Assembly: GCA_005880985.1 (NCBI GenBank) | Contig: VBIQ01000012.1 | Coordinates: 1-64,000 of the forward strand | Source of the DNA: Chloroflexota bacterium | GTDB taxonomy: Bacteria; Chloroflexota; Dormibacteria; Aeolococcales; Aeolococcaceae | Length of the DNA stretch: 64,000 bases | Direction: 5' to 3' | Shown: one piece after another, positions 1-64,000 of the stretch | How positions within the stretch are numbered: the stretch's first letter is position 1 | How the letters are laid out: the number at the start of each line of letters is the position of its first letter | Made by a program: the position numbers and the translations under genes | Notes under the pieces: generated by a model | What the model was told of the DNA's origin: nothing | Seen by the model: the letters and a program-made list of their open reading frames with translations, nothing else | The model's database searches: none

Positions 1-284
1 CTCGCGCTGCCCGCCGCAGCGGCGGGCGCGGCCGACCGGAGCTCGGCTGCGATAGCGCCGGGCCCCGCCGGTGTTGCCACCGGCAGGGCATCCGACCCGG
101 TCGCGACCTCCGCACACCCGCGAGGCCACTGGCCGTCCGGCGTCGCCGGGGTGTCGGGACGCCAGAGCCGCACTTCAGTGTAAGCGCGCGCACCGACCGG
201 CGCAATGGCGTCAGACCGCCCGCGACGACATCGTCAGCACCCCTCTCTCCCCTGGCACGAGCGGATGTTCGGTGGGACAATGCC
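1..284. other. Unassigned region upstream of priA
   Basis: No gene can be assigned with confidence. Forward frame 1 is open from the window edge to a TAA at 181-183, giving an Ala/Gly/Pro-rich peptide with no recognisable motif. It could be the tail of an upstream gene or chance openness in high-GC DNA. The last bases carry a likely -10 box for priA. Confidence 0.3.
276..281 (+). promoter_or_regulatory. Candidate -10 box for priA (leaderless)
   Basis: GACAAT lies 3 bases before GTG 285 and 6 bases before GTG 288. The spacing fits transcription starting at the second GTG, so the priA mRNA may have no 5' leader. No convincing -35 is visible. Confidence 0.4.
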
Positions 285-2318
285 GTGGTGGACGGGGTCG
301 GGCTGAGCGCGCCACCGGCGGCCTACGCCAGGGTGGTGCCCGAGACCCGCTCGATCCTGGAGGGGTCCGGGTTCACCTACTCGGTGCCCGAGGCACTGCT
401 GGGTCGCGCCCTCCCCGGCTGCCGGGTGGTGGTGCCGTTCGGCCGGCGCAGCGTGGTCGGCTACGTGGTCGAGCGGAGCGCGGACAGCTCGGTGGAGGAG
501 ACCCGGCCGATCACCGAGGTGGTTGACGAGGCGCCACTGCTGGCGGCGCCCCAGCTCGCCCTGGCGCAGTGGATCGCCGCCCGCTATGCCGCGCCGCTGG
601 GAGAGGTGGTCAAGGCGATGCTCCCCGCCGGGGTGCGCGGCGCCAGGCCGGGCGGCCGCCGGCGCGGCCCACGCACCACCTCGCTCGCTCTCGTCGCGGC
701 GCGCGCGGTCGCGGGGGCGCCCGAGCACCCGCCGGTGCTGTCACCGTCCCAGGCGGAGGCGGCCGCGCCCCTGCTCGCGGCCATCGCCGGCGGGTGTCAC
801 CGTCGCGTCCTGCTCCACGGGGTCACGGGCAGCGGCAAGACCGAGGTCTATCTGACGGCGATCGCCGCCACCCTGGCCGCCGGTCGCCAGGCGCTTGCCC
901 TGGTTCCCGAGATCAGTCTCACTCCGCAGACGGTGCGCCGCTTCGCGGGTCGCTTCCCCGGCCGTCTGGCGCTGATCCACTCCGGGCTCACCGAGGCGGA
1001 GCGGGCCGCCGAATGGGGACGGATTCGCGCCGGCGATGCCGATGTCGTCGTCGGCTCGCGCAGCGCCGTGTTCGCCCCCCTCCCGCGTCTCGGCCTGGTG
1101 GTCGTCGACGAGGAGGATGCCTCCGCCTACAAGCAGGATCGGATCCCGCGCTATCACGCCGTCGACGTGGCCCTCGAGCTCGGCCGGCTGTGCGACGCAC
1201 CGGTCGTCCTGGGAAGCGCGACGCCGCGGGTGGAGACCTTTCTCCGCGCTCACACCGGTGACCTGGACCTGACCAGGCTTCCCGAGCGCATCGCCGGTCG
1301 CCCGTTGCCACCGATCGAGGTGGTCGACCTGCGCGACGAGCTGCACGCCGGCAACCGCAGCCCGATCTCGGCGGCGCTGGAACGGGCGATGCAGGAGTGT
1401 CACGCCGCCGGTGGCCAGTCGATCCTCTTCCTCAACCGTCGTGGCACCGCCACGGTGGTGCTGTGTCGCGACTGCGGCAGCGCGCTGAGCTGTCGCAACT
1501 GCAGCGTCTCACTGGTCTATCACCACGGTCGCGGGCGCTGCGAGTGCCATTACTGCGGTGCCAGCGTGCCGGTGCCGCGCGTCTGCCCCGGATGCCGCTC
1601 GCCCGCGATCCGCGGCCTCGGGATCGGGACTGAGCGGCTCGAGGCCGAGGTGCGTGAGCGCTTCCCCAAGCTGCGCCTCCTGCGCATGGACCGCGACAAC
1701 GTCAGCGAGCGCGACGCCTATCACCGCATCTACGAGGCGTTTCGCGCGGGCGAGGCCGACTGCCTCATCGGCACCCAGATGGTGGCCAAGGGATGGGACC
1801 TCGGTGGGGTCCGCCTGGTCGGCATCGTCAACGCCGACACGGCGCTGCACTTCCCCGACTATCGCAGCGGGGAGGTCACCTTCTCGCTGCTGACCCAGGT
1901 CGCCGGCCGCGCGGGTCGCGGCGACGAGCCGGCGCGCGTGATCCTGCAGACGTACAGTCCCGAGCACTATGCGGTGCGCCACGCCACCGGGCACGATTAC
2001 CTGTCCTTCGCCCGCGACGAGATCCGCATCCGCCGGGCGCTTCGCTTCCCCCCCTACGCGCGCCTCTGCGTTTGCACCTACGCCCACCGCGACGACGCCC
2101 GCGCCGAGATGGAGGCGAGGCGGGCGGCGCAGATTCTCTCTGATAGACTGCCCCCGGGCGGCGGGCTCGACGTCCTCGGCCCGACCCCCGCGTTTCTGCA
2201 CCGGTTGCGCGGCGAGTACCGATGGCAGCTGACGGTGCGAGGCGAGGAGATCGAGAGGGCGTTTGCCCATCTTCCCAGTACCCGGGGCTGGAGCATCGAC
2301 GTCGATCCGGCCCTGTAG
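285..2318 (+). CDS. priA: Primosomal protein N' (replication restart helicase PriA)
   Basis: PriA is a 3'-5' superfamily 2 helicase that recognises abandoned replication forks and reloads the replisome. The 677-residue product is slightly shorter than E. coli PriA. Visible features are an N-terminal fork-binding region, Walker A GVTGSGKT near residue 179, the DEAD-like box DEED near 275, a zinc-binding stretch of CxxC pairs between about residues 393 and 437, and a C-terminal helicase lobe with GTQMVAKGWD. The ATPase motifs are intact, unlike annotated actinobacterial PriA proteins. GTG 285 and GTG 288 are both possible starts; the -10 spacing favours 288. It is followed 10 bases later by def. 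Confidence 0.96.
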   Translation: MVDGVGLSAPPAAYARVVPETRSILEGSGFTYSVPEALLGRALPGCRVVVPFGRRSVVGYVVERSADSSVEETRPITEVVDEAPLLAAPQLALAQWIAARYAAPLGEVVKAMLPAGVRGARPGGRRRGPRTTSLALVAARAVAGAPEHPPVLSPSQAEAAAPLLAAIAGGCHRRVLLHGVTGSGKTEVYLTAIAATLAAGRQALALVPEISLTPQTVRRFAGRFPGRLALIHSGLTEAERAAEWGRIRAGDADVVVGSRSAVFAPLPRLGLVVVDEEDASAYKQDRIPRYHAVDVALELGRLCDAPVVLGSATPRVETFLRAHTGDLDLTRLPERIAGRPLPPIEVVDLRDELHAGNRSPISAALERAMQECHAAGGQSILFLNRRGTATVVLCRDCGSALSCRNCSVSLVYHHGRGRCECHYCGASVPVPRVCPGCRSPAIRGLGIGTERLEAEVRERFPKLRLLRMDRDNVSERDAYHRIYEAFRAGEADCLIGTQMVAKGWDLGGVRLVGIVNADTALHFPDYRSGEVTFSLLTQVAGRAGRGDEPARVILQTYSPEHYAVRHATGHDYLSFARDEIRIRRALRFPPYARLCVCTYAHRDDARAEMEARRAAQILSDRLPPGGGLDVLGPTPAFLHRLRGEYRWQLTVRGEEIERAFAHLPSTRGWSIDVDPAL

Positions 2319-2328
2319 AGGTTCGACC

Positions 2329-2841
2329 GTGGCGATACTCGAGATCTTCACCAAAGACGATCCCCGGCTTCGGGCTCGCGCCAAGCGCGTTCCCCGCGTC
2401 GATGACGGCACCCGCCGCCTGATGGACGACATGGTGGAGACGATGCTGGCCGCGCCGGGAGTTGGACTCGCCGGCAACCAGGTCGGCACGCTGCTGCGGG
2501 TGATCGTCCTCAAGGTCGAGAACCAGCTGTATCAACTTGCCAACCCGGAGCTGATCCGCGCCGAGGGAGAGCAGATCGGCTACGAGGGATGCCTCTCGGT
2601 CCCGGGGTACGTGGGTGAGGTGGCCCGCGCCGAGCGGGTCGTCGCCAAGGGGCTGAACCGGCACGGCAAGGAGGTGCGGATCAAGGGCACCGGCCTGCTT
2701 GCGCGTGCCATTCAGCACGAGATCGATCATCTCGACGGCATCCTCTTCACCGACAAGCTCACCAGCCTCGACACCTTGCGGCCCGTCGAGGAGGTCCTGG
2801 GCGCGGAGCACTCCGCGGAGGCTGCGGAACTCGCGGTCTGA
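2329..2841 (+). CDS. def: Peptide deformylase
   Basis: Removes the formyl group from the N-terminal methionine of nascent proteins, using an active-site metal. The 170-residue product has all three family motifs: GVGLAGNQ (residues 44-51, Gly where many enzymes have Ala), EGCLSVPG (86-93, metal ligand Cys88) and HEIDH (130-134, ligands His130 and His134, catalytic Glu131). GTG 2329 is chosen because the deformylase N-terminus begins there and an AGAGG lies just upstream; the frame is open further up but only inside priA. Together with the next gene it forms the usual def-fmt pair. Confidence 0.95.
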   Translation: MAILEIFTKDDPRLRARAKRVPRVDDGTRRLMDDMVETMLAAPGVGLAGNQVGTLLRVIVLKVENQLYQLANPELIRAEGEQIGYEGCLSVPGYVGEVARAERVVAKGLNRHGKEVRIKGTGLLARAIQHEIDHLDGILFTDKLTSLDTLRPVEEVLGAEHSAEAAELAV

Positions 2842-2866
2842 CGCAGAGCGGCGGGCTGCGGCGACG

Positions 2867-3781
2867 ATGCGCCTTGCGTTTCTCGGCTCGGCCGACTTCT
2901 CGGTCCCCTCGCTCCGTGCCGTGGTCGAGGCGGGGCACCAGGTCGCGCTGGTGATCACCCAGCCCGACAAGCCCGGTGATCGCGGCCGTCCCGCGCCGCG
3001 CCCCGTCGCCGACGCCGCGGGCGCGCTCGGCCTGCCGCTCTGGCAGCCGCCGCGGCTGCGTGACGACGCGGCGGTCGGCCGGCTCCTCGACCTGCGGCTC
3101 GAGGCACTTGTTGTCGCCGCCTATGGCCAGATCCTGCCGGCTGCGCTGCTCGAGGGGCCGAGCTTCGGCGGGATCAACGTACACGCTTCGCTGCTGCCGC
3201 GCTGGCGCGGAGCATCGCCGGTGGTGGCGGCGATCCTGCACGGTGACGGCGAGACCGGCGTCTGCATCATCAGGATGGATGCGGGAGTCGACACTGGTCC
3301 CGTCTACGCGCGTGGGGCCATTCCCATCCCCCCGGACGCCACCACGCCGCGGCTGACCATGGAGCTCGCCGAGTTGGGGGCGGGGATGCTGGTCGAGGTG
3401 CTCCGCGATCTCGAGGCGGGCACCGCGCGGGCCGAACCGCAGAACGAGGAGGGTGCCACCTACGCGCCCCGGCTGCGTCGCGAGGATGCCTGGATCAGCT
3501 GGGCCGAGCACACCGCTGTCGGGATCGACCGGCGGGTGCGCGCCCTCAACCCCTGGCCGGGGGTGATCGCTCCGCTCGGCGGCGTCGAGGTGCGCATCCT
3601 CGCCGGCGGGCTCGGTCACGACAACAGCGGCGGGGCGGTCGACCCCGGCGAGGTGGTGCGCTCCGATCACTGGGCGCTCGAGGTCGCCACTCGCGAGGGC
3701 GCTTATCGCATCGACACCGTGCAGCCGCCCGGCCGCCGTCCCATGGACGCCGCCGCCTTTCTCCGTGGACGCCGCCGGTGA
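2867..3781 (+). CDS. fmt: Methionyl-tRNA formyltransferase
   Basis: Transfers a formyl group from 10-formyl-tetrahydrofolate to initiator Met-tRNA. The 304-residue product has the N-terminal Rossmann-like catalytic domain, with the signature SLLPRWRGASP after Asn104 and His106 and the catalytic Asp142 in GVDTGP, plus a C-terminal tRNA-binding domain containing RVRALNPWPG. The start is the ATG at the conserved RLAFLGSADFSVPSL motif; upstream codons in the frame lie inside def. It follows def by 25 bases and its stop overlaps the smpB start (GTGA), so def-fmt-smpB probably share one message. Confidence 0.95.
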   Translation: MRLAFLGSADFSVPSLRAVVEAGHQVALVITQPDKPGDRGRPAPRPVADAAGALGLPLWQPPRLRDDAAVGRLLDLRLEALVVAAYGQILPAALLEGPSFGGINVHASLLPRWRGASPVVAAILHGDGETGVCIIRMDAGVDTGPVYARGAIPIPPDATTPRLTMELAELGAGMLVEVLRDLEAGTARAEPQNEEGATYAPRLRREDAWISWAEHTAVGIDRRVRALNPWPGVIAPLGGVEVRILAGGLGHDNSGGAVDPGEVVRSDHWALEVATREGAYRIDTVQPPGRRPMDAAAFLRGRRR

Positions 3782-4278
3782 GCCGGGCCAAGCGCGCCGT
3801 CGGCGAGCGTGACCCGGTGCTCGCCCGCAACCGCAAGGCGACCCACGAGTACTCGATCCTCGAGACCTTCGAGGCCGGCATCGAGCTGCAGGGCACCGAG
3901 GTCAAGGCTCTGCGCGCCGGGCGCACCCAGTTGCGCGAGGGATACGTGCGGATCGAGGATGGCCAGGCCTGGCTGCTGCAGGTCCACATCAGCCCCTACG
4001 AGCAGGGGAACCGCAGCAACCACGAGCCGGAGAGGCGCCGCCGGCTGCTGATGCACCGCCGTGAGATCGATTATCTCGACGGCAGGGTGCGCCAGCAGGG
4101 GCTTACCCTGATTCCGTTGCGCCTCTACCTGCGCGGCAACCGCATCAAGCTGGAGATCGGCGTGGCGCGAGGCAAGAAGCTCTGGGATAAGCGCCATGGC
4201 ATCGCCGCTCGCGATGCGCGGCGCGACGTGGAGCGCATCACCGCCCGGGTGGCACGGGAGGCGAGCTCGCCGAGCTAG
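3778..4278 (+). CDS. smpB: SsrA-binding protein SmpB
   Basis: Binds tmRNA and delivers it to stalled ribosomes in trans-translation. The 166-residue product shows the family core NRKATHEYSILETFEAGIEL followed by GTEVKALRAG, the HISPYEQGN segment, and the basic C-terminal tail with KKLWDKR that enters the mRNA channel. The GTG start overlaps the fmt stop in a GTGA. The partner RNA gene ssrA lies 2 kb downstream. The stop codon shares a CTAG palindrome with the stop of the convergent gene, so the two genes abut exactly. Confidence 0.95.
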   Translation: MSRAKRAVGERDPVLARNRKATHEYSILETFEAGIELQGTEVKALRAGRTQLREGYVRIEDGQAWLLQVHISPYEQGNRSNHEPERRRRLLMHRREIDYLDGRVRQQGLTLIPLRLYLRGNRIKLEIGVARGKKLWDKRHGIAARDARRDVERITARVAREASSPS

Positions 4279-4664
4279 CCGGCGGCGACGGGGACCCGGG
4301 AGGCGGCCTCGGCCAGCGCTTCGAAGTTCTCGCCGATGCGTGGGTTGTTGAGGCGCTCGCGCCCCGCGTAGACGAACTCCTTGAGACGGTCCCAGACCTC
4401 GCTGATGATGACGAGGTCGAAGAGCAGCTCCTCGTCGATCAGGCCGTGCTTCCAGAACGTCGCCAGGGTCTCGTAATGGGTGGCGAGCAGGACGGCCTTG
4501 CCGTACGCTTCGCTGCCGACGCGGTGGCGCTTCGAGAACTCCTCATAGTTGGGATCGAACTCGTCCCCCCAGAGGAAGTTCGCCGCCGACGGCATCCCGC
4601 GCAGCGCGGACACCTCGGCGACCTTCATCAGCAGCATGGCATCGTCGTGCTTCGCCTGCGACAT
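4275..4664 (-). CDS. Small soluble protein of unknown function
   Basis: A 129-residue mostly acidic and helical protein, without signal peptide or membrane segment. It begins with SQAKHDDAMLLMKVAEVSAL and contains GLIDEELLFDLVIISEVWDRL. The segment after the conserved-looking YETLATFWKHGLIDEELL faintly resembles DUF4760-type proteins, but I do not assign a family. ATG 4664 is chosen because GGAGGACGGGGA precedes it; the frame is open further upstream without another good ribosome binding site. It sits between smpB and hflX and converges on smpB with overlapping stop codons. Confidence 0.7.
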   Translation of the reverse strand: MSQAKHDDAMLLMKVAEVSALRGMPSAANFLWGDEFDPNYEEFSKRHRVGSEAYGKAVLLATHYETLATFWKHGLIDEELLFDLVIISEVWDRLKEFVYAGRERLNNPRIGENFEALAEAASRVPVAAG

Positions 4665-4736
4665 TCCCCGTCCTCCTTCGCACGGCGTGCTCGAGAGCAC
4701 CACCGCCATCTGTCGGAGCAGTCCCCCCGCGCCCAC

Positions 4737-4884
4737 TCTGCCACTCAGAGCCTACTCGCGGCTCGGTGGGCTGACAAGGGGAGCGATCACGCGTGCCGCC
4801 GGCGCCGCTGGGCGATGGCGCACGCGGCGAGTGCAGCGGCGGCGAGCCCGGTTGCCGCACTGATCACCGGCAGGGTGACCGGGA
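4737..4884. other. Gap downstream of hflX
   Basis: About 150 bases between the unknown small gene and the hflX stop. On the minus strand the DNA would encode a hydrophobic Ala-rich stretch ending in RRRHA, but no ATG, GTG or TTG lies in that frame before an upstream stop, so no gene is called. Confidence 0.3.
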
Positions 4885-6132
4885 TCAGCCGGCGGCGCGT
4901 ACCTCGCCGGTGCTGTCCTCGCCGGCGGGCTCCCCGGAATCCTCCGGCCCGGCACCGTCGACGTCGCTACGACGCCCGCGCGGCTCCGGCACCGCCGCCG
5001 CCGCCAGCCGGTCGATGGCGTCGCGCATCTGGCGCAGCCCCTCGCCGGTTCGCGAGGAGACGATGATCGGCTCGACCTCGGCGATGGCAGCCAGCCGTCC
5101 CGCCACGGTTGCCAGACGCGCCTGGGGCACCCGGTCCGCCTTCGATACCACCAGCATCGCCGGTTGGGTGCACTCCATGTCGTGCAGGGTTTCGAGCACG
5201 GTGGTGAGCTGCGCCTCGGCGTCGGGGTGGGAGGCGTCGACCACCACCGCCAGCATGTTGGCCTGGCGTACCTCCTCCAGGGTCGCGGCGAAGGCCTCGA
5301 CCAGCTCGGTGGGCAGACTTTGGATGAAACCGACCGTATCGGTGACGATCACCCGCCGCATCGAGGGAAGTTGCAGCAACCGCGAGGTGGGGTCGAGGGT
5401 GGCGAACAGCAGGTTGTCGGCGAACACCTTGGAGTTGGTCAGCCGGTTGAGCAGGGTGGACTTGCCGGCGTTGGTGTAGCCGACCAGGGCGCAGCTAGCC
5501 AGCGGCACGCTGCTGCGGGCGCTGCGCTGCACCGCGCGGCGACGCTCGAGCTCGCGCAGCCGCAACCGCAGTCGCTTGACCCGCTGACCGATGAGGCGCC
5601 GGTCCACCTCGATCTGCGTCTCGCCGGGACCGCCGCGAAGGCCGACGCCGCCGCGCTGCCGTTCCAGGTGACGCCAGCCGCCGGCGAGGCGGGGGAGAAG
5701 ATGCTCGAGCTGCGCCATCTCCACCTGGATGCGGCCCTCGGCACTGCGCGCGCGCATCGCGAAGATCGCCAGGATCACCTCGGTGCGGTCCAGCACGGGC
5801 ACGCCCCAGGCGGCCTGGAGGTTTCGCTGCTGACGGGGCGTGAGGGCGTCGTTGACCAGCACCGCTGGCCGGTCCAGCTCGGCCAGGCGGCCGTTGAGCG
5901 TTTCCACCGCTCCGGTGCGCAGATAGGTGGCGGGATGGGGCTCGCGCAGCGGGTTCAGTCGCCGTTCCAGCACCGACGCCCCCAGGGTCCGGGCGAGCTC
6001 CTCGAGCTCGTCCAGCTCGATCTCGGCGCGCGCCCGAGCGGCAGCGCCGGCGTGGGTGCCGACCACCATCACCGACCGGAGGGTGGCGCCGACGGCGGGG
6101 TCGGCGCCGGACCGGGTCTGCACCTGGGCCAT
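4885..6132 (-). CDS. hflX: GTPase HflX
   Basis: HflX is a ribosome-associated GTPase that splits stalled 70S ribosomes under stress. The 415-residue product has the N-terminal HflX domain ending in the glycine-rich GGPGETQIEVDRR, a coiled linker rich in Arg and Leu, and then the G domain with G1 GYTNAGKS (about residue 216), G3 DTVGF and a G4 variant SKAD in place of NKxD. The C-terminal tail is acidic and low-complexity. A TAGGCT box 7 bases before the ATG suggests a leaderless message. Its location between smpB and ssrA puts three rescue functions side by side. Confidence 0.94.
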   Translation of the reverse strand: MAQVQTRSGADPAVGATLRSVMVVGTHAGAAARARAEIELDELEELARTLGASVLERRLNPLREPHPATYLRTGAVETLNGRLAELDRPAVLVNDALTPRQQRNLQAAWGVPVLDRTEVILAIFAMRARSAEGRIQVEMAQLEHLLPRLAGGWRHLERQRGGVGLRGGPGETQIEVDRRLIGQRVKRLRLRLRELERRRAVQRSARSSVPLASCALVGYTNAGKSTLLNRLTNSKVFADNLLFATLDPTSRLLQLPSMRRVIVTDTVGFIQSLPTELVEAFAATLEEVRQANMLAVVVDASHPDAEAQLTTVLETLHDMECTQPAMLVVSKADRVPQARLATVAGRLAAIAEVEPIIVSSRTGEGLRQMRDAIDRLAAAAVPEPRGRRSDVDGAGPEDSGEPAGEDSTGEVRAAG

Positions 6133-6139
6133 CGCGCCA

Positions 6140-6145
6140 AGCCTA
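6140..6145 (-). promoter_or_regulatory. Candidate -10 box for hflX (leaderless)
   Basis: On the minus strand TAGGCT is separated by 7 bases from the hflX ATG, leaving no room for a ribosome binding site if it is used. Confidence 0.4.
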
Positions 6146-6275
6146 GGTCATCACCGCCCGGGAGGCACGCTTGCGGATCGCCCGAGCGAGAGCCCGGCGT
6201 GTGGTGTCCAGGGCTCCGCGGTACCATGACCACGCAGGATCACGGTCGGCACCCCGCAACCGTGCCCGACGTCAT

Positions 6276-6644
6276 GGGGGCGTATGGCTTCGACGGGGTC
6301 GTGGGTCGTGGGATGGCGAGCCGAGCCCCGGGCTCGTAAAACCGGGAAAAACATAAGTGCGAACAGCACTCAGCCCGTCGCGCTAGCCGCGTAACCAAGG
6401 GCACACACCTCAGGCTTCGGCCTGACGTCGACCGGTCCCTCGGCCGTGGGGGCCGGAGCCGACGTTAATACCAGTGGCCTCGCCGCCCGGTGGCGCCACG
6501 GCGCCGGGCGGGACGAACACCGTGGCTGGTCGGGGCGGAGCCTGGTCCCAGGGCGCCGCTCCGGTGAGAACAAAACCGGGACTACGCTCGTAGAGGTCTC
6601 ACGGGACGCGGCTTCGGACCCGGGTTCGAGCCCCGGCGCCTCCA
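6276..6644 (+). ncRNA. ssrA: Transfer-messenger RNA (tmRNA)
   Basis: The RNA of trans-translation. The 5' end GGGGGCG pairs with CGCCTCC at 6637-6643 (one G-U pair) as the acceptor stem, followed by discriminator A6644; CCA is not encoded. The 5' end contains the GGCTTCGACGGG consensus. The T arm CCGGG/TTCGAGC/CCCGG is canonical. The tag reading frame starts at GCG 6359 and reads ANSTQPVALAA, ending in TAA 6392-6394; the ALAA end is the usual protease-recognised tail. TACCAT at 6221-6226 may be the -10 box, implying a leader removed by RNase P. The partner gene smpB is 2 kb upstream. Confidence 0.95.
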
Positions 6645-6646
6645 AA
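6621..6646 (+). repeat. ssrA 3' end, left copy of a 26-bp near-repeat (putative att)
   Basis: The T-loop and acceptor 3' half of tmRNA at 6621-6646 matches 8091-8116 at 24 of 26 positions, including the run CCCCGGCGCCTCCAAA. The 3' end of ssrA is a well-known integration site, so this pair can mark the ends of an integrated element. Confidence 0.6.
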
Positions 6647-6715
6647 ACTCATCCTGTGTAGGCGACGCATCGCCCGTCACCTGTGTGTGGTGTTCGCCAA
6701 ACGAGCCGTAGCGCT

Positions 6716-7300
6716 TCACGATCTCAGAGCAGCTACGGGCTGCTTTCGGGCGACAAAGCGGAATTGGTAGTCGCCGATATCGATGGCGGTGTCGGAGAAG
6801 CCGATGGCCCTGAGTCGGTCGGCCAGCGCTTCCGGGTTGACGGGGACGAAGGTGTCGTCAACATGGCCCGCCCGGATTGCGTCCAGGTCCCGTGAGTCGG
6901 CTCCCACGAAGATCGCACCGGGGCGAAGGACGCGGTGCAGCTCGGCGAACAGCCGGTCCTGCTGCTCGGCGGAGGGCATGTGGTGCAGCATCGAGAAGCA
7001 GGTGGCGGCCGAGAAGCGGTCGGCTGGGAGTCCCGCCGTCGTGGCGTCGGCGCAGAGCACTTCCACGTTTGTACCGGCCAGGCGATCTCGGAGAGGAAGC
7101 GCCAGGGTGGGATCGATCTCCACCGCCGTGAGCCTGGTGACCCGTTGGCGCAGCAGGTCGGTGGTCAACCCGGGGCCGGGCCCGATCTCCAGCACGTCGT
7201 CACCCAGATCTCCAGCAGCCTCGACCCACGGCAACAAATCGCTCTCCAGCATCCGGGCCCAGTCAGGGCTGGAGAGGAACTGCAGGTGGAGCTCATTCAT
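6716..7300 (-). CDS. Class I SAM-dependent methyltransferase
   Basis: A 194-residue methyltransferase with a complete Rossmann core: motif I LEIGPGPGL near residue 40, the acidic end of strand 2 VEIDP, LCADATT and the SMLHHM segment that often follows motif III, then LHRVLRPGAIFVGADS. The substrate cannot be deduced; small-molecule or lipid methylation is typical of this subfamily. It is divergent from the acetyltransferase, with 41 bases between start codons. Both genes lie inside the interval bounded by the ssrA-end repeats, so they may be cargo of an old insertion. Confidence 0.85.
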   Translation of the reverse strand: MNELHLQFLSSPDWARMLESDLLPWVEAAGDLGDDVLEIGPGPGLTTDLLRQRVTRLTAVEIDPTLALPLRDRLAGTNVEVLCADATTAGLPADRFSAATCFSMLHHMPSAEQQDRLFAELHRVLRPGAIFVGADSRDLDAIRAGHVDDTFVPVNPEALADRLRAIGFSDTAIDIGDYQFRFVARKQPVAALRS

Positions 7301-7341
7301 AGGGGTACCGGTACGATTGCCAGGATCGATCAGGAGGAATC

Positions 7342-7902
7342 ATGACCAATCAAACCGGTCTGCGCGTGCGTCCGGCTGGCCTGGCGGACGCACGCGCCAT
7401 CGCCGCTTTGCACGCGGACAGCTGGCGGCGCCATTACAGCGGCGCCTACTCTGACCTCTTCCTCGATGGAGACGTGGGCGCAGACCGTTCGCAAGTGTGG
7501 ACCACGCGGCTCGGGGCTACTGATGGGAAAGCCGCGACCTTCGTCGCCGAGGACGAAGAAGCTTTGCTCGGCTTCATCCACGTCGCCCTCGATGACGATC
7601 CTGCGTGGGGGTCGCTGGTCGACAACCTGCATGTCATCTACGACCGCAAGCGGCAAAGAATAGGAAGGCGCCTGATGGGCGAGGCGGCCAGGGCCGTCGT
7701 CGAGCACGGCCCAGGTGGTCTGTACCTGTGGGTCCTCGAGCAGAACGTCAACGCCCAGGCCTTCTACGAGGAGCTCGGGGCACGATGCGTCGAGCGCGCC
7801 CTCGCTGCGGCGCCCCGTGGCGACCCGGCTCACTTGAATGGCATGCCCGCCAAGCTGCGCTATGCATGGCCGGAGCCCGCCGGGCTTCTCCAGCGTCAGT
7901 GA
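7342..7902 (+). CDS. GNAT family N-acetyltransferase
   Basis: A 186-residue acetyl-CoA-dependent acyltransferase. Motif D/A is visible as VDNLHVIYDRKRQRIGRRLM with the R/Q-x-x-G-x-G/R type pyrophosphate loop, followed by LYLWVLEQNVNAQAFYEELG, the usual motif B. The target is unknown; N-terminal residues such as ALHADSWRRHY resemble enzymes acting on small molecules or antibiotics. AGGAGGAATC before the ATG is a strong ribosome binding site. It shares the 41-base divergent promoter region with the methyltransferase. Confidence 0.88.
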   Translation: MTNQTGLRVRPAGLADARAIAALHADSWRRHYSGAYSDLFLDGDVGADRSQVWTTRLGATDGKAATFVAEDEEALLGFIHVALDDDPAWGSLVDNLHVIYDRKRQRIGRRLMGEAARAVVEHGPGGLYLWVLEQNVNAQAFYEELGARCVERALAAAPRGDPAHLNGMPAKLRYAWPEPAGLLQRQ

Positions 7903-8082
7903 CCGAGCCCCCATACGAACCAGCCCGCTGGTTCCCGCCCGCATCGATCGGGCATCGCTGTGGAATGCGTGGGGCCGCTATTGCGCCTGGACGATCCGGA
8001 GCCTGTCATTGACCGTGACGCCGGCGAGCGTCGCGCCGGCTCCTGACCCGGCCCGCTCGCCTAGGTCAACGGCCGTACGGCC

Positions 8083-8113
8083 GGAGGCGCCGGCTTCGAT
8101 CCCCGGCGCCTCC
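8083..8113 (+). repeat. Hairpin resembling a tRNA acceptor/T-arm minihelix
   Basis: Arms GGAGGCGCCGG (8083-8093) and CCGGCGCCTCC (8103-8113) are perfectly complementary around a 9-base loop. Read as tRNA geometry, it is a 7-bp acceptor-like stem stacked on a T-stem-like segment closed by TTCGATC, with one C-C mismatch, and an A follows as discriminator. It may act as a terminator for the acetyltransferase or be the residue of a recombination at ssrA. Confidence 0.5.
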
Positions 8114-8116
8114 AAA
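8091..8116 (+). repeat. Right copy of the ssrA 3'-end repeat (putative att)
   Basis: Matches 6621-6646 at 24 of 26 bases. The T-stem is broken here by a C-C mismatch, so it is not part of a working tRNA-like domain. The enclosed interval is about 1.45 kb. Confidence 0.6.
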
Positions 8117-8196
8117 CCCTTCTGAGTTCGAGATCCGCCGGGACGTCGCCGGCTCCGCGGGTGCGGGTGGCGGGCGGGCCGGCCGCCATGCTAAGA

Positions 8197-8237
8197 TTCT
8201 GAAATCTCAGAACGTTCGGCAAGTTTGCCAAGTTTGC
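8197..8237 (+). promoter_or_regulatory. Candidate operator upstream of the membrane-protein pair
   Basis: A perfect inverted repeat TTCTGA-N4-TCAGAA (8197-8212) is followed by two adjacent copies of CAAGTTTGC (8220-8228 and 8229-8237). The block ends 13 bases before the ATG of the next gene and is AT-richer than its surroundings. No regulator is encoded next to it. Confidence 0.35.
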
Positions 8238-8250
8238 AAGGAAGGGCAGC

Positions 8251-8748
8251 ATGACCGAGACACTGAAGGCGGCGCCGACCCCCCTTCGGCTGGCTCCGGC
8301 GCCATGGTTCGATAACCGGCAGGTCGCCCGGCTGCTCCGCTACGCGGCCATCCTCTACGCGGTTGCCTGGGCCGTCCACACCGGCGACCACCTCCGCCGC
8401 GGCGTGGGCGTCGAGACGGTCGAGGTGTCGACGCTCGGCGGCATCACGGCCATCGCGCAGCTCCTCGTCGTCGCCACCGTGTTCCTTCGTTGGCGCTGGG
8501 CGGCGCTGGCGGCGGCGGCGATCGGCTTCCCGGACGCCGTTGGGATCGCCGCGGTCCACCTGCTGCCGCACTGGAGCGCGTTCAGCGACGCCTTTCCCGG
8601 CGCGCACGGCACCGGCGTCACGGGCTTCTCCTGGTTCGCCGCCGTGCTCGAGATCGTCGGAGCGTTGGTCTTCGGGATGGCAGGCGTCCATGCCCTGCGG
8701 GCGGCCTCGCGAGGTCGCCAGGGCGTCCCGGCGGAGGGGTCGGCATGA
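8251..8748 (+). CDS. Membrane protein of unknown function
   Basis: A 165-residue protein with about four hydrophobic segments (roughly residues 28-45, 62-78, 84-105 and 125-150). I do not recognise a family. Conserved-looking polar residues inside the membrane (HTGDHLRRG, HLLPHW) could bind a ligand or metal, but this is speculative. GGAAGGGC precedes the ATG. The stop overlaps the start of the next membrane gene (ATGA), so the two are almost certainly translated together and may form a complex. Confidence 0.7.
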   Translation: MTETLKAAPTPLRLAPAPWFDNRQVARLLRYAAILYAVAWAVHTGDHLRRGVGVETVEVSTLGGITAIAQLLVVATVFLRWRWAALAAAAIGFPDAVGIAAVHLLPHWSAFSDAFPGAHGTGVTGFSWFAAVLEIVGALVFGMAGVHALRAASRGRQGVPAEGSA

Positions 8749-9149
8749 ACGTCCCGCTGATCGTCGCCGGATCCCTTGCCATCCTCGGCGCCGCCATCCA
8801 CGGTGTGGGAGGCGAGGTCCTCGTCGTGAGAAAGCTATCGCCGGGAATGCTGCCGTCCAGTCCCTTCGGTGGTTCGCGGATGACCAAGGCCATGATCCAC
8901 ATCTCGTGGCACATGACGACGATCGCCTTTCTCACCGTCGGATCCGCGCTCCTGCTGTCAGGCTCGGTCCCCCACGGTGGGGCCGCCCGGGAGAGCGGCC
9001 TGGTCGCCGCCGGCGCGTGCACCGGCTTCGCCGGGCTCGCGGTGGGACTTGGGGCTGCCTACACCCGGTCCCCTCGATCCCTGTTCCTTCATCCCGGCCC
9101 TGCCCTGCTCTCGGTCACCGCGGCGCTTGCGTGGTGGGGAGCTCTCTGA
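8745..9149 (+). CDS. Small membrane protein of unknown function
   Basis: A 134-residue protein with about four membrane segments, beginning NVPLIVAGSLAILGAAIHGVGGEVL and ending in a hydrophobic AALAWWGAL. The His in HGVGGE and the HISWHMTT segment recur within predicted helices. The frame is open further upstream, but ATG 8745 overlaps the preceding stop in ATGA and starts directly at a hydrophobic segment. No family was recognised. It is most likely the partner of the preceding membrane protein. Confidence 0.72.
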   Translation: MNVPLIVAGSLAILGAAIHGVGGEVLVVRKLSPGMLPSSPFGGSRMTKAMIHISWHMTTIAFLTVGSALLLSGSVPHGGAARESGLVAAGACTGFAGLAVGLGAAYTRSPRSLFLHPGPALLSVTAALAWWGAL

Positions 9150-9213
9150 AGAAGATGCCGGTTGCCGCGACGGCCTACGACCTCGGCTCGGATCGCAGCG
9201 GTCTGGCTCGACG

Positions 9214-9219
9214 GACAAT
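9214..9219 (+). promoter_or_regulatory. Candidate -10 box for the Ddn-like gene (leaderless)
   Basis: GACAAT ends 5 bases before GTG 9225 and 8 bases before GTG 9228, consistent with a message starting at the initiation codon. Confidence 0.35.
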
Positions 9220-9224
9220 GAGGC

Positions 9225-9629
9225 GTGGTGACGAGGCGGAACCGGCTCAAGCGCTCGGTCATGATGCTCGTGTGGCGTATCAGCAACCCGGCAAACCGGC
9301 TGCTCGCGGGGATCGCGCCGTGGTGGGTCCTGATCGAGACGGTCGGCAGGCGCACCGGCAAGCGACGCAGGACGCCGCTGGCGCGCGGCCCATGTGACGG
9401 TGACACGACCTGGCTCATCTCCGTCCACGGTAGGCATGCGTCCTGGGTCACGAACATCGACGACTCACCCACGGTGCGATTGCGGGTCAAGCGGCGGTGG
9501 CGCACCGGCACGGCATCAGTCGTCCGATACGACCCCGAGATCATTCGCAGGTTCCACCGCTACGCCCGTTTCGGTCCGGCGATCGTCGGCATCGACCCAG
9601 CCCTGATCCGCATCGACCTCCTGCCGTGA
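9225..9629 (+). CDS. Nitroreductase/deazaflavin (F420)-dependent family protein (Ddn-like)
   Basis: A 134-residue member of the Ddn/DUF385 split-barrel family, related to mycobacterial F420H2-dependent nitroreductase. The family signature is seen as ETVGRRTGKRRRTPLARG, followed by the strand-rich core DTTWLISVHGRHASWVTNI and the NP/DSP-x-V segment. The substrate is unknown. Such proteins imply that the host makes cofactor F420, though no F420 biosynthesis gene is in the window. GTG 9225 or 9228 is the start. It has no operon partner. Confidence 0.8.
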   Translation: MVTRRNRLKRSVMMLVWRISNPANRLLAGIAPWWVLIETVGRRTGKRRRTPLARGPCDGDTTWLISVHGRHASWVTNIDDSPTVRLRVKRRWRTGTASVVRYDPEIIRRFHRYARFGPAIVGIDPALIRIDLLP

Positions 9630-9687
9630 CGCCGGCGATGCTTACGCATCGTCACCTTCCTGTCCGTCTGTCGCTGACGTCGATGGG

Positions 9688-10623
9688 TCAACGGCGGGGG
9701 CTCGGCTCCTCGAAAGCGGCTCTGAGCCGAGCCGTGACCAGGTCAATCGCCTCCTCGGCGACAGAGGTGATCGAGCTCAGCCCGAAGAAGCCGTGTACCT
9801 GACCGTCGAAGCGTCGCACCTCAACCTCGACGCCGGCATCACGCAGTCGTTCGCCGTATGCCTCGCCTTCGTCGCGCAGGGGATCAAACTCGGCGGTGAT
9901 GATGAGCGCCGGTGCCACGCCACGCAGGGAGCTCGCATATAGCGGCGACACCCGGGGGTCCTTGGCATCCTGGCGTCCGCTCAAATAGTGATCAATGAAC
10001 CAGTCCATATCGTCTCGGGTGAGGAGGTAACCTTCGCCATACGCGTGATAGGACGCCGATGCCATGGTGCAGTCCGCGACGGGACAGAGGAGAACTTGGC
10101 AGTGCAGAGGCAGTCCCTGGTCACGCGCTCGTAAGGCGGTCACCGCGGCAAGGTTGCCGCCCGCGCTGTCCCCCCCGATGGCGACGCGCGTGGGATCGCC
10201 ACCCAACCTCGTGGCGTTGTCGATGAGCCAGAACAGGGCACTGAAGCAGTCGTCCGGTCCGGCAGGGAACGGCTCCTCGGGAGCCAATCGGTAGCCCACA
10301 GACACAACCAGCATCTCAAAGCCGGCAGCGAGCTTGCGACAGGTACGGTCAGCCGTTTCGAGATCGCCGATCACGAATCCGCCACCGTGAAACCAGACGA
10401 GCATCGGGAGTGGTCTTCCAATCGCGGATGCATAGACACGACCAGGAATGGCGCCGTCGATGCTGATGTCTTCAACTCGCTCGACGGTCACGGGGTCACC
10501 GTCGAGCATGGCGATGCGCTGGTACATCTGACGGCCCTGCTCGACCCCGGCCTCTCGCAGCGTCGGTACTCCAGCAGCGGCCACTTGGTCGAGCATCGGC
10601 CTGATGGCGGGGTCGAGTGACAT
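9688..10623 (-). CDS. Alpha/beta hydrolase, hormone-sensitive lipase type esterase
   Basis: A 311-residue carboxylesterase of the bacterial HSL family. The oxyanion-hole motif HGGGFVIGD (about residue 80), the nucleophile elbow GDSAGGN (about 150) and the late acid and His region (EFDPLRDEG, then VHGFFG) are all present and in order. It should hydrolyse short-chain esters in the cytoplasm; no signal peptide is seen. ATG 10623 is chosen because AGGAGCG lies before it; an in-frame upstream codon at 10656 lacks such a site. Confidence 0.9.
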   Translation of the reverse strand: MSLDPAIRPMLDQVAAAGVPTLREAGVEQGRQMYQRIAMLDGDPVTVERVEDISIDGAIPGRVYASAIGRPLPMLVWFHGGGFVIGDLETADRTCRKLAAGFEMLVVSVGYRLAPEEPFPAGPDDCFSALFWLIDNATRLGGDPTRVAIGGDSAGGNLAAVTALRARDQGLPLHCQVLLCPVADCTMASASYHAYGEGYLLTRDDMDWFIDHYLSGRQDAKDPRVSPLYASSLRGVAPALIITAEFDPLRDEGEAYGERLRDAGVEVEVRRFDGQVHGFFGLSSITSVAEEAIDLVTARLRAAFEEPSPRR

Positions 10624-10722
10624 GGCTCGCTCCTGGCGATGTCCAGCTCGAAGCACCGTGGGTGGCGGTGCGTCTGGGGACGGCGCGCGATGCCGACATC
10701 TGCACCGTCGGGCCCCAGCCTA

Positions 10723-11007
10723 TCAGCCTTCGATCCGCCCCTCCAAGCGAACTTTCACGGTATCGCCGGCTTCCTTCCCGATCGCCCTGCGGAGGTCGGC
10801 CTTCACGGGCAGCTTGTGCGTCCCATCGCCCATGGCCATGAATGAGCTGCGGAATGGATGCCCATCGATCGTGCCGCGGACCTTCACCAGCCCTCGAGTT
10901 CCAAAGTACTTGACCGAATCCGGCATGACCACATAGGTCCAGCCGCCCTTGTTGGGGCTTCGCTGCAGGGTGGCGGTGAATTGCTTGTTCACGCCGAGGC
11001 CCTCCAC
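10723..11007 (-). CDS. DUF1905 domain protein
   Basis: A 94-residue small beta-barrel protein of the DUF1905 family; function unknown. Recognisable parts are [20 protein letters not shown], the [22 protein letters not shown] segment and [19 protein letters not shown]. Family members often occur fused to or beside YdeI-type proteins; here the upstream neighbour is a YCII-like gene whose stop lies only a few bases before this start. GTG 11007 is listed; GTG 10992 (VNKQFTATL) is an equally good start. Confidence 0.82.
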
Positions 11008-11010
11008 CGG

Positions 11011-11205
11011 TCACCACTCCCGAAGCGGCCGGACCTCGATCGCTCCTCTGGCGACGGCGCACGGCGTCTTTGACACCAACTCGATGGCCTCATCGAGGTC
11101 GCGAGCTTCGATGACAGAGAACCCCGCGAGGAGCTCATCCTGCTCGCGCTTCGACAGGGCGTTCCAATCCTTCTCGTCACCGTACGCCAGACACAGGAAC
11201 TTCAT
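11011..11205 (-). pseudogene. YCII-related protein with internal deletion
   Basis: Only 64 codons, against roughly 100-120 in usual YCII proteins of this subgroup. The N-terminus KFLCLAYGDEKDWNALSKRE and the C-terminus IEARDLDEAIELVSKTPCAV ending in EVRPL match both ends of the family, but the middle (the helix and strand normally holding the RVRDG and GPFAETKEQLGG segments) is absent. The join is in frame, so a short protein may be made, probably without a complete ferredoxin-like fold. GGAGGAGCG before ATG 11205 is intact. Confidence 0.7.
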
Positions 11206-11279
11206 CGCTCCTCCTCGTCTCAGCGTCGCCTGCCCTGCGGAGGTAGACGGTATGCGGTCGCCGAGGCACGCTGCCCGCG

Positions 11280-12293
11280 CTAACGGGTGTGGTTCTTGGT
11301 GAGGTGCACGTGGACGATCCGGCCGGTTGCCTCGGTCACGAACAGATCGCGCTTCGGGTCGAAGGAGCCGAAGGCGACCGCGAACTGGACGGCGGTGGGG
11401 CTCACCAGACCTGACACCAGCAGGCATGACTGCCCGGTCGTTGGGTCCACCCGCAGCAACTCGCCCGACGCGAAGCCCACAACGTAGAGCCGGCCGTCGG
11501 GACCCACGGTGAGGTCGTCGAGCCCCTTGGGGAGCAGCGGGGCGTTCGGATCGGGCTGATAGATCGCCGGTTCCCGCGAGAGCGCGCCGAAGCTCAGCTG
11601 CGTGAGCGTGCGGTGGGCGGCTGGGTCGGCGAGCGGCACGAGTTCGATCGGTGAGCGCTGGTCCCAGGTGATCGCGGCGAAGAGGTCGGAGCCGGCGACC
11701 GCAACTCCGTTGGCTCCGTAGAAGGCGGCAGCCTGCTCCCAGGCGGTGTCACGGCTGCCGTCGGGGCGGATCCGCAGCACGCTCGGTGGCTGGTCCTCCG
11801 TGGACACGTACAGGAAGCCGGCGCCATCGAAGGCCGAGGCGTTCACGCCCGGCAGCCCGGAGACGAAGACACTCGGCGTGGGCCGCGGCAGCGTCGGATC
11901 GAAACGCACGACCCCATTTCCCGCGGGGCCACCCGAGGTGTTGGCGTAGATCAGGCCGTCGGGGCCCAACACCAGGCCGCCGGGCCCCGGCACCGGAACG
12001 GTCTCGGTCACGTTCCCGTTCGGGTCGTACCTCTCGAGGTGGTTGTCCTGGATGGGAGACACCCACATTCCGCCGTGCCCGTCAAAGGCCAGCTCCTCGC
12101 GCCAGTCCTTGAGCGGCACACCGCCAGGCCGGAACACGCTGACCGATGCGGTGACGGCAGGGCACGGCGCCTGGGTGAGAGGGCTTCCCAGGGCGGTGGT
12201 TCCCGGATGCAGTGCCACGACCTGCGCTGTCAGCGCCGCGATCCCGGCGGCAGCGAGCGTCGCCACCACCCGGCGACGACCCGTCGTCAGCAT
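11280..12293 (-). CDS. Secreted SMP-30/NHL-type beta-propeller protein
   Basis: A 337-residue exported protein: a signal peptide or membrane anchor with VVATLAAAGIAALTAQVVAL near residues 9-28, then repeated propeller blades such as GPDGLIYANTSGG, GAGFLYVSTED and VGPDGRLYVVGFASG. This resembles SMP-30/gluconolactonase or NHL-repeat propellers, which can be hydrolases or binding scaffolds; catalytic metal ligands are not certain. ATG 12293 puts the basic n-region of a signal peptide at the start; an open frame continues upstream without a signal. It diverges from the flavoprotein gene. Confidence 0.75.
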   Translation of the reverse strand: MLTTGRRRVVATLAAAGIAALTAQVVALHPGTTALGSPLTQAPCPAVTASVSVFRPGGVPLKDWREELAFDGHGGMWVSPIQDNHLERYDPNGNVTETVPVPGPGGLVLGPDGLIYANTSGGPAGNGVVRFDPTLPRPTPSVFVSGLPGVNASAFDGAGFLYVSTEDQPPSVLRIRPDGSRDTAWEQAAAFYGANGVAVAGSDLFAAITWDQRSPIELVPLADPAAHRTLTQLSFGALSREPAIYQPDPNAPLLPKGLDDLTVGPDGRLYVVGFASGELLRVDPTTGQSCLLVSGLVSPTAVQFAVAFGSFDPKRDLFVTEATGRIVHVHLTKNHTR

Positions 12294-12485
12294 CGCCAGT
12301 CTCCTCAACACCACTGAGCGCCGCCATCGCCGGCAGCCTCCCCCCACCACGAAGACGGTCCGAGGCCTTGCTTCATTGCGCCGGCGGCGATCACCGCCAG
12401 AGGGGCGCGTCTGAGCGATCTCGAGCACACCCTTGGTCCGCTTTCTTGACGGCTCGTCGCCTCGCAGGTAGCTTCCCGACTTCGT

Positions 12486-13724
12486 ATGGGTGAGCCAGTC
12501 GACGTCGTCGTGGTCGGTGCCGGCTCGGCGGGGCTGGCCGTCAGCCACGAGTTGGCGGCCGCCGGCGTGGACCACACTGTTCTCGAGAAGGGACGGACCG
12601 GCCAGACGTGGCGGGACCGTTGGGACAGCTTCTGCCTGGTGACGCCGAACTGGACCGTCCGGCTTCCCGGAGGGGAGTACGACGGGCCGGAGCCGCAGGG
12701 CTTCATGCTCCGCGACGACCTCGTCTCCCACCTCGAGCGATACGCGGCGAGCTTCAGCGCTCCCGTCCGCGAAGGGGTAGAGGTCACCGCACTGGATGCG
12801 GGCCCCGCGGGCGGGCTGCGGCTACGAACCTCGGCGGGTGAGATGCATGCGGCGGTGGTCGTCCTCTCTACCGGCGCCTATCAGCGGCCGTACCGGCCCG
12901 CCGGCGCCGAGACGCTGCCACCCGGACTGCTCCAGGTCGACGCGGAGGGGTACAGCAACCCGCACGGCCTCCCACCCGGGGCGGTGCTGGTCGTCGGCAG
13001 TGGCCAGACCGGGTGCCAGCTCGCCGAGGAACTTCACGAGGCCGGTCGCGATGTGTTCCTCGCCTGTGGTCGCGCCCCCTGGGCCCCGCGCCGACTCGAG
13101 GGTCGCGACATCGTCACGTGGGTCGCCGAGACGCCCTTCTTCGACACCACGCTCGCTGAGCTCCCCAACCCGCAGGCCCGCCTGGTTGCCAACATTCAGG
13201 CGACCGGCCACGGTGGTGGCCACGACCTCCACTTCCGGGTGCTCCAGGCGATGGGCGTCACGCTTCTCGGGCACCTCCGCGGCGCCGACGGTCAACGAGC
13301 CTACTTCGCGAAGGATCTCGCCGAATCCGTCGCCTTCGGCGACACGCGCTACAACGACCTTCGCGAGCTGATCGTCAAGACCTGTGCCGGCCGGGGCGTC
13401 CGCCCGCCGGAGATGCCCGACCCACCCCACTTTCGCGCTGATCCACCCGACTCGCTTGACCTGAAGGGTTTCGGCGCGGTGATCTGCACCTCGGGCTTCC
13501 GACCGGATTACCGGCGCTGGGTGGCCTTTCCGGACGCGTTCGATGACCTCGGATTCCCCATCCACCGGGATGGAGCGAGCACCGTGGTCGACGGGCTCTA
13601 CTTCGTCGGGGTCCACTTTCTTCGCAAGCGCAAATCGTCGCTGCTCTTCGGAGTCGGCGAGGACGCCGCCATCGTCGCCGGCGCGATCGCCGCGCGCCGA
13701 ACGGCGTCCATCCCGGGGACCTAG
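12486..13724 (+). CDS. FAD-dependent monooxygenase (CzcO/flavoprotein monooxygenase family)
   Basis: A 412-residue flavoprotein. The FAD motif GAGSAGLAVSHEL is at residue 12 and a second dinucleotide motif VVGSGQTGCQLAEEL near 166 should bind NADPH. Aromatic and charged residues of the active-site face (WRDRWDSFCLVTPNW) are typical of CzcO-like and flavin monooxygenases. It probably oxygenates a small hydrophobic substrate. The C-terminus GLYFVGVHFLRKRKSSLLFG is the usual closing FAD contact. It is convergent with the VOC gene. The substrate is not predictable. Confidence 0.88.
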   Translation: MGEPVDVVVVGAGSAGLAVSHELAAAGVDHTVLEKGRTGQTWRDRWDSFCLVTPNWTVRLPGGEYDGPEPQGFMLRDDLVSHLERYAASFSAPVREGVEVTALDAGPAGGLRLRTSAGEMHAAVVVLSTGAYQRPYRPAGAETLPPGLLQVDAEGYSNPHGLPPGAVLVVGSGQTGCQLAEELHEAGRDVFLACGRAPWAPRRLEGRDIVTWVAETPFFDTTLAELPNPQARLVANIQATGHGGGHDLHFRVLQAMGVTLLGHLRGADGQRAYFAKDLAESVAFGDTRYNDLRELIVKTCAGRGVRPPEMPDPPHFRADPPDSLDLKGFGAVICTSGFRPDYRRWVAFPDAFDDLGFPIHRDGASTVVDGLYFVGVHFLRKRKSSLLFGVGEDAAIVAGAIAARRTASIPGT

Positions 13725-13757
13725 ACGGGCGGAGGATCGAGCCTCGGCGAGCTGCCG

Positions 13758-14174
13758 TCAGGCCGTCGCCTTGGTTCGCTTGACCTCTTGCACGAGCCAG
13801 CTGTTGCCGTCGGGGTCGCTGAAGGACAGGAACGAGTTGTAATCGGCGCGCTGGGGATCCGGCCCCGACACCTGTCCGCCCGACCCGAAATGAAAGACCT
13901 CACTGACGTCGATCCCGCGCCGCACCAGCGCGGCCCGAGCGGCGTCGATGTCGCTGACGACCAGGTGCAGGCCCCGTAGGGAGCCTGCAGCCTCCGCGTT
14001 CCGCATGATGGTGATCGAGCACGCCGAGCCGGGCGGAGTCAGTTGCACGATCCGGAAGTCGTCGCCACTTCGGTGGTCGACATCCACCGTGAACCCGGCC
14101 TGTTCGCTGTAGAAGGCCTTGGCGCGGTCCACGTCCGAGACGGGAACCACGATCAGCTCAAGCTTCCAGTCCAC
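13758..14174 (-). CDS. VOC/glyoxalase superfamily protein
   Basis: A 138-residue member of the vicinal oxygen chelate fold, built of two beta-alpha-beta-beta-beta modules. Visible landmarks are the start DWKLELIVVPVSDVDRAKAF with YSEQAGFTVDVDHR, then LHLVVSDIDAARAALVRRGI, and the end SFSDPDGNSWLVQEVKR. Proteins of this kind include dioxygenases and antibiotic-binding proteins. The chemistry is unknown. The GTG start lies 6 bases after the stop of the His-rich gene, so it belongs to the same minus-strand operon. Confidence 0.88.
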   Translation of the reverse strand: MDWKLELIVVPVSDVDRAKAFYSEQAGFTVDVDHRSGDDFRIVQLTPPGSACSITIMRNAEAAGSLRGLHLVVSDIDAARAALVRRGIDVSEVFHFGSGGQVSGPDPQRADYNSFLSFSDPDGNSWLVQEVKRTKATA

Positions 14175-14180
14175 GGGCGG

Positions 14181-14327
14181 TCAGTGCTCGTCCCAGTGGC
14201 CCGCGTGCTGCGAGTGGGCGTGCCCCTCGTGGATGTAGTCGGTGTGACCGCCGTGCTCGGCGGCGGCGTGGCCGCAGCTCGACCCGTGGTCGTGGCCGTG
14301 GCCGTCGTGGACGCGGTGGTCTGTCAT
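14181..14327 (-). CDS. Histidine-rich metal-binding peptide
   Basis: A 48-residue peptide beginning TDHRVHDGHGHDHGSSCGH and ending AHSQHAGHWDEH, with 14 His residues and one Cys. It resembles small His-rich proteins encoded beside ArsR/SmtB metal sensors and cation transporters in actinobacteria, sometimes labelled zinc transporter accessory. It presumably buffers or sequesters Zn, Ni or Co in the cytoplasm. Its start overlaps the stop of the ArsR remnant (ATGA), and it is followed 6 bases later by the VOC gene. Confidence 0.75.
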   Translation of the reverse strand: MTDHRVHDGHGHDHGSSCGHAAAEHGGHTDYIHEGHAHSQHAGHWDEH

Positions 14328-14479
14328 CGGTGGATCTCCTCGGCGTGTCGGACGGCATCGGCGGCGATATGCGCCAGATGATCATCGTTGAGCGAGTAGG
14401 CTACCTCGCATCCCCGGCGACGCGAGGCGACGACGCCGGCCGCCCGCAGCACCCGCAGGTGCTGGGGCGGCGATTGCCT
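14324..14479 (-). pseudogene. Remnant of an ArsR-family metal sensor (C-terminal half)
   Basis: This frame reads SPPQHLRVLRAAGVVASRRR followed by EVAYSLNDDHLAHIAADAVR and ends HAEEIHR. That is the recognition helix, wing and last helix of an ArsR/SmtB repressor. The N-terminal half is missing: an in-frame TGA lies at 14480-14482. Just upstream another frame reads VVLLKAIAAP, like the start of an ArsR first helix, which suggests an internal deletion of about 30 residues with a frameshift. The stop still overlaps the His-rich gene start, the normal operon layout for a metal sensor and its target. Confidence 0.7.
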
Positions 14480-14531
14480 TCAGGAGCACGACGTCCGCGA
14501 GCCGAAGGTTCCAGAGCACCCCGCTGCGGTG

Positions 14532-16256
14532 TCAGTGCGCGGCGGCGCGCGAGTCCCCAGCCGGGCGGGTTCGCGGCAGCAGCAGCGACAGCAGTCCGGT
14601 CAACGCCCAGAACCCCGCGTTGAAGAAGAGGACTCGTTCCAGCGAGCCCACGAAGTCGTGGGCCAGCGCCGACTGAGCAGCCCCGCTGGTCGCGGCACTG
14701 ATCGGATTCGCGGTCTGGCCCCTTGACGGCGATGGGCAACCGGGCACGGGCTGGGTTGGGTCGCTCGACGATGTCTGTGTCTCGAAGCACCGGGTGAAGG
14801 TGGCCACCGTCGAGGCGACCGTCGGCGACGGCACGTGGGCGGCATTCAGCTGCGCTCGCAACGCGGGGGTGACATCGGCGGCTGCCGCGGGTGCCCGGCT
14901 CGACACCAGTCCGAAGAAGACGACGCCCACCACGGCCAGGCCGATGGCACCACCAAGCTGCTGGAACGTCGTCAGCACCCCGGACGCCGAGCCCGCGTGC
15001 CGCGGGGGCACTCCCGCCAGGATCAGGTTGAGCAGCGGGGCGATGACGGTCCCGAGTCCCAAGCCGCTGACCAGGAACGCCGGCACGATCTCGTAGCTGT
15101 TGACATTGACGCCGCGCAGGTGGAGGGTGAGCACCAGCCCGAGGATGCCCACGATGAGCAGGCCCGAGCCGATGGCGATGGTCCACTTGCCGAGTCGCGG
15201 CGCGACTCTCGTCGACATCGCCGACGCGAAGGCCGAGGCGATGCTCCAGGGGATGGTGGTGAGGCCGGCATGCAGCGCGCTGTATCCCAGACCGACTTGG
15301 AGCATCAGGCTGAAGGTGAAGAAGAACGCCGGGACGCCGGCGATGAAGACGGCGGAGATGATCACCCCGATGCGGAACGCCGGGATGGAGAACATCGAGA
15401 GCTGGACCAAGGGGAACCGGTTCAACGGCAGGGAGCGCTCGTAGATCACGAACAGCGCGAGCACAATTGGGCTCAGGCCCATGCAGATGAAGGTCCATGC
15501 GGGCCAGCCGGCAACCTGACCCTCGACCAGCGGGTACACCAGTAGGAGCAGGCCGACCGTGGCGATGGCGACGCCCACCACGTCGAGCCGGGTGGCGTTC
15601 GGCGCTCGCGACTCGCTGACGACGCGGGCGGCGCCGATCAGCGAGGCGATGCCGATGGGCAGGTTGACCAGGAAGATCCAGCGCCACGAGCTTCCGGTCA
15701 GGTCGTCACGGATGATCAGCCCGCCGACCAGCGGGCCGGCGATGGTCGCGATGCCGATGACGGCCCCCAGCAGTCCGAAGACTCGCGCCCGTTCGTGCGG
15801 TGGAAAGCTCACCTGGATCACGGAGAGCACCTGCGGGTACATCAGCGCCGCCATCACTCCCTGCAGCACCCGGGAGAAGTCGAGCATGACCGCGCTCTGG
15901 GCCAGGCCGCAGAGCACGGAGGCGGTCACGAAGCCGGACATGCCGATGATGAAAACGCGCTTGCGACCGTAGATGTCCCCCAGCCGGCCGCCGGTGATCA
16001 GCATGACGGCATAGGCGAGACCGTATCCCGCGACCACGAACTGGATGTCAGCGTTGTTGGCGGACAGGTTGTTGCGGATCGCCGGGATGGCGACATTGAC
16101 GATCGAGATGTCGAGCAGGACCATGAACAGGGCGGTCATCACGCTGGCCAGCGCGATCCACCGCCGCGGGTCGAGCTCCCCGTGCTCGGGGGACTGCCGC
16201 TCGGGGGTGGCGGGAGCGGGAGCGATGGTCCCGGGCACCGGCGGGGCGTCGGTCAT
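14532..16256 (-). CDS. MFS multidrug efflux transporter, DHA2 (EmrB/QacA) type
   Basis: A 574-residue inner-membrane drug:H+ antiporter with about 14 predicted membrane segments. Motif A-like GGRLGDIYGRKRVF lies after helix 2, and LLDISIVNVAIPAI is the DHA2 motif in helix 1. A long periplasmic loop near the C-terminus contains SSSDPTQPVPGCPSPSRG. The start overlaps the stop of the TetR gene by 4 bases (ATGA), so regulator and pump are one transcription unit and the pump is probably induced by a TetR ligand. Confidence 0.92.
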   Translation of the reverse strand: MTDAPPVPGTIAPAPATPERQSPEHGELDPRRWIALASVMTALFMVLLDISIVNVAIPAIRNNLSANNADIQFVVAGYGLAYAVMLITGGRLGDIYGRKRVFIIGMSGFVTASVLCGLAQSAVMLDFSRVLQGVMAALMYPQVLSVIQVSFPPHERARVFGLLGAVIGIATIAGPLVGGLIIRDDLTGSSWRWIFLVNLPIGIASLIGAARVVSESRAPNATRLDVVGVAIATVGLLLLVYPLVEGQVAGWPAWTFICMGLSPIVLALFVIYERSLPLNRFPLVQLSMFSIPAFRIGVIISAVFIAGVPAFFFTFSLMLQVGLGYSALHAGLTTIPWSIASAFASAMSTRVAPRLGKWTIAIGSGLLIVGILGLVLTLHLRGVNVNSYEIVPAFLVSGLGLGTVIAPLLNLILAGVPPRHAGSASGVLTTFQQLGGAIGLAVVGVVFFGLVSSRAPAAAADVTPALRAQLNAAHVPSPTVASTVATFTRCFETQTSSSDPTQPVPGCPSPSRGQTANPISAATSGAAQSALAHDFVGSLERVLFFNAGFWALTGLLSLLLPRTRPAGDSRAAAH

Positions 16257-16891
16257 GCTCTGCCTCCTGGCTCCAGGCCGCGCGTCACCGCGGCGGCGAG
16301 GCCGGACGCGTAGGTCGCATCGTCGATCGGGAGGATGTCCTCGCCGAAGTAGTAGCGCATCGCCGCGCGCTGCCAGCAGGAACCGAGCACCAGGTTGGCG
16401 GCCATCACGGCGTCGGCATCGGTGCGCACCCGCCCCAGGCGCTGTTCTGCAGCCAGATAGGCGGCGATCGATTCGATGCCACGCCGGGGACCGCGTTCCG
16501 CGGCCTTGAGGGCCGCCTGGTGATAGGTCAGCAGCTCGGGGTCGCCGCCGATGGCAAACGTTGACGACACCATCTCGCCGTACGTGCGCAACGCGACTGC
16601 GGCGATCGCCTCCAGGTTCTCCTGCACGGTTGCCACCCCGACGCGCTCGATCAGGCTGCCGACGGCGGCGGCGAGGTCTGGGATCCAGCGCTCGCAGACG
16701 GCGGCGAGCAGGTGGGCCTTATCCTGGAAGTGCACGTACAGCGCACCGTCGGAGCAGCCGGCTTCGCGGGCGATCTCGCGGGTGGTGAGTCCCCGCGCGC
16801 CGCGTTCGCGCATCAGCCGGTCGGCCGCGGCGACCAGCGCGTCGCGCAGGTCCGCGCGCTCAGTGCGCTTCTGCTCATGAGCAGTGACCAT
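16253..16891 (-). CDS. TetR-family repressor of the adjacent MFS pump
   Basis: A 212-residue TetR-type regulator. The DNA-binding domain is at residues 10-60: LRDALVAAADRLMRERG, then the helix-turn-helix LTTREIAREAGCSDGALYVHF. The C-terminal ligand domain is helical. ATG 16891 lies 6 bases after a -10 box, so the message is probably leaderless. Two palindromes with TGAGC/GCTCA half-sites flank the start, one filling the promoter spacer and one overlapping codons 3-7, implying autoregulation together with the pump. Confidence 0.92.
   Translation of the reverse strand: MVTAHEQKRTERADLRDALVAAADRLMRERGARGLTTREIAREAGCSDGALYVHFQDKAHLLAAVCERWIPDLAAAVGSLIERVGVATVQENLEAIAAVALRTYGEMVSSTFAIGGDPELLTYHQAALKAAERGPRRGIESIAAYLAAEQRLGRVRTDADAVMAANLVLGSCWQRAAMRYYFGEDILPIDDATYASGLAAAVTRGLEPGGRA
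16871..16884 (-). promoter_or_regulatory. Palindrome in the TetR gene start (second operator candidate)
   Basis: CTGCTCATGAGCAG is a perfect 14-bp palindrome overlapping the first codons of the TetR gene. It shares the GCTCA/TGAGC half-sites with the spacer operator about 20 bases away. Confidence 0.5.
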
Positions 16892-16897
16892 TCGCTC

Positions 16898-16926
16898 ATG
16901 GTAGGTGAGCAACCGCTCACAGTCAA
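16898..16926 (-). promoter_or_regulatory. TetR/MFS promoter with operator in its spacer
   Basis: On the minus strand TTGACT (16921-16926) and TACCAT (16898-16903) are separated by exactly 17 bases. Sixteen of these form the perfect palindrome GTGAGC-AACC-GCTCAC in plus-strand reading (16905-16920). A repressor bound there would block RNA polymerase. The -10 box is 6 bases before the ATG. Confidence 0.7.
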
Positions 16927-16967
16927 GCCGAGACGTGTGGAGCCGTCTTCGCGCCCGGGGGCCATGG

Positions 16968-16996
16968 TTGCAGCTAATGAGGACAATGCTTAATAA
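16968..16996 (+). promoter_or_regulatory. Candidate promoter of the MDMPI/SCP2-like gene
   Basis: TTGCAG (16968-16973), 17 bases, then TAATAA (16991-16996) in a locally AT-rich patch. It is divergent from the TetR promoter and gives a 5' leader of about 130 bases. Confidence 0.45.
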
Positions 16997-17020
16997 TCGT
17001 GGGCCCGGTCGCCAACCCCA

Positions 17021-17063
17021 CGGGGAAGACGCCACACGGAACGCGGGGAAGACGCCACATGGA
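17021..17063 (+). repeat. Two 20-bp direct repeats in the leader of the next gene
   Basis: 17021-17040 and 17044-17063 are identical at 19 of 20 positions (core CGGGGAAGACGCCACA), with a 23-base period. They lie between the candidate promoter and the gene start, so they may be a regulator or RNA-level site. Confidence 0.55.
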
Positions 17064-17135
17064 AAGGGAGCGCCGTCGACGAGCCCGGTTGACTCGTGCC
17101 GCCGGCGATTCACCGCACCCGGTAGGAGAACCAGG

Positions 17136-18041
17136 ATGACCGCCGACACCGCCACCGACTCGCAATCGCGCACAGACGTCGCGGTCAGCCGCCTGGCGAG
17201 GCGCGACGCAGCACCCGCCGCCACCGCCTGGAGCTTGGTCCGTTCCTCGGTCGATGAGGCGTCGGCGAGGTTCGCCGCCCTGCTCCGCAGCATCAGCGAC
17301 GGATCGGCGGGGGCGGTCGGACGGTGGACCATCGCGGAGACCGCTGCCCACACGCTGATCGCGTGCGAGTTCGACGGGTTCGCAGCCGGTGGACGCGCCC
17401 CGCTCGTCGAGTTCCTCGACCTGGCCGATGCGATCCTCTCTGCCGGCGTTGCCGACGTCGCCTCGCTCAACGAGCAGGCCCTGGCACGAGAGACCGAGCG
17501 CGAGCTTGGCGTCCTCGCTGACCGCATCGAGAGCGAGGTGGCCGCCCTGCTTGCCGCGACCGCTGACCTCGACGGGGAGGAACGCGTCGCCTGGCTCGGC
17601 GGTGCTCCGGTGAGCCGAACCGGCGTGCTCGCACATCTGCTGTTCGAGCTGCACATCCACGGGCGTGACATCGCCCACTGCCGGCGGCGGCCGTGGCCCG
17701 TCCCGGTACCCCAGGCAGCGGCGATCTACGATCGCTTCTTCAAGGAGTACGGCGTCGAGCGCTTCGCCGTCCCCTCCGCGACGCCGGTCGATGTGAGCCT
17801 CGAGCTCCGCGTCGTGGGGAGCGAACCGGAGCGGCTCGCCTTCATCGCCGGCCGGCTGCGTCGCGATGTCCCTGGCGACGGACGCATCGATGTTCGGGTG
17901 ACAACCGATGCCGCCACCCTGCTGCTGGTGGCCTTCCGGCGCATGCAACCGCTGGCAGCGGTGCTTCGCGGCCGGCTGCGAATCTCGGGCCGGCGGCCGT
18001 GGCGTGCGCGCCATCTCATTCAGGTCGTGCGCACGCCATAG
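17136..18041 (+). CDS. Maleylpyruvate isomerase-like (MDMPI_N/DinB fold) protein with SCP2-like tail
   Basis: A 301-residue protein. The N-terminal part has the four-helix DinB/MDMPI pattern: GRWTIAETAAHTLIACEFDG with an early metal-type His, and later LAHLLFELHIHGRDIAHCR with the His pair. The C-terminal 100 residues (IDVRVTTDAATLLLVAFRRM, then RGRLRISGRRPW) look like a SCP2 sterol-carrier-type domain. Such proteins in actinobacteria are thiol-dependent isomerases or transferases; the thiol used here is unknown. ATG 17136 follows GGTAGGAGAACCAGG; the open frame upstream is leader. Confidence 0.75.
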   Translation: MTADTATDSQSRTDVAVSRLARRDAAPAATAWSLVRSSVDEASARFAALLRSISDGSAGAVGRWTIAETAAHTLIACEFDGFAAGGRAPLVEFLDLADAILSAGVADVASLNEQALARETERELGVLADRIESEVAALLAATADLDGEERVAWLGGAPVSRTGVLAHLLFELHIHGRDIAHCRRRPWPVPVPQAAAIYDRFFKEYGVERFAVPSATPVDVSLELRVVGSEPERLAFIAGRLRRDVPGDGRIDVRVTTDAATLLLVAFRRMQPLAAVLRGRLRISGRRPWRARHLIQVVRTP

Positions 18042-18126
18042 GGCGGGGTGGGAAGGCGGCAGGGCACGAGGAAGGGCTGATGACGGCGACGCGAAGGTGC
18101 CGGCTGAGGCACGGGGTGTGGCGGAG

Positions 18127-18420
18127 ATGGTGGTCAGCACCACCCTAGGCGCGACCCTCATCCTCCTGGCCGTGGTCTGCGAGGCGGCGAGCGGCTTCCT
18201 GTGGCGCGACGGCGGCGCCGGCGAGCCGCGCTTCTACTGCGCTCGCTGTGACCTCCGCTACACGCGCCACGAGCTCGGTGCCGTGTGGCCCCGGACCTGC
18301 CGGCACGGCCACCGCATTCGCCGTGAAGGCGGCTTCCCCATGACCCTGGCGCTGATCAGCGCGTGCGTCACCGTGATCGCCATCGGGCTCATCCGCATCG
18401 AGACCGGACTGCACCTGTGA
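18127..18420 (+). CDS. Small membrane protein with a Cys/His (zinc-ribbon-like) loop
   Basis: A 97-residue protein with two membrane helices (about residues 5-22 and 72-90) flanking a loop FYCARCDLRYTRHELGAVWP followed by RTCRHGHRIRR. The CxxC and later C-x-H-x-H suggest a metal-binding knuckle. I do not recognise a family. The start is uncertain: ATG 18127 has GGAG directly against it, so a nearby upstream codon could be used instead. Confidence 0.5.
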   Translation: MVVSTTLGATLILLAVVCEAASGFLWRDGGAGEPRFYCARCDLRYTRHELGAVWPRTCRHGHRIRREGGFPMTLALISACVTVIAIGLIRIETGLHL

Positions 18421-18518
18421 GCTGCGAGTCAGCCGCAGAAGGTGTTGCGGAGCCAGCCGACGGCCACTGCATTGGCCCGCACCAGGTCGGCCCCCCGGAA
18501 GTTGTGCATGGCTTCGGG

Positions 18519-19222
18519 ATGGTGTGGCGCGGTGTCGTTGGCGAGACCGTGATGGCCGAGGCACGCGGCATCGAGTGTGCCGGTGATGTCCTGGCGGAGA
18601 CTCTCACGGTGGTGCGAGCGAGCTGCGATGCCAATCTGGTGCGGGCCGCGAGGGCGTTCGACGCTCGGCTCGAAGAGGTCAGCGAGCAGTTGGAGAGGGA
18701 GCGTTCGGCGCTTCGTTACGACGCCCTGCACGATCAGCTCACCGGGCTTCCCAACCGGACCCTGCTCTATGACCGCCTCATTCAGGCCTGTGCCGGCGCA
18801 GAGCGCAACGGTCGGCCCTTCGCCGTCCTCCTGGTCGACCTCGACGGGTTCAAGGCGATCAACGACAGCCTGGGACATCGCTGTGGCGACCTCGTGCTGC
18901 ACGACGCGGCAGCACGTCTCATCGGTGCGCTGCGAGAGTCCGACACCCTGGCCGATTCGGCGGGGACGAGTTCGTGGCGGTGTTGAGCGGGGCCGACGAG
19001 CGGGGCGCGAGGGCCACTGCCGCCCGGATGCTCAAGCGTCTGGCTCCTCCGCTCAACATTGCCGGCCAGACCGTGTCGGTGGGCGCCAGCATCGGCGTCG
19101 CCCTCTATCCCAGGCACGGCAAGGACGTGCAGAGCTTGCTCGCCGCGGCCGATCGCGCCATGTACGAGGACAAGCGGGCGCACGATGCCCGGGCGGCGGG
19201 CGCGTCCGCGTCCGGCCGCTGA
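18519..19222 (+). pseudogene. GGDEF diguanylate cyclase, frameshifted before the active site
   Basis: The first frame gives a short helical N-terminus and then a GGDEF domain: LHDQLTGLPNRTLLYDRLIQ, VDLDGFKAINDSLGHRCGD and the I-site RESD (18933-18944). It then runs into a TGA after Ser-Trp-Arg-Cys. The active-site motif RFGGDEF is intact one frame over (18953-18973), continuing with SVGASIGVALYPRHGKDVQS and AADRAMYEDKR to 19222. One base is missing around 18951-18953 (expected Leu-Ala-Arg-Phe). It is either a recent pseudogene or a sequence error. ATG 18519 and ATG 18552 are possible starts. Confidence 0.8.
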
Positions 19223-19332
19223 GCACGTGGCCCGGGCAGGGGAGCAACACCGAACCCGCTCCTGGATGATCCGCGGAGGCGGCGGATACGTAACCATGAG
19301 GTTGTGGACGGTGGCCGCGGCACGACGGATCG

Positions 19333-19896
19333 ATGATGTCGTCCGACGAGCGCATCCTGGAGCTCCTGGGCCAGGCGTCGCCCGAGGGGATCGAGTTGCT
19401 CTACGATCGGTACGGCGCCCTTGCCTTCACGCTCGCCCGCCGGGTCCTCGACGACGAGGCGGCCGCCGAGGACGTCGTCCAGGAGTCGTTCCTCTCGATC
19501 TGGCGTCGATCCGCGACCTTTGACCCGCGCCGGGGAAGCCTTCGCACCTGGGTGTGCTCCATCGTCCGCCACCGCGCTCTCGACCGGCTCCGAGGGCGCA
19601 GCGGGCGGGCGCGCCACGACCTGCCGCTGGAGCTTGCCGTCGAGCACACCTCCATCTCCGACACCTGGGACCAGGTGTCGGAGCAGTTGGAGCGTGACGC
19701 CGTCCGCCGCGCCCTCGGCGAGCTCTCCCCCGAGCAGCGGCAGACCCTCGAGCTCGCCTACTACGGGGGTTACTCGCAATCCGATATCAGCTCACTGATG
19801 GCCGTACCTCTGGGCACGGTCAAGGGACGCACCCGGCTGGCGCTGCGCAGGCTGCGACAGGTGCTCGAGGGCCGGGTCGCGTGGGAGCCGACATGA
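19333..19896 (+). CDS. ECF-type RNA polymerase sigma factor
   Basis: A 187-residue group IV sigma factor. Region 2 spans about residues 20-85: LYDRYGALAFTLARRVLDDE, AEDVVQESFLSIWRRS and the -10-reading WVCSIVRHRALDRLR. Region 4 begins at ALGELSPEQRQTLELAYYGG and carries the helix-turn-helix YSQSDISSLMAVPLGTVKGR. It is of the SigK/RpoE-like type with a co-transcribed anti-sigma factor. Two ATGs (19333, 19336) are in tandem. The stop overlaps the anti-sigma start in ATGA. Confidence 0.93.
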   Translation: MMSSDERILELLGQASPEGIELLYDRYGALAFTLARRVLDDEAAAEDVVQESFLSIWRRSATFDPRRGSLRTWVCSIVRHRALDRLRGRSGRARHDLPLELAVEHTSISDTWDQVSEQLERDAVRRALGELSPEQRQTLELAYYGGYSQSDISSLMAVPLGTVKGRTRLALRRLRQVLEGRVAWEPT

Positions 19897-20660
19897 CCTG
19901 CCAGGACGCTGAACTGCTGCTCGCGGCTCGCGCGGTGGGCTCGCTCGATCCGGCCGAGGTCGATCCCCTGGAGGAGCACCTGCGCCGGTGCGAACGCTGC
20001 CAGGCAGCGGTCACCGAGTACGTGGCGGCCGCCGACGTGCTGCCGCTGGCACTCGACCCCGTCCCACCGCCACCGTCGCTGCGGACGCGCCTTCTCACCC
20101 AGGTCTATGCCGAGGCGGCTGCAGCCGGTCCCCAGGCTCGCGACCGGCGGCTGTCACTCCGGGATGGCTTGCAGCGACTCTGGCGCGGCATCCCCGCGTC
20201 GCGAGGGCTCACCGTGGCCGGGGCTGCGGGGGCGGTCGCAGCGGTCGCCATCAGCTGGGCCGTCGCCTCGCACTCGGCCTCGTCGAGGCCACAACCGGTC
20301 GCCCTGCAGCTCCGAGGGACGACCGCGGTGCCTGGTGCCACCGGCTCCTTGACCTACGATCCCGGAGCGCACTCCACGGTGGTGAGGGCGCAGGGGCTCC
20401 CACCCCTGACTCCGCAGCTCGTCCAGGGTGGGGTGTCGAGTCCTTCCTACGAGCTCTGGCTCATCCCGCCGGACAACCACCCGGTTCCCGTCGCCTTTCT
20501 CAGCGAGGCGCCGGACGGGGTCACGTGGACCGCCGCCATCACCGGCCGCGACCTGTCCGGCTTTACCACGCTGGCCGCCACCGAGGAGCCGTCGCGACTG
20601 AACAGCACGCCGCAGGGGCCCGAGGTGCTGAGCGCCGCGCTGCAGGGAGTGGTGCGCTGA
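19893..20660 (+). CDS. Membrane-anchored zinc anti-sigma factor (RskA-like)
   Basis: A 255-residue anti-sigma factor. The N-terminal ZAS motif HLRRCERC (HxxxCxxC) should bind the ECF factor in the cytoplasm. One membrane helix follows (GLTVAGAAGAVAAVAISWAV), then an extracytoplasmic domain with the RskA-type YELWLIP and LAATEEPS segments. Proteolysis or ligand sensing outside would release the sigma factor. ATG 19893 overlaps the sigma stop; a GTG four codons upstream is possible. It is convergent with the transporter gene, with one base between stops. Confidence 0.9.
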   Translation: MTCQDAELLLAARAVGSLDPAEVDPLEEHLRRCERCQAAVTEYVAAADVLPLALDPVPPPPSLRTRLLTQVYAEAAAAGPQARDRRLSLRDGLQRLWRGIPASRGLTVAGAAGAVAAVAISWAVASHSASSRPQPVALQLRGTTAVPGATGSLTYDPGAHSTVVRAQGLPPLTPQLVQGGVSSPSYELWLIPPDNHPVPVAFLSEAPDGVTWTAAITGRDLSGFTTLAATEEPSRLNSTPQGPEVLSAALQGVVR

Positions 20661-20661
20661 C

Positions 20662-22074
20662 TCAGCGGACGCTGGGGAGCGCCTGAGTGAAGAGGCCGAG
20701 ACCGGCGACGCAGACGATCACCGCGCTTCCCACCGACAGCAGGCGGGCTGCCCGGGTCGCGCTGAGCACCCGCTGGCGAGGCAGGCGTTGCAGTAGCGAG
20801 GGACCGTGAGCCAGGGCGACGCCGATCCCCACCAGCACCAGCGCGAGGCCGCTGCTGAAGGCGACGATGAGCAGCAGGCCGAACGCCACCCGGTGCAGGG
20901 AGATGGCGGCGAGCAGGACGATCAGCGCCGACGGGCAGGGGAGCAGGCCGCCTGACACTCCGAGCAGCACGACCCCACGCCGCCCGGTCCGCGCCTCAGG
21001 CTCGTGGTGGTGGTGATGCTCTGATTCGTGCCGGTGGTGGTGTGCGTGGCCGTGGTCGTGGAGTCGTGCCACCGATCGCCAGCGGGCCACCACTAGCCAG
21101 CAGCCCATCGCCACCACCAGCAGGCCGCTGATGAGCGTCAACCAGGGATAGAGACGCTCGGGAGTGATCAGGGACGACGCGTACAGGGTGACCAGCCCGA
21201 GCGCGAAGACGCCGGCGGTGTGGGTCGCGGTGAGCGTCGCGCCGAGCAGCAGCGCGTGGCGCCAGCTGCGACGGGAACCGACCATGTAGCCCGCGATCAC
21301 CGCCTTGCCGTGGCCGGGCGACAGGGCGTGAGCCGCCCCGAGGGCCACCGCCGCCACCACGGCGAAGGCGGCGAACGACCACGAGACATGCTCGGGCGCG
21401 ATGAGCGCTGCAAAACGGTCCTGCGTGGCGCCGAAGCCGGCTCCCAGGGGAGCGAGAGCGGCCGGTCGGGTGAGCAGAAGACCGGGAGCGTACGAGAGGC
21501 TCGCCTGCCGGACGTCGAGCGGACTGCTGAGCAGATCCTGCGGGTAGGCGCGCAGCTCGTTGGTCACCGAGGTCGACGGGGCACTGGCCTGGACAACTCT
21601 CGCCCCGCCGGTGGCGCGGACGGTGATCTCATGCCAGCCGAGGCGTCCGGGGTCGTTGGCATCGCGGTACACGGCCCGGTGCTCGCCGTCGCCAGGGCCG
21701 TCGGCGGCGAAGAGGGCCTCGATCCGCAGCGTCTGCAGTCCGCCCTGGCCGGGGAGAAACCGCATCCTGCGATCCACGGCTCGGATGTGCCGGCCGGCGC
21801 CGTCAACGGTCAGGGAAAGGTTGTGAGCGATGACGGCCACCTTGGCATCGAGGTAGGTACGGCTGTCCTGCATTTGCTGCCGTTCCTGAAACGCCGGGAT
21901 CTCGGCGAGGTCGAGGACGTAGTGGATCCGCACCTCGCGTCCGGCCACCTCGATGCCGCTGTAGTGGTTGACGGTGAAATTGCCGAGCGGGTGCGCGAGA
22001 ACGGCGAGGGGCAGGATCAGCGTCGCCGCCATCGCGGCGATCGCCGCGGCGAGCAGGCGGGTCCCGCGGCTCAT
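20662..22074 (-). CDS. NicO/RcnA-type nickel-cobalt transporter with N-terminal exported domain
   Basis: A 470-residue membrane protein. A signal sequence precedes an extracytoplasmic domain of about 200 residues (HPLGNFTVNHYSGIEV at its start), then six or so membrane helices. The helix motif HALSPGHGKA is the NicO/RcnA counterpart of HX4D metal motifs, and a loop with HDHGHAHHHRHESEHHHHH is clearly a metal-binding histidine tract. It probably exports or imports Ni, Co or a related ion. The start overlaps the stop of the TPR gene (ATGA), so it closes the DUF4331 operon. Confidence 0.85.
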   Translation of the reverse strand: MSRGTRLLAAAIAAMAATLILPLAVLAHPLGNFTVNHYSGIEVAGREVRIHYVLDLAEIPAFQERQQMQDSRTYLDAKVAVIAHNLSLTVDGAGRHIRAVDRRMRFLPGQGGLQTLRIEALFAADGPGDGEHRAVYRDANDPGRLGWHEITVRATGGARVVQASAPSTSVTNELRAYPQDLLSSPLDVRQASLSYAPGLLLTRPAALAPLGAGFGATQDRFAALIAPEHVSWSFAAFAVVAAVALGAAHALSPGHGKAVIAGYMVGSRRSWRHALLLGATLTATHTAGVFALGLVTLYASSLITPERLYPWLTLISGLLVVAMGCWLVVARWRSVARLHDHGHAHHHRHESEHHHHHEPEARTGRRGVVLLGVSGGLLPCPSALIVLLAAISLHRVAFGLLLIVAFSSGLALVLVGIGVALAHGPSLLQRLPRQRVLSATRAARLLSVGSAVIVCVAGLGLFTQALPSVR

Positions 22075-23381
22075 GCGCGACTCTCGAGCGCCGCGAGCTC
22101 GTGCCTGGCCTCGTCGGAGTGGATGATCGAGAACGCGGGATTGAGCGTCAGCGTGTGGGCAAGGTCGTTCCGTGCCTGGGCTGTCATTCCCAGAGCGGCC
22201 TCGATCATGCCGGAGTGGAAGAAGAAGAGAGGATCCTCGGTGCCGAGCCTGTGCGCCTGGAGTGATGCCTGCAGCGCGCCGCCCAGTTCGCCGTTGACGT
22301 AGAGGGTCCAGGCGAGCGCATCGGCTGACTGGACGCTGGGACGGTCGCGCGCCGCGCGACGGGCAGCGGCGATGGCGTCGGGACCGGTCTGTCCGCGATC
22401 GGCGTCGAAGAGCGCCAGCTCCTGGTCGAGGTCGACGCCGTTGGCCTGGTAGAGCTGCTGTTCAGCGGCCGCGAGGTCGTAGCTGCGGCGGGCGTCGCCG
22501 CTGCGTCCCATCGCGGCCTGTACGTCGCCAAGGGTGATGACGTACTGCGGCAGCGGATAGATGTCGATGGCCTGCTGCAGCAGGGTGACGGCCTCGTCGA
22601 AGCGCGACTGAGCGGCGCGGACCCGTCCCAGCGCGGCGAGGGCGTGGACGTAGTTCGGGTCGGCGAAGAGCGCCCGGCGGTACTCGTGCTCGGCGGCGTC
22701 GAGCTCGCCGTGGTTGAGGTGGAGATTGCCGAGGAGAACCTCGATGTAGGCGACGTTCTCGGGGGTTCCGCCGCCCGCGTCGGCGGCCATGCGCATGGCC
22801 GCTATGGCCCCGGGGACATCGCCGTGCAGCTCACGGACGTACGAGACACGGCTGTACGAGGTGAGGTCGGGGCGGCGATCGACCATCGACTGCACGGTGG
22901 CAAGGGCCTCGTCGTAGCGCCCCAGCTCGACCTGGGCGTCGGCGATGACCCCGAGCGGAGCGGCGGCATGAGGCGCCGCCGCCTGTGCCCGCTGACCCCA
23001 TTCGAACGCTGCGGTGAACTGGTGCCGCGCCAGGCAGAGCACCCCGCTCAGCAGCAGGGCCTGCGAGTCGCCCGGCGCCGCGGCGCGGGCGGTGCGGAGA
23101 AGGCCGTCGACCTTGGCGTAGTAGGAGGGATCTCCGACCTCACGGACCTTTTGGAGATAGGCGGCGGAGAGTTGATCGATGGCCGCGACGTCGCCAGGAG
23201 TGGCGCGAACGCGCGACTGATCGCGAGCGATGAGCTGGTCGGTCGTCAGGGTCACACCGGTGCGGTTCGGACGAGGCGCCGAAACCGCCGGCGCTGTCGA
23301 CAGAAGTGACACCCCGGAGCCGCAGCCGGTCATCACCGCGCCGCAGAGGACGAGCAGCCAGGTCCACGATCGGAGTCGCAT
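22071..23381 (-). CDS. TPR-repeat lipoprotein
   Basis: A 436-residue exported protein. The signal peptide LLVLCGAVMTGCGSG ends in a lipobox with Cys at about residue 20, so it is lipid-anchored outside the membrane. Most of the rest is tandem tetratricopeptide repeats, for example GELDAAEHEYRRALFADPNY, RFDEAVTLLQQAIDIYPLPQ and MTAQARNDLAHTLTLNPAFS. It is presumably a scaffold for the products of its operon. ATG 23381 is chosen because the lipoprotein signal begins there. It lies between the DUF4331 and NicO genes. Confidence 0.88.
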   Translation of the reverse strand: MRLRSWTWLLVLCGAVMTGCGSGVSLLSTAPAVSAPRPNRTGVTLTTDQLIARDQSRVRATPGDVAAIDQLSAAYLQKVREVGDPSYYAKVDGLLRTARAAAPGDSQALLLSGVLCLARHQFTAAFEWGQRAQAAAPHAAAPLGVIADAQVELGRYDEALATVQSMVDRRPDLTSYSRVSYVRELHGDVPGAIAAMRMAADAGGGTPENVAYIEVLLGNLHLNHGELDAAEHEYRRALFADPNYVHALAALGRVRAAQSRFDEAVTLLQQAIDIYPLPQYVITLGDVQAAMGRSGDARRSYDLAAAEQQLYQANGVDLDQELALFDADRGQTGPDAIAAARRAARDRPSVQSADALAWTLYVNGELGGALQASLQAHRLGTEDPLFFFHSGMIEAALGMTAQARNDLAHTLTLNPAFSIIHSDEARHELAALESRA

Positions 23382-23408
23382 TGCGTTTCTCGGTGGCTGA
23401 GCCGGTGA

Positions 23409-23441
23409 TCCCCGCCGGCGGGCCGAGCCCACCGGCGGGGA
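23409..23441 (-). terminator. Strong hairpin between the DUF4331 and TPR genes
   Basis: Arms TCCCCGCCGG (23409-23418) and CCGGCGGGGA (23432-23441) are perfectly complementary around a 13-base loop. No T-run follows. It lies in the 84-base gap inside the operon, so it may reduce read-through or protect the upstream DUF4331 message. Confidence 0.5.
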
Positions 23442-23465
23442 ACGATCATCCGAAGACGGTCTGTG

Positions 23466-25022
23466 TCAGGCGGTTCGGCGGCGGGTGGCCGCGAAGACCA
23501 GCAGACCAGCAAGCAGGGCGCCGCCGACTCCGGCAACCGCGACCCAGCCGCCGTTGACGCCGCCGCCCGAGCCGGAGGTCTTTGCCGGCAACGCGGCAGG
23601 GCTGGCCGCCGGCTGTGAGGCCTTCTGTGCGGGAAGCGAGGCGTTGGGAAGCGCCAGGTACGGGAAGCTCGTCTCGAAGGCCTGCTCGTCGGCGTTCACG
23701 CCATCACCGAGGGTGGTCACCGCGGCAGGGTGGGTCGGAAGCAGGATCCCCTCCAGCGCCTGCAGTTCGATATCGACCACGTCGTCGGTCAGCCGCCGGC
23801 CGTTGGGAAATCCGGCGTTGTCCTTGGCGAGCACCCCGAGGCGATTCGGCGATGCCGCGGGCGCGATCGCCATGTTGAGGCGCAGCTCCTCCGCCGGTGC
23901 GGCGTGCGCGCCCTTGTCGGCGTTGAGCTTCGGAGAGGTGAGACCGTCGACGCCGGTGAGAAAGACCGAGACGAGGTCGTTTCGCGGCGTCGTCGGGGCG
24001 GGGATGTTGTAGATCTTCTGGATCAGCTTGGGAACCTCGGGATCGGTGACACCGGCGAGGAACTGCCCGTCGTTGGCAGGCTGCGAGGCGTTGTAGAGAT
24101 CCTTCGCCCCGACCGGGACGACGACCTCGTTGACCAGCGGACTGCCGAGCCGCGACACCTGGACATACGCTCCGCTCTCGGTGCGGTTGCCCTTGGCGTC
24201 TAGCACGGCCGTGCTGGGACGCTCGGTGGTGCTCCAGATGCCGATCACCGGGTTGGCGTTGGCGTCGCCGCCGGTGGCGAGCGCCGACTTGGGCACCTGA
24301 AGGGCGATGGTGTTGACGTTGTAGCCGGCCAGGGTGTCGGTGCCCACCTCCTTCAGGTTGGTGCCGAAGAGCAGGTCGAAAACGCGCAGATCGACGAAGA
24401 AGGGGTCGTCGGCCTGCCCGGCATACGTGCTGCCACCGCCAGGCAGTGGGGTGATCGCCTGGTCGCGGAGCGCCCGGTAGTTGGGCATCGATGCCACGCC
24501 GGTGAACGACGGCGCGGCCTTGCCGTTGCTGATGAGCGTGGTCGACTTCCCGGAGCTGTCGATCAGCTCCAGGGTGTAGGTCTGGGTGAAGTTGAGATTG
24601 GGGCTGTCGAGCGAGTCGACGGGTCCCGTGTCATACAGAAAGGTGTTCGGCGACTTGTAGTGGCTGGCGAACGTCCAGCGGTAGGTGAGGTGGGCGTGCG
24701 CGTCGCCGACATTGTCGATGTTGATGTCGTAGTGCGCCCCCGGACCCCACGGGTAGAAGTTGGGGCCGCCATTGGGATTCTCGAACGGAAACCAGTTGGC
24801 GATGATGGTCACCGTGTCGGGCTTGTCGGGGCTGACGAAGGCATACAGGTCGGTGTTGTCGGCGGTGGGGTCGCCGGCGATCAGCGGCGCCTCGCGGTGG
24901 CTCGATGCCAGGCCGCTGAGCGGTGTGAGCGCTAGGCCGACCGCGGCGACGCCGGTGGCCAGGACAGCAGTTTTCCGGAGCACTCGGGTTGCCCTCCGTG
25001 TGGTGAGGGCACGCCGACTCAC
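23466..25022 (-). CDS. Exported DUF4331 protein with C-terminal membrane anchor
   Basis: A 518-residue member of the DUF4331 family, function unknown. It has a signal peptide (VLATGVAAVGLALTPLSGLA), the family opening SSHREAPLIAGDPTADNTDLY, and characteristic blocks such as YDINIDNVGDAHAHLTYRWT, DDPFFVDLRVFDLL and NGRRLTDDVVDIELQA. A low-complexity linker, a hydrophobic helix and a basic end (AATRRRTA) anchor it to the membrane. The His-Arg-Glu start and many Asp residues suggest metal binding. It is the first gene of the operon running to the NicO transporter. Start is GTG. Confidence 0.9.
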   Translation of the reverse strand: MSRRALTTRRATRVLRKTAVLATGVAAVGLALTPLSGLASSHREAPLIAGDPTADNTDLYAFVSPDKPDTVTIIANWFPFENPNGGPNFYPWGPGAHYDINIDNVGDAHAHLTYRWTFASHYKSPNTFLYDTGPVDSLDSPNLNFTQTYTLELIDSSGKSTTLISNGKAAPSFTGVASMPNYRALRDQAITPLPGGGSTYAGQADDPFFVDLRVFDLLFGTNLKEVGTDTLAGYNVNTIALQVPKSALATGGDANANPVIGIWSTTERPSTAVLDAKGNRTESGAYVQVSRLGSPLVNEVVVPVGAKDLYNASQPANDGQFLAGVTDPEVPKLIQKIYNIPAPTTPRNDLVSVFLTGVDGLTSPKLNADKGAHAAPAEELRLNMAIAPAASPNRLGVLAKDNAGFPNGRRLTDDVVDIELQALEGILLPTHPAAVTTLGDGVNADEQAFETSFPYLALPNASLPAQKASQPAASPAALPAKTSGSGGGVNGGWVAVAGVGGALLAGLLVFAATRRRTA

Positions 25023-25151
25023 GGTCCGCCGTGGCCCCCCGCGGCTGCGGCGCCGGCTGCGACGCCGCGGTTCGTATGCCTCTGTCTACGTGCTGCCGCC
25101 GGCAACGGATCACGCGATCCAGGGGCACGGACCCGGGATGATCGCCCGAGG

Positions 25152-25862
25152 TCAGGGTCGCCGGGCCAGCCGGATGGTGAGGATCGCCGCCGTCACCAGC
25201 ACCAGCAGGATCGCCCCGACCGCGACGGCGACGGTCGCCCCTGAACCGCCTCCGCCTCCACCTCCGCCTCCGCTCGATGGCGAGGTGATCAGGGCGACGT
25301 CACCCAGCGAGGTCACGTTGGCGGCGTAGGTGTCGGCGATGGTGCCGATTGGGGTGCTGTTCAGCGTGGTCCAGCCGGTGCCGTCGAACCGCGCCACCGT
25401 CGCCTGTCCGGCACCGCTCGGGCCGCGCAGCACGATGGTTGCGGGCGCTCCCGCCCGCAGCCCGACGGGGGTCCCGCTCGCGGTGAGCGCGAAGCGGTAG
25501 ACGTTGCCGTCGACTCGCTGGTGGGCCGGGGCGATCGGTGGGGGAGCGACCGGGGTGATGGTCACCCGGACGGTGGTGGCGCCGGGGGGCAGCGGCAGCG
25601 ACCCGGCGCCGACCAGGATCTGCGCCTGGGGCGGGTTCTCGTCGCTGCCGGCGATGAACGGCGGAGAGCTTGCGCCGGTGACCGGCACATCCTTGGCCGC
25701 GACCGCCGCCGGCGGGCTGGAGGTGAGGAAGCGATAGGGGTCGGCGGGCGCCGGCGCCGAGTCGTAGAGGGGGGGAGCGGTGCGCGGGAGGAGGAGCCAC
25801 ACCGCGGCGAGCAGCAGCACGCCGGCCCCGAGGAAGAGAAGGCGGCACTGGCGACCGCTCAC
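25152..25862 (-). CDS. Exported protein with two membrane anchors, function unknown
   Basis: A 236-residue protein with an N-terminal hydrophobic helix (FLGAGVLLLAAVWLLLP), an extracytoplasmic domain of about 150 residues rich in Pro, Thr and Val, a Gly-rich hinge, and a C-terminal helix (VAVGAILLVLVTAAILTIRL) with a basic end. Strand-like parts such as PPGATTVRVTITPVAPPP and RFDGTGWTTLNS suggest a beta-sandwich. No family was recognised. Its GTG start overlaps the stop of the CPBP protease gene (GTGA), so the two are translationally coupled. Confidence 0.65.
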   Translation of the reverse strand: MSGRQCRLLFLGAGVLLLAAVWLLLPRTAPPLYDSAPAPADPYRFLTSSPPAAVAAKDVPVTGASSPPFIAGSDENPPQAQILVGAGSLPLPPGATTVRVTITPVAPPPIAPAHQRVDGNVYRFALTASGTPVGLRAGAPATIVLRGPSGAGQATVARFDGTGWTTLNSTPIGTIADTYAANVTSLGDVALITSPSSGGGGGGGGGSGATVAVAVGAILLVLVTAAILTIRLARRP

Positions 25863-26482
25863 CGCAACCACCACCAGGCGAGGTCGGCGAGCGCGTGGGC
25901 GGTCGCGGGCGCGGCAACGCCTCCCGATGCGACCCGCAGCGAGCCCAGCCAGACGCCGGCGGCGAGATCCAGCGGGATCGCCCCCCAGCCGTAGAGGGGG
26001 ACGTGGAGCGCGGCGAAGGCGGCCGCGGCGACAGCGACCGCGGCGGCGTCTCCGAACATCGCGGTGACGGCGTCGAAGAGTGCGCCGCGCAGCAGGATCT
26101 CCTCGGCGGCGGCCACGACCAGGACCGTCGGCACCCATCCCAGCAGGGGAACGGCAGGTGGTGGCGCCAGCGAGTGCGCGCCCAGCAGACGCAGCAGCGC
26201 CGGCGGAGCACAGAGCACCGCGGCTCCCACGACACCCCAGCCGAGAGCGCGCCCACCCGGCCTTCCCGGGCGCCACCCGCTCGACGCGGCCAGGCCCAGC
26301 AGGATTGCCGAGAACAGCAGCGTCGCTCCCGCCGAGGACGACCAGGTGGCGCCGGTGACGGCGATGCGGATGATCACCGCGGTGGCAACGCCGATCAGCA
26401 GCAGAGTCGAGACCGCCGCACTCTGCCTCGCTCCGCGCGGGCGCGGGCGCCGCCGGATCGCGGTCGCGCCGGAGGTGCTCAC
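25859..26482 (-). CDS. CPBP-family intramembrane metalloprotease (Abi domain)
   Basis: A 207-residue membrane protein with about six helices. The CPBP motifs are visible: EEILLRGALFD (EExxxR) near residue 128, FAALHVPLYG (FxxxH) near 160, and a final His in TAHALADLAWWW. Relatives are type II CAAX-prenyl endopeptidase-like or bacteriocin-immunity proteins. No peptide substrate or bacteriocin gene is nearby. It is coupled by a 4-base overlap to the exported protein that follows; its own upstream neighbour is the MgtE_N/CBS gene 9 bases away, so three genes may share a message. Confidence 0.85.
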   Translation of the reverse strand: MSTSGATAIRRRPRPRGARQSAAVSTLLLIGVATAVIIRIAVTGATWSSSAGATLLFSAILLGLAASSGWRPGRPGGRALGWGVVGAAVLCAPPALLRLLGAHSLAPPPAVPLLGWVPTVLVVAAAEEILLRGALFDAVTAMFGDAAAVAVAAAAFAALHVPLYGWGAIPLDLAAGVWLGSLRVASGGVAAPATAHALADLAWWWLR

Positions 26483-26491
26483 CTCCCGACG

Positions 26492-27754
26492 TCAGTCGCC
26501 GATGTCACCGCTTCGCCGTCGCCGCCATTCATGGGGAATGATCGCCTCGAGCAGGTCGTCGACGGTGACCACCCCCAGGACGCGGTCGTCGTCGTCGACG
26601 ACCGGCAGGGCGGTGAGGTTGTAGTCGGTCATCAGCAGGGCCACGTCGGGGAGGTCGGTGCTGGGTCGCAGTCGCGCGGTGACCGCCACCACCGCGTCCC
26701 TGATCGGCTGCCGTGGATCGGCACGCATCAGGTCCGACAGTGCCGCCGAGCCGACCAGCCGGCCGTCGCCGTCGACGAGGACGACGACCGAGCCCGCCTG
26801 CGGCGGCAGGTCCTCGATGGCGCGAACCGCCGCCAGCGCTTCCTCGACGGTGCCGCTCTCCGGAGCGGTCACCGCATCGGTGCCCATCAATCCCCCCGCC
26901 GTCTGCGGGTTGAAGCTGAGCAGCCGGCGCACCTTTGCCTGATGATCGCTCGGCAGCAGCTGGAGGATGCTTGCGCGCCGATCCTGGTCGAGCTCGGCGA
27001 TGAGGTCGGCGACATCGTCGGGTGCCATCTCGGCGAGCAGTCCGGCAGCCTGCTCGTCGCTTCGTTCCCTGATGAACTCGCGCTGGTGCTCGACGTCGAG
27101 CTCTTCGAAGACGTCGGCCTCGAGGTCGGGATCGCCGCCGACCGCTTCAATGATCTCGGCGCCCTCGTCGTGCGACGCTCCCTCGACGAGGTCGGCGATC
27201 TGGGCCGGATGCAACCTGCGCAGCCGGCGCAGCGGCATCGGGATCGCCGTCGGCACGTGGCCGACGAATGGCTGGATGTCGGACCAGTCGACGACGCTGG
27301 TTGCATCGACAAATCCGGAGCGCGTTCGCCACGGCACCAGCCGATGCAGCGCGCTGGCGCGCCGTGGATCGACGCCGACCAGGCGCCACCAGCCGTCGGC
27401 GCGCGCCAGCGCGATATCGTTGGCGTGGATCAGGCGGCCGGCGGAGACGTCGATCAGACGGCGACCCAGGATGTCGTCGTCGAGCAGCACCTCACCGGGG
27501 CGGCGCTCGAAGCGGGCCAGGTTGAGCGTCTCGCCGGACAGCTGGACCCGGCGGGGATCAAGCCTGGCGATGCGATCGGACGGCACGAAGACCTCGCGCC
27601 TGGCGATCCGCGCGCGCAGGCCGGTGAGCGGCGGGTACGGGCCGTCGGCCAGCCGCACGATGATGTCGTGGACCCGGCCGAGGCGATCTCCTCGCTGATC
27701 GAGCAGGGATGCGTGAACCACTGAGCTTGCGCTGACCAGGGGTCCGGCGACCAT
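26492..27754 (-). CDS. Soluble MgtE_N/CBS regulator-like protein with PRC-barrel-like N-terminus
   Basis: A 420-residue cytoplasmic protein. Residues 1-150 look like PRC-barrel modules (LDQRGDRLGRVHDIIVRL; GRRLIDVSAGRLIHANDIAL). Residues 180-290 match the MgtE N-terminal superhelical domain (LRRLHPAQIADLVEGASHDE, AGLLAEMAPDDVADLIAELD, SFNPQTAGGLMG). Two CBS motifs follow, the second with DYNLTALPVVDDDDRVLGVV. The MgtE membrane channel is absent, so it is a metal- or nucleotide-sensing subunit rather than a transporter by itself. CTGAGGAGAGGC before ATG 27754 supports the start. It diverges from the LCP gene. Confidence 0.88.
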   Translation of the reverse strand: MVAGPLVSASSVVHASLLDQRGDRLGRVHDIIVRLADGPYPPLTGLRARIARREVFVPSDRIARLDPRRVQLSGETLNLARFERRPGEVLLDDDILGRRLIDVSAGRLIHANDIALARADGWWRLVGVDPRRASALHRLVPWRTRSGFVDATSVVDWSDIQPFVGHVPTAIPMPLRRLRRLHPAQIADLVEGASHDEGAEIIEAVGGDPDLEADVFEELDVEHQREFIRERSDEQAAGLLAEMAPDDVADLIAELDQDRRASILQLLPSDHQAKVRRLLSFNPQTAGGLMGTDAVTAPESGTVEEALAAVRAIEDLPPQAGSVVVLVDGDGRLVGSAALSDLMRADPRQPIRDAVVAVTARLRPSTDLPDVALLMTDYNLTALPVVDDDDRVLGVVTVDDLLEAIIPHEWRRRRSGDIGD

Positions 27755-27892
27755 GCCTCTCCTCAGGGTGCGGTCGAATTCGCCAGCGCCGTCCGCGAGC
27801 GGGCGTCCGCTAGGATGCCGATGATGCCCAATCTGCGGGCCGGAGCGGGGGTGCCGGCATCCGCAGCACGCCGGGCCTGACAGGCGGGCGGG
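27755..27892. promoter_or_regulatory. Divergent region with candidate -10 box (LCP side)
   Basis: TAGGAT at 27811-27816 is followed 4 bases later by ATGATG (27821), which opens a 19-codon frame ending at 27880, 12 bases before the LCP start. It might be a leader peptide or chance. No -35 is evident. Confidence 0.25.
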
Positions 27893-28912
27893 ATGGATAC
27901 CGAGCGACCGGCACACGCGCGACGGCGCCGCCGCAGCGGTGGTCGAGATCAGCACGGTTCCGGGCGGCATCGCATCCTGCGCATGGTTGCGGTGGTGCTC
28001 GGTTTCGTCGTCGCCGGTATCGCCGGCGCTGTCGCCTACTTCCTGCCGGTTGCCGCCACCGCGCTGCAGTCGACGGGACAGGGAGGCCTGCCCGTCGAAT
28101 CAACGTCTCGAGCCAACCCTTCCTCGGGCGATCCCTTCACCGTACTTCTGCTCGGCTCCGACAATGACGCCAAGTTCGCCAACAATCACCTGCTCACCCA
28201 GTCGATGATCCTGGTGCGGGTGGTGCCCAAGACCAACCAGGTCACCATGCTCTCGATTCCCCGTGACCTGTGGGTGCCCATCACCGGAACCAGCGGGTCG
28301 GCCAAGATCATGTCGGCATATGCGAATGGCGGTGCCGCCAACGCTGTGGCCACGGTCGAGCGCGACCTCGGTGTGCGTGTCGATCACTACGTCTGGACCG
28401 GCCTCCGCGGCCTGGTCGAGCTCATCGACGCCGTGGGCGGCATCGACGTGGTCACCACCAACCCGGTGCTCGACGACCAGTATCCCGCCGACCTGAGCGG
28501 TGGCAACCCGTACGACGTCGCGCGAGTGGCGGTGCTTCCTGGCGCCCAGCATCTCGACGGCATTCACGCGCTCGAGTACGTGCGGTCTCGACACGGGGAC
28601 ATCCGGGGTGACTTCGGCCGCTCCGAACGGCAGCAGCAGGTGCTGCTCGCCCTGCGCGCCACGGCCAGGGGCCTGAGCTTTGCCAACGTCCCCGACCTGG
28701 CAGCTGCGCTCAGCGGTCAGGTGAGCACCGACCTGGGAATCCGCCAGATCGGCGACCTGCTCCCCCTGATCGGCGGGATCAACATCGACAGCGTGCAGCG
28801 GATCATGCTGCTGCCTCCCTACACCCAGTCGGCGCAGATCGCCGGCCAGGACGTGTTGCTCCCAGACTGGTCCCGCGTCCGGCCGCTGGTCGCGCAAAGC
28901 TTCCCCCCGTGA
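27893..28912 (+). CDS. LytR-CpsA-Psr (LCP) family cell-wall ligase
   Basis: A 339-residue membrane-anchored enzyme that attaches polyprenyl-linked glycopolymers to peptidoglycan. A basic N-terminus and one helix (MVAVVLGFVVAGIAGAVAYF) precede the LCP domain: FTVLLLGSDND, SIPRDLWV with the pyrophosphate-binding Arg, VDHYVWTGLRGLVELIDAVGG, and the signature ALEYVRSRHGDIRGDFGR followed by RQQQVLL. Its stop overlaps the GTG start of the propeller protein, so the two are coupled. It implies a cell wall carrying secondary polymers. Confidence 0.94.
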   Translation: MDTERPAHARRRRRSGGRDQHGSGRHRILRMVAVVLGFVVAGIAGAVAYFLPVAATALQSTGQGGLPVESTSRANPSSGDPFTVLLLGSDNDAKFANNHLLTQSMILVRVVPKTNQVTMLSIPRDLWVPITGTSGSAKIMSAYANGGAANAVATVERDLGVRVDHYVWTGLRGLVELIDAVGGIDVVTTNPVLDDQYPADLSGGNPYDVARVAVLPGAQHLDGIHALEYVRSRHGDIRGDFGRSERQQQVLLALRATARGLSFANVPDLAAALSGQVSTDLGIRQIGDLLPLIGGINIDSVQRIMLLPPYTQSAQIAGQDVLLPDWSRVRPLVAQSFPP

Positions 28913-29940
28913 TCCGCCGGGGCGGCCCGGTGGTCGCGCTGCTGGCGCTGATGGCCGGGTTCGGCCTCGGCGTGTACCACCTCTTCGGCCTGTTCAGGAC
29001 CGAAACCACCAAGGCTGCCGCGGCCCCGTCCGAGACGCGGCCGCTGATCGCGCTGCCTGGGACCCTCTACCTTGCCCAGCAGGGCGTCATCTACCGGCTG
29101 CGCGATGGCTCGTTCGCCCGGTTCACCCGCGACGCCCGCAGCTGGAGCCAGCCGGCGCTATCGCCGGACGACCACCTTGTCGCCGTGGCGCGCTCGTCGC
29201 AGTCCTCCGACCTCTACCTGCTCGACGGCTCCGGCGCGGTCGCCGGGCAGATCACTCACAACGCCGGCAGTGGTCGTGACATCACCACCAACCACTGGGC
29301 GTTCTACCCCCACGTCGGCGCCGACGGAATGCGGGTCTACTTCGCCTACGACGCGCCCAAGGATCGGCAGCAGACCTACCGCGTCGACTTCGCAATCTGG
29401 AGTGATGCGGTCACGGGGGCGGCGGCGCAGCTGCGCCAGCTCTCCACCCCGAACGACTACACCGGCGGCGATGTCAGCCCGATCCCGCTGGCCAGCGGTG
29501 GGCTCCTCTACGTGAGGTACGGGGTCGACGCCCAGGAGCACATCGTCAGCCGCATCGTGCGCCGCAGCCCCAACGGACTGCTCACGCCGCTGACCACGGA
29601 GGCCGAGGACTGCTCCGCTCCGGCGCTGTCGCCGGATGCGACGACGCTGGCGATGGTCTGTAGCGGCTCGCGCTCACAGACCGCCAAGCTCGAGGTGGCG
29701 ACCTTCGACGGCGTCACTCTCGGTCAGCGGCGGGTGCTGATCGGCGACCAGCTGTGCGCCGTCCCGGCCTGGTCCCCGGACGGCCGCGGACTGGCCTATC
29801 TCGCCCCGGCGACGACCGGGGGAAGGTTCCAGCTGTGGTGGCTGGCCGGGGCGACGACGCCGGCACCGCCGCCGCGGCAGCAGGTGACCGAGAACCTCGA
29901 TTTCGACGCCACCTCGGCTCCAGCCTGGAGCGGCTCCTGA
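28909..29940 (+). CDS. Membrane-anchored beta-propeller protein (PD40/TolB-like)
   Basis: A 343-residue protein with one N-terminal helix (VVALLALMAGFGLGVYHLFG) and an extracytoplasmic propeller. Blades show the PD40 pattern: SQPALSPDDHLVAVARSSQS, FYPHVGADGMRVYFAYDAPK, CSAPALSPDATTLAMVCSGS and PAWSPDGRGLAYLAPATT. It is coupled to the LCP gene by a GTGA overlap and may scaffold or sense wall-polymer assembly. No enzymatic motif is visible. Confidence 0.85.
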   Translation: MIRRGGPVVALLALMAGFGLGVYHLFGLFRTETTKAAAAPSETRPLIALPGTLYLAQQGVIYRLRDGSFARFTRDARSWSQPALSPDDHLVAVARSSQSSDLYLLDGSGAVAGQITHNAGSGRDITTNHWAFYPHVGADGMRVYFAYDAPKDRQQTYRVDFAIWSDAVTGAAAQLRQLSTPNDYTGGDVSPIPLASGGLLYVRYGVDAQEHIVSRIVRRSPNGLLTPLTTEAEDCSAPALSPDATTLAMVCSGSRSQTAKLEVATFDGVTLGQRRVLIGDQLCAVPAWSPDGRGLAYLAPATTGGRFQLWWLAGATTPAPPPRQQVTENLDFDATSAPAWSGS

Positions 29941-29962
29941 CCGCTCCGCTGCGGCGCACGCC

Positions 29963-31114
29963 TCAGTTGTTGAGCAGCCACCGGGCATTGCCGCCGAACA
30001 GGGCGCGCCGCGCGCTGCCGCCGAGGTTGCCGGCCATCCGCTGGTAGTCGCCGAGGGGATCGGCGATGCCCTCGGCGTGCGGCCAGTCGCTTCCGAACAT
30101 GAAGACGCCCTCGCCGGCGAGGCCGACCAGCTGAGCCGGGTCCTCATACGCCAGGCACCCCACCCGCACGTGCTGCAGGAAGTACTCGCTCGGCCGCAGG
30201 CGCAGCGGCACCAGGGGACGGCCGTGTCGCGCCGCGTAGAAGTCCGAGGCGCCGTCGAGGGTGAGCAGAAAGTACGGCACCCACTGGGCGGTGAGTTCGA
30301 TCACCCCGATTCGCAGCGCGGGGAATCGTTCCAGCGTCCCCTGAATGATCATGCTGGCGATCGCCGCGGCGGGTGCGACCCAGAGGAAGAGCGAGCTCAT
30401 CAGTTTGTCGACCGGTTCGGGGTCGCCCTGGTACCAGGCGGGATGGAGAGGGGGCGGGAAATTGGCGACATGGAAGACCGGCGCAACGTCGTACTCGCAG
30501 AACGCTGCCCACACGGGATCGAGGTCGCGATGGGACAGGGCCTTGCTGTCGACCGGGGCGGGGGCGACCATCGCCAGCTTGATGCCGGCGGCGGCGAGCT
30601 GGCGCAACTGAGAGATCACCCAGTTGCGGTCTCGGAGAGTGAGATGGGCGACGGGGAAGAGGCGCCCGCGGCCGCTTCGGGCGACGTCGGCCATCCAGCG
30701 GTTGGCGGCGCCCATGTTGGCGCAGAGAGCGATCGGGTCATCGGCGAGCATCTGCTCCCAGAGGAGGCCGAAGTTGGGAAAGACGATCGAGCCGTCGATT
30801 CCCCACTGGCCCAGCTTGTCGCTTCGCGCGATGGGGTCGGTGTACTCGGGTGGGAGCATCTCGTCGTACCGGTGCCGCGCGACCTCGCCGCGTTCGAGGC
30901 GCTGTCGGTCCTCGCCGATCTCCGCTGCGCGTCCGGGTGACTGGACCTCGGCGAGATACAGACGCCTGCCCCGCCAGCTGAGCCAGGAGTAGCCCAGCTC
31001 GTCGTCCTCGATTACCAGGGCGAGCTCGCGCAGCCCCGGATCGATGTAGTCGCGCCACATCGTCCTCGGCTCGTGGAGATGGCTGTCGGCGTCGATGACC
31101 GCGGGCTCAGTCAT
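29963..31114 (-). CDS. Amidohydrolase family 2 metal-dependent hydrolase/decarboxylase
   Basis: A 383-residue TIM-barrel protein of the ACMSD/amidohydrolase_2 type. The metal site begins with DADSHLHEP (HxH), His residues in FHVANFPPPLHP follow, and the last ligand Asp is in MFGSDWPHAEG. Relatives decarboxylate or hydrolyse aromatic acids. ATG 31114 begins directly at the conserved TEPAVIDADSH. The start overlaps the GMC gene by 8 bases, and it is the last gene of the three-gene redox operon. The substrate is unknown. Confidence 0.88.
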   Translation of the reverse strand: MTEPAVIDADSHLHEPRTMWRDYIDPGLRELALVIEDDELGYSWLSWRGRRLYLAEVQSPGRAAEIGEDRQRLERGEVARHRYDEMLPPEYTDPIARSDKLGQWGIDGSIVFPNFGLLWEQMLADDPIALCANMGAANRWMADVARSGRGRLFPVAHLTLRDRNWVISQLRQLAAAGIKLAMVAPAPVDSKALSHRDLDPVWAAFCEYDVAPVFHVANFPPPLHPAWYQGDPEPVDKLMSSLFLWVAPAAAIASMIIQGTLERFPALRIGVIELTAQWVPYFLLTLDGASDFYAARHGRPLVPLRLRPSEYFLQHVRVGCLAYEDPAQLVGLAGEGVFMFGSDWPHAEGIADPLGDYQRMAGNLGGSARRALFGGNARWLLNN

Positions 31115-32993
31115 CGCCTGGTTCCCGGGCACGCCGCGAGCGCCGGCGCCCGGCGGCGCCGAGCGCGGCCACGGTGGCGGCGGCGGCGACGACGGCCGGT
31201 CCGCTCGGCGAGGCGGGCTGCGCGGTGTTGGGAAGCGAGGCGGCGGCGGTCGACGCAGCGACCACGCCGGCGATCGAGCGTGCCATCCGCAAGGACAGCG
31301 CCATGATGGTGTTGGTGGGGTTGAAGCCACCCGAGGAGACGAAGACGGCGCCGTCGCCGACGAACACGTTGCTGACGTCGTGCAGGCGTCCGAAGGCGTC
31401 GGCGACGCTGCTGGCGGGGTCGTCGCCCATCCGGGCGGTGCCCATGATGTGGGCGGTGGTCGCCAGACCGTAGAGGGGACTGCCGGGCCCGCTCAGCTCG
31501 GCGAGCGTACCCACCGGGACATAGGTGCTCGCCCCGGGGATGATGCCGGGTGAGGCGTCGCAGATGGCGCGCAGCATCGGGCCGTAGTGCTCCGAGGCGA
31601 CCAGCTCGAAGCGGTGCGCGCTGTGGGTGATGCGGGGGATGGCGAACCCGTACACATCATGCAGCTGCGGATCGAGATCCACCCGGTTGTCGATCTGCGG
31701 CATGTCCTCGCCAACCATCGAGATCCCGGTAGCGTGGCGGCGGAGCGCCGACTGGCGCATGAGCTGCTTGTGCCCGCCTCCCCCGGCGGGGAAGGCGCTG
31801 GCGTAGATGCCGATCTCCTGTCCGTAGCCGAGGGTGCCGCCGGTCTCGCAGATGCCGCCCTTGACGTACGGCAGTCCCGCGGCCGCGGCTTCGGGCGGGC
31901 GGGCGGGACCGACGAAGTCGTCGATGGTCATCGTCGAGCTGGGACCGCGGGTGGCGTGGATCTCCTCGTTGAACAGGGCTCCGGCGAGGGTGAAGAAGTG
32001 GAACATCAGGTTGTGGCCGAGCTGGCCGGAGTGGTTGCCGATGCCGGCGGGATGGTCGGAGTTGGCGGAGAGCAGCAGCAGGCGGGCGGTCTCGATGGCC
32101 GAGGCCGCGAGGATGACGATATCGGCTCGCTCCGATCGGTGGTTGCCGTTCGCATCGAGGTAGGAGACGCCGGCGGCGCGATCCGCGGACGCCATGTCGA
32201 TCCGGTGCACGAAGCTGCGCGGGCGCAGCTCCGCGCCGGCGCGAATGGCGTCATGAAGAAAGGAGACCGCCGCCCCGCCGCGCGCGTTGATGGGGCAGCC
32301 GTAGCCGGAGCAGAAACCGCAGGAGTTGCAGCGGGGACGTCCCCCGTACGCCGTCGAGTTGACGGCCATCGGGAACGGGTAGGCGGTGTAGCCGAGCCTG
32401 GCCGCGCCGGCGCCGAGCAGCAGACCGGCATACATCGGCGGGTTGGGTGGCATGACGAACTGGTGCGCGCGCGGTGCCTGAGCCAGGGTGTGGGCCGGCA
32501 TCCTGCCGACATCACCCTGGACTCCCAGATGCCGCTCGACCTCGTCGTAGAACGGGGCGAGGTCGTCGTAGGTCAGCGGCCAGTCGGCGACGTTGGCGCC
32601 GGGCACGGGGCCGTACAGCGACAGTCCCTTGAAGTCCTGGCGCCAGAAGCGAGGCGTCTTGGCGTCCCAGTGGATGGTGCCGCCGCCGACCACGGTGGGA
32701 AGGTCGTTGACGTCGCCGACGAAGCTTCTCGCGACGCCGTTGTGGGCGTCCGACTGGCTGCGCAGACTGCGCGGCTCGAGCACCGGATCCTGGTCCTCGA
32801 AGGACCGTGATTCCTTGAGGATGTCGTTGCCGAATAGCGACCCGATCGGTCCCGGCCCGCCGAGTCCGGGAAGCAGATTGCGACCCTTCTCGAAGACGAC
32901 GACGGGATGACCGGCGGTGGCGAGCGCCCACGCGGCCACGCTGCCACCCGCACCCGAGCCGACGATGATGACCGAGGGCTTCGCCATCGCCAT
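31107..32993 (-). CDS. GMC-family FAD oxidoreductase
   Basis: A 628-residue flavoprotein of the glucose-methanol-choline oxidoreductase family. FAD motif IIVGSGAGGSVAAWALATAG at the start; NSCGFCSGYGCPINARGG near residue 220 supplies Cys residues; ILAASAIETARLLLLSAN is the second GMC signature; the C-terminal catalytic region has THIMGTARMGDDP and SGGFNPTNTIMAL. An unusual tail of hydrophobic Ala/Val then RRRSRRAREPGDD could be a membrane anchor. The TGATG overlap with the preceding gluconate-dehydrogenase-like gene fits a two-subunit dehydrogenase. Confidence 0.93.
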   Translation of the reverse strand: MAMAKPSVIIVGSGAGGSVAAWALATAGHPVVVFEKGRNLLPGLGGPGPIGSLFGNDILKESRSFEDQDPVLEPRSLRSQSDAHNGVARSFVGDVNDLPTVVGGGTIHWDAKTPRFWRQDFKGLSLYGPVPGANVADWPLTYDDLAPFYDEVERHLGVQGDVGRMPAHTLAQAPRAHQFVMPPNPPMYAGLLLGAGAARLGYTAYPFPMAVNSTAYGGRPRCNSCGFCSGYGCPINARGGAAVSFLHDAIRAGAELRPRSFVHRIDMASADRAAGVSYLDANGNHRSERADIVILAASAIETARLLLLSANSDHPAGIGNHSGQLGHNLMFHFFTLAGALFNEEIHATRGPSSTMTIDDFVGPARPPEAAAAGLPYVKGGICETGGTLGYGQEIGIYASAFPAGGGGHKQLMRQSALRRHATGISMVGEDMPQIDNRVDLDPQLHDVYGFAIPRITHSAHRFELVASEHYGPMLRAICDASPGIIPGASTYVPVGTLAELSGPGSPLYGLATTAHIMGTARMGDDPASSVADAFGRLHDVSNVFVGDGAVFVSSGGFNPTNTIMALSLRMARSIAGVVAASTAAASLPNTAQPASPSGPAVVAAAATVAALGAAGRRRSRRAREPGDD

Positions 32994-33880
32994 CAGCCCC
33001 GATTGAACCCGGCGAGCGCGAGCCAGGGTCGCTCGCGTGAGGCGGGCCGGCCGCGCATGCTCGCGAAGAACCGGATCGCGTCGCGACCGGCTGCGGTGCC
33101 GAGGATGGAACCACCGCTGGCCGGCTGGCTCACCTCGGCGTCGGTCCATCCCCGCGGCTGAACGTCGCCCTCGAAGTGGGTGTACTGCCAGCCGGCCAAG
33201 CCATGGTTGCCGCCGTACTCGGGCGGGCCGTACATCGCGTCGAGGGTCTGCGCCAGGGCGGTGGCCACGAAGGTGTTGAGCGAGTCGCCGGGATTGTTCG
33301 CCGCCTCGAGCAGAATGGCGTCCTGCTGGGCACCGCTCACGGCGGCGAACCCGGCCCCGTACGCGGATTGCGAGCGGCGGTCGAGCTCGGCGAGTCCGCT
33401 GACATAGATCGCCTGCAGTCCCTGCACCGGTCCCGCGAACTCCCGCTCCGGGATTCCCTTGGAACCCTCGATGCGGATCCGCCAGCCCAGCGCGGCATGG
33501 GCGTCGAGGGGGACGAAGTCGGCGAAGTCGTCGTGGCCGGCGCCGGCGCGGTTGGAGAACGGACCGCCGGCATGGATCATCGGGGGGTCGAAGCTGAAGG
33601 CGTTGAGAAGAATGTCGACCGCCTCGGCGCAGTGCCCCTCGCGCGCTCCCGGGTCGGTCTCCGGAGGGCTGTTGAGCGGTCCCGGCTGATCGAGCGGTCC
33701 GGGAATGAACCGATAGGTGACGGCGCGAAGGGTGTCCAGCTGATGGGCGTCGAGGAAATGCCCCGGGGCTCCCGAGCTCGCCGACGCGGTGATCAACTCC
33801 AGCAGCCGGGTGCGCGGCATCACCGCCAGCAGGCCCAGCGCGCCGGCGCCCTGCAGGAAGCTGCGACGGCCTATCGCCAT
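32993..33880 (-). CDS. Tat-exported gluconate 2-dehydrogenase subunit 3-like protein
   Basis: A 295-residue protein. The N-terminus GRRSFLQGAGALGLLAV is a twin-arginine signal with the RRSFL motif. The remainder has the gluconate 2-dehydrogenase subunit 3 pattern: DAHQLDTLRAVTYRFIPGP near residue 45 and later QYTHFEGDVQPRGWTDAEVS. Subunit 3 assists export and assembly of the GMC catalytic subunit. It is immediately followed by the GMC gene (TGATG). The usual third partner, a multiheme cytochrome c, is not present in the window. Confidence 0.85.
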   Translation of the reverse strand: MAIGRRSFLQGAGALGLLAVMPRTRLLELITASASSGAPGHFLDAHQLDTLRAVTYRFIPGPLDQPGPLNSPPETDPGAREGHCAEAVDILLNAFSFDPPMIHAGGPFSNRAGAGHDDFADFVPLDAHAALGWRIRIEGSKGIPEREFAGPVQGLQAIYVSGLAELDRRSQSAYGAGFAAVSGAQQDAILLEAANNPGDSLNTFVATALAQTLDAMYGPPEYGGNHGLAGWQYTHFEGDVQPRGWTDAEVSQPASGGSILGTAAGRDAIRFFASMRGRPASRERPWLALAGFNRG

Positions 33881-33930
33881 CGGCTGCTGACGCTCATCGA
33901 CTTCCCTTCCAGCCCCGCAGGGTAGTGCAT

Positions 33931-35163
33931 ATGATGGCGCCGATGCTGGCGCTCAACTACCACCCGAGCATCCCGCGCATCGTCAGCACCAAGCTGCTGG
34001 GAGCGATACGGCCTCAGCTCTACACCGGGGCGCTGTCGCCGCTGCGGCTCGAAGAGCTGCCCGACCCGCGCCCAGTTCGTGACGACTGGGTCGTCATCCA
34101 GACCCGTCTGTGCGGGATCTGCGGCAGCGACTACAAGCAGATCTTCCTCGACGGCGCCCTCGACAATCCGCTGACCGCCGTCATCTCGTTCCCGCACGTT
34201 CTCGGCCACGAGATCGTCGGCGAGATCATCCAAGCGGGACCACGCTCCGGACGCGACGCCGGTGAGCGTGTCGCGGTCAACGCCTGGCTGAGCTGCGGCC
34301 CGCGCGGCATCGAACCGCCCTGCTCCGCCTGCCAGGACGGGCAGTACCAGCTGTGCCGCAACTTTCGACGGGGCGTTCTGCCGCCGAGCATCCACCTCGG
34401 CAACTGCTCGGGTGCCAATGGCGGTTTCGCCCAGCGCGTCGCCGTGCACACCTCGCAGGCGCTGCGCCTTCCCGACGCGGTCACCTGGGATGCGGCGGTG
34501 CTCGCCGATCCCTTCAGCGTGGCGCTCCACAGCGTGTGGCTGTGCCCTCCCACCGACTCCGCCCTCGTCTACGGCTGCGGCACCCTGGGGTTGCTGACGG
34601 TGGCCATCCTCCGGCACCGCTATCCCGAGGTGAAGCTGATCGCCGTGGCGCGCCACCCTCATCAGCGACGGATGGCCGCCGAGCTCGGCGCCCACCTCGT
34701 GCTCGACTCCGCCGACACCACCGCCGTGATCTCGCGCACCGTCGAGGATCAGGGGGGTGAGCTCTTCAAGCCCTGGCGTGGGCTTCCCTGGTCGCTGGAC
34801 GGGGTGAGCGTCGTCTACGACACCGTGGGGCTGCCGGAGACGATGGAGGTGAGCCTTCGCCTGGTCAGAGCCCGCGGCAGCATCGTCGTCGTCGGGGTCG
34901 AGCCACCACGGCGTTTCGAGTGGACGCCGCTCTACTTCAAGGAGGCGGTGGTGGTGGGGTCGAACGCCTTCAGCGTCGAGACCAACCCCGCCGGAGGCGG
35001 CCGCAAGCACGCCATGGAGCACTACTTCGACTTTCTCGCCGAGGGGTTCGACGCGACCCGCATCATCACCCACCGCTTCCCGCTCACCGAGTACCGCCAG
35101 GCCTTCATCGCCTGTCGCGATCAAGCCGGGCACGGCGCGATCAAGGTCATCTTCGAGCCTTAG
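33931..35163 (+). CDS. Zinc-dependent medium-chain alcohol dehydrogenase
   Basis: A 410-residue MDR-family dehydrogenase. CGICGSDYKQIF supplies the catalytic zinc Cys and Asp, GHEIVGEI the conserved His-Glu, and the structural zinc loop is altered: CGPRGIEPPCSACQDGQYQLC. The cofactor motif is YGCGTLGLLTVAILRHR, a GxGxxG variant. The late section VVGVEPPRRFEWTPLYFKE is typical of threonine/sorbitol-dehydrogenase-like enzymes. AGGG 8 bases before ATG 33931 favours that start over GTG 33925 and ATG 33934. It is divergent from the GMC operon and may act in the same pathway. Confidence 0.88.
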   Translation: MMAPMLALNYHPSIPRIVSTKLLGAIRPQLYTGALSPLRLEELPDPRPVRDDWVVIQTRLCGICGSDYKQIFLDGALDNPLTAVISFPHVLGHEIVGEIIQAGPRSGRDAGERVAVNAWLSCGPRGIEPPCSACQDGQYQLCRNFRRGVLPPSIHLGNCSGANGGFAQRVAVHTSQALRLPDAVTWDAAVLADPFSVALHSVWLCPPTDSALVYGCGTLGLLTVAILRHRYPEVKLIAVARHPHQRRMAAELGAHLVLDSADTTAVISRTVEDQGGELFKPWRGLPWSLDGVSVVYDTVGLPETMEVSLRLVRARGSIVVVGVEPPRRFEWTPLYFKEAVVVGSNAFSVETNPAGGGRKHAMEHYFDFLAEGFDATRIITHRFPLTEYRQAFIACRDQAGHGAIKVIFEP

Positions 35164-35169
35164 TGCCCT

Positions 35170-35190
35170 GTCACGCGGTGACCCGTTTAT
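35170..35190 (+). terminator. Short hairpin with T-rich end after the alcohol dehydrogenase
   Basis: GTCAC-GCG-GTGAC (35170-35182) followed by CCGTTTATT, between two convergent stop codons. The stem is only 5 bp, so this is a weak candidate terminator. Confidence 0.3.
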
Positions 35191-36215
35191 TGCGGGGCGG
35201 CCGGCACCGCCCAGATGTCGGTGCCAAAGGGTGTGACTCCCGGATCGCACGCGTGCCGCAGGCAGCTCAACCTGAAGATGTCCTCGACGGTGAGCAGCAC
35301 CGAATGGTGGTTGTAGGGGACGGTCGACACCGCGCCGTGGCGCACGAACGGACCGAGCACGACTGTGGCGATGTGGCCCCCGCCGGCGCCGGTGCTGGTG
35401 AAGTCTGTGCTGCAGCAGCCCTGGCTGGCGGTCGCCCCCTCGCCCTCGTCGAAGGTGACGATGACCACACCGAAGTGGGCGTTGGCGTAGGCGAGGATCG
35501 GTGGCAGGTTCTGGGACAGCCAGTGATCGGCCTCGGGCAGGCCCCCGGGATTGTCGGTGTACGGTGGGAAGCACGGTTGGTCGTGGCCGTCATGGCAGGT
35601 GTCCGGAGTGATGAAGGAGAAGTTGGGGACCGAGCCGCTGCTCATGTCGGCGCTGAGCTGCGTATAGGGAACGACGTGCGCTTGGCAACGCGACGACGCC
35701 GCTGGGCCGACGATGTCCTCGAAATAGTTGAAGGGGTTGTGGCGGTCGGCGTACGGCGACTGGAAGGGGTCGGGCAGCTGCTCGACCCCGTGCGTGCAGG
35801 GGGCCGGCATGCTGTCCATGTACCCCTTCCAGCTGAGCCCGGCGGCCTCCAGCTGGTCGGCAAGGTTGCTGTCGGCTCCCGGCTGGTAGACGCAGTTGTA
35901 GACGAAGCAGTCGTTGGAGGTGTTGGGGTTCTGCTGGTAGCCGCTGATCAGGGCGATGTAGTTGGGCAGGCTGGCGTGGCCGATGCCGTATGAGCGGTCG
36001 AGCCGCACCCCCTGCGCGGTGAGCGAGTTGAGGTACGGCGCCGCGGTGCTGCCCCCGGGGCCGAAGACCGCCTCATAGGGCTGGTTCTCGAGCAGGATCT
36101 CGAAGACGTGGACCGGCGAGCCGGAGGCGGCGTGCGCGCCCGGAGGAGCGATGCCGGCGAGCGGGGCGAGGCCCATCAACGCCGCCGCACCCAGGAGCCG
36201 AAGCCGTCCCCGCAT
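35187..36215 (-). CDS. Secreted phosphoesterase (acid phosphatase/phospholipase C-like)
   Basis: A 342-residue exported enzyme of the phosphoesterase family related to AcpA and phospholipase C. A signal peptide (LLGAAALMGLAPLAGIAPPG) is followed by ENQPYEAVFG (metal and substrate motif), SYGIGHASLPNYIALISG, FITPDTCHDGHDQPC and VTFDEGEG, the metal-binding blocks in the family order. Several Cys pairs suggest disulfides. Multiple GGAGGAAGGAG-type sites precede ATG 36215. It should release phosphate from esters outside the cell. Confidence 0.88.
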   Translation of the reverse strand: MRGRLRLLGAAALMGLAPLAGIAPPGAHAASGSPVHVFEILLENQPYEAVFGPGGSTAAPYLNSLTAQGVRLDRSYGIGHASLPNYIALISGYQQNPNTSNDCFVYNCVYQPGADSNLADQLEAAGLSWKGYMDSMPAPCTHGVEQLPDPFQSPYADRHNPFNYFEDIVGPAASSRCQAHVVPYTQLSADMSSGSVPNFSFITPDTCHDGHDQPCFPPYTDNPGGLPEADHWLSQNLPPILAYANAHFGVVIVTFDEGEGATASQGCCSTDFTSTGAGGGHIATVVLGPFVRHGAVSTVPYNHHSVLLTVEDIFRLSCLRHACDPGVTPFGTDIWAVPAAPQ

Positions 36216-36421
36216 CTCCTTCCTCCTCGAGTGGTCCTGCAGAACAGACCGCTGAAGGGGTGCCGATCTTGCGCGGGAACCCTTGTCGGAGCTGCGCCGC
36301 GAGTCCGGGAGCGGCCTGGCCTCCCCCGGCGGGTTAGGACCGCGCGGAGTTTGACCCCCACCCGGCGGCGCCGTCATGATGGCGGGCCGCCACGCGACCG
36401 ACGAGGTTTGAGGAAGGACAC

Positions 36422-37162
36422 ATGGCAGACGCCCAGGTCGTCAAGCGGCCGGCCCCGGGAACGACCGAGGCCGCCATTCTCGCCAGGGATCTCGCTGTCG
36501 AGGCGATCGGGACCTTTGCCCTCATCTTCATCGGCGCCGGCAGCATCATCGCCACCGGCGGCAAGGACCTGGTCGCGATCGCGTTCGCGCACGGCCTGGC
36601 CATCGCCCTGATGGTCGCCGCCACCGGCCACTTCTCGGGAGGCGCCTTCAACCCCGCCGTGGCCCTCGCCCTCGCCCTGGCCAGGAAGCTGTCGCTGTTC
36701 AAGACCATCGGCTACGTGGCGGCTCAGCTGGTCGGCGCGGTGATCGCCGCCATGCTCCTCAAGGCGGTGTTCCCCAGCTCGCTCACCGACCAGGTCGGGC
36801 TGGGAACCCCCGCGGTAGGCGGGCCCTTCAGCGCCGGCCAGGCGTTCCTCGCCGAGATCATCACCACCTTCTTCCTGGCGTACGTCATCTTCGGTGTGGC
36901 CATCGACAAGCGTGGCGCCACCACCATCGCTGCGCTGGCGATCGGCCTCTGCATCACCATGGACATCCTGGCCACGGGAGCGGTGTCGGGTGCCGCGATG
37001 AACCCGGCGCGCTGGTTCGGTCCTGCCCTGGTCCAGAACGCCTTCGCAAATCCGTGGGTGTGGATCCTGGGCCCGGCGATCGGCGCCGCCATCGCCGCGG
37101 TCGTGTACTTCTACGGGTACATGCAGGGTCGCGAGCCCGAGGAGCGTCAGCGCTCGTCGTAG
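36422..37162 (+). CDS. Aquaporin/MIP-family channel
   Basis: A 246-residue membrane channel with six helices and two NPA half-helices: GGAFNPAVALALALA near residue 77 and GAAMNPARWFGPAL near 190. The N-terminal 25 residues are hydrophilic. The residues around the second NPA (NPAR followed by bulky WFGP) favour water over glycerol selectivity, but this is not decisive. GAGGAAGGACAC precedes the ATG. Its last 16 bases overlap the convergent HemD-like gene. Confidence 0.92.
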   Translation: MADAQVVKRPAPGTTEAAILARDLAVEAIGTFALIFIGAGSIIATGGKDLVAIAFAHGLAIALMVAATGHFSGGAFNPAVALALALARKLSLFKTIGYVAAQLVGAVIAAMLLKAVFPSSLTDQVGLGTPAVGGPFSAGQAFLAEIITTFFLAYVIFGVAIDKRGATTIAALAIGLCITMDILATGAVSGAAMNPARWFGPALVQNAFANPWVWILGPAIGAAIAAVVYFYGYMQGREPEERQRSS

Positions 37163-37983
37163 GGGAGACCCCGCCCGGCGGTGTGCTCGCTCAGGGCGTC
37201 GACCAGCGGCACCATCTTGGGGCGTTCGGGCTGCACGTCCACCTCGACGCCGTGGCGATGGAGCGCCGCAGCGCTCACCGGTCCCACGGCGGCGACGACC
37301 ACACCTTCGTTCAACCACCGTGCCAGGTGGTCGCCGGCACCCTCCGCCTCGGCAACCCGGAAGAGATTGTCGACCTGCGAGGCGCTGGTGACCATCAGGT
37401 CGTCCACCCGTCCCGCCTCGAGCTCGGCGAGCAGGTGGAGAATCGGCTGCACGTCGGCGGGCAGTCCCCACCCGTAGGTGCTCACCGCGACGAGCTCGGC
37501 CCCACGCCGTCGCAGCTCCTGGTGCAGCACCGCGTTCTCGGCGCCGTACTCGACCAGCAACGCGATCCGGCCGGACAGGTCGGAGTCGAGGAGCTCGACC
37601 ACCTCATCGGTGGTGTGTGGGTCACGGGTACGGCGGTCGACCCGGATGCCATTCTGCAGGAGAACCGCGAGCGGCTTGGGGCCGCGCTCCACCACCACCG
37701 CGGCGGCGAGTCGCTCGCGGATGGCATCAGCGCATCCGGCCTGCCCGGCGGCGTCAAGGAAGGCGGCCGCGCCCACGCCGGTCTGAAAGACGGCGACGTC
37801 GAGGCGGCGAGCGGCGATCTCGCGCAGGGCGCCGTGCAGGATGTCGCGATCGTCGACCGGCACCTCCCGCAGGCAGGGCGCCAGCAGTGGCGTCCCACCC
37901 CGCCGGCGGACCAGCTCGGCGATCTCGACGCGCCGGCGGGTCTCGAGCAGGGCGACGGTCCGTCCCGCCAGTGGCTCGCTCAC
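37147..37983 (-). CDS. Uroporphyrinogen-III synthase-like protein
   Basis: A 278-residue HemD-family protein. HemD closes and inverts ring D of hydroxymethylbilane. Conserved features are the N-terminal GRTVALLETRR, FQTGVGAAAFL, the interdomain ELVAVSTYGWGLP, DDLMVTSASQVDNLFRVAEA and VAAVGPVSAAALHRHGVEVD. It is isolated from other haem genes, so it may be a paralogue with a different role. GTG 37983 is the likely start; a TTG at 38031 is in frame. The 3' end overlaps the aquaporin gene. Confidence 0.8.
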   Translation of the reverse strand: MSEPLAGRTVALLETRRRVEIAELVRRRGGTPLLAPCLREVPVDDRDILHGALREIAARRLDVAVFQTGVGAAAFLDAAGQAGCADAIRERLAAAVVVERGPKPLAVLLQNGIRVDRRTRDPHTTDEVVELLDSDLSGRIALLVEYGAENAVLHQELRRRGAELVAVSTYGWGLPADVQPILHLLAELEAGRVDDLMVTSASQVDNLFRVAEAEGAGDHLARWLNEGVVVAAVGPVSAAALHRHGVEVDVQPERPKMVPLVDALSEHTAGRGLPYDER

Positions 37984-38041
37984 GCCACCATGATGCCGGA
38001 CGGCCCCGGCGAAGCGGGTTTCATCACGCAACCCTTCTTGC

Positions 38042-38047
38042 TAGACT
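38042..38047 (+). promoter_or_regulatory. Candidate -10 box for the HxlR gene (leaderless)
   Basis: TAGACT is 6 bases before ATG 38054. TTTCAT lies 17 bases further upstream as a weak -35. Confidence 0.4.
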
Positions 38048-38053
38048 GCGGCG

Positions 38054-38548
38054 ATGCGACGGACGTCGTTCGCCGGCATGCAGTGCTCGATCGCCCGCAC
38101 CCTCGAGGTGGTGGGCGAGTGGTGGACCATGCTGATCATCCGCGACGCCTTCTCCGGGGTGCGCCGCTTCGACGACTTCCAGCGCAGTCTCGGCATCGCC
38201 CGCAACGTGCTGGCCGGCCGGCTGCAGACCCTGGTCGACCACGACATCCTCGAGCGGCGGCGGTACCAGGAGCGCCCCGACCGCTTCGAATACCGGCTGA
38301 CGCCGCGCGGACGCGACCTCTACCCGGTGATCGTCGGGCTGCTCGGCTGGGGCGACCGCTGGGCCACCGACAGCGATCCCGCGCCTCCGGTGGTGCTGAC
38401 CCACGCCTCCTGCGGTCATGATGTCGTGCCGGAGTTGACGTGCCCGGCGTGCCACCAGGCGATCGCCCCCCAGGCGATGCGCTGGCGCTACGCGGAGCAC
38501 GTCCCCACTGAGCACCGGCTGGGACATCGAGGAGTGGCCACGAGATGA
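38054..38548 (+). CDS. HxlR-family transcriptional regulator
   Basis: A 164-residue winged-helix regulator. The HxlR start CSIARTLEVVGEWWTMLIIR is complete, followed by FDDFQRSLGIARNVLAGRLQ (recognition helix) and the wing RPDRFEYRLTPRGRDLYPVI. An added C-terminal section CGHDVVPELTCPACHQAIAP has Cys pairs and could bind zinc, which is unusual but known in some homologues. The stop overlaps the start of the oxidoreductase gene (ATGA); it likely controls that gene in response to an electrophile. Confidence 0.9.
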   Translation: MRRTSFAGMQCSIARTLEVVGEWWTMLIIRDAFSGVRRFDDFQRSLGIARNVLAGRLQTLVDHDILERRRYQERPDRFEYRLTPRGRDLYPVIVGLLGWGDRWATDSDPAPPVVLTHASCGHDVVPELTCPACHQAIAPQAMRWRYAEHVPTEHRLGHRGVATR

Positions 38549-39570
38549 CGACATCCATTTCCGGCACCGTCAACCGCCAGTGCCGGCTCGCCGCCCGCCC
38601 CGTCGGAATGGCAGATCCCGGCTGCTGGACCTACACCGACGAGCCGCTTCGGGAGCCGAACGACGGTGAGATGCTGGTGCGGGTGCGCTACATCTCGCTC
38701 GACCCCGCCATGCGAGGCTGGATGAACGACAGCCGTTCGTACGTGCCGCCGGTCGGGATCGGCGAGGTGATGCGGGCCGGGGCGGTGGGGGAGGTGATCG
38801 CGTCGCGGCATCCGGGCTTCGCCGCCGGCGAGCACGTGCTCGGCATCTTCGGTGTCCAGGAATACGCCTACTCCGACGGCAGCGGGGTCACCAAGGTCGA
38901 CCCGGCGGTCGCTCCCCTCCCCGTCTACCTCGGCGCTCTGGGAATGCCGGGGTTGACCGCCTACTTCGGGCTGCTCGAAGTGGGGCAGGCGAAGGCCGGT
39001 GACACGGTGGTGGTGTCGGGGGCCGCCGGTGCGGTGGGCTCGGTGGCGGGACAGATTGCCAGGATCATCGGCTGCCGCGTGGTCGGCATCGCCGGCGGCG
39101 AGCGCAAGTGCCGCTACCTGGTTGACGAGCTTGGTTTCGACGCCGCCATCGACTACAAGAACGAGGACGTCGCCGCCGCTCTGCGGGAGAGGTGCCCGAA
39201 CCGCGTCGACGTCTACTTCGACAACGTGGGCGGTGAGATCCTCGACGCCGTGCTGACCAGGCTGGCGCGGGGCGCGCGGGTGGTCATCTCCGGAGCGATC
39301 TCGCAGTACAACAACTCCGGTCCGATGCGGGGGCCGTCCAACTACATGGCGCTGCTCGTCGAGCGCGCCAGCATGCGTGGGTTCCTCGTCTTCGACTACG
39401 CGGATCGCTACGGCGAGGCCATTCGCGAGATGGCAGGGTGGCTCACCGGCGGCAAGCTCAAGTCTCGGGAGCACATCGTCGAGGGACTGGAGACCTTCCC
39501 CGACACCTTCCTCAAGCTGTTCACCGGCGAGAACACCGGCAAGCTGGTGCTCAAGGTCGCCGACGCGTGA
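38545..39570 (+). CDS. NADP-dependent MDR oxidoreductase (CurA/leukotriene B4 reductase-like)
   Basis: A 341-residue zinc-free medium-chain reductase acting on conjugated double bonds. Signature parts: YISLDPAMRGWM near residue 50, TAYFGLLEVGQAKAGDTVVV, the nucleotide motif SGAAGAVGSVAGQIARIIGC, DAAIDYKNEDV and VYFDNVGGEILDAVL. The N-terminal catalytic Cys/His zinc ligands of classical ADHs are missing, as expected. It is coupled to the HxlR regulator, which suggests a detoxification role for enones or related electrophiles. Confidence 0.93.
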   Translation: MTTSISGTVNRQCRLAARPVGMADPGCWTYTDEPLREPNDGEMLVRVRYISLDPAMRGWMNDSRSYVPPVGIGEVMRAGAVGEVIASRHPGFAAGEHVLGIFGVQEYAYSDGSGVTKVDPAVAPLPVYLGALGMPGLTAYFGLLEVGQAKAGDTVVVSGAAGAVGSVAGQIARIIGCRVVGIAGGERKCRYLVDELGFDAAIDYKNEDVAAALRERCPNRVDVYFDNVGGEILDAVLTRLARGARVVISGAISQYNNSGPMRGPSNYMALLVERASMRGFLVFDYADRYGEAIREMAGWLTGGKLKSREHIVEGLETFPDTFLKLFTGENTGKLVLKVADA

Positions 39571-39731
39571 CCCGCCGCGGCACCGGCCGGGTCCGCGCTC
39601 GTACCATCCGGCCGCTGCAACGCGCGCTGCTCAGTGCGTTGATGAGCGTGGTGGTCGTCGTCCTGGAGCGCCGGCTGCGGCGGATGTTCGCAGGAGGTGG
39701 ACATCAGGGAGGCGTTACTCCCGGCCGGTGA
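39567..39731 (+). CDS. Possible small single-helix membrane protein
   Basis: A 54-codon frame starting at GTG 39567, which overlaps the reductase stop in GTGA. It encodes a basic N-terminus, a hydrophobic stretch RALLSALMSVVVVVLERRLR and a Gly-rich end. The coupling and the membrane-type pattern support a real gene; absence of a recognised family and a 17-base overlap with the convergent kinase gene leave doubt. Confidence 0.35.
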   Translation: MTRRGTGRVRARTIRPLQRALLSALMSVVVVVLERRLRRMFAGGGHQGGVTPGR

Positions 39732-41769
39732 CCAGGTCGGCGAGAAGGCCGAGGGTGAGGACAAGTCCGAGCGTGCCCAGGCCCGCGCTGAGCCAACCGG
39801 CGGCGTGACCAGAGCTCGCGCTGATGGCGGTGCCCACCCAGGCGGCTGCCGCGGTCAGCGCGACAGCGACGCGACGGCCGGCCCGGCGCACGATTCTCTC
39901 GAGGTGCTCGGTACCCCGGAAGTCGACTTGCAAACGGGCCCCCGGCCGCGCTCCGGCAGCGCGTTCTACAGCTTCGACCAGGCGTGACACCCGGAGTCGC
40001 AGCTTGGCGGCGTCGTAGAGCAGTCGCTGCGGATCGGCGGCGACGCGGAGCTGACCGATCACCTTGCGGCGCATGAAGCTACCCGCCGTCGAGAGGGGAT
40101 CGAGCGTGGGATCGAGCTCGGCGGCGGCGAGTTGCATCTGGCCAAACGCCTTGCCGGTCAGCGCCAGCGCCGCCGGCAGCCGCACCTGGTGACGGACTGA
40201 GAGCGCCGTCAGCTCCTGCAACAGCGGTCCGAGACGGAGATCACGCAGCGACAGGTGACGGTAGCGGCCGACGAGCTCGGCGAGCTCCTCTCGGAAGGTC
40301 CCCTCGTCAAATTCAGGTGGCGTCGACTCGCCGCCGAGCATGAGCATGACCTCGGCCAGAAAAGAGGTGTCCTCCTGCCAGAACGCGAGCAGCAAGAGCA
40401 GCAGGTACTCGCGCACCTCGCTGTCGACCTCGCCGACCATGCCGAAGTCGAGGAAATAGATCTTGTCGTTCCACCACCGCAGGTTGCCGGGATGCGGATC
40501 GGCGTGGAAGAAGCCGTCGCCCAGGACCTGCTGGTAGTAGGACTCGAGCAGCTGGCGCGCTGATTCGGTGCGCGCCTCGCCCGCGGGCGCATCGCGAATT
40601 GGAATCCCCTGGACCTCCTCCATCACCAGCAGCCGGGAGGTGGAGAGCTCGGGGAAGACCCGAGGCACGTCGAGGCGCGAGAACGGTGCAAGGACGCTCC
40701 GCATCCGATCGACGTTGGAGGCCTCCTGACGAAAGTCGAGCTCGCGCCGGAGCGAGGACGAGAGGTGCTCGATGATCGAGGGAAGATCCACCACCTGGCG
40801 GAATGCGGGACGTTCGCCTGCCTTGCTGGCGAACATCTCGAGCAGGCCGAGGTCCTGGAGGATCTCGTCCTCGGCGTTGGGACGCTGAACCTTGACCACC
40901 ACCCGCTCACCGCTGATCAGCAGCGCGCGATGCACCTGGGCGATGGTGCCGGCGGCCATCGGATCGGGCTCCATCCGCTCGAAGACGTCCTCCCAGGGCA
41001 CCTTGAGCTCGCGCTCCATCACCGCCACCACCTCCGCCTCGCTGAGCGGGGTGACACGGTCCTGGAGAGTCGCCAGCTCCTCGACGAAGGCGGGAGGCAC
41101 CAGGTCCGGACGCGTGGACAGGATCTGACCGAGCTTGGCGAAGGTGGGGCCCAGCTCCTCGAGCGCGTCCCGGAAGCGGCGGGCCCGGGTCTGCTCGGCG
41201 GCGTCATCCCTGCGGCGCCGGCCGAGCAGGTCTTGCAGGCCGTGCCTGGCCAGCACCCGGCCGATGTGTGCCGCTCGTCGGAGGAGGTGACCCTCGCCTG
41301 GCGCCTCGCCGCTATCACGCGCCGCGCCCTCGCGCAGGTCGCCTTCCCCGCGTTGCCGGGGGGCGGTGTCGCTGGTGTTGACGATCACCACCGTGCACCG
41401 GGCGTTGTGCGACACCCGGTTGGGCACGCTGCCGAGCAGGAACTGGGTGCGGTCACCCATGCCCAGGTTGCCGACGACGACGATGTCGGCGCGCTCCTCG
41501 TCCGCGAGACGCACGATGGCATCCGCGGGATCCGAGTCGTAGACGAGGCGAGATCTCCCCCGCGCGCCCCCCACCCGGGTTGCCAGTTCGGCCAGTTCGG
41601 CCGCGGCGGTGCCATCCGCAGCCGCGGCGGCGCCGACGAGGTTCTCCGGGGCAACGACCTGCAGCACCAGCAGCTCGGCGCCGTACCGACCCGCCATCTC
41701 CCCGGCCCATTCCACGGCCCGACTGGCCGTGTCCGAGCGGTCGGTCGCGACCAGGATGCGCTCGACCAT
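39715..41769 (-). CDS. UspA domain fused to an ABC1/AarF (UbiB-family) kinase
   Basis: A 684-residue fusion. Residues 1-140 are a universal stress protein with the ATP-binding pattern GNLGMGDRTQFLLGSV. After a charged linker comes an ABC1 atypical kinase: GPTFAKLGQILSTRPDLVPP (KxGQ), AGTIAQVHRA (Ala-rich loop), VVVKVQRPN (Lys), HADPHPGN (catalytic loop) and LDFGMVGEV (metal motif). The C-terminus has two membrane helices. UbiB-family proteins aid lipid or isoprenoid metabolism; the stress domain could gate this. ATG 41769 has GAGGGGTGGC before it. It is divergent from the cyclase. Confidence 0.9.
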   Translation of the reverse strand: MVERILVATDRSDTASRAVEWAGEMAGRYGAELLVLQVVAPENLVGAAAAADGTAAAELAELATRVGGARGRSRLVYDSDPADAIVRLADEERADIVVVGNLGMGDRTQFLLGSVPNRVSHNARCTVVIVNTSDTAPRQRGEGDLREGAARDSGEAPGEGHLLRRAAHIGRVLARHGLQDLLGRRRRDDAAEQTRARRFRDALEELGPTFAKLGQILSTRPDLVPPAFVEELATLQDRVTPLSEAEVVAVMERELKVPWEDVFERMEPDPMAAGTIAQVHRALLISGERVVVKVQRPNAEDEILQDLGLLEMFASKAGERPAFRQVVDLPSIIEHLSSSLRRELDFRQEASNVDRMRSVLAPFSRLDVPRVFPELSTSRLLVMEEVQGIPIRDAPAGEARTESARQLLESYYQQVLGDGFFHADPHPGNLRWWNDKIYFLDFGMVGEVDSEVREYLLLLLLAFWQEDTSFLAEVMLMLGGESTPPEFDEGTFREELAELVGRYRHLSLRDLRLGPLLQELTALSVRHQVRLPAALALTGKAFGQMQLAAAELDPTLDPLSTAGSFMRRKVIGQLRVAADPQRLLYDAAKLRLRVSRLVEAVERAAGARPGARLQVDFRGTEHLERIVRRAGRRVAVALTAAAAWVGTAISASSGHAAGWLSAGLGTLGLVLTLGLLADLVTGRE

Positions 41770-41790
41770 GCCACCCCTCGTCAAAAGCCG

Positions 41791-41819
41791 TTGACCCCCA
41801 GCGATCCGTATTGTAGGTT
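41791..41819 (+). promoter_or_regulatory. Promoter of the DUF5939 cyclase, overlapping a divergent -10
   Basis: TTGACC (41791-41796), 17 bases, TAGGTT (41814-41819). On the other strand TACAAT (plus 41810-41815) is a candidate -10 for the UspA-ABC1 gene, so the two promoters overlap and probably compete. Confidence 0.55.
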
Positions 41820-41890
41820 CGCGCGTATCAAAGGGAGCGGGGGACGCGGACGGAGCAGAGCTCGGGACGCGCGACCCCGGTGTCGGGAAG

Positions 41891-43783
41891 ATGAAGGGCC
41901 AGCAACACCGTCCCATCCGTTTCGAGCGGCAGCGCGACTATCCGATGTCGACGGCGGAGGCGTGGCGCCTGCTCGCCGACACCAACCATCTCAATCGCAG
42001 CGTGGGTCTGCCGTCGATCGAGTACTCGCCGATGGGAGGCGACGCCGAGCGCACGCTGCTGCGAGCGCGTGCCAAGGTGCTTGGTGTCGTTCCGGTGCGA
42101 TGGACCGAGTACCCGTTCGACTGGGTGCGCGAGCGTCGCTACGCGGTGCGGCGCCAGTTCGACGGTGGGCCGGTCGCCTGCCTGGTCGGTGGGGTGGAGC
42201 TTCATCCCTCCGGTAGCGGGGTCAACGTCAGGGTCTTCGCCGAATTCACTCCCGCGAATCTGGCAGGCCGGTTCCTGTGGCGGTTGGGCACCCGGGCGGT
42301 CCACGACTTTCTGGCCTATTGCGACCAATACCTGTCGCGCAAGGCTGCCGGCAAGGCCGACCCGATTCCGGTGCCTCCGCACCGTCCCTCGGTCGACCGG
42401 GGACAGCTCGACCGGGTGATGGCCAGGCTCGAGCAGGCCCCGGTGCAGCGGGAGCTGCTCGAGCCGCTGCGCGACCGGATCGAGGAGGGAAGCGACGACC
42501 AGCTCGTCGGCGTCCGCGCCTTTGCGGTCGCCGACGCCTGGGGGGCCGACCGGCTGGAGGTCCTCCGCCTCTTCCTGCACGCCACGCGGGCCGGTCTGTT
42601 CGCGCTGCGATGGGACCTGATGTGTCCCAACTGCCGGGTGACGAAGGCCGAGTCGGCGACGCTTCGCGAGCTGCCCCAGCGATACCACTGCGAGGTCTGC
42701 GGCATCTCCTACACCGCCGACTTCGATCAGCGTGTCGAGCTGCGGTTCTCCGTCCATCCGGCGATCCGCCGCGCCAGCGACGCCGTGTACTGCACCGGCG
42801 GCCCGTTGCGCATGCCCCACATCGTCGCCCAGCAGTACCTCCAGCCGGGGGAGGATCGCCGCCTGGACATCGAGCTGGACCAGCCGCTGCGCCTGCGCAC
42901 CGTCGGCGCCGAAGGCCAGCTGATCGTGGTCCCCGATCCTCGGAGCGGTCGCAGTCAGGACGTCACCCTGACGTATGCGGCGGGGCGGTGGGTCGGTCCG
43001 CATAGCATGGCCACCGCGAGCGACGACACGCTGCTGGTCCCATGCGAGGCCACGCCGCGGCTGCGAAACCAGACCGGTGGGCCGCTGCTCGTGGTGCTCG
43101 AAGAGATCGAGCCCGCCGGCCAGGGGACGACCGCCGCCCAGGCGACCACGCTGCAGGAGTTCCGAGACCTGTTCAGCGCCGAGGTGCTCGCGCCCGGCCA
43201 GCAGCTGGCCGTCCAGGACATCGCGCTGCTCTTCAGCGACCTTCGCGGCTCGACCTCACTCTACGAGGGGGTGGGGGACGCGGCTGCCTACAGCCGTGTC
43301 AACCGGCACTTCGACTTCATCAAGGAGCGTGTCGCCCGTCATAGCGGCGCCATCGTCAAGACGATGGGAGACGGGCTGATGGGCGCCTTCCAGCGGCTCG
43401 ACGATGCGCTTGCCGCCGCCGTCAGCATGCAGCAGGATGTCGGCGCCTGGTGCGCGTCCCAGCAGATCGACCCACCGCTGGTGCTCAAGATCGGTGTCCA
43501 CCACGGGCCGGTGATCGCGATGACCGCCAATGAGCGGCTCGACTATTTCGGGCGGACCGCGAACCTGGCCGCCAGGCTCGGCGCCGAGAGTCGCGGAGGC
43601 GACGTGGTTCTCCTCAAGGAGACCTTCGAGGAGGCGGCCCCGCCACTGGCTTCCGGTGGGCAGCGGCCGATGACGGTCGAGACATTTCGCGCGCGGCTGC
43701 GCGGGCTCGAAGGCGACAGGGAGCTGGTGCGCATCCAGGTTCCGGCGGCCGATGCCGCCGAGCCCGTGCTCAGCGGCGCCTGA
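41891..43783 (+). CDS. DUF5939 class III adenylate/guanylate cyclase
   Basis: A 630-residue soluble cyclase. Residues 1-150 have an SRPBCC-like pattern (STAEAWRLLADTNHLNRSVG). A zinc ribbon CPNCRV...CEVCGI lies near residues 250-280. A beta-rich middle is followed by the class III catalytic domain from about residue 445: LLFSDLRGSTSLYEGV (metal Asp), IVKTMGDGLMGAF and FGRTANLAARLGAES with the transition-state Asn and Arg. It makes a cyclic nucleotide, probably cAMP. It has its own promoter and diverges from the UspA-ABC1 gene. Confidence 0.92.
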   Translation: MKGQQHRPIRFERQRDYPMSTAEAWRLLADTNHLNRSVGLPSIEYSPMGGDAERTLLRARAKVLGVVPVRWTEYPFDWVRERRYAVRRQFDGGPVACLVGGVELHPSGSGVNVRVFAEFTPANLAGRFLWRLGTRAVHDFLAYCDQYLSRKAAGKADPIPVPPHRPSVDRGQLDRVMARLEQAPVQRELLEPLRDRIEEGSDDQLVGVRAFAVADAWGADRLEVLRLFLHATRAGLFALRWDLMCPNCRVTKAESATLRELPQRYHCEVCGISYTADFDQRVELRFSVHPAIRRASDAVYCTGGPLRMPHIVAQQYLQPGEDRRLDIELDQPLRLRTVGAEGQLIVVPDPRSGRSQDVTLTYAAGRWVGPHSMATASDDTLLVPCEATPRLRNQTGGPLLVVLEEIEPAGQGTTAAQATTLQEFRDLFSAEVLAPGQQLAVQDIALLFSDLRGSTSLYEGVGDAAAYSRVNRHFDFIKERVARHSGAIVKTMGDGLMGAFQRLDDALAAAVSMQQDVGAWCASQQIDPPLVLKIGVHHGPVIAMTANERLDYFGRTANLAARLGAESRGGDVVLLKETFEEAAPPLASGGQRPMTVETFRARLRGLEGDRELVRIQVPAADAAEPVLSGA

Positions 43784-43819
43784 CCCGTGACGGGTCGGGA
43801 TCCACGGGTGCGATTCGGG

Positions 43820-43850
43820 TAGGATTTGGGAGATGACCATTCTCCAAATC
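43820..43850 (+). promoter_or_regulatory. Promoter and operator of the toxin-antitoxin pair
   Basis: TAGGAT (43820-43825) is 7 bases before the ATG. Arms GATTTGGGAGA (43823-43833) and TCTCCAAATC (43841-43850) are complementary apart from one extra G and enclose the start codon. A bound antitoxin would cover both the -10 box and the initiation site. Confidence 0.6.
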
Positions 43851-44453
43851 GTAGCCGCAGAGAGCCCGTTCGACCGACCGGCTCTGGGCGTCAGGGCCGC
43901 CCGCCTGCTGGGGCTGGCCGAGGCCATGGGGCTGCTCACCGGCGGCGTGCCCATCGCCCGGCTCGACCGCGCCGCCATCCTCGGGCCGGTGGCGGAGCTG
44001 GTCCGCCTGGGCATCGGCCGTGATGCCGCCCTGGAGCTGCGGACGACCGACGACCCCGACCGCCTCGCGGATCTCCTCGACCGCCTCTACGCTGAGCTGG
44101 AGGCGTCCCCCGCGCCGGTCAGCGAATGCCGTGCCCTGGTCGCCGTCCTCGGTCTCGACACCCTTGCCGCCCTCAGCGGCGCCTCGCCGTCGAGCCTGCG
44201 GCGCTACGCCGCTGGGGAGCGCGGCGTCCCCGACGAGGTCGCCGCTCGCGTCCACACCCTGGCGCTGATCGTCGCCGAGCTCGCCGGCGGCTACAACGAC
44301 TTCGGCATCCGCCGCTGGTTCGCGCGTCCGCGCTCGCAGCTGGCAGGCAAGGCGCCCGCCGGCGTCCTCCGCCACGGGTGGAACCCTGACGGCGCGCCGG
44401 CCATGCGTGTGCGCGAGCTCGCCGCGGCCATCAACAGCTCGCCGGCGACGTGA
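43833..44453 (+). CDS. Xre/MbcA-type antitoxin of a RES system
   Basis: A 206-residue antitoxin. The C-terminal half resembles the Xre/DUF2384 antitoxins: RALVAVLGLDTLAALSGASP and SLRRYAAGERGVPDEVA form a helix-turn-helix, and GIRRWFARPRSQLAGKAPAG is the ending that contacts the toxin. The N-terminal 90 residues are helical. It lies directly before the RES toxin gene with a GTGA overlap. The palindrome over its start supports autoregulation. Confidence 0.82.
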   Translation: MTILQIVAAESPFDRPALGVRAARLLGLAEAMGLLTGGVPIARLDRAAILGPVAELVRLGIGRDAALELRTTDDPDRLADLLDRLYAELEASPAPVSECRALVAVLGLDTLAALSGASPSSLRRYAAGERGVPDEVAARVHTLALIVAELAGGYNDFGIRRWFARPRSQLAGKAPAGVLRHGWNPDGAPAMRVRELAAAINSSPAT

Positions 44454-44980
44454 TCTGGTTCCGTCACACCGATCCCCGCTATCCCTTCCTGTGGGAGAGC
44501 GCCGACCAGCCTCCCGCACGCTGGCACGGCGCCGGCGAGGGACCGGTGCACTACCTGGCCGACACCCCGGGCGGAGCGTGGGCCGAGTTTCTCCGCCATG
44601 AGGAGATCCGGGAGGTCGAGGACCTTGCCGGGATCCGGCGGTCACTCTGGGCGATCGATGTTCGCGACGAGGGGCCGGTGCCGGGGATCGCCGTCTCCGA
44701 CGCCGTCGCCCGTGGCGGGCTGGACAGTTACCCGGCCTGCCGTGCCGCGGCGCGCGCCTTCCGCCGCCGCACCCGACTGCGCGCCTTCCTCGCCCCATCG
44801 GCCGCGGTCGCCGGCGGTGGAGCCCATGGCTGGCGGGTGGACGGCGGCGAGCTGGCCGCCGAGCCGCGTGACGCGTTGGTGCTGGTCGCCTACGGCCGGC
44901 GCCCCGACCTGGTGGGTTGGGCCGCGGCGCACACTGGCCAGCCCGAACCGCGGTTGTTGACCGTGGTCCGCCCCCTCTGA
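44450..44980 (+). CDS. RES-domain toxin
   Basis: A 176-residue RES protein. RES toxins degrade NAD+, by phosphorolysis in MbcT. The domain is seen in WHGAGEGPVHYLADTPGGAW followed by AEFLRHEEIRE, with the Tyr and Glu of the NAD pocket and the Arg in the N-terminal RHTDPRY, and ends with VLVAYGRRPDLVGW. It overlaps the antitoxin by GTGA, the expected antitoxin-first order. A strong hairpin at 45005-45033 follows. Confidence 0.85.
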   Translation: MIWFRHTDPRYPFLWESADQPPARWHGAGEGPVHYLADTPGGAWAEFLRHEEIREVEDLAGIRRSLWAIDVRDEGPVPGIAVSDAVARGGLDSYPACRAAARAFRRRTRLRAFLAPSAAVAGGGAHGWRVDGGELAAEPRDALVLVAYGRRPDLVGWAAAHTGQPEPRLLTVVRPL

Positions 44981-45004
44981 TCGAAGTCGCCTGATCGTGT
45001 GGGT

Positions 45005-45033
45005 GAGAGGGCGAGCGCGCGGCTCGCCCTCTC
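45005..45033. terminator. Bidirectional hairpin terminator
   Basis: Arms GAGAGGGCGAG (45005-45015) and CTCGCCCTCTC (45023-45033) pair perfectly around a 7-base loop, between the convergent RES and BNR genes. There is no T-run, which is common in high-GC genomes. Confidence 0.7.
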
Positions 45034-45092
45034 GCTTGGCGCTATGGGGTCACGCTGATTGTATGGACGGGTCGTTTCCTGCCAGGTGGTCT

Positions 45093-46748
45093 TCAGAATC
45101 CGCGGCCGACGAGGACGTCGGTGGAGTTGTTTCCGGTCGGAGCGCGGTTGGCGGGATTGGTCACCGACGTGAGTGCGCGGCAGCTGAGGTTGGTGCAGGT
45201 GGTGGCCACGAAGACGGGTGAGAACGACGTCCCCACACTGGTCAGTCCGTTGTAGTCGCCCAGGAAGTAGCCGCCGGCGAACGGTGCGTCCAGGGTGTTG
45301 AAGGGACCCGACACGTGCGTCGCCGCGGTCGCGTCGAGGCTGTCGGTGTTAGTGGACACGATCGCCGACGGAGAGGCGCGCCGGATCCAGTAGTCGGCCA
45401 GCTCGGAGCCGGTCGACGTTGATTGCCACTGGTAGTAGCTGACGCCGACGGTGCCGTCGGACGCGACGGCGACGTTCGGCGTGAAGGCGAACTGCCCGTT
45501 GGGCGCATCCACCCGCTTTGCCGGGCTCCATGTCGCGCCTCCATCGGCGGAGGTGGTGATCACGATGTCGTCGTGGCCGCCGCCGCTGAAGCGCCCGTCC
45601 TCCCAGACGGCGTAGAGGTGGCCGGTGGCCGGGTCGATGGCGACCTCGGGGTTGAAGTCTGAGGTCCGGCTGGGCGCGGGTGGGTTGTTGGTCCGCGGAT
45701 CGATGTTGGTGGGATCGGTCACCGGGACGCTGAGGAGCTTGTCCACGATGGTCGGACCCGACCACGTATCGCCTCCGTCGATGGACTTGAGGAAGGCGAC
45801 GTTGAAGCCTCGTGGACTGCTCGGCCCGCTGGAGAGGATCATGTTGAAGAAGTCATACAGGGTTCCGGTGGTGGGATCCACGACGACCACGTTGCCGATG
45901 GTCTGGTTCTTGTTGCCGGGGTCGAAGATCTGCTTGGTCTGCCATGTCTGACCGCCATTGGTGGTCTTGGAGAACCACGTCGGCCCGTGGAAGTCCTTGG
46001 AGCGGATATCGGCTTCGAAGCTCGAGCTGGGCGACACCAGGCGATCCCAGACGGCGTAGGCGGTGCCGGCCTGGGTCGGGTCGGCGGTGACGGATTCCTT
46101 GTCATTGAAAAACTGGGTGACCTCGAAGATCGCAGTCGAGGTCCCGGCGTCGGTCTTGAGAGCCTTGGCGGACGACCAGGTGCTGCCGCCGTCGGCGGAG
46201 GTGGTGGCGAACACGCCGTTGTCGTTGGTGTTGACGTTGACGGAGATGCTCACCGCATACGCCCTGCCATCAGGACCGACTGAGACCCAGGGGTCCGAGG
46301 CACGGTTGTAGATGTTCACATTCACGTCGTTCGGCGCGGCGCAGGCATCAAAGGGGAGCGGGACGTCCGTCCAGGTCTTCCCACCGTCGTTCGACGAGCC
46401 TGCGGTCAGACCGTGGGCACCGCCGTTCGACCAGCGGTCCTGTTGCCACACGGCGATCAGGTTGGACTTGTTGGTCGGATTCCCGGAGATGAAGGGCTCG
46501 ACCTCGGAGTTGCGATAGTTGAAACTGGGCGACGACGTTGCCCCGGTGGTGCAGCCCGTGTATGTCGGCGGAGAGTCCGAGGCGGTTGCGACCGCAGGGG
46601 CTGAAGCCGGTTTGGCGGCGAGCGCGCTCTGCGCCAGCACGAGTATCAGCACGGCACCGATGCACAGTGGCGCAGCGCGACCTCGGGATGCGTGCAGGGA
46701 GCGTCCAATCGTTGGCGCGACATGCCGCAGGCGTTTGGAACGGTGCAT
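45093..46748 (-). CDS. Secreted BNR/Asp-box beta-propeller protein
   Basis: A 551-residue exported protein. A long signal region (LCIGAVLILVLAQSALAAKP) precedes a sialidase-type propeller with at least five Asp boxes: SSNDGGKTW, TSADGGSTW, KTTNGGQTW, SIDGGDTW and TSADGGATW. The catalytic Arg triad and Tyr of true sialidases is not evident, so it may bind glycans or other ligands. AGGAGG before ATG 46748 supports the start. It is convergent with the RES toxin gene. Confidence 0.85.
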   Translation of the reverse strand: MHRSKRLRHVAPTIGRSLHASRGRAAPLCIGAVLILVLAQSALAAKPASAPAVATASDSPPTYTGCTTGATSSPSFNYRNSEVEPFISGNPTNKSNLIAVWQQDRWSNGGAHGLTAGSSNDGGKTWTDVPLPFDACAAPNDVNVNIYNRASDPWVSVGPDGRAYAVSISVNVNTNDNGVFATTSADGGSTWSSAKALKTDAGTSTAIFEVTQFFNDKESVTADPTQAGTAYAVWDRLVSPSSSFEADIRSKDFHGPTWFSKTTNGGQTWQTKQIFDPGNKNQTIGNVVVVDPTTGTLYDFFNMILSSGPSSPRGFNVAFLKSIDGGDTWSGPTIVDKLLSVPVTDPTNIDPRTNNPPAPSRTSDFNPEVAIDPATGHLYAVWEDGRFSGGGHDDIVITTSADGGATWSPAKRVDAPNGQFAFTPNVAVASDGTVGVSYYQWQSTSTGSELADYWIRRASPSAIVSTNTDSLDATAATHVSGPFNTLDAPFAGGYFLGDYNGLTSVGTSFSPVFVATTCTNLSCRALTSVTNPANRAPTGNNSTDVLVGRGF

Positions 46749-46908
46749 CGAGTCTCCTCCTTCCATGGGCTGCACAGGAGAGGTCCGCCACGTCCCCCCG
46801 GTCACGCTTGACCGCGCGCTACATTGCTCCAAGGGAGTCGCCAGGGTCAAGCGTCGATGCCCCGTTTCTTGCGGTTTTCAGAGAGGAGAAGGCGACACCC
46901 CGACGTCC

Positions 46909-46914
46909 TACACT
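46909..46914 (+). promoter_or_regulatory. Candidate -10 box for the sirtuin gene (leaderless)
   Basis: TACACT is 7 bases before GTG 46922. Confidence 0.4.
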
Positions 46915-46921
46915 GGCGACC

Positions 46922-47680
46922 GTGACCGACCAGCTCGCCACCGTCGTAGCGTGGCTGCGCGACGCGCGCCGGGTGCTGGTCTTCACCGGGGCCGGCATCT
47001 CGACCGAGTCCGGCATCCCCGACTTCCGAGGGCCCAACGGGCTCTGGACCAAGGTGGACCCCAGCCGATTCACCCTCCAGAACTTCGTCGCCGACTCCGA
47101 GGTGCGGCGGGAGTCGTGGCAGAACCGGCTGCACTCGACGCTGGAGGAGGCCCGTCCCAACGCCGGCCACCGCGCGGTCGCCGAGCTCGGGCAGCTCGGC
47201 AAGGTGGGCACCGTGGTGACCCAGAACATCGACGGGCTGCACCAGCTGGCCGGCTCGCGCGACGTGATCGAGCTCCACGGCACCACCCGTGAGGCGGCCT
47301 GCCTGTCGTGCCGCCGCCGGCTGCCCATCGCCAGCGTGCTCGACCGCGTCCGCGAGGGTGATGTCGACCCGCACTGCGAGATCTGCGGCGGGCTTCTCAA
47401 GACGGCCACCATCAGCTTCGGCCAGGCGCTGATCGAGGCCGACCTCATCCGTGCTCACGCCGAGGCGAGCGCCTGCGACCTCTGCCTGGCGGCGGGGTCG
47501 ACGCTGTCGGTCTGGCCGGCCGCGGGAGTGCCGCTGGAGGCGCGGCGCTCGGGGGCCCGGCTGGTGATCGTCAACGACGGCGACACCGAGCTCGACGAGG
47601 CCGCGTCGACGGTCATTCGCGGCCGCACCGGCGAGGTTCTCCCCGCCCTCGTCGCCGGCCTGAGCGGTGCCCAGGTCTGA
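46922..47680 (+). CDS. SIR2-family NAD-dependent protein deacylase
   Basis: A 252-residue sirtuin that removes acyl groups from lysines using NAD+. NAD-binding GAGISTESGIPDFRGPNGLW is at residues 23-42; TQNIDGLHQLAG and the catalytic His in ELHGTT follow; the zinc site is CLSCRR and CEICGG; AGSTLSVWPAAG and VIVNDGDTELD complete the fold. The Tyr/Arg pair of CobB-type desuccinylases is not visible near the pocket. GTG 46922 is chosen for the leaderless box; the open frame upstream has no family sequence. Confidence 0.92.
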   Translation: MTDQLATVVAWLRDARRVLVFTGAGISTESGIPDFRGPNGLWTKVDPSRFTLQNFVADSEVRRESWQNRLHSTLEEARPNAGHRAVAELGQLGKVGTVVTQNIDGLHQLAGSRDVIELHGTTREAACLSCRRRLPIASVLDRVREGDVDPHCEICGGLLKTATISFGQALIEADLIRAHAEASACDLCLAAGSTLSVWPAAGVPLEARRSGARLVIVNDGDTELDEAASTVIRGRTGEVLPALVAGLSGAQV

Positions 47681-47724
47681 GAGAACGTCACCGCCCGGCG
47701 CGTCCACGGTGACCGGCCGCCCCG

Positions 47725-47730
47725 TACCCT
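47725..47730 (+). promoter_or_regulatory. Candidate -10 box for the membrane-protein gene (leaderless)
   Basis: TACCCT is 6 bases before ATG 47737. Confidence 0.4.
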
Positions 47731-47736
47731 TAGCCC

Positions 47737-48324
47737 ATGTCGCTGCTTCGCCGCCGGCCCCGGCCGCTGGCGCCGCGCCCGCGCGGCCTGGTGCCCTCCC
47801 TCAAGCGGTGGACCATCCCCGTCCTCGGGGCGGTCACCCCGGTGGGGTTGATCGTGGTCAACATCGCCGCCTTCATCGTCAAGCACCTCGACCAGTTCCG
47901 CTGGTCGATCAGCATCCTCGCCTTCGTCAGCGGGCTGATGCTCAACTCCTGGGCGGGGGTCAACATCTACCGGACCGGGCGCCGCCGGTTTCCCAACCGG
48001 ACGCTCTTCCAGAACCAGAACGAGGAGCTGGTGCTGATCGGCGGCGTGGCGGTGGTGATTGCCGCCGCCTTCCTCACCGCCTTCTTCTGCTACCAGGGCC
48101 TCAACGACCCCAACAACCTGCCCAACCGGCTCACCTTCCTCACCGGGGTCATCGCCATCGCCCTTCCCATCCTGCTGCAGGCCTTCTTCCACCGTGAGCT
48201 CCGCGATCAGCCGCCGGTGAGCACCTCCACCGCGGACGGCCGCACCGGCTCGTCGCCGCCACCGCCCACCTCGGTCGGCCCCACCTCGCGGTACGGGCCG
48301 CCGGGATCGCTTCCGCCGTCGTAG
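47737..48324 (+). CDS. Four-helix membrane protein of unknown function
   Basis: A 195-residue protein with a basic N-terminus, about four membrane helices (near residues 28-48, 58-75, 98-118 and 130-150) and a Pro/Ser/Thr-rich cytoplasmic tail. No family was recognised. It is followed 67 bases later by the SPFH gene on the same strand and may be its membrane partner, though the SPFH gene could also have its own promoter. Confidence 0.7.
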   Translation: MSLLRRRPRPLAPRPRGLVPSLKRWTIPVLGAVTPVGLIVVNIAAFIVKHLDQFRWSISILAFVSGLMLNSWAGVNIYRTGRRRFPNRTLFQNQNEELVLIGGVAVVIAAAFLTAFFCYQGLNDPNNLPNRLTFLTGVIAIALPILLQAFFHRELRDQPPVSTSTADGRTGSSPPPPTSVGPTSRYGPPGSLPPS

Positions 48325-48391
48325 GCGGGGCGGCGGCTAGCATGGATCGTGCAGCCGCCAGCCGTCCGTCACCCGCTCGAGGATCATCCGC

Positions 48392-49576
48392 ATGGCAGTC
48401 TTCCGCCGCGAGAGGATCGCGGTCCCCGACGCTCGCAAGGGCCAGATCGTCTACAAGTGGCCCGACCTCAACATCCGCCGCTTCACCAAGGCGATCGTCG
48501 CTCCCGACGAGACCGCCGTCTTCATGTATCAGGGCCAGGTGGCCGGCACCCTGCCGCCGGGGCAGCACAGCGTCGACGCCACCGAGCTGCCCTTCCTGGG
48601 GACCTTCGTGGACATGGCGACGGCCGGCAATCAGTACCGGGTCGAGCTCTATTTCATCAGCACCCGGGAGTTCCCCGACCTGCGCTTCGGTGGCCGCATC
48701 GACGACGTCCAGGACCCGCAGACCGGTCTGGTGGTCGCCCTTCGCGTCTTCGGTGAATACTCGATGCGGGTCGTCGACGCGCCGTCGCTGCTGCTGCGGC
48801 TGACCGGCACCGTCGACGTCACCAACAACGACGCCATCACCGACTGGGTGACGCAGCAGCTGCTCAAGGTGCTGCGCACCGACGTGGTCAGCAACGTCGT
48901 CCGCAACGGCTGGCCCATCCTCGGCCTGGCGCAATACGTCCCCGACATGGAACGCGCGGTGATCGAGCTCAGCAACACCCAGCTGCAGACCTACGGGCTG
49001 GCGGTGGCGCGCATGGGGAACTTCACCGTCAGCCTCTCGGATGAGGACGAGGAGACGCTCAAGGGGCTGGCCAAGGACACCGCCTATTCGCGCCTGGCGG
49101 GGTCGTTCCAGCAGTACGCCGCCGGCGAGCTCCAGTTGGGCGCCGGTCAGGGGATGGCCAAGGGCGGCGGCGCCACCGGCGGAGCCTTCCTGGCCACCGG
49201 CGTCGGTGTGGGCGCCGGCGCGCTGCAGCAGCAGCCGCCCCAGCCACCGCCCCCGCCCGCGCCCGGCTTCAGCGGCGGTGGACCGGGGTTCAGCCCGGCG
49301 GCGGGCGCTCCGGCCACCGTCGAGTGTCCCAACTGCCACACCCAGAACGTGGCAACGGCGCGCTTCTGCTCGTCGTGCGGCACCGCCCTGGCACCGCCGG
49401 CGCGGCACTGCACCAACTGCGGTGTCGAGATGGCTGCCGGGGCGCGCTTCTGCGCCGCCTGCGGCCACCCGGTCGAGGAGGCCGCGGCCGCGCCGGCAAC
49501 CGAGACGCCGCCCGCGGCTCCCGCCACCGGCGAGCAGCCGGCGACCGAGCCCGAGCCACCGGCGGAGCCGAAGTAG
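48392..49576 (+). CDS. SPFH-domain protein with C-terminal double zinc ribbon
   Basis: A 394-residue protein of the SPFH/virion-core-protein (YdjI-like) family. Residues 20-230 are the SPFH domain (VAPDETAVFMYQGQVAGTLP; VVALRVFGEYSMRVVDAPSL). A Gly/Pro/Gln-rich linker leads to two zinc ribbons: CPNCHTQNVATARFCSSCG and CTNCGVEMAAGARFCAACG, then an acidic Pro-rich tail. Relatives assemble on membranes in stress-response operons. It lies directly before the Tim44-like gene (8-base gap). Confidence 0.88.
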   Translation: MAVFRRERIAVPDARKGQIVYKWPDLNIRRFTKAIVAPDETAVFMYQGQVAGTLPPGQHSVDATELPFLGTFVDMATAGNQYRVELYFISTREFPDLRFGGRIDDVQDPQTGLVVALRVFGEYSMRVVDAPSLLLRLTGTVDVTNNDAITDWVTQQLLKVLRTDVVSNVVRNGWPILGLAQYVPDMERAVIELSNTQLQTYGLAVARMGNFTVSLSDEDEETLKGLAKDTAYSRLAGSFQQYAAGELQLGAGQGMAKGGGATGGAFLATGVGVGAGALQQQPPQPPPPPAPGFSGGGPGFSPAAGAPATVECPNCHTQNVATARFCSSCGTALAPPARHCTNCGVEMAAGARFCAACGHPVEEAAAAPATETPPAAPATGEQPATEPEPPAEPK

Positions 49577-49584
49577 GACCGCTC

Positions 49585-50550
49585 GTGGTGGTCACCGGTC
49601 TGTCCGCTCTGCTCGCCCGCGCCGGCGGCGGGCAGAACTTCGGCGGCGGTGGTGGCGGCGGTGGCGGCCGCGGCTTCAGCGGCGGAGGCGGTGGCGGTGG
49701 CGGCTTCTTCTTCCTCCCCATCGGCGGTGGGGGCGGGGGCGGGGCCGGGATCCTCGTCGCTCTGATCATCCTCGTCGCCCTGATCGCCGTCGGCGTGATG
49801 CTGATGCGGGCCTGGATGCGGACCGGGCGGCCCGCCGCGGCCGGCGCCAGCGCGGCGGCCACCTCCGGCGGCAGCGGCGCGCCGGTGGAGTACGACGACA
49901 CCCGTCCCATCGGTGTGCCCGAGCGCTTCCGGGGTCAGACTCTCGACGGCTCCGACGCCGGCGCCGCGGGGGCGATGGGGGAGACGAGCGTTCAGGCCGC
50001 GCTTGACCAGATCCGGGCTCACGATCCCGCCTTCGACGACGCGGCCTTTCTCAGCCAGACGCAGAAGGCGTTCTTTGTCGTCGAGCAGGCGTGGAGCGAG
50101 CTGAAGCCGGACATGAGCCGCCGGGTCATGGCCGACGCGCTGTGGCAGCAGCACCGGGTGCAGATCGAGCAGTATCGCGATCAGGGACGGCGCAACCTGC
50201 TCGACAGCCTGTCCGTCGGCGACGCCACCATCATCGGCGCCCACACCGATCAGAGCTACGACACCGTCACCGTTCGCTTCCTCGCCGCCAGCGCCGACTA
50301 CGACGTCGACAGCGGCAACGGCCGCGTCGTCCGCGGTGATCGCACCGTGCGCCAGTGGACGGAGGACTGGATCTTCCAGCGATCGTCGGAGGCGACGACG
50401 AAAGCCGACGGCGGCACCATGTCGGACCACTGTCCCAACTGCGGCGCCCCGCTCGACGTCGATCTCGCCGGGGTCTGCTCCTACTGCAAGGCGCCGATCA
50501 TGTCCGGCAAGTACGACTGGGTTCTCACCCGGATCGAACAGGCGGGCTGA
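49585..50550 (+). CDS. Tim44-like membrane protein with zinc ribbon
   Basis: A 321-residue protein. Two Gly-rich stretches flank a short FFFLPI segment, then one membrane helix (AGILVALIILVALIAVGVML). The C-terminal Tim44-like domain covers about residues 125-270: HDPAFDDAAFLSQTQKAFFV, ELKPDMSRRVMADALWQQHR and VTVRFLAASADYDVD. A zinc ribbon CPNCGAPLDVDLAGVCSYC ends the protein. GTG 49585 or 49588 starts it. It forms a unit with the SPFH gene, whose zinc ribbons mirror its own. Confidence 0.85.
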   Translation: MVVTGLSALLARAGGGQNFGGGGGGGGGRGFSGGGGGGGGFFFLPIGGGGGGGAGILVALIILVALIAVGVMLMRAWMRTGRPAAAGASAAATSGGSGAPVEYDDTRPIGVPERFRGQTLDGSDAGAAGAMGETSVQAALDQIRAHDPAFDDAAFLSQTQKAFFVVEQAWSELKPDMSRRVMADALWQQHRVQIEQYRDQGRRNLLDSLSVGDATIIGAHTDQSYDTVTVRFLAASADYDVDSGNGRVVRGDRTVRQWTEDWIFQRSSEATTKADGGTMSDHCPNCGAPLDVDLAGVCSYCKAPIMSGKYDWVLTRIEQAG

Positions 50551-50566
50551 TCCCGGTGGACCCGGG

Positions 50567-52471
50567 TCAGACCTCCTTGAACTCGGCGTCGACGACGTCC
50601 TCGCCGCCGCCCTGACCCGGCGGTGTCTCGCCGCCGCCGTTGTGGCCTTCGGGGCCGCCCGTCCCCGGGGTACCCGCCGAGGCGTACACCGCCTCGCCGA
50701 TCTTCTGCAGGCTGCCCTGGAGGTCGTCGTGGGCACGCTGGATGGCGTCCTGGTCGCCGGCGGCGATGGCGTCGCGCACCGCCTTGACCTTGCCCTCGAT
50801 GTCGGCGCGGACATCCGCCGGCACCTTGTCGCCGGCGTCCTTCAGCGCCTTCTCCGCCTGGTAGGCCATCTGGTCGGCGCGGTTGCGGGTCTCGACCGCC
50901 TCGGCGCGCCGGCGGTCCTCCTCGGCGTTCGCCTCCGCCTCTTTGACCATCCGCTCCACCTCGTCCTTCTGGAGGGTGGTCGAGCCGGTGATGGTCACCC
51001 GGTTCTCCTTGCCGGTGCCGCGGTCCTTGGCGGTGACGTGGAGGATGCCGTTGGCGTCGATGTCGAAGGTCACCTCGATCTGCGGCATGCCGCGCGGTGC
51101 CGGCGGGATGCCGTCGAGCATGAAGGTGCCGAGGATGCGGTTGTCGCGCGCCATCGGCCGCTCGCCCTGCAGCACCACGATCTCGACGCTCGGCTGGTTG
51201 TCGGCCGCGGTCGAGAACACCTGCGTCTTGCTGGTGGGGATGGTGGTGTTGCGCTCGATCAGCTTGGTGTTGACCTCGCCCTCGGTCATGATCCCGAGGC
51301 TGAGCGGGGTGACGTCGAGGAGCAGGACGTCCTTGACCTCACCCTTGAGCACTCCCGCCTGGATGGCGGCGCCGACGGCGACCACCTCGTCGGGGTTGAC
51401 GCCGCGGTGCGGCTCCTTTCCGGTCAGCTCCTTGACCAGCGCCTGGATGGCGGGCATGCGGGTGGCACCGCCGACGAGAATGATCTCGTCGAGCTGTGCG
51501 GCCGTGAGCCCGGCATCCGCCAGCGCATCCTGGAAGGGCTTGCGGGTCCGTGCGGTCAGATCCTCGGTCAGCTGCTCGAACTTGCTGCGCGACAGAGTGA
51601 TGGCCAGGTGCTTGGGCCCGCTGGCATCGGCGGTGATGAAGGGCAGGTTGACCTCCGTCTCCGGCCGCTGCGAGATCTCCATCTTCGCCTTCTCGGCGGC
51701 CTCGGTGAGTCGCTGCAGCGCCTGCCGGTCCTGACGCAGGTCGATGCCCTGGTCGCGCTTGAACTCGTCGGCCAGCCAGTCGACGATGCGGCGGTCGTAG
51801 TCGTCACCGCCGAGATGGGTGTCGCCGTTGGTTGCCTTGACCTCGAAGACGCCCTCGCCCACCTCCAGCACCGACACGTCAAAGGTGCCGCCGCCGAGGT
51901 CGAAGACGAGGATGCGCTCGTTCTCCTTCTTGTCGAGACCGTAGGCAAGCGCCGCGGCGGTGGGCTCGTTGATGATGCGGAGGACGTTGAGCCCGGCGAT
52001 CTGTCCCGCGTTCTTGGTCGCCTGGCGCTGCGCGTCGTTGAAGTAGGCGGGAACGGTGATCACCGCGTCGGTGACCGACTCACCGAGATACGCCTCGGCG
52101 TCGGTCTTCAACTTCTGCAGGATCATCGCGGAGACCTGCTCGGGGGTGTATCGCTGTCCGCCCGCCTCGACCTCGACGCGACCGTCCTTGCCGGCCACCA
52201 CCTTGTAGGGGACCTGCTTGGCCTCGTTGGTGACCTCGCTGACCAGGCGGCCCATGAACCGCTTGATGGAGTAGACGGTGTTGTCGGGGTTGACCGCGGC
52301 CTGGCGGCGGGCCAGCTGGCCGACCAGACGCTCCCCGGTGCGGGTGAAGGCGACGACGGATGGCGTGGTTCGACCGCCTTCGGCGTTGGCGATGACGACA
52401 GGCTCGCCGCCCTCCATCACTGCCACCACGCTGTTGGTGGTGCCGAGATCGATGCCGACCGTCTTGGCCAT
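50567..52471 (-). CDS. dnaK: Chaperone DnaK (Hsp70)
   Basis: A 634-residue Hsp70. [20 protein letters not shown] is the phosphate-1 motif, [20 protein letters not shown] phosphate 2, and [20 protein letters not shown] the adenosine site; the substrate-binding domain and the lid end in EFKEV, a usual DnaK terminus. ATG 52471 has GGAG 8 bases upstream, whereas ATG 52480 would be too close. It stands alone: no grpE, dnaJ or hrcA gene lies nearby and no CIRCE element is seen upstream. It may be a second dnaK copy. Confidence 0.96.
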
Positions 52472-52595
52472 GGGATGCACTCCTTGGGGAGATGGGATGT
52501 CGCTGAACAGAGCCAGAGGCCCTGGCCTGTGGATACCTCCGCCGGGACCATGCTAAACGCCCTCGCCGGCCCGCTTCAGCGCCGGGGCGGGGCGC

Positions 52596-52601
52596 TACCC
52601 T
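52596..52601 (+). promoter_or_regulatory. Candidate -10 box for the small gene at 52609 (leaderless)
   Basis: TACCCT is 7 bases before GTG 52609. Confidence 0.35.
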
Positions 52602-52608
52602 GGGCTGC

Positions 52609-52983
52609 GTGGTCGCCGATCGCACCGCTCGTGGAGACCTCGGCGCGGACTCCGTGATGCGGGAGTTGCGCCGGCGCGCCGACGACGATTACGCGTCGCC
52701 GCCCGCCCAGCACGAACGCGGCCGCCACCAGGTCGATCTCCCCGACCTCGGCCTCCGGGTCAGCCTCACCCGCAACCGCTACCCGGACCGCCCCGACGGG
52801 GTGGACCAGTACGCGGTGACCATCTCGCGGCTGGCGCTCGACACCCCGCCCGAGGAGGGCCAGACCCGGCGGGCCCTCTCCGCCGCCTTCGGTGAGGAGG
52901 GCGCCTCCCTCGCTCGGGAGCGCCCCAGCGCCGGCCTGGTGCGCATGTTCCGGGTTCCCGCCGGGGAGGTGACCGGCCCGTAG
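52609..52983 (+). CDS. Small hypothetical protein
   Basis: A 124-residue charged soluble protein, rich in Arg, Asp and Glu. A central stretch HQVDLPDLGLRVSLTRNRYP and DQYAVTISRLALDTPPEEGQ looks like a beta hairpin. No domain was recognised. It diverges from dnaK and is followed 46 bases later by the NRDE gene. The -10 box before GTG 52609 and the codon pattern favour a real gene. Confidence 0.6.
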   Translation: MVADRTARGDLGADSVMRELRRRADDDYASPPAQHERGRHQVDLPDLGLRVSLTRNRYPDRPDGVDQYAVTISRLALDTPPEEGQTRRALSAAFGEEGASLARERPSAGLVRMFRVPAGEVTGP

Positions 52984-53015
52984 CCGATCGAATCGGGGCG
53001 CCGGCGAGGCGGGGG

Positions 53016-53021
53016 TAGGAT
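53016..53021 (+). promoter_or_regulatory. Candidate -10 box for the NRDE gene (leaderless)
   Basis: TAGGAT is 8 bases before GTG 53030. Confidence 0.4.
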
Positions 53022-53029
53022 CCGCCGCG

Positions 53030-53779
53030 GTGTGCACCATCCTCCTCGCCTGGCGCTGCCTGGCGGACGCGCCGGTGGCCCTGGTGGCCAATCGCGACGA
53101 GCTGGTCGACCGGCCCAGCAGCCCGCCGGCGCGGGTGGCCTCGGATCCGGCGGTCGCCGCCGGCACCGATCTGCTGGCTGGCGGGACCTGGCTGGCGGTG
53201 GCGGCGGACGGCCGGGTCGCGGCGGTCACCAACCGCCGCAGCGGCGCCGGTGGTGAGCTCGGCCGCGATCCCACCCGGCGGTCACGAGGCGAGCTGCCCA
53301 TGGCCGTCCTCGGCGGCGCCTCCGACGAGGGCGCGCGCCGGGTTCTCTCGGGGTTGGATCCGGCGGCCTACAACCCGGTCAACCTCCTCTATGTCTCGCC
53401 CACCGCGGCGCTGGTGGCGCATGCCTCCGGCGCCGGGCTGAGGCTGGTCGCCCTCGACCCGGGACCGCACGTGCTCACCGTTCACGACGTCGATGACCCG
53501 CGGCCGGCCAAGGACATCGCCCTCGCGGCTCGCCTTCGAGCGGCGGTGGCCTCGGCGGGGTCGGGGACGGCTCTGCTGGCGGCGATGGAGGAGATGCTGC
53601 GCGACCCTGGGGCTCCCGGCGCCGATCCGCTCGACGCGGTCTGCATCCACGGCGACCGCTACGGGACCGTCTCCGCCTCGAGCGTGCTGGTGGCGGCGAG
53701 CGGGCGGGTCACCTACCGCCACGCTCAGGGCCGGCCCTGCACCACACCCTTCGAGGACGTCAGCGCGCTGCTCGGGTGA
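53030..53779 (+). CDS. NRDE/TANGO2-family protein
   Basis: A 249-residue member of the NRDE (TANGO2) family. It starts CTILLAWRCLADAPVALVAN and contains the family motif NRDE, with the Cys at position 2 that could be an N-terminal nucleophile after Met removal. GGTWLAVAADGRVAAVTNRR and AYNPVNLLYVSPTAALVAH follow. Human TANGO2 has been linked to haem and lipid handling; bacterial function is unknown. The Ntn-hydrolase-like fold fits the N-terminal Cys. It converges on pcm. Confidence 0.87.
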   Translation: MCTILLAWRCLADAPVALVANRDELVDRPSSPPARVASDPAVAAGTDLLAGGTWLAVAADGRVAAVTNRRSGAGGELGRDPTRRSRGELPMAVLGGASDEGARRVLSGLDPAAYNPVNLLYVSPTAALVAHASGAGLRLVALDPGPHVLTVHDVDDPRPAKDIALAARLRAAVASAGSGTALLAAMEEMLRDPGAPGADPLDAVCIHGDRYGTVSASSVLVAASGRVTYRHAQGRPCTTPFEDVSALLG

Positions 53780-53791
53780 CTCTCCGGAGGC

Positions 53792-54478
53792 TCAGCTGGC
53801 CTCCGGGAAGCCACCGGCTCCGAGCAGGGGGACGAAGCGGCAGGGGCCGAGGTCGTCGCGCATGGCCTGGTCGCCGTAGCGCCGCACCCGGATCAGCCGG
53901 TCGCAGTCGGCCGCCGCCACCGGGATGCAGAGGCGCCCGCCCTCGGCCAGCTGGGCCACCAGCTGCTCCGGCACCCGGGGCGCCGACGCCGCCACCGCGA
54001 TGGCGTCGTAGGGACCCTGCTCGGGGAGGCCGAGGCTGCCGTCGGCCTCCACCACCTCGACGTCGAAGCCCAGCCGTTCCAGCCGCCGGCGCGCCGACAC
54101 CGCCAGCCGCTCGAGGCGCTCGACGCTGATCACGTGGGCGCCGCAGGCCGCGATCACCGCCGCCTGGTATCCGGAGCCGGTGCCGATGTCGAGGACGCGT
54201 TCGCCCGCCGTCGGGGCGAGAGCCTGCACCAGCACCGCGACCATCAGCGGCTGCGAGATCGTCTGGCCGTAGCCGATCGCCAGGGCCCGGTCGGCGTAGG
54301 CCTCGGTCTCCGAGCCCTCGGTCACGAACTCCTCACGCGGCACTCGCGCCATCGCCTCGAGCACGCGCTCGTCGCGCACACCGCCGCTGCGCAGCCGTTC
54401 GAGCATGTCCTCGCGGGTCGAGTCCTCGAGCCCGCGACCGGGGCCCAGCCAGTGCCGAAAGCGATCACCCGCGCCCAT
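53792..54478 (-). CDS. pcm: Protein-L-isoaspartate O-methyltransferase
   Basis: A 228-residue SAM-dependent repair enzyme that methylates isoaspartyl residues. Diagnostic parts: VPREEFVTEGSETEAYADRA, YGQTISQPLMVAVLVQAL, motif I VLDIGTGSGYQAAVIA, and YDAIAVAASAPRVPEQLVAQ. A TACACC box 6 bases before ATG 54478 is a weak leaderless candidate. It is followed on the plus strand by the convergent NRDE gene. Confidence 0.93.
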   Translation of the reverse strand: MGAGDRFRHWLGPGRGLEDSTREDMLERLRSGGVRDERVLEAMARVPREEFVTEGSETEAYADRALAIGYGQTISQPLMVAVLVQALAPTAGERVLDIGTGSGYQAAVIAACGAHVISVERLERLAVSARRRLERLGFDVEVVEADGSLGLPEQGPYDAIAVAASAPRVPEQLVAQLAEGGRLCIPVAAADCDRLIRVRRYGDQAMRDDLGPCRFVPLLGAGGFPEAS

Positions 54479-54525
54479 GGTCTCGGTGTACCACCGCAGC
54501 CCCGTCCGGAAAAGCGCCGGGCCGG

Positions 54526-54885
54526 TCAGCCCCGGGTGGGGGTGCCGCCCTCTCCGGCGCCGCCCGGCGGCGTTTCATCACCCGGTGGCAGCGCCGTCGG
54601 TGGCGCCGGCAGCCAGAGACCGGGCCGGTGCAGCGGCGGCAGCTGGGGCAGGCCGTCCTCCTCGTGGTAGCTCCGCTCGCCGCTCGACGGGTCGACGTAG
54701 ACGCGCAGCCGCCGTCCCGAGTCGGGGTCGATGAAGATCTCGGTGGTGGGCAGATGCCACTCGGGCCGGCGCGGCGACGGCCGGTAGCGTTCCCAGCCGA
54801 AGACCACCACCAGCAGACCGACGGCGAGAATCAGCGCCCAGCCCCAGACCGGCAGGAAACCGAAGAAGGCGCGAGCGGCGTCCAT
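54526..54885 (-). CDS. Single-pass membrane protein of unknown function
   Basis: A 119-residue protein with an N-terminal helix (WGWALILAVGLLVVVFGW) followed by a cytoplasmic or external polar domain: EIFIDPDSGRRLRVYVDPSS then GERSYHEEDGLPQLPPL, and a Pro-rich end. The repeated DP(D/S)SG(R/E)R pattern looks like a small beta unit. No family was recognised. It is 22 bases downstream of the YbjQ-like gene and may share its transcript. Confidence 0.65.
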   Translation of the reverse strand: MDAARAFFGFLPVWGWALILAVGLLVVVFGWERYRPSPRRPEWHLPTTEIFIDPDSGRRLRVYVDPSSGERSYHEEDGLPQLPPLHRPGLWLPAPPTALPPGDETPPGGAGEGGTPTRG

Positions 54886-54906
54886 GACCCGCCGACCTGG
54901 GGGCCG

Positions 54907-55239
54907 CTATCCCGGAGGTGCGGTCGGCTCGACGATCACCGCGGTGCCGTAGGCGACGATCTCCGACATCGTCTGGCCGATCTCCGAGGAGTCGAAGCGC
55001 ATCATCACCACCGCGTTGGCGCCGGCGGCGGTCGCGGACTCGACCAGGCGATCGATCGCCTGCCGGCGGGCATCCTCGAGCAGCTTGGTGTAGGAGCGCA
55101 CCTCACCACCGGCGAGTCCGCGCAGCGCCGCGGCCACGTTGCCGCCGACACCACGGGTGCGAACCGTCAGCCCGAAGACCTGGCCGAGCACGTGGCTGAC
55201 GCGGTAGCCGGAGATGTTCTCGGTGGTGACCACGATCAC
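54907..55239 (-). CDS. YbjQ/DUF74 heavy-metal-binding-domain family protein
   Basis: A 110-residue protein of the YbjQ (DUF74) family, which forms pentameric beta barrels; function uncertain. VVTTENISGYRVSHVLGQVF is the family opening, followed by the conserved EDARRQAIDRLVESATAAGA and ANAVVMMRFDSSEIGQTMSE ending in AYGTAVIVE. GTG 55239 has GGAGGACGAGTC before it. A CATACT-like -10 box lies about 50 bases upstream. Confidence 0.9.
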   Translation of the reverse strand: MIVVTTENISGYRVSHVLGQVFGLTVRTRGVGGNVAAALRGLAGGEVRSYTKLLEDARRQAIDRLVESATAAGANAVVMMRFDSSEIGQTMSEIVAYGTAVIVEPTAPPG

Positions 55240-55452
55240 GACTCGTCCTCCGTGCGACCTGGCAGGGGTCAGCTAAGTATGGAGGGTCCCGGCGATGCCG
55301 GCGGGTGGTCGCGGCGTCCCGCCGTGCAATGGGGCGGTCTGCGGACGGACCGCGGGCTGGTACCCTGCGCCGCAGTCCGGCCGAGCCCGATCCGGCCACC
55401 GGGGACGGCCGCGACGCGCGCAGCGACGGGGAGTGCAGCCATCGACGAGAGC

Positions 55453-55944
55453 GTGCAGCGTGCGGCGTCTGACGGCGACATCGAGGTCGCCGTCCTCGCC
55501 GCCGAGGATGACGCCGCGGTGCGCGCGCTCCTCATCGACCTCGCCGTCGACGAGCAGGAGCGGTACCGGCATCCGCGCCAGTCGCGTGACCAGATCGACC
55601 GCGGCATGCCGCCGTTGCGGGCGCAGTTCACCGGCGAGAACTGCGTCCTCGTCGCTCGCGACCGGCAGGGCGAGGCGCTCGGCGTCTGCTGGTGCGTCCT
55701 GTTCGATCCCGGCACCGGCCTGGAGGGGGAGGTGGCCGAGCTCTACGTCCGACCGGACTCCCGAGGGAGAGGCCTGGCGACCCGCCTGCTGCGCGCCGCC
55801 ATGGCGCTCTTCCGCGAGCGCAACGTGACCTTCGCCTGCGTGTGGACCCGCGACGACAACCCGGCGGCGATGGCCGCCTACGGTGCCGCGGGATTCACCC
55901 CCACCGAGCAGACGGTGCTGACCTGGCTGCCGACCTCGCGCTGA
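55453..55944 (+). CDS. GNAT family N-acetyltransferase
   Basis: A 163-residue acetyltransferase. Motif A reads VAELYVRPDSRGRGLATRLL with the R-G-x-G-x-A loop, followed by FACVWTRDDNPAAMAAYGAA and GFTPTEQTVLTWL (motif B). The substrate is not predictable. GTG 55453 is the most plausible start, but there is no strong ribosome binding site; the frame is open far upstream. The gatC promoter lies just after its stop. Confidence 0.85.
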   Translation: MQRAASDGDIEVAVLAAEDDAAVRALLIDLAVDEQERYRHPRQSRDQIDRGMPPLRAQFTGENCVLVARDRQGEALGVCWCVLFDPGTGLEGEVAELYVRPDSRGRGLATRLLRAAMALFRERNVTFACVWTRDDNPAAMAAYGAAGFTPTEQTVLTWLPTSR

Positions 55945-55949
55945 GCCCG

Positions 55950-55955
55950 GATAAT
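55950..55955 (+). promoter_or_regulatory. -10 box for gatCAB (leaderless)
   Basis: GATAAT, close to the sigma-70 consensus, is 6 bases before the gatC ATG, just after the acetyltransferase stop. Confidence 0.5.
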
Positions 55956-55961
55956 GCCCCC

Positions 55962-56249
55962 ATGCCGCTGACCCCGGAGGACATCGCCCACGTCGCCATG
56001 CTCGCCCGCCTCGGACTCAGTGACGAGGAGCGGAGCCGCTACGGCGCCCAGCTCGACGCGATTCTCGAGCACATGACCAGGCTCAACGACGTCGACACCT
56101 CGCCTGTCGGCGAGACGGCACAGGTGGGCGAGCTGGTCAACGTCTGGCGCGAGGACATCTCGCAGCCGTCCTTGAGCGTCGAGCGCGCGCTCGCCAACGC
56201 CCCCGCGCGCGAGGCCGATTTCTTCCGCGTCGGAGCCATCCAGGAATGA
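55962..56249 (+). CDS. gatC: Glu-tRNA(Gln)/Asp-tRNA(Asn) amidotransferase subunit C
   Basis: A 95-residue GatC that stabilises GatA and GatB. PLTPEDIAHVAMLARLGLSD and LDAILEHMTRLNDVDTSPVG are the family core. The C-terminus has the usual [13 protein letters not shown]. It is the first gene of gatCAB and overlaps gatA by ATGA. Presence of this complex implies that Gln-tRNA and/or Asn-tRNA is made by transamidation. Confidence 0.95.
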   Translation: MPLTPEDIAHVAMLARLGLSDEERSRYGAQLDAILEHMTRLNDVDTSPVGETAQVGELVNVWREDISQPSLSVERALANAPAREADFFRVGAIQE

Positions 56250-57715
56250 GCTTCACCGGAGGTACCGTCGCCGCATCGGCGGCGGCTCTGCGCGAGGGTG
56301 GCGTGTCGCCGCAGGAGCTGCTCGCCGAGGCGCGGGCGCAGTTTGAGCGCGTCGACGCCGAGGTCGGGGCGGTGCTCACTCAGACGTGGGAGCTGGCGGA
56401 GCGGCAGGCGGCGGATGCCCAGCGCCGGTTGCGCGAGGACCCGGGCGCGGCGTCGCCGCTGTGCGGGATCCCCGTCGCTCTGAAGGACGTGCTCTGCCTG
56501 GAGGGCGTCGCCTGCACCGCGGGATCGCGAATCCTCGAGGGTTTTCATCCTCCCTACACCGGCACCGCGGTGCAGCGCCTGCTCGACGCCGGCGCGGTGG
56601 TGATCGGCAAGACCAACTGCGACGAGTTCGCGATGGGCTCGTCCACCGAGAACTCCGCGTACCGTCCGGTGCGCAATCCCTGGGACCGCTCGCGGGTGCC
56701 GGGCGGCAGCAGCGGCGGTAGCGCCGCGGCGGTGGCCGCCGGCATGGTGCCCTACAGCCTCGGCACCGACACGGGCGGTTCCATCCGTCAGCCGGCGGCG
56801 CTGTGCGGCGTGGTCGGCTTCAAGCCGACCTACGGCCGGGTCTCGCGCTACGGGCTGATCGCATTCGCCTCGTCGCTCGACCAGATCGGACCCTTCGCCC
56901 ACACCGTGGAGGACTGCGCCCTGGTCTACTCGGCCATCGCCGGTCACGACCCGCGCGACAGCACCTCCTCGCCGACCGCGGTCGAGGACCCGATGGAGAC
57001 CCTGCGCGGCGGGATCGCGGGGATGCGCCTCGGTGTCCCGCACGAGTACTTCGGCGAAGGGCTGGAGCCGGGGGTGCGCCGCGCCGTCGAGGAGGCGTTG
57101 CGGGTGCTGGAGGGGATGGGCGCCACCCTCGACGAGGTGTCGCTGCCCAGCACCGGCGCGGCGCTCTCGACCTACTACATCATCGCCCCCGCCGAGTGCT
57201 CCTCCAACCTCGCCCGCTATGACGGGATCCGCTTCGGCATGCGCAAGGAGCATGACGCGCTGCTGCAGATGTACCTGGACACCCGCGGCTGCGGATTCGG
57301 GGCCGAGGTCAAGCGGCGGATCATGCTCGGCACCTACGCGCTCTCGAGCGGCTACTACGATGCCTACTATCGCAAGGCGCAGAAGGTGCGCACCGTCATC
57401 GCCGAGGAGTTCGCCGCCGCCTTCGAGCGCGTCGATGCGCTGGTGTGCGCCACCTCACCCACCGTCGCCTTTCCTCTGGCGGCGCGCGAGGACCCCCTGT
57501 CGATGTACCTCTGCGACGTGCTCACCCTTCCCGTCAACCTCGCAGGGCTGCCCGGCGTCTCGCTGCCGTGCGGCATGGCGGACGGTCTCCCGGTGGGCCT
57601 GCAGGTGATCGCCCCGCGCTTCCAGGACGCGCGGGCGCTGCGCGTCGCCCACGCCTACGAGCAGGCGACCGGCTGGCACCGCGCCCGCTCCCCGCTGGTG
57701 GAGGCGACGGCGTGA
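56246..57715 (+). CDS. gatA: Glu-tRNA(Gln) amidotransferase subunit A
   Basis: A 489-residue amidase-signature enzyme that releases ammonia from glutamine. The Ser-cisSer-Lys triad is visible: Lys in [12 protein letters not shown], the Gly/Ser-rich [20 protein letters not shown], and Ser in [19 protein letters not shown]. The C-terminal [20 protein letters not shown] segment is GatA-specific. It overlaps gatC and gatB by 4 bases each. Confidence 0.96.
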
Positions 57716-59205
57716 GCTCGACCGCGACCCACGGCACCGACACCCTGAGGGTCGGCGACCGCGAGTACCAGGCGGTGATCGGCCTCGAGGTGCATGCCCA
57801 GCTGCTCACCCGCAGCAAGATGTTCTGCGGCTGCAGCGCCGCCTACGTCGGTGCGCCACCGAACTCCAACACCTGCCCGGTGTGTCTCGGCCTGCCCGGC
57901 ACCCTGCCGGTGATCAACCGCCAGGCGGTGGAGTACACGGTGCGGACCGCGGTGGCGCTCAACTGCGAGATCCCGGAGTTCACCAAGTTCGACCGCAAGA
58001 ACTACTTCTATCCCGATCTGCCCAAGGGCTACCAGATCTCGCAGTACGATCTGCCGCTGTCTCGTCGGGGGTGGCTGCAGTTCCACGTCGACGGCGAGCA
58101 GCGTCGCTGCGGCATCACCCGGGTCCACCTCGAGGAGGACACCGGGACCATGTACCACGCCGGTGACGTGCTGCAGAGCGCCACCTCGTCGCTGGTGGAC
58201 TGCAACCGCTGCGGCGTTCCCCTGATGGAGATCGTCGGCGAGCCCGACCTGCGCACCCCCGAGGAGGCGCGCGAGTACCTGATCTGGCTGCGCCGGGTAC
58301 TGATGTACATCGGCGTCAACGACGGGAACCTCGAGCAGGGGTCGTTCCGCTGCGACGCCAATGTGTCGATCCGTCCCCGCGGCAGCGACCAGCTCGGCGT
58401 CAAGGTCGAGATCAAGAACATGAACAGCTTCCGGGCCGTCCACCACGCGTTGGGCTACGAGATCGAACGGCAGCGCCAGGTGCTCGAGCAGGGTGGCGCG
58501 CTGCCGCAGGAGACCCGCGGCTGGGTGGAGACCCAGCAGGCCACGGTGTCGCAGCGCAGCAAGGAGTACGCCCACGACTACCGCTACTTTCCCGAGCCGG
58601 ATCTGCCGCCGCTGCAGCTGGAGGCGGCGCTGGTGGAGCGCATCCGCGGCGAGCTGCCCGAGCTGCCCGACGCCCGGGCGGCGCGCCTGCGCCGGCAGCA
58701 CGGCCTCGGCGACTACGACGCCGGGCTGCTGACCGCGACCCGGGAGGAGGCCGACACCTACGAATCGGTGGTGGCCACCGGTGTTGGTGCCAAACTCGCC
58801 GCCAACTGGATGCTCGGGGACGTCGCCCGGCTCGCCAACGAGCACCGGCTGCCGCTGCAGCAGAGCGGCCTGGGGGTCGCTGGGCTGGCGGCGCTGCTGC
58901 GTCTGCTGGAGGCCGGGACGATCAGCGGCAGCGTCGCCAAGGAGCTGCTGGCCGAGCTGTACCGCGACGGCGGCGATCCGGCGGCGCTGGTCGAGCAGCG
59001 CGGCCTCGGTCAGGTCAGCGACGCCGGCGCTCTGAGCTCGCTGATCGACGAGGCCATCGCCCAGGGGAGCAAGGCGGTGGCCGACTTCCGCGCCGGCAAG
59101 GAGGCAGCGCTGCAGTCGCTGGTCGGATATGTGATGAAGCAGACCCGCGGCCGCGCCGACGCCCAGCTCGTCAATCGCCTGCTGCGTGAGCGTCTCGGCG
59201 GCTGA
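57712..59205 (+). CDS. gatB: Asp/Glu-tRNA amidotransferase subunit B
   Basis: A 497-residue subunit that binds tRNA and activates the aminoacyl group. [20 protein letters not shown] with [13 protein letters not shown] supplies the zinc Cys residues, and [36 protein letters not shown] and DVSIR-like [10 protein letters not shown] are family blocks. The C-terminal YqeY/tail domain ends LRERLGG. GGAGGCGACGGC precedes GTG 57712, which overlaps the gatA stop. The last 20 bases overlap the methyltransferase gene. Confidence 0.96.
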
Positions 59206-60502
59206 CACGCCCGCACCACCAGCTCGGCCCCGGCGCAGCTCCGGCGAGCAGCACTTGGTCCGCTGCCAGGCCATGGTGCACGGCGGCGCCTGCCTGGCGC
59301 ACCTCGACGGCGGCGAGACCATCCTCGTCGACGGAGCGATTCCGGGCGAGCTGGTGCGCGCCCGCCTGACCCACCGGCGCGGCGGCACCTGGTTCGCCGC
59401 CGTCGATGAGGTGATCGAGGCCTCGCCGCACCGCACCGCGCCTCCCTGCCCCTACGTTCCCGAATGCGGCGGCTGCCAGCTGCAGCACATCGACTACGCG
59501 CATCAGCTCGAGCTGAAGCGCGGCATCGTCCTCGACGCGATGCGGCGTCAGTCGGTCCCGGTCCCGGATCACCTCCCTATGCATGGGATGGACGATCCCT
59601 GGCGGTACCGCTGGCGCGGCGAGTTCCATGTCATCGCCGGCACGGAGGGGATGGCCGCTGCCGGCCTCGGCTTCAAGCGTGCGCACAGCTGGAGCACCAT
59701 CGCCGTCGACGACTGCCTGATCCATCACCGGGCGATCGCGGGCTCGCTGCCGGCGCTGCGCCAGGCGGTGCGCCGCGGGGGCGCTGCCGGGCTGACCGCG
59801 CTGCACCTGACCGCCGGCGAGGATGGCAGCGAGGTGCTGGTGAAGCCGCGACCGGCGCGGCAGCTCGACGCGTCCGCGGTCGACGCGGCGGCGACCACCC
59901 TTCCCGACGGCCTGCGCTGGAACACCGACTCCACCACCCTCCGCTGGCGCGGGAACACCATCAGGGTCCGCGCCGAGACCTTCATCCAGGTGAACCAGGC
60001 GCAGATGGAGGTGCTCTACGGCCTGGCACTGGGGCGCCTCGGCGACCTGCGCGGAGCGCGGGTGGTCGACGCCTATGCCGGCATCGGAATGCTCAGCCTG
60101 GCGATCGCCGAGACCGCTGCCGAGGTGGTCTGCATCGAGGAGAACCGCATCGCCGCCCGGCTGGGGATGCTCAACGCGGAGATGAACCGAGCCGCGGCGC
60201 GGGTGCGCTACCTGGCGGTCCCGGTGGAGGAGGGGCTGCCGGTGGCCGCGGCCCAGGGGCGAATCGACGCGGTTGTCATCGATCCCCCGCGGGCCGGCTG
60301 CGCCGGCAGCGTGGTTGGCTGGCTGGCGCTGGCCGGACCGCCCCGCGTGGTCTACGTGTCGTGCGACCCCGCCACCATGGCCCGCGACCTGCACATCCTG
60401 GCGGCGTCGGGACCGTATGCGGTCGAGGAGCTCGACGTGGTCGACATGTTCCCCCAGACCCACCACGTCGAGATGGTGGCGAGCCTGCGCCGGAGGGAGT
60501 AG
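59186..60502 (+). CDS. TrmA/RumA-family RNA (uracil-5-)-methyltransferase
   Basis: A 438-residue class I methyltransferase that forms m5U in 23S rRNA or tRNA. An N-terminal TRAM-like domain ([20 protein letters not shown]) precedes the iron-sulfur motif [17 protein letters not shown] motif I is [19 protein letters not shown], and the catalytic Cys is in [13 protein letters not shown]. Which uracil is modified cannot be told; RumA/RlmD-like architecture with the cluster motif favours rRNA. GTG 59186 overlaps gatB by 20 bases. Confidence 0.9.
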
Positions 60503-60636
60503 CGGGGCCGTCGCCGCGTCCTCCCGCGGGCGGGGAGCAGACTCGTTCTCCGCCCTGGCGCCGGTGCCCGGCTGATGGTACCGTACGCCTGTTCGCAGGG
60601 CGCCGGTAGCGCCTGCCAGCCTTCACCGGGAGACCG

Positions 60637-63600
60637 ATGCCCGCCGTCGATCCCGCCCCGTCAGCCGAGCCGTCCACCCCCTTCGTCCACCTCCACACCC
60701 ACACCGAGTACTCGCTGCTCGACGGCGCGGCCCGGATCGGCGAGCTGGTCGAGACCGTGGCCCGCCTGGGCCAGCCGGCCCTGGCGATCACCGACCACGG
60801 AGTCCTCTATGGCGCGGTCGAGTTCTACGCCGCGGCCCACGAGGCGGGGATCAACCCGATCATCGGCTGCGAGGTCTACACCGCACCGCGCTCGCGCCAC
60901 GACCGCGAGGGCCGGGCCGACCGCGATCCCAACCATCTGGTGCTGCTCGCCCGCAACGACGCCGGTTACCGCAACCTGGTGGCGCTGGTCAGCCGGGCCC
61001 ACCTCGAGGGCTACTACTACAAGCCGAGAGTCGACCGTCAGCTGCTGGCCGAGCACGCCGAGGGATTGGTGTGCCTCTCGGCCTGCCTCGGCGGCGAGGT
61101 GCCGCAGGCGATCCTCCGCGGTGACCTCGACGCCGCCGAGCGCATCGCCCGCGAGCACGCCGAGATCTTCGGTTCCGACAGTTACTTCCTCGAGCTGCAG
61201 GACCACGGCATGGCGGAGGAGGTCGAGGTCCGCGCCGGCCTAGTCGAGATCGCCCGGCGCGCCGGCCTGCCGCTGATCTGCACCAACGACTCCCACTACA
61301 TCCGCGCCGACGACGCCGAGGCGCACGACATCCTGCTCTGCCTGCAGACGCAGTCCCGCCTCGAGGAGGAGAAGCGCTTCAAGTTCGCCGGCCCCCATTT
61401 CTACCTGGCCGGCGGCGAGGAGATGCGCTCTCGCTTCGCCGCCTACGGCGAGGCGGCGGCCAACACGGTGGCGCTGGCGGAGCGCTGTCACGTCGAGATC
61501 CCTCTGGGCAGGTCGCTGCTGCCGCACTACTCACCGATTCCCGAGGGACTCGACGCCGACACCTATCTGCGCGAGCTCTGTGAGCAGGGGCTTCGGGAGC
61601 GGTACGGCGACAGCCCCGGCCAGGAGGCCCGCGAGCGGCTGGCGATGGAGCTCGACGTCATCCGCGAGACCGGCTTTTCCGCCTACTTCCTCATCGTCTG
61701 GGACCTGGTCCGCGCTGCCCGCTGCCAGGAGGTCAAGGTCGGACCGGGGCGGGGCAGCGCCGCCGGGTCGCTGGTGGCCTACGTGCTGCGGATCACCAAC
61801 CTCGACCCGCTGCGCTACGGGTTGATCTTCGAGCGCTTCCTCAACCGCGAGCGGGTGTCCATGCCGGACATCGACATCGACTTCGACGACCGCCGCCGCG
61901 ACCGCGTCCTCAACTACGTGCAGGAGAAGTACGGCCGCGACCGGGTCGCCCAGATCATCACCTTCGGGACCATGGCCGCCCGCGCCGCCATCCGCGACGT
62001 CGGCCGCGTCCTCGACGTGCCGCTGCCCGACGTCGACCGGCTCGCCAAGCTGGTGCCACCCACCGTCGGCATCACCCTCGACCGGGCCCTGGAGTCGCGA
62101 GAGCTGCGGGAGGTCTACGAGAGCGAGGAGTGGGCCCGGCGGGTCATCGACAACGCCCGCCGGCTGGAGGGCATCTGCCGCAACGCCAGCACCCATGCCG
62201 CCGGTGTCGTCATCGCCCCCGAGCCGCTGCAGAACCTGGTGCCGCTGCAGAGCTCCGCCAACGACCGGGACGCGACCGTCACCCAGTTCGACATGGACGG
62301 CGTCCAGAAGATCGGCCTGCTGAAGATGGACTTCCTGGGGCTGACCAACCTCACCATCATAGAGGAGGCGGTGGAGAACGTCGAGCAGACGACGGGAAAA
62401 CGCATCGACATCGATGCCATCCCCCTCGACGACGCCCCCACCTACGCGCTGCTGGGGCGGGCCGACACCCTCGGCGTCTTCCAGCTGGAGGGAGTCGGCG
62501 CCAAGAAGATCCTCATCGACATGCAGCCCACCTGCCTCGAGGACCTCTCGGTGGCGAACGCCCTCAACCGCCCCGGCCCCATCGAGGGCGGGGTCATCGA
62601 CCTCTACATGAAGCGCAAGCGGGGCGATGAGCCGGTCAGCTATCTGCTCCCCGAGATGGAGCTGATCCTGGCAGAAACCTACGGGGTCATCGTCTACCAG
62701 GATCAGGTGATGAAGATCGCCTCCGCCGTCGCCGGCTTCACCCTCGGCGAGGCCGACATCCTCCGCGCCGCGATGGGCAAGAAGGACAAGGCGAAGATGG
62801 CGCAGCAGCGTGAGAAGTTCGTCGCCGGGGCCACCGCCAACGGAGTCGCCGCCAGCGTCGCCGGCGAGCTCTTCGACCTCATCGCCTACTTCGCCGGCTA
62901 CGGCTTCAACGCCGCTCACGCCATCTGCTACGCGCTGATCGGCTACCAGACTGCTTACCTCAAGGCCAACCATCCGCTGGAGTACATGGCGGCCCTGCTG
63001 AACAGCAAGGCGGGCGACTTCGACCGGCTCAAGGTGGGCATCCTCGACGCCCACGCCCGCGGACTGGTGGTGCGACCTCCCGACATCAACCGCAGCCAGG
63101 GCGGCTTCGCGGTGGGAGAGGTCGCCGCCGGGGAGATCCTCTATGGGCTGCACCACATCAAGAACGTGGGCGAGAAGGTGGTGGAGGCGATCCTCGAGGG
63201 CCGTGCCACCGGCGGCCCCTACCGCAGCCTCCTCGATCTCTGCCTGCGCGTCGGCGGTCGCGACCTCAACCGGCGGGTGCTCGAGGCGCTGGTGCGCAGC
63301 GGTGCCTGCGACTGTCTCGGCGACCGCGCCGTCCTGCTGGCCCTGATCGACCGCGCCATCGACCGCGCGGCGCAGATCCGCCGCGAGCGCGAGTCGGGGC
63401 AGACCTCGCTGTTCGGCGGTCCGCCGGCGAGCGAGGTCGCGGGTGGCGAGGACAGCGCGGGATCGGTCGCTCACGGCGACGCGGCCACAGCCGCGGCGCT
63501 CGGCTACGAGGACATGGAGGCCCCCGCCGGCATCGCCCCCGCCGGCGACGACGACCGGCTCCGCTGGGAGCGCGAGCTGCTTGGCATGTACCTCAGCGAT

Positions 63601-64000
63601 CATCCCCTGCGACGCATCGCCGATCAGCTGCACGAGCGTGTCGACACCAACCTCGGCGAGCTCGGCCCCCATCTCGACGGCCTGGTGGTCCAGGTGGGTG
63701 GTTGCGTGCGCGACGTGAGGGCGGTGGTCACCCGGCGCGGCCAGCGCATGGCCTTCCTCCAGATCGAGGACATGACTGGCGCCTGCGAGGTCGTCGTCTT
63801 CGCGCGCATCTTCGAGGAGGCGGCGCAGGTGCTCCATCCCGACGCGGTGGTGGTGGTCCGCGGTCGGGTCGAGTCGGCCAGGCCCGGTGGCGCCCTCACC
63901 ACCACCAACGGCAACGGCAGCGGCGACGACGAGGAGCGCGGCGAGAACGAGCCCGCCAAGATCATCGCCGACGCCGTGCTCGCCCTTGAGGACCCGCGCT
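60637..64000 (+). CDS. dnaE: DNA polymerase III alpha subunit (partial, runs off window)
   Basis: The first 1121 codons of DnaE1, the replicative polymerase. The PHP domain begins FVHLHTHTEYSLLDGAARIG; the polymerase core has GPGRGSAAGSLVAYVLRITN and the catalytic PDIDIDFDD near residue 410; QLEGVGAKKILIDMQ and AHAICYALIGYQTAYLKANH follow; the tandem helix-hairpin-helix and OB-fold (LVVQVGGCVRDVRAVVTRRG) are present. PHP His/Asp ligands look intact, so exonuclease activity is possible. GGGAGACCG precedes ATG 60637. No stop occurs before the window end. Confidence 0.96.
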   Translation, partial: MPAVDPAPSAEPSTPFVHLHTHTEYSLLDGAARIGELVETVARLGQPALAITDHGVLYGAVEFYAAAHEAGINPIIGCEVYTAPRSRHDREGRADRDPNHLVLLARNDAGYRNLVALVSRAHLEGYYYKPRVDRQLLAEHAEGLVCLSACLGGEVPQAILRGDLDAAERIAREHAEIFGSDSYFLELQDHGMAEEVEVRAGLVEIARRAGLPLICTNDSHYIRADDAEAHDILLCLQTQSRLEEEKRFKFAGPHFYLAGGEEMRSRFAAYGEAAANTVALAERCHVEIPLGRSLLPHYSPIPEGLDADTYLRELCEQGLRERYGDSPGQEARERLAMELDVIRETGFSAYFLIVWDLVRAARCQEVKVGPGRGSAAGSLVAYVLRITNLDPLRYGLIFERFLNRERVSMPDIDIDFDDRRRDRVLNYVQEKYGRDRVAQIITFGTMAARAAIRDVGRVLDVPLPDVDRLAKLVPPTVGITLDRALESRELREVYESEEWARRVIDNARRLEGICRNASTHAAGVVIAPEPLQNLVPLQSSANDRDATVTQFDMDGVQKIGLLKMDFLGLTNLTIIEEAVENVEQTTGKRIDIDAIPLDDAPTYALLGRADTLGVFQLEGVGAKKILIDMQPTCLEDLSVANALNRPGPIEGGVIDLYMKRKRGDEPVSYLLPEMELILAETYGVIVYQDQVMKIASAVAGFTLGEADILRAAMGKKDKAKMAQQREKFVAGATANGVAASVAGELFDLIAYFAGYGFNAAHAICYALIGYQTAYLKANHPLEYMAALLNSKAGDFDRLKVGILDAHARGLVVRPPDINRSQGGFAVGEVAAGEILYGLHHIKNVGEKVVEAILEGRATGGPYRSLLDLCLRVGGRDLNRRVLEALVRSGACDCLGDRAVLLALIDRAIDRAAQIRRERESGQTSLFGGPPASEVAGGEDSAGSVAHGDAATAAALGYEDMEAPAGIAPAGDDDRLRWERELLGMYLSDHPLRRIADQLHERVDTNLGELGPHLDGLVVQVGGCVRDVRAVVTRRGQRMAFLQIEDMTGACEVVVFARIFEEAAQVLHPDAVVVVRGRVESARPGGALTTTNGNGSGDDEERGENEPAKIIADAVLALEDPR

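Follow-up and report, generated by a model that had tools for sequence, protein, structure and literature searches.

What function unites a DUF4331 protein, a TPR lipoprotein and a NicO permease, and why do their genes abut those of an ECF sigma factor and its anti-sigma factor? The locus that raises this question lies in a 64,000-nucleotide stretch of Chloroflexota DNA (the window). NicO proteins move nickel and cobalt, and DUF4331 is a domain of unknown function of which we found no mention in the literature searched. An earlier note, made from the letters of this DNA, had read the locus as an envelope system for metal handling or metal-dependent assembly, with surface proteins that capture the ion and with possible control by the ECF factor. 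On the co-occurrence of the gene families, ECF control and envelope metal handling that interpretation is supported, but its restriction of NicO to nickel and cobalt is too narrow. Here we show that the genes form a real and conserved envelope module, very probably under ECF control, for which our search of the literature found no description as a system. It is likely to be an undescribed copper/nickel-handling system, because its rare promoter is shared, an N-terminal histidine that would grip metal is predicted in two of its proteins and the same genes are found together in distantly related bacteria. Each part either is of a known kind or, in the case of DUF4331, has no known function; what is new is that these genes are combined, that DUF4331 has a predicted N-terminal X-X-His and that a NicO permease bears a His1 domain. 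The explanation that we prefer, although we rate it at not quite an even prospect, is that the locus encodes an ECF-controlled extracytoplasmic copper and/or nickel module in which the permease and the TPR protein would metallate secreted DUF4331.

The two halves of the locus converge. On the plus strand, the gene of a SigK-like ECF sigma factor (19333–19896) is coupled through an ATGA overlap to that of a membrane anti-sigma factor (19893–20660). The sigma protein consists of regions 2 and 4 only (Sigma70_r2, 1e-19; r4_2, 8e-13; SigK is its second-best NCBIfam model, at 149 bits) and the anti-sigma protein of zf-HC2 (4e-5) and RskA_C (3.5e-10) domains, a make-up like that of the SigK/RskA pair. 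On the minus strand, DUF4331 (23466–25022) matches PF14224 above its cut-off and over its full length (profile positions 1–421, 545 bits), starts with a signal peptide and ends in a transmembrane anchor with an RRR tail (23469–23552). It is followed by the TPR lipoprotein (22071–23381, with a likely ATG start at 23381 and a longest open reading frame to 23432), which matches TPR families, has the lipobox MTGC and overlaps the start of the NicO gene by 4 bases. The NicO/RcnA-type permease (20662–22074; PF03824, 1.4e-13, 51.3 bits against a cut-off of 27.7; NCBIfam PRK10019) has a His-rich loop (20989–21069), two histidines of which are invariant or nearly so (alignments A2 and A5), and, behind its signal peptide, an exported domain of about 170 residues. 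It carries the HxxxPGHxK motif as HALSPGHGK and also matches DsbD_2, weakly. The anti-sigma stop codon (20658–20660) and the NicO stop codon (20662–20664) leave only base 20661 between them, so the coordinates confirm the stop-to-stop arrangement described in the earlier note, and Pfam and NCBIfam back every name it had given to the ECF sigma/anti-sigma pair, the membrane-anchored DUF4331 protein, the lipoprotein and the transporter.

DUF4331 is known from at least five phyla, and PF14224 is present in 58 of the 301 genomes of this phylum. We compared the neighbourhoods of 40 DUF4331 loci of the phylum, of 80 actinomycete loci and of plasmid records, the last being the survey beyond these two groups. 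Within 6 kb of the 18 signal-bearing DUF4331 open reading frames of the phylum, a TPR gene is found in 16 cases, NicO in 15 and an ECF gene in 6. Near DUF4331 in the actinomycetes the corresponding counts are 77, 69 and 43 of 82, proportions that are not an unbiased estimate because these 80 loci are the ones that matched the query best. The co-occurrence that the earlier note had proposed is therefore conserved: the triad of DUF4331, TPR protein and permease is found repeatedly in members of the phylum, in actinomycetes and in plasmid records, and the association is real and beyond chance. A plasmid of the cyanobacterium Nostoc carries DUF4331–TPR–NicO, and an Adhaeribacter plasmid (Bacteroidota) carries DUF4331–TPR; on plasmids of alpha-, beta- and gammaproteobacteria, HupE/UreJ-2 (PF13795), with an exported domain of its own, takes the third place. 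HupE is usually regarded as an importer, which counts against the metallation of DUF4331 by the permease.

The link between the two halves is a promoter. Blind comparison of the regions upstream of the sigma gene and of DUF4331 yielded TGATCC-N15-ACGTA, common to both; shared dyads of this kind in the window numbered 6 against a shuffle mean of 7.2, not above shuffles, so the motif needed separate testing. As TGATCC-N16-CGTA, it lies 66 nt 5′ of the sigma gene (19267–19292, plus strand) and 90 nt 5′ of the DUF4331 start (25087–25112, minus strand), with 0.05 copies expected in the 64-kb window. The 3.3-Mb genome holds three exact copies: these two and a third at 62680–62705, well within a long open frame. 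Of the 62 DUF4331 genes in the phylum, 22 have the motif upstream with a spacing of exactly 16 bp, as compared with 0–1 at the other spacings tried, and locus L045 has it before both the sigma gene and DUF4331. Most genomes of the phylum contain a few copies, including genomes that lack DUF4331, and the reversed pattern used as a control includes the tetranucleotide CTAG, which is scarce in bacteria; hence the count alone is not diagnostic and the evidence lies in placement. An actinomycete counterpart, AATCC-N16-CGAAT, precedes 28 of 84 DUF4331 genes at N16 and 0–1 at other spacings; in Streptomyces it resembles the SigK consensus. The Streptomyces motif CCAATC-N15-17-CGAAT is absent from the window, this lineage having TGATCC-N16-CGTA instead, and a fixed-hexamer scan upstream of the window genes (CAATCC, CCATCC or GGAACC with CGAA, CGTA or CGTC boxes) found nothing. 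We conclude that the sigma factor very probably acts on its own gene as well as on the DUF4331 operon; the earlier note had held control by the ECF factor possible and had suggested a search for a common motif before 19333 and 25022. Since the same rare promoter precedes both, release of the sigma factor from the membrane anti-sigma factor should induce the sigma gene and the DUF4331–TPR–NicO operon together. In this target operon, and in its promoter, the pair differs from SigK/RskA.

What does the permease present outside the membrane? Its exported domain (21484–21993, minus strand) is predicted to start, after cleavage in the register VLA|HPLGNF, with His1-Pro-Leu-Gly-Asn-Phe, and AxA|HPLGN is found in 54 of 59 relatives. 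The AF2 model of the domain is a beta-sandwich, with a block pLDDT mostly above 90, and its top PDB match in Foldseek is 9GCE (probability 1.00, E 1.2e-4, TM 0.51 on the target), which is the copper-bound Ang-1 domain of a HupE/UreJ-2 permease (PMC12537917). That paper gives such domains the name anglerases (Ang-1 and Ang-2) and shows metal binding through His1, with a Kd of about 74 nM for copper and about 220 nM for nickel (PMC12537917). Like the domain described here, anglerases are exported beta-sandwiches with a mature N-terminal histidine, fused to a multi-pass metal permease. Here, in contrast, the permease is of the NicO/RcnA type and the domain starts with HPLGNF. Profile comparison by hhalign, with shallow alignments, detects no relation between the NicO exported domains and the HupE-linked domains tested (probability 3.3%), an observation that speaks against metallation of DUF4331 by the permease. 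Because of this result, the kinship suggested by the models is structural only. The domain would work like an anglerase, yet its permease belongs to the NicO and not to the HupE/UreJ-2 family, and for that reason we class the domain as neither Ang-1 nor Ang-2. DUF4331, a TPR protein and an ECF promoter accompany it, none of them part of the anglerase description in the accessible text, in which a term search gave no occurrence of NicO or TPR (PMC12537917). The anglerase idea of 2025 thereby reaches a further permease family, one whose partners and regulation can be named. Relative to other RcnA/NicO transporters (PF03824, PRK10019), the permease shares the signature, the second half and the His-rich loop, and is distinguished by the large exported domain with His1 and by its operon with DUF4331 and TPR genes.

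For HupE/UreJ-2 fusions, the anglerase authors propose that the domain captures metal and feeds it to the permease (PMC12537917). Carried over to this locus, their proposal, which agrees with the ion capture of the earlier note, becomes the main rival to metallation: DUF4331, which is membrane-anchored on the outside, and the His1 domain, whose anglerase arrangement recurs here on a NicO permease, would take copper or nickel from outside and feed the permease for uptake. We consider this unlikely. Both the signature of the permease and its PRK10019 match point to efflux of the RcnA type, a canonical NiCoT is encoded separately in the genome, and DUF4331 also occurs in a form for which outside capture makes no sense. 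Fifteen DUF4331 copies of the phylum start with the same SSH as the mature protein and have no signal peptide; TPR and NicO genes are near none of them, whereas all 15 have a gene for a small Tat-signal protein, adjacent and on the same strand, and 14 have one for a small ‘DIG’ protein nearby. No small Tat-signal protein accompanies any of the 18 signal-bearing copies. In a divergent clade of DUF4331, a TPR gene accompanies the signal-bearing copies (all 4 that have long flanks and all 5 that have short ones), and a different Tat-signal protein is encoded just downstream of several signal-less copies.

Export of a signal-less protein as a Tat hitchhiker is known for other enzymes (PMC4273604). 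The gene neighbours here are like such pairs in that a signal-less partner lies beside a small Tat-signal protein, and suggest hitchhiking of signal-less DUF4331; they differ in that the arrangement is known from relatives and is absent from the window. The simplest account of these neighbourhoods is that DUF4331 must gain its metal where it folds: outside if exported by Sec, inside if it is a Tat hitchhiker. Sec-exported chains would then need a permease and a partner, because they acquire the metal outside. As read from gene neighbours, the split between export routes favours metallation over pure capture, and for the signal-less/Tat variants simple capture is a poorer fit than the alternative in the earlier note, metal-dependent assembly. 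About four switches of export type are needed on the DUF4331 tree, and that the partner split rests on so few changes counts against metallation; three independent pairs on the tree mostly agree in direction for TPR, a number (n = 3) that cannot reach significance.

Which part of DUF4331 might receive the metal is suggested by its N-terminus, which we compared in 131 distinct copies. The signal peptide ends in Ala directly before S-S-H-R-E-A-P, and in signal-less copies an ATG stands directly before the same S-S-H. Ala is at −1 of [S/A]-S-H in 109 of 110 signal-bearing copies (canonical AxA in 74), and all 21 signal-less copies have the ATG in this position, most with a Shine–Dalgarno-like GAG/GGAG upstream. 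The start Met is removed before Ser or Ala, so both routes are predicted to yield the same tripeptide: SSH in 128 copies and ASH in 3, never with Pro at residues 1 or 2. In the window this tripeptide is encoded at 24897–24905 (minus strand). One Bacteroidota copy (L156) is without the usual Ala register, which counts against metallation. The divergent clade has another block (ADHLDAP and similar), with tripeptides X-D-H or S-H-H in the same register, and Nostoc DUF4331 has the cleavage register ALA|SDH. Because His is third after the signal peptide or the start Met in the main and divergent clades alike, His3 of the predicted processed protein stays in position even where the export route or the sequence around it differs. 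A free N-terminal X-X-His is the ATCUN motif, which binds Cu(II) and Ni(II), and the N-terminus of DUF4331 may bind these ions in the same fashion. It is like known ATCUN proteins in its predicted free X-X-His without Pro, and unlike them in that the putative motif is fixed across a family with a large domain, in both Sec and signal-less forms.

The same conservation could have a reason other than metal: the fixed N-terminus might have a part in folding, in assembly or in N-terminal catalysis, and the substrate of the NicO-like protein might be a different one. SHREAP and the D-rich stretch that follows form an invariant block, which could be structural, and the weak DsbD_2 similarity of the permease would fit another substrate. 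We regard this as improbable: the divergent clade keeps the place of His3 while the surrounding block changes, replacement of Ser1 by Ala in three copies argues against chemistry with Ser1 as nucleophile, and permeases of nickel-transport families are repeatedly found near DUF4331. The AF2 model of DUF4331 (pTM 0.85, mean pLDDT 75) has a pLDDT of 55 at residues 1–10, a weakness that counts against the metallation reading, and a comparison with PDB folds gave no credible match, so the model yields no metal-site geometry. When DUF4331, NicO and HupE were compared by sequence with the PDB, no relevant relative emerged, and what the A6 search matched was mainly EF-hand-like loops.

By its sequence, DUF4331 is exported by Sec and held by its C-terminal transmembrane anchor. 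Under the metallation reading, the permease would move the metal, its His1 domain would hand it to secreted DUF4331, the TPR lipoprotein would be the docking partner in the transfer, and DUF4331 would be metallated outside the membrane at X-X-His in ATCUN fashion. Signal-less DUF4331, with small Tat-signal neighbours in place of TPR protein and permease, would take up its metal in the cytosol and then be exported, already folded, as a hitchhiker. A wider claim, which we hold to be doubtful, is that DUF4331 constitutes a large unrecognised class of exported metalloproteins with a processed N-terminal X-X-His site and two maturation routes, one by Sec with outside metallation by a His1-tipped permease and TPR protein under an ECF factor, the other by cytosolic metallation and Tat hitchhiking. 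Through X-X-His, the permease His1 and the dedicated promoter, an unknown domain becomes a testable system of copper/nickel metallation or capture.

As to the metal, the permease families suggest nickel, and the 9GCE match of the modelled domain together with ATCUN chemistry suggests copper; we leave it as copper and/or nickel. To equate NicO with nickel and cobalt, as the earlier note did, is too narrow, given that the structure to which the model comes closest is a domain that binds copper, with nickel second, and that the genome has its separate NiCoT. Besides this NiCoT, the genome has a Ni-SOD elsewhere and, in our search of it, no hydrogenase, so plain nickel uptake is probably served by other genes. 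Urease is represented by a weak partial match to urease-alpha; none of these enzymes adjoins the locus, and we do not favour urease, hydrogenase or Ni-SOD as clients. Expulsion of excess nickel, cobalt or copper by an RcnA-like permease, with DUF4331 and the TPR protein as outside buffers, would suit a permease closest to RcnA-type Ni/Co efflux transporters and the ECF control typical of envelope stress, but is very improbable, because the permease slot is HupE/UreJ-2 in Pseudomonadota, signal-less DUF4331 variants lack a permease and no metal-resistance operon is seen among the annotated neighbours. Envelope metal handling as such is supported by the X-X-His of DUF4331, by the likeness of the His1 domain to copper-bound anglerase and by the transporters beside DUF4331, which are NicO, HupE/UreJ-2 or, once, NiCoT. 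The NiCoT case (L054) is the sole member of the cluster of signal-less loci with such a gene beside DUF4331, and its NiCoT is fused to the small ‘DIG’ protein.

The window DUF4331 (23466-25022, minus strand) clustered with actinomycete copies rather than with most of those from its own phylum (a group of 17 rows in the tree, support 100), and this grouping suggests horizontal transfer of the gene.

The same genome also carries, on contig 11, a second and very divergent DUF4331 (L063:9028-10659), which starts with M followed by ADHNDPN and has no TPR, NicO or ECF partners nearby. On a Streptomyces anulatus plasmid, a second DUF4331 gene is followed by those for a sortase and a fasciclin-domain protein (L158:13237-16818).

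The operons encoding DUF4331 without a signal peptide (loci L034, L037, L040, L044, L046, L048, L049, L050, L054, L055 and L062) are ordered as a small Tat-signal protein, DUF4331 and a small conserved protein with the motif DIGxxxGALIIYT...RTHT; neither small protein tested from these operons matched a Pfam family. In L054, the immediate downstream neighbour of DUF4331 encodes a NiCoT nickel/cobalt permease that carries the small DIG protein as a C-terminal fusion (7612-9183).

On a Variovorax plasmid (L179), an open reading frame that by eye resembles the urease accessory protein UreD (4897-5727) adjoins DUF4331-TPR-HupE on the upstream side. In Rhodobacterales plasmids (L155, L180 and L181), the neighbours of DUF4331 are genes for type II secretion and for an A24 prepilin peptidase, in place of the permease. 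On a Pseudoalteromonas plasmid (L154:6538-9521), DUF4331 is directly preceded, in the same orientation, by genes for an ECF sigma factor and an RskA_C anti-sigma factor, and is followed by genes for two proteins, one Ig-like and the other TPR-like.

The stretch upstream of this promoter region of the window's DUF4331 (25152-26482) encodes a protease of the CAAX type (Rce1-like) and a secreted protein of 236 residues that is rich in Pro and has no Pfam family. The window also contains a tmRNA gene (6276-6644) with the tag ANSTQPVALAA.
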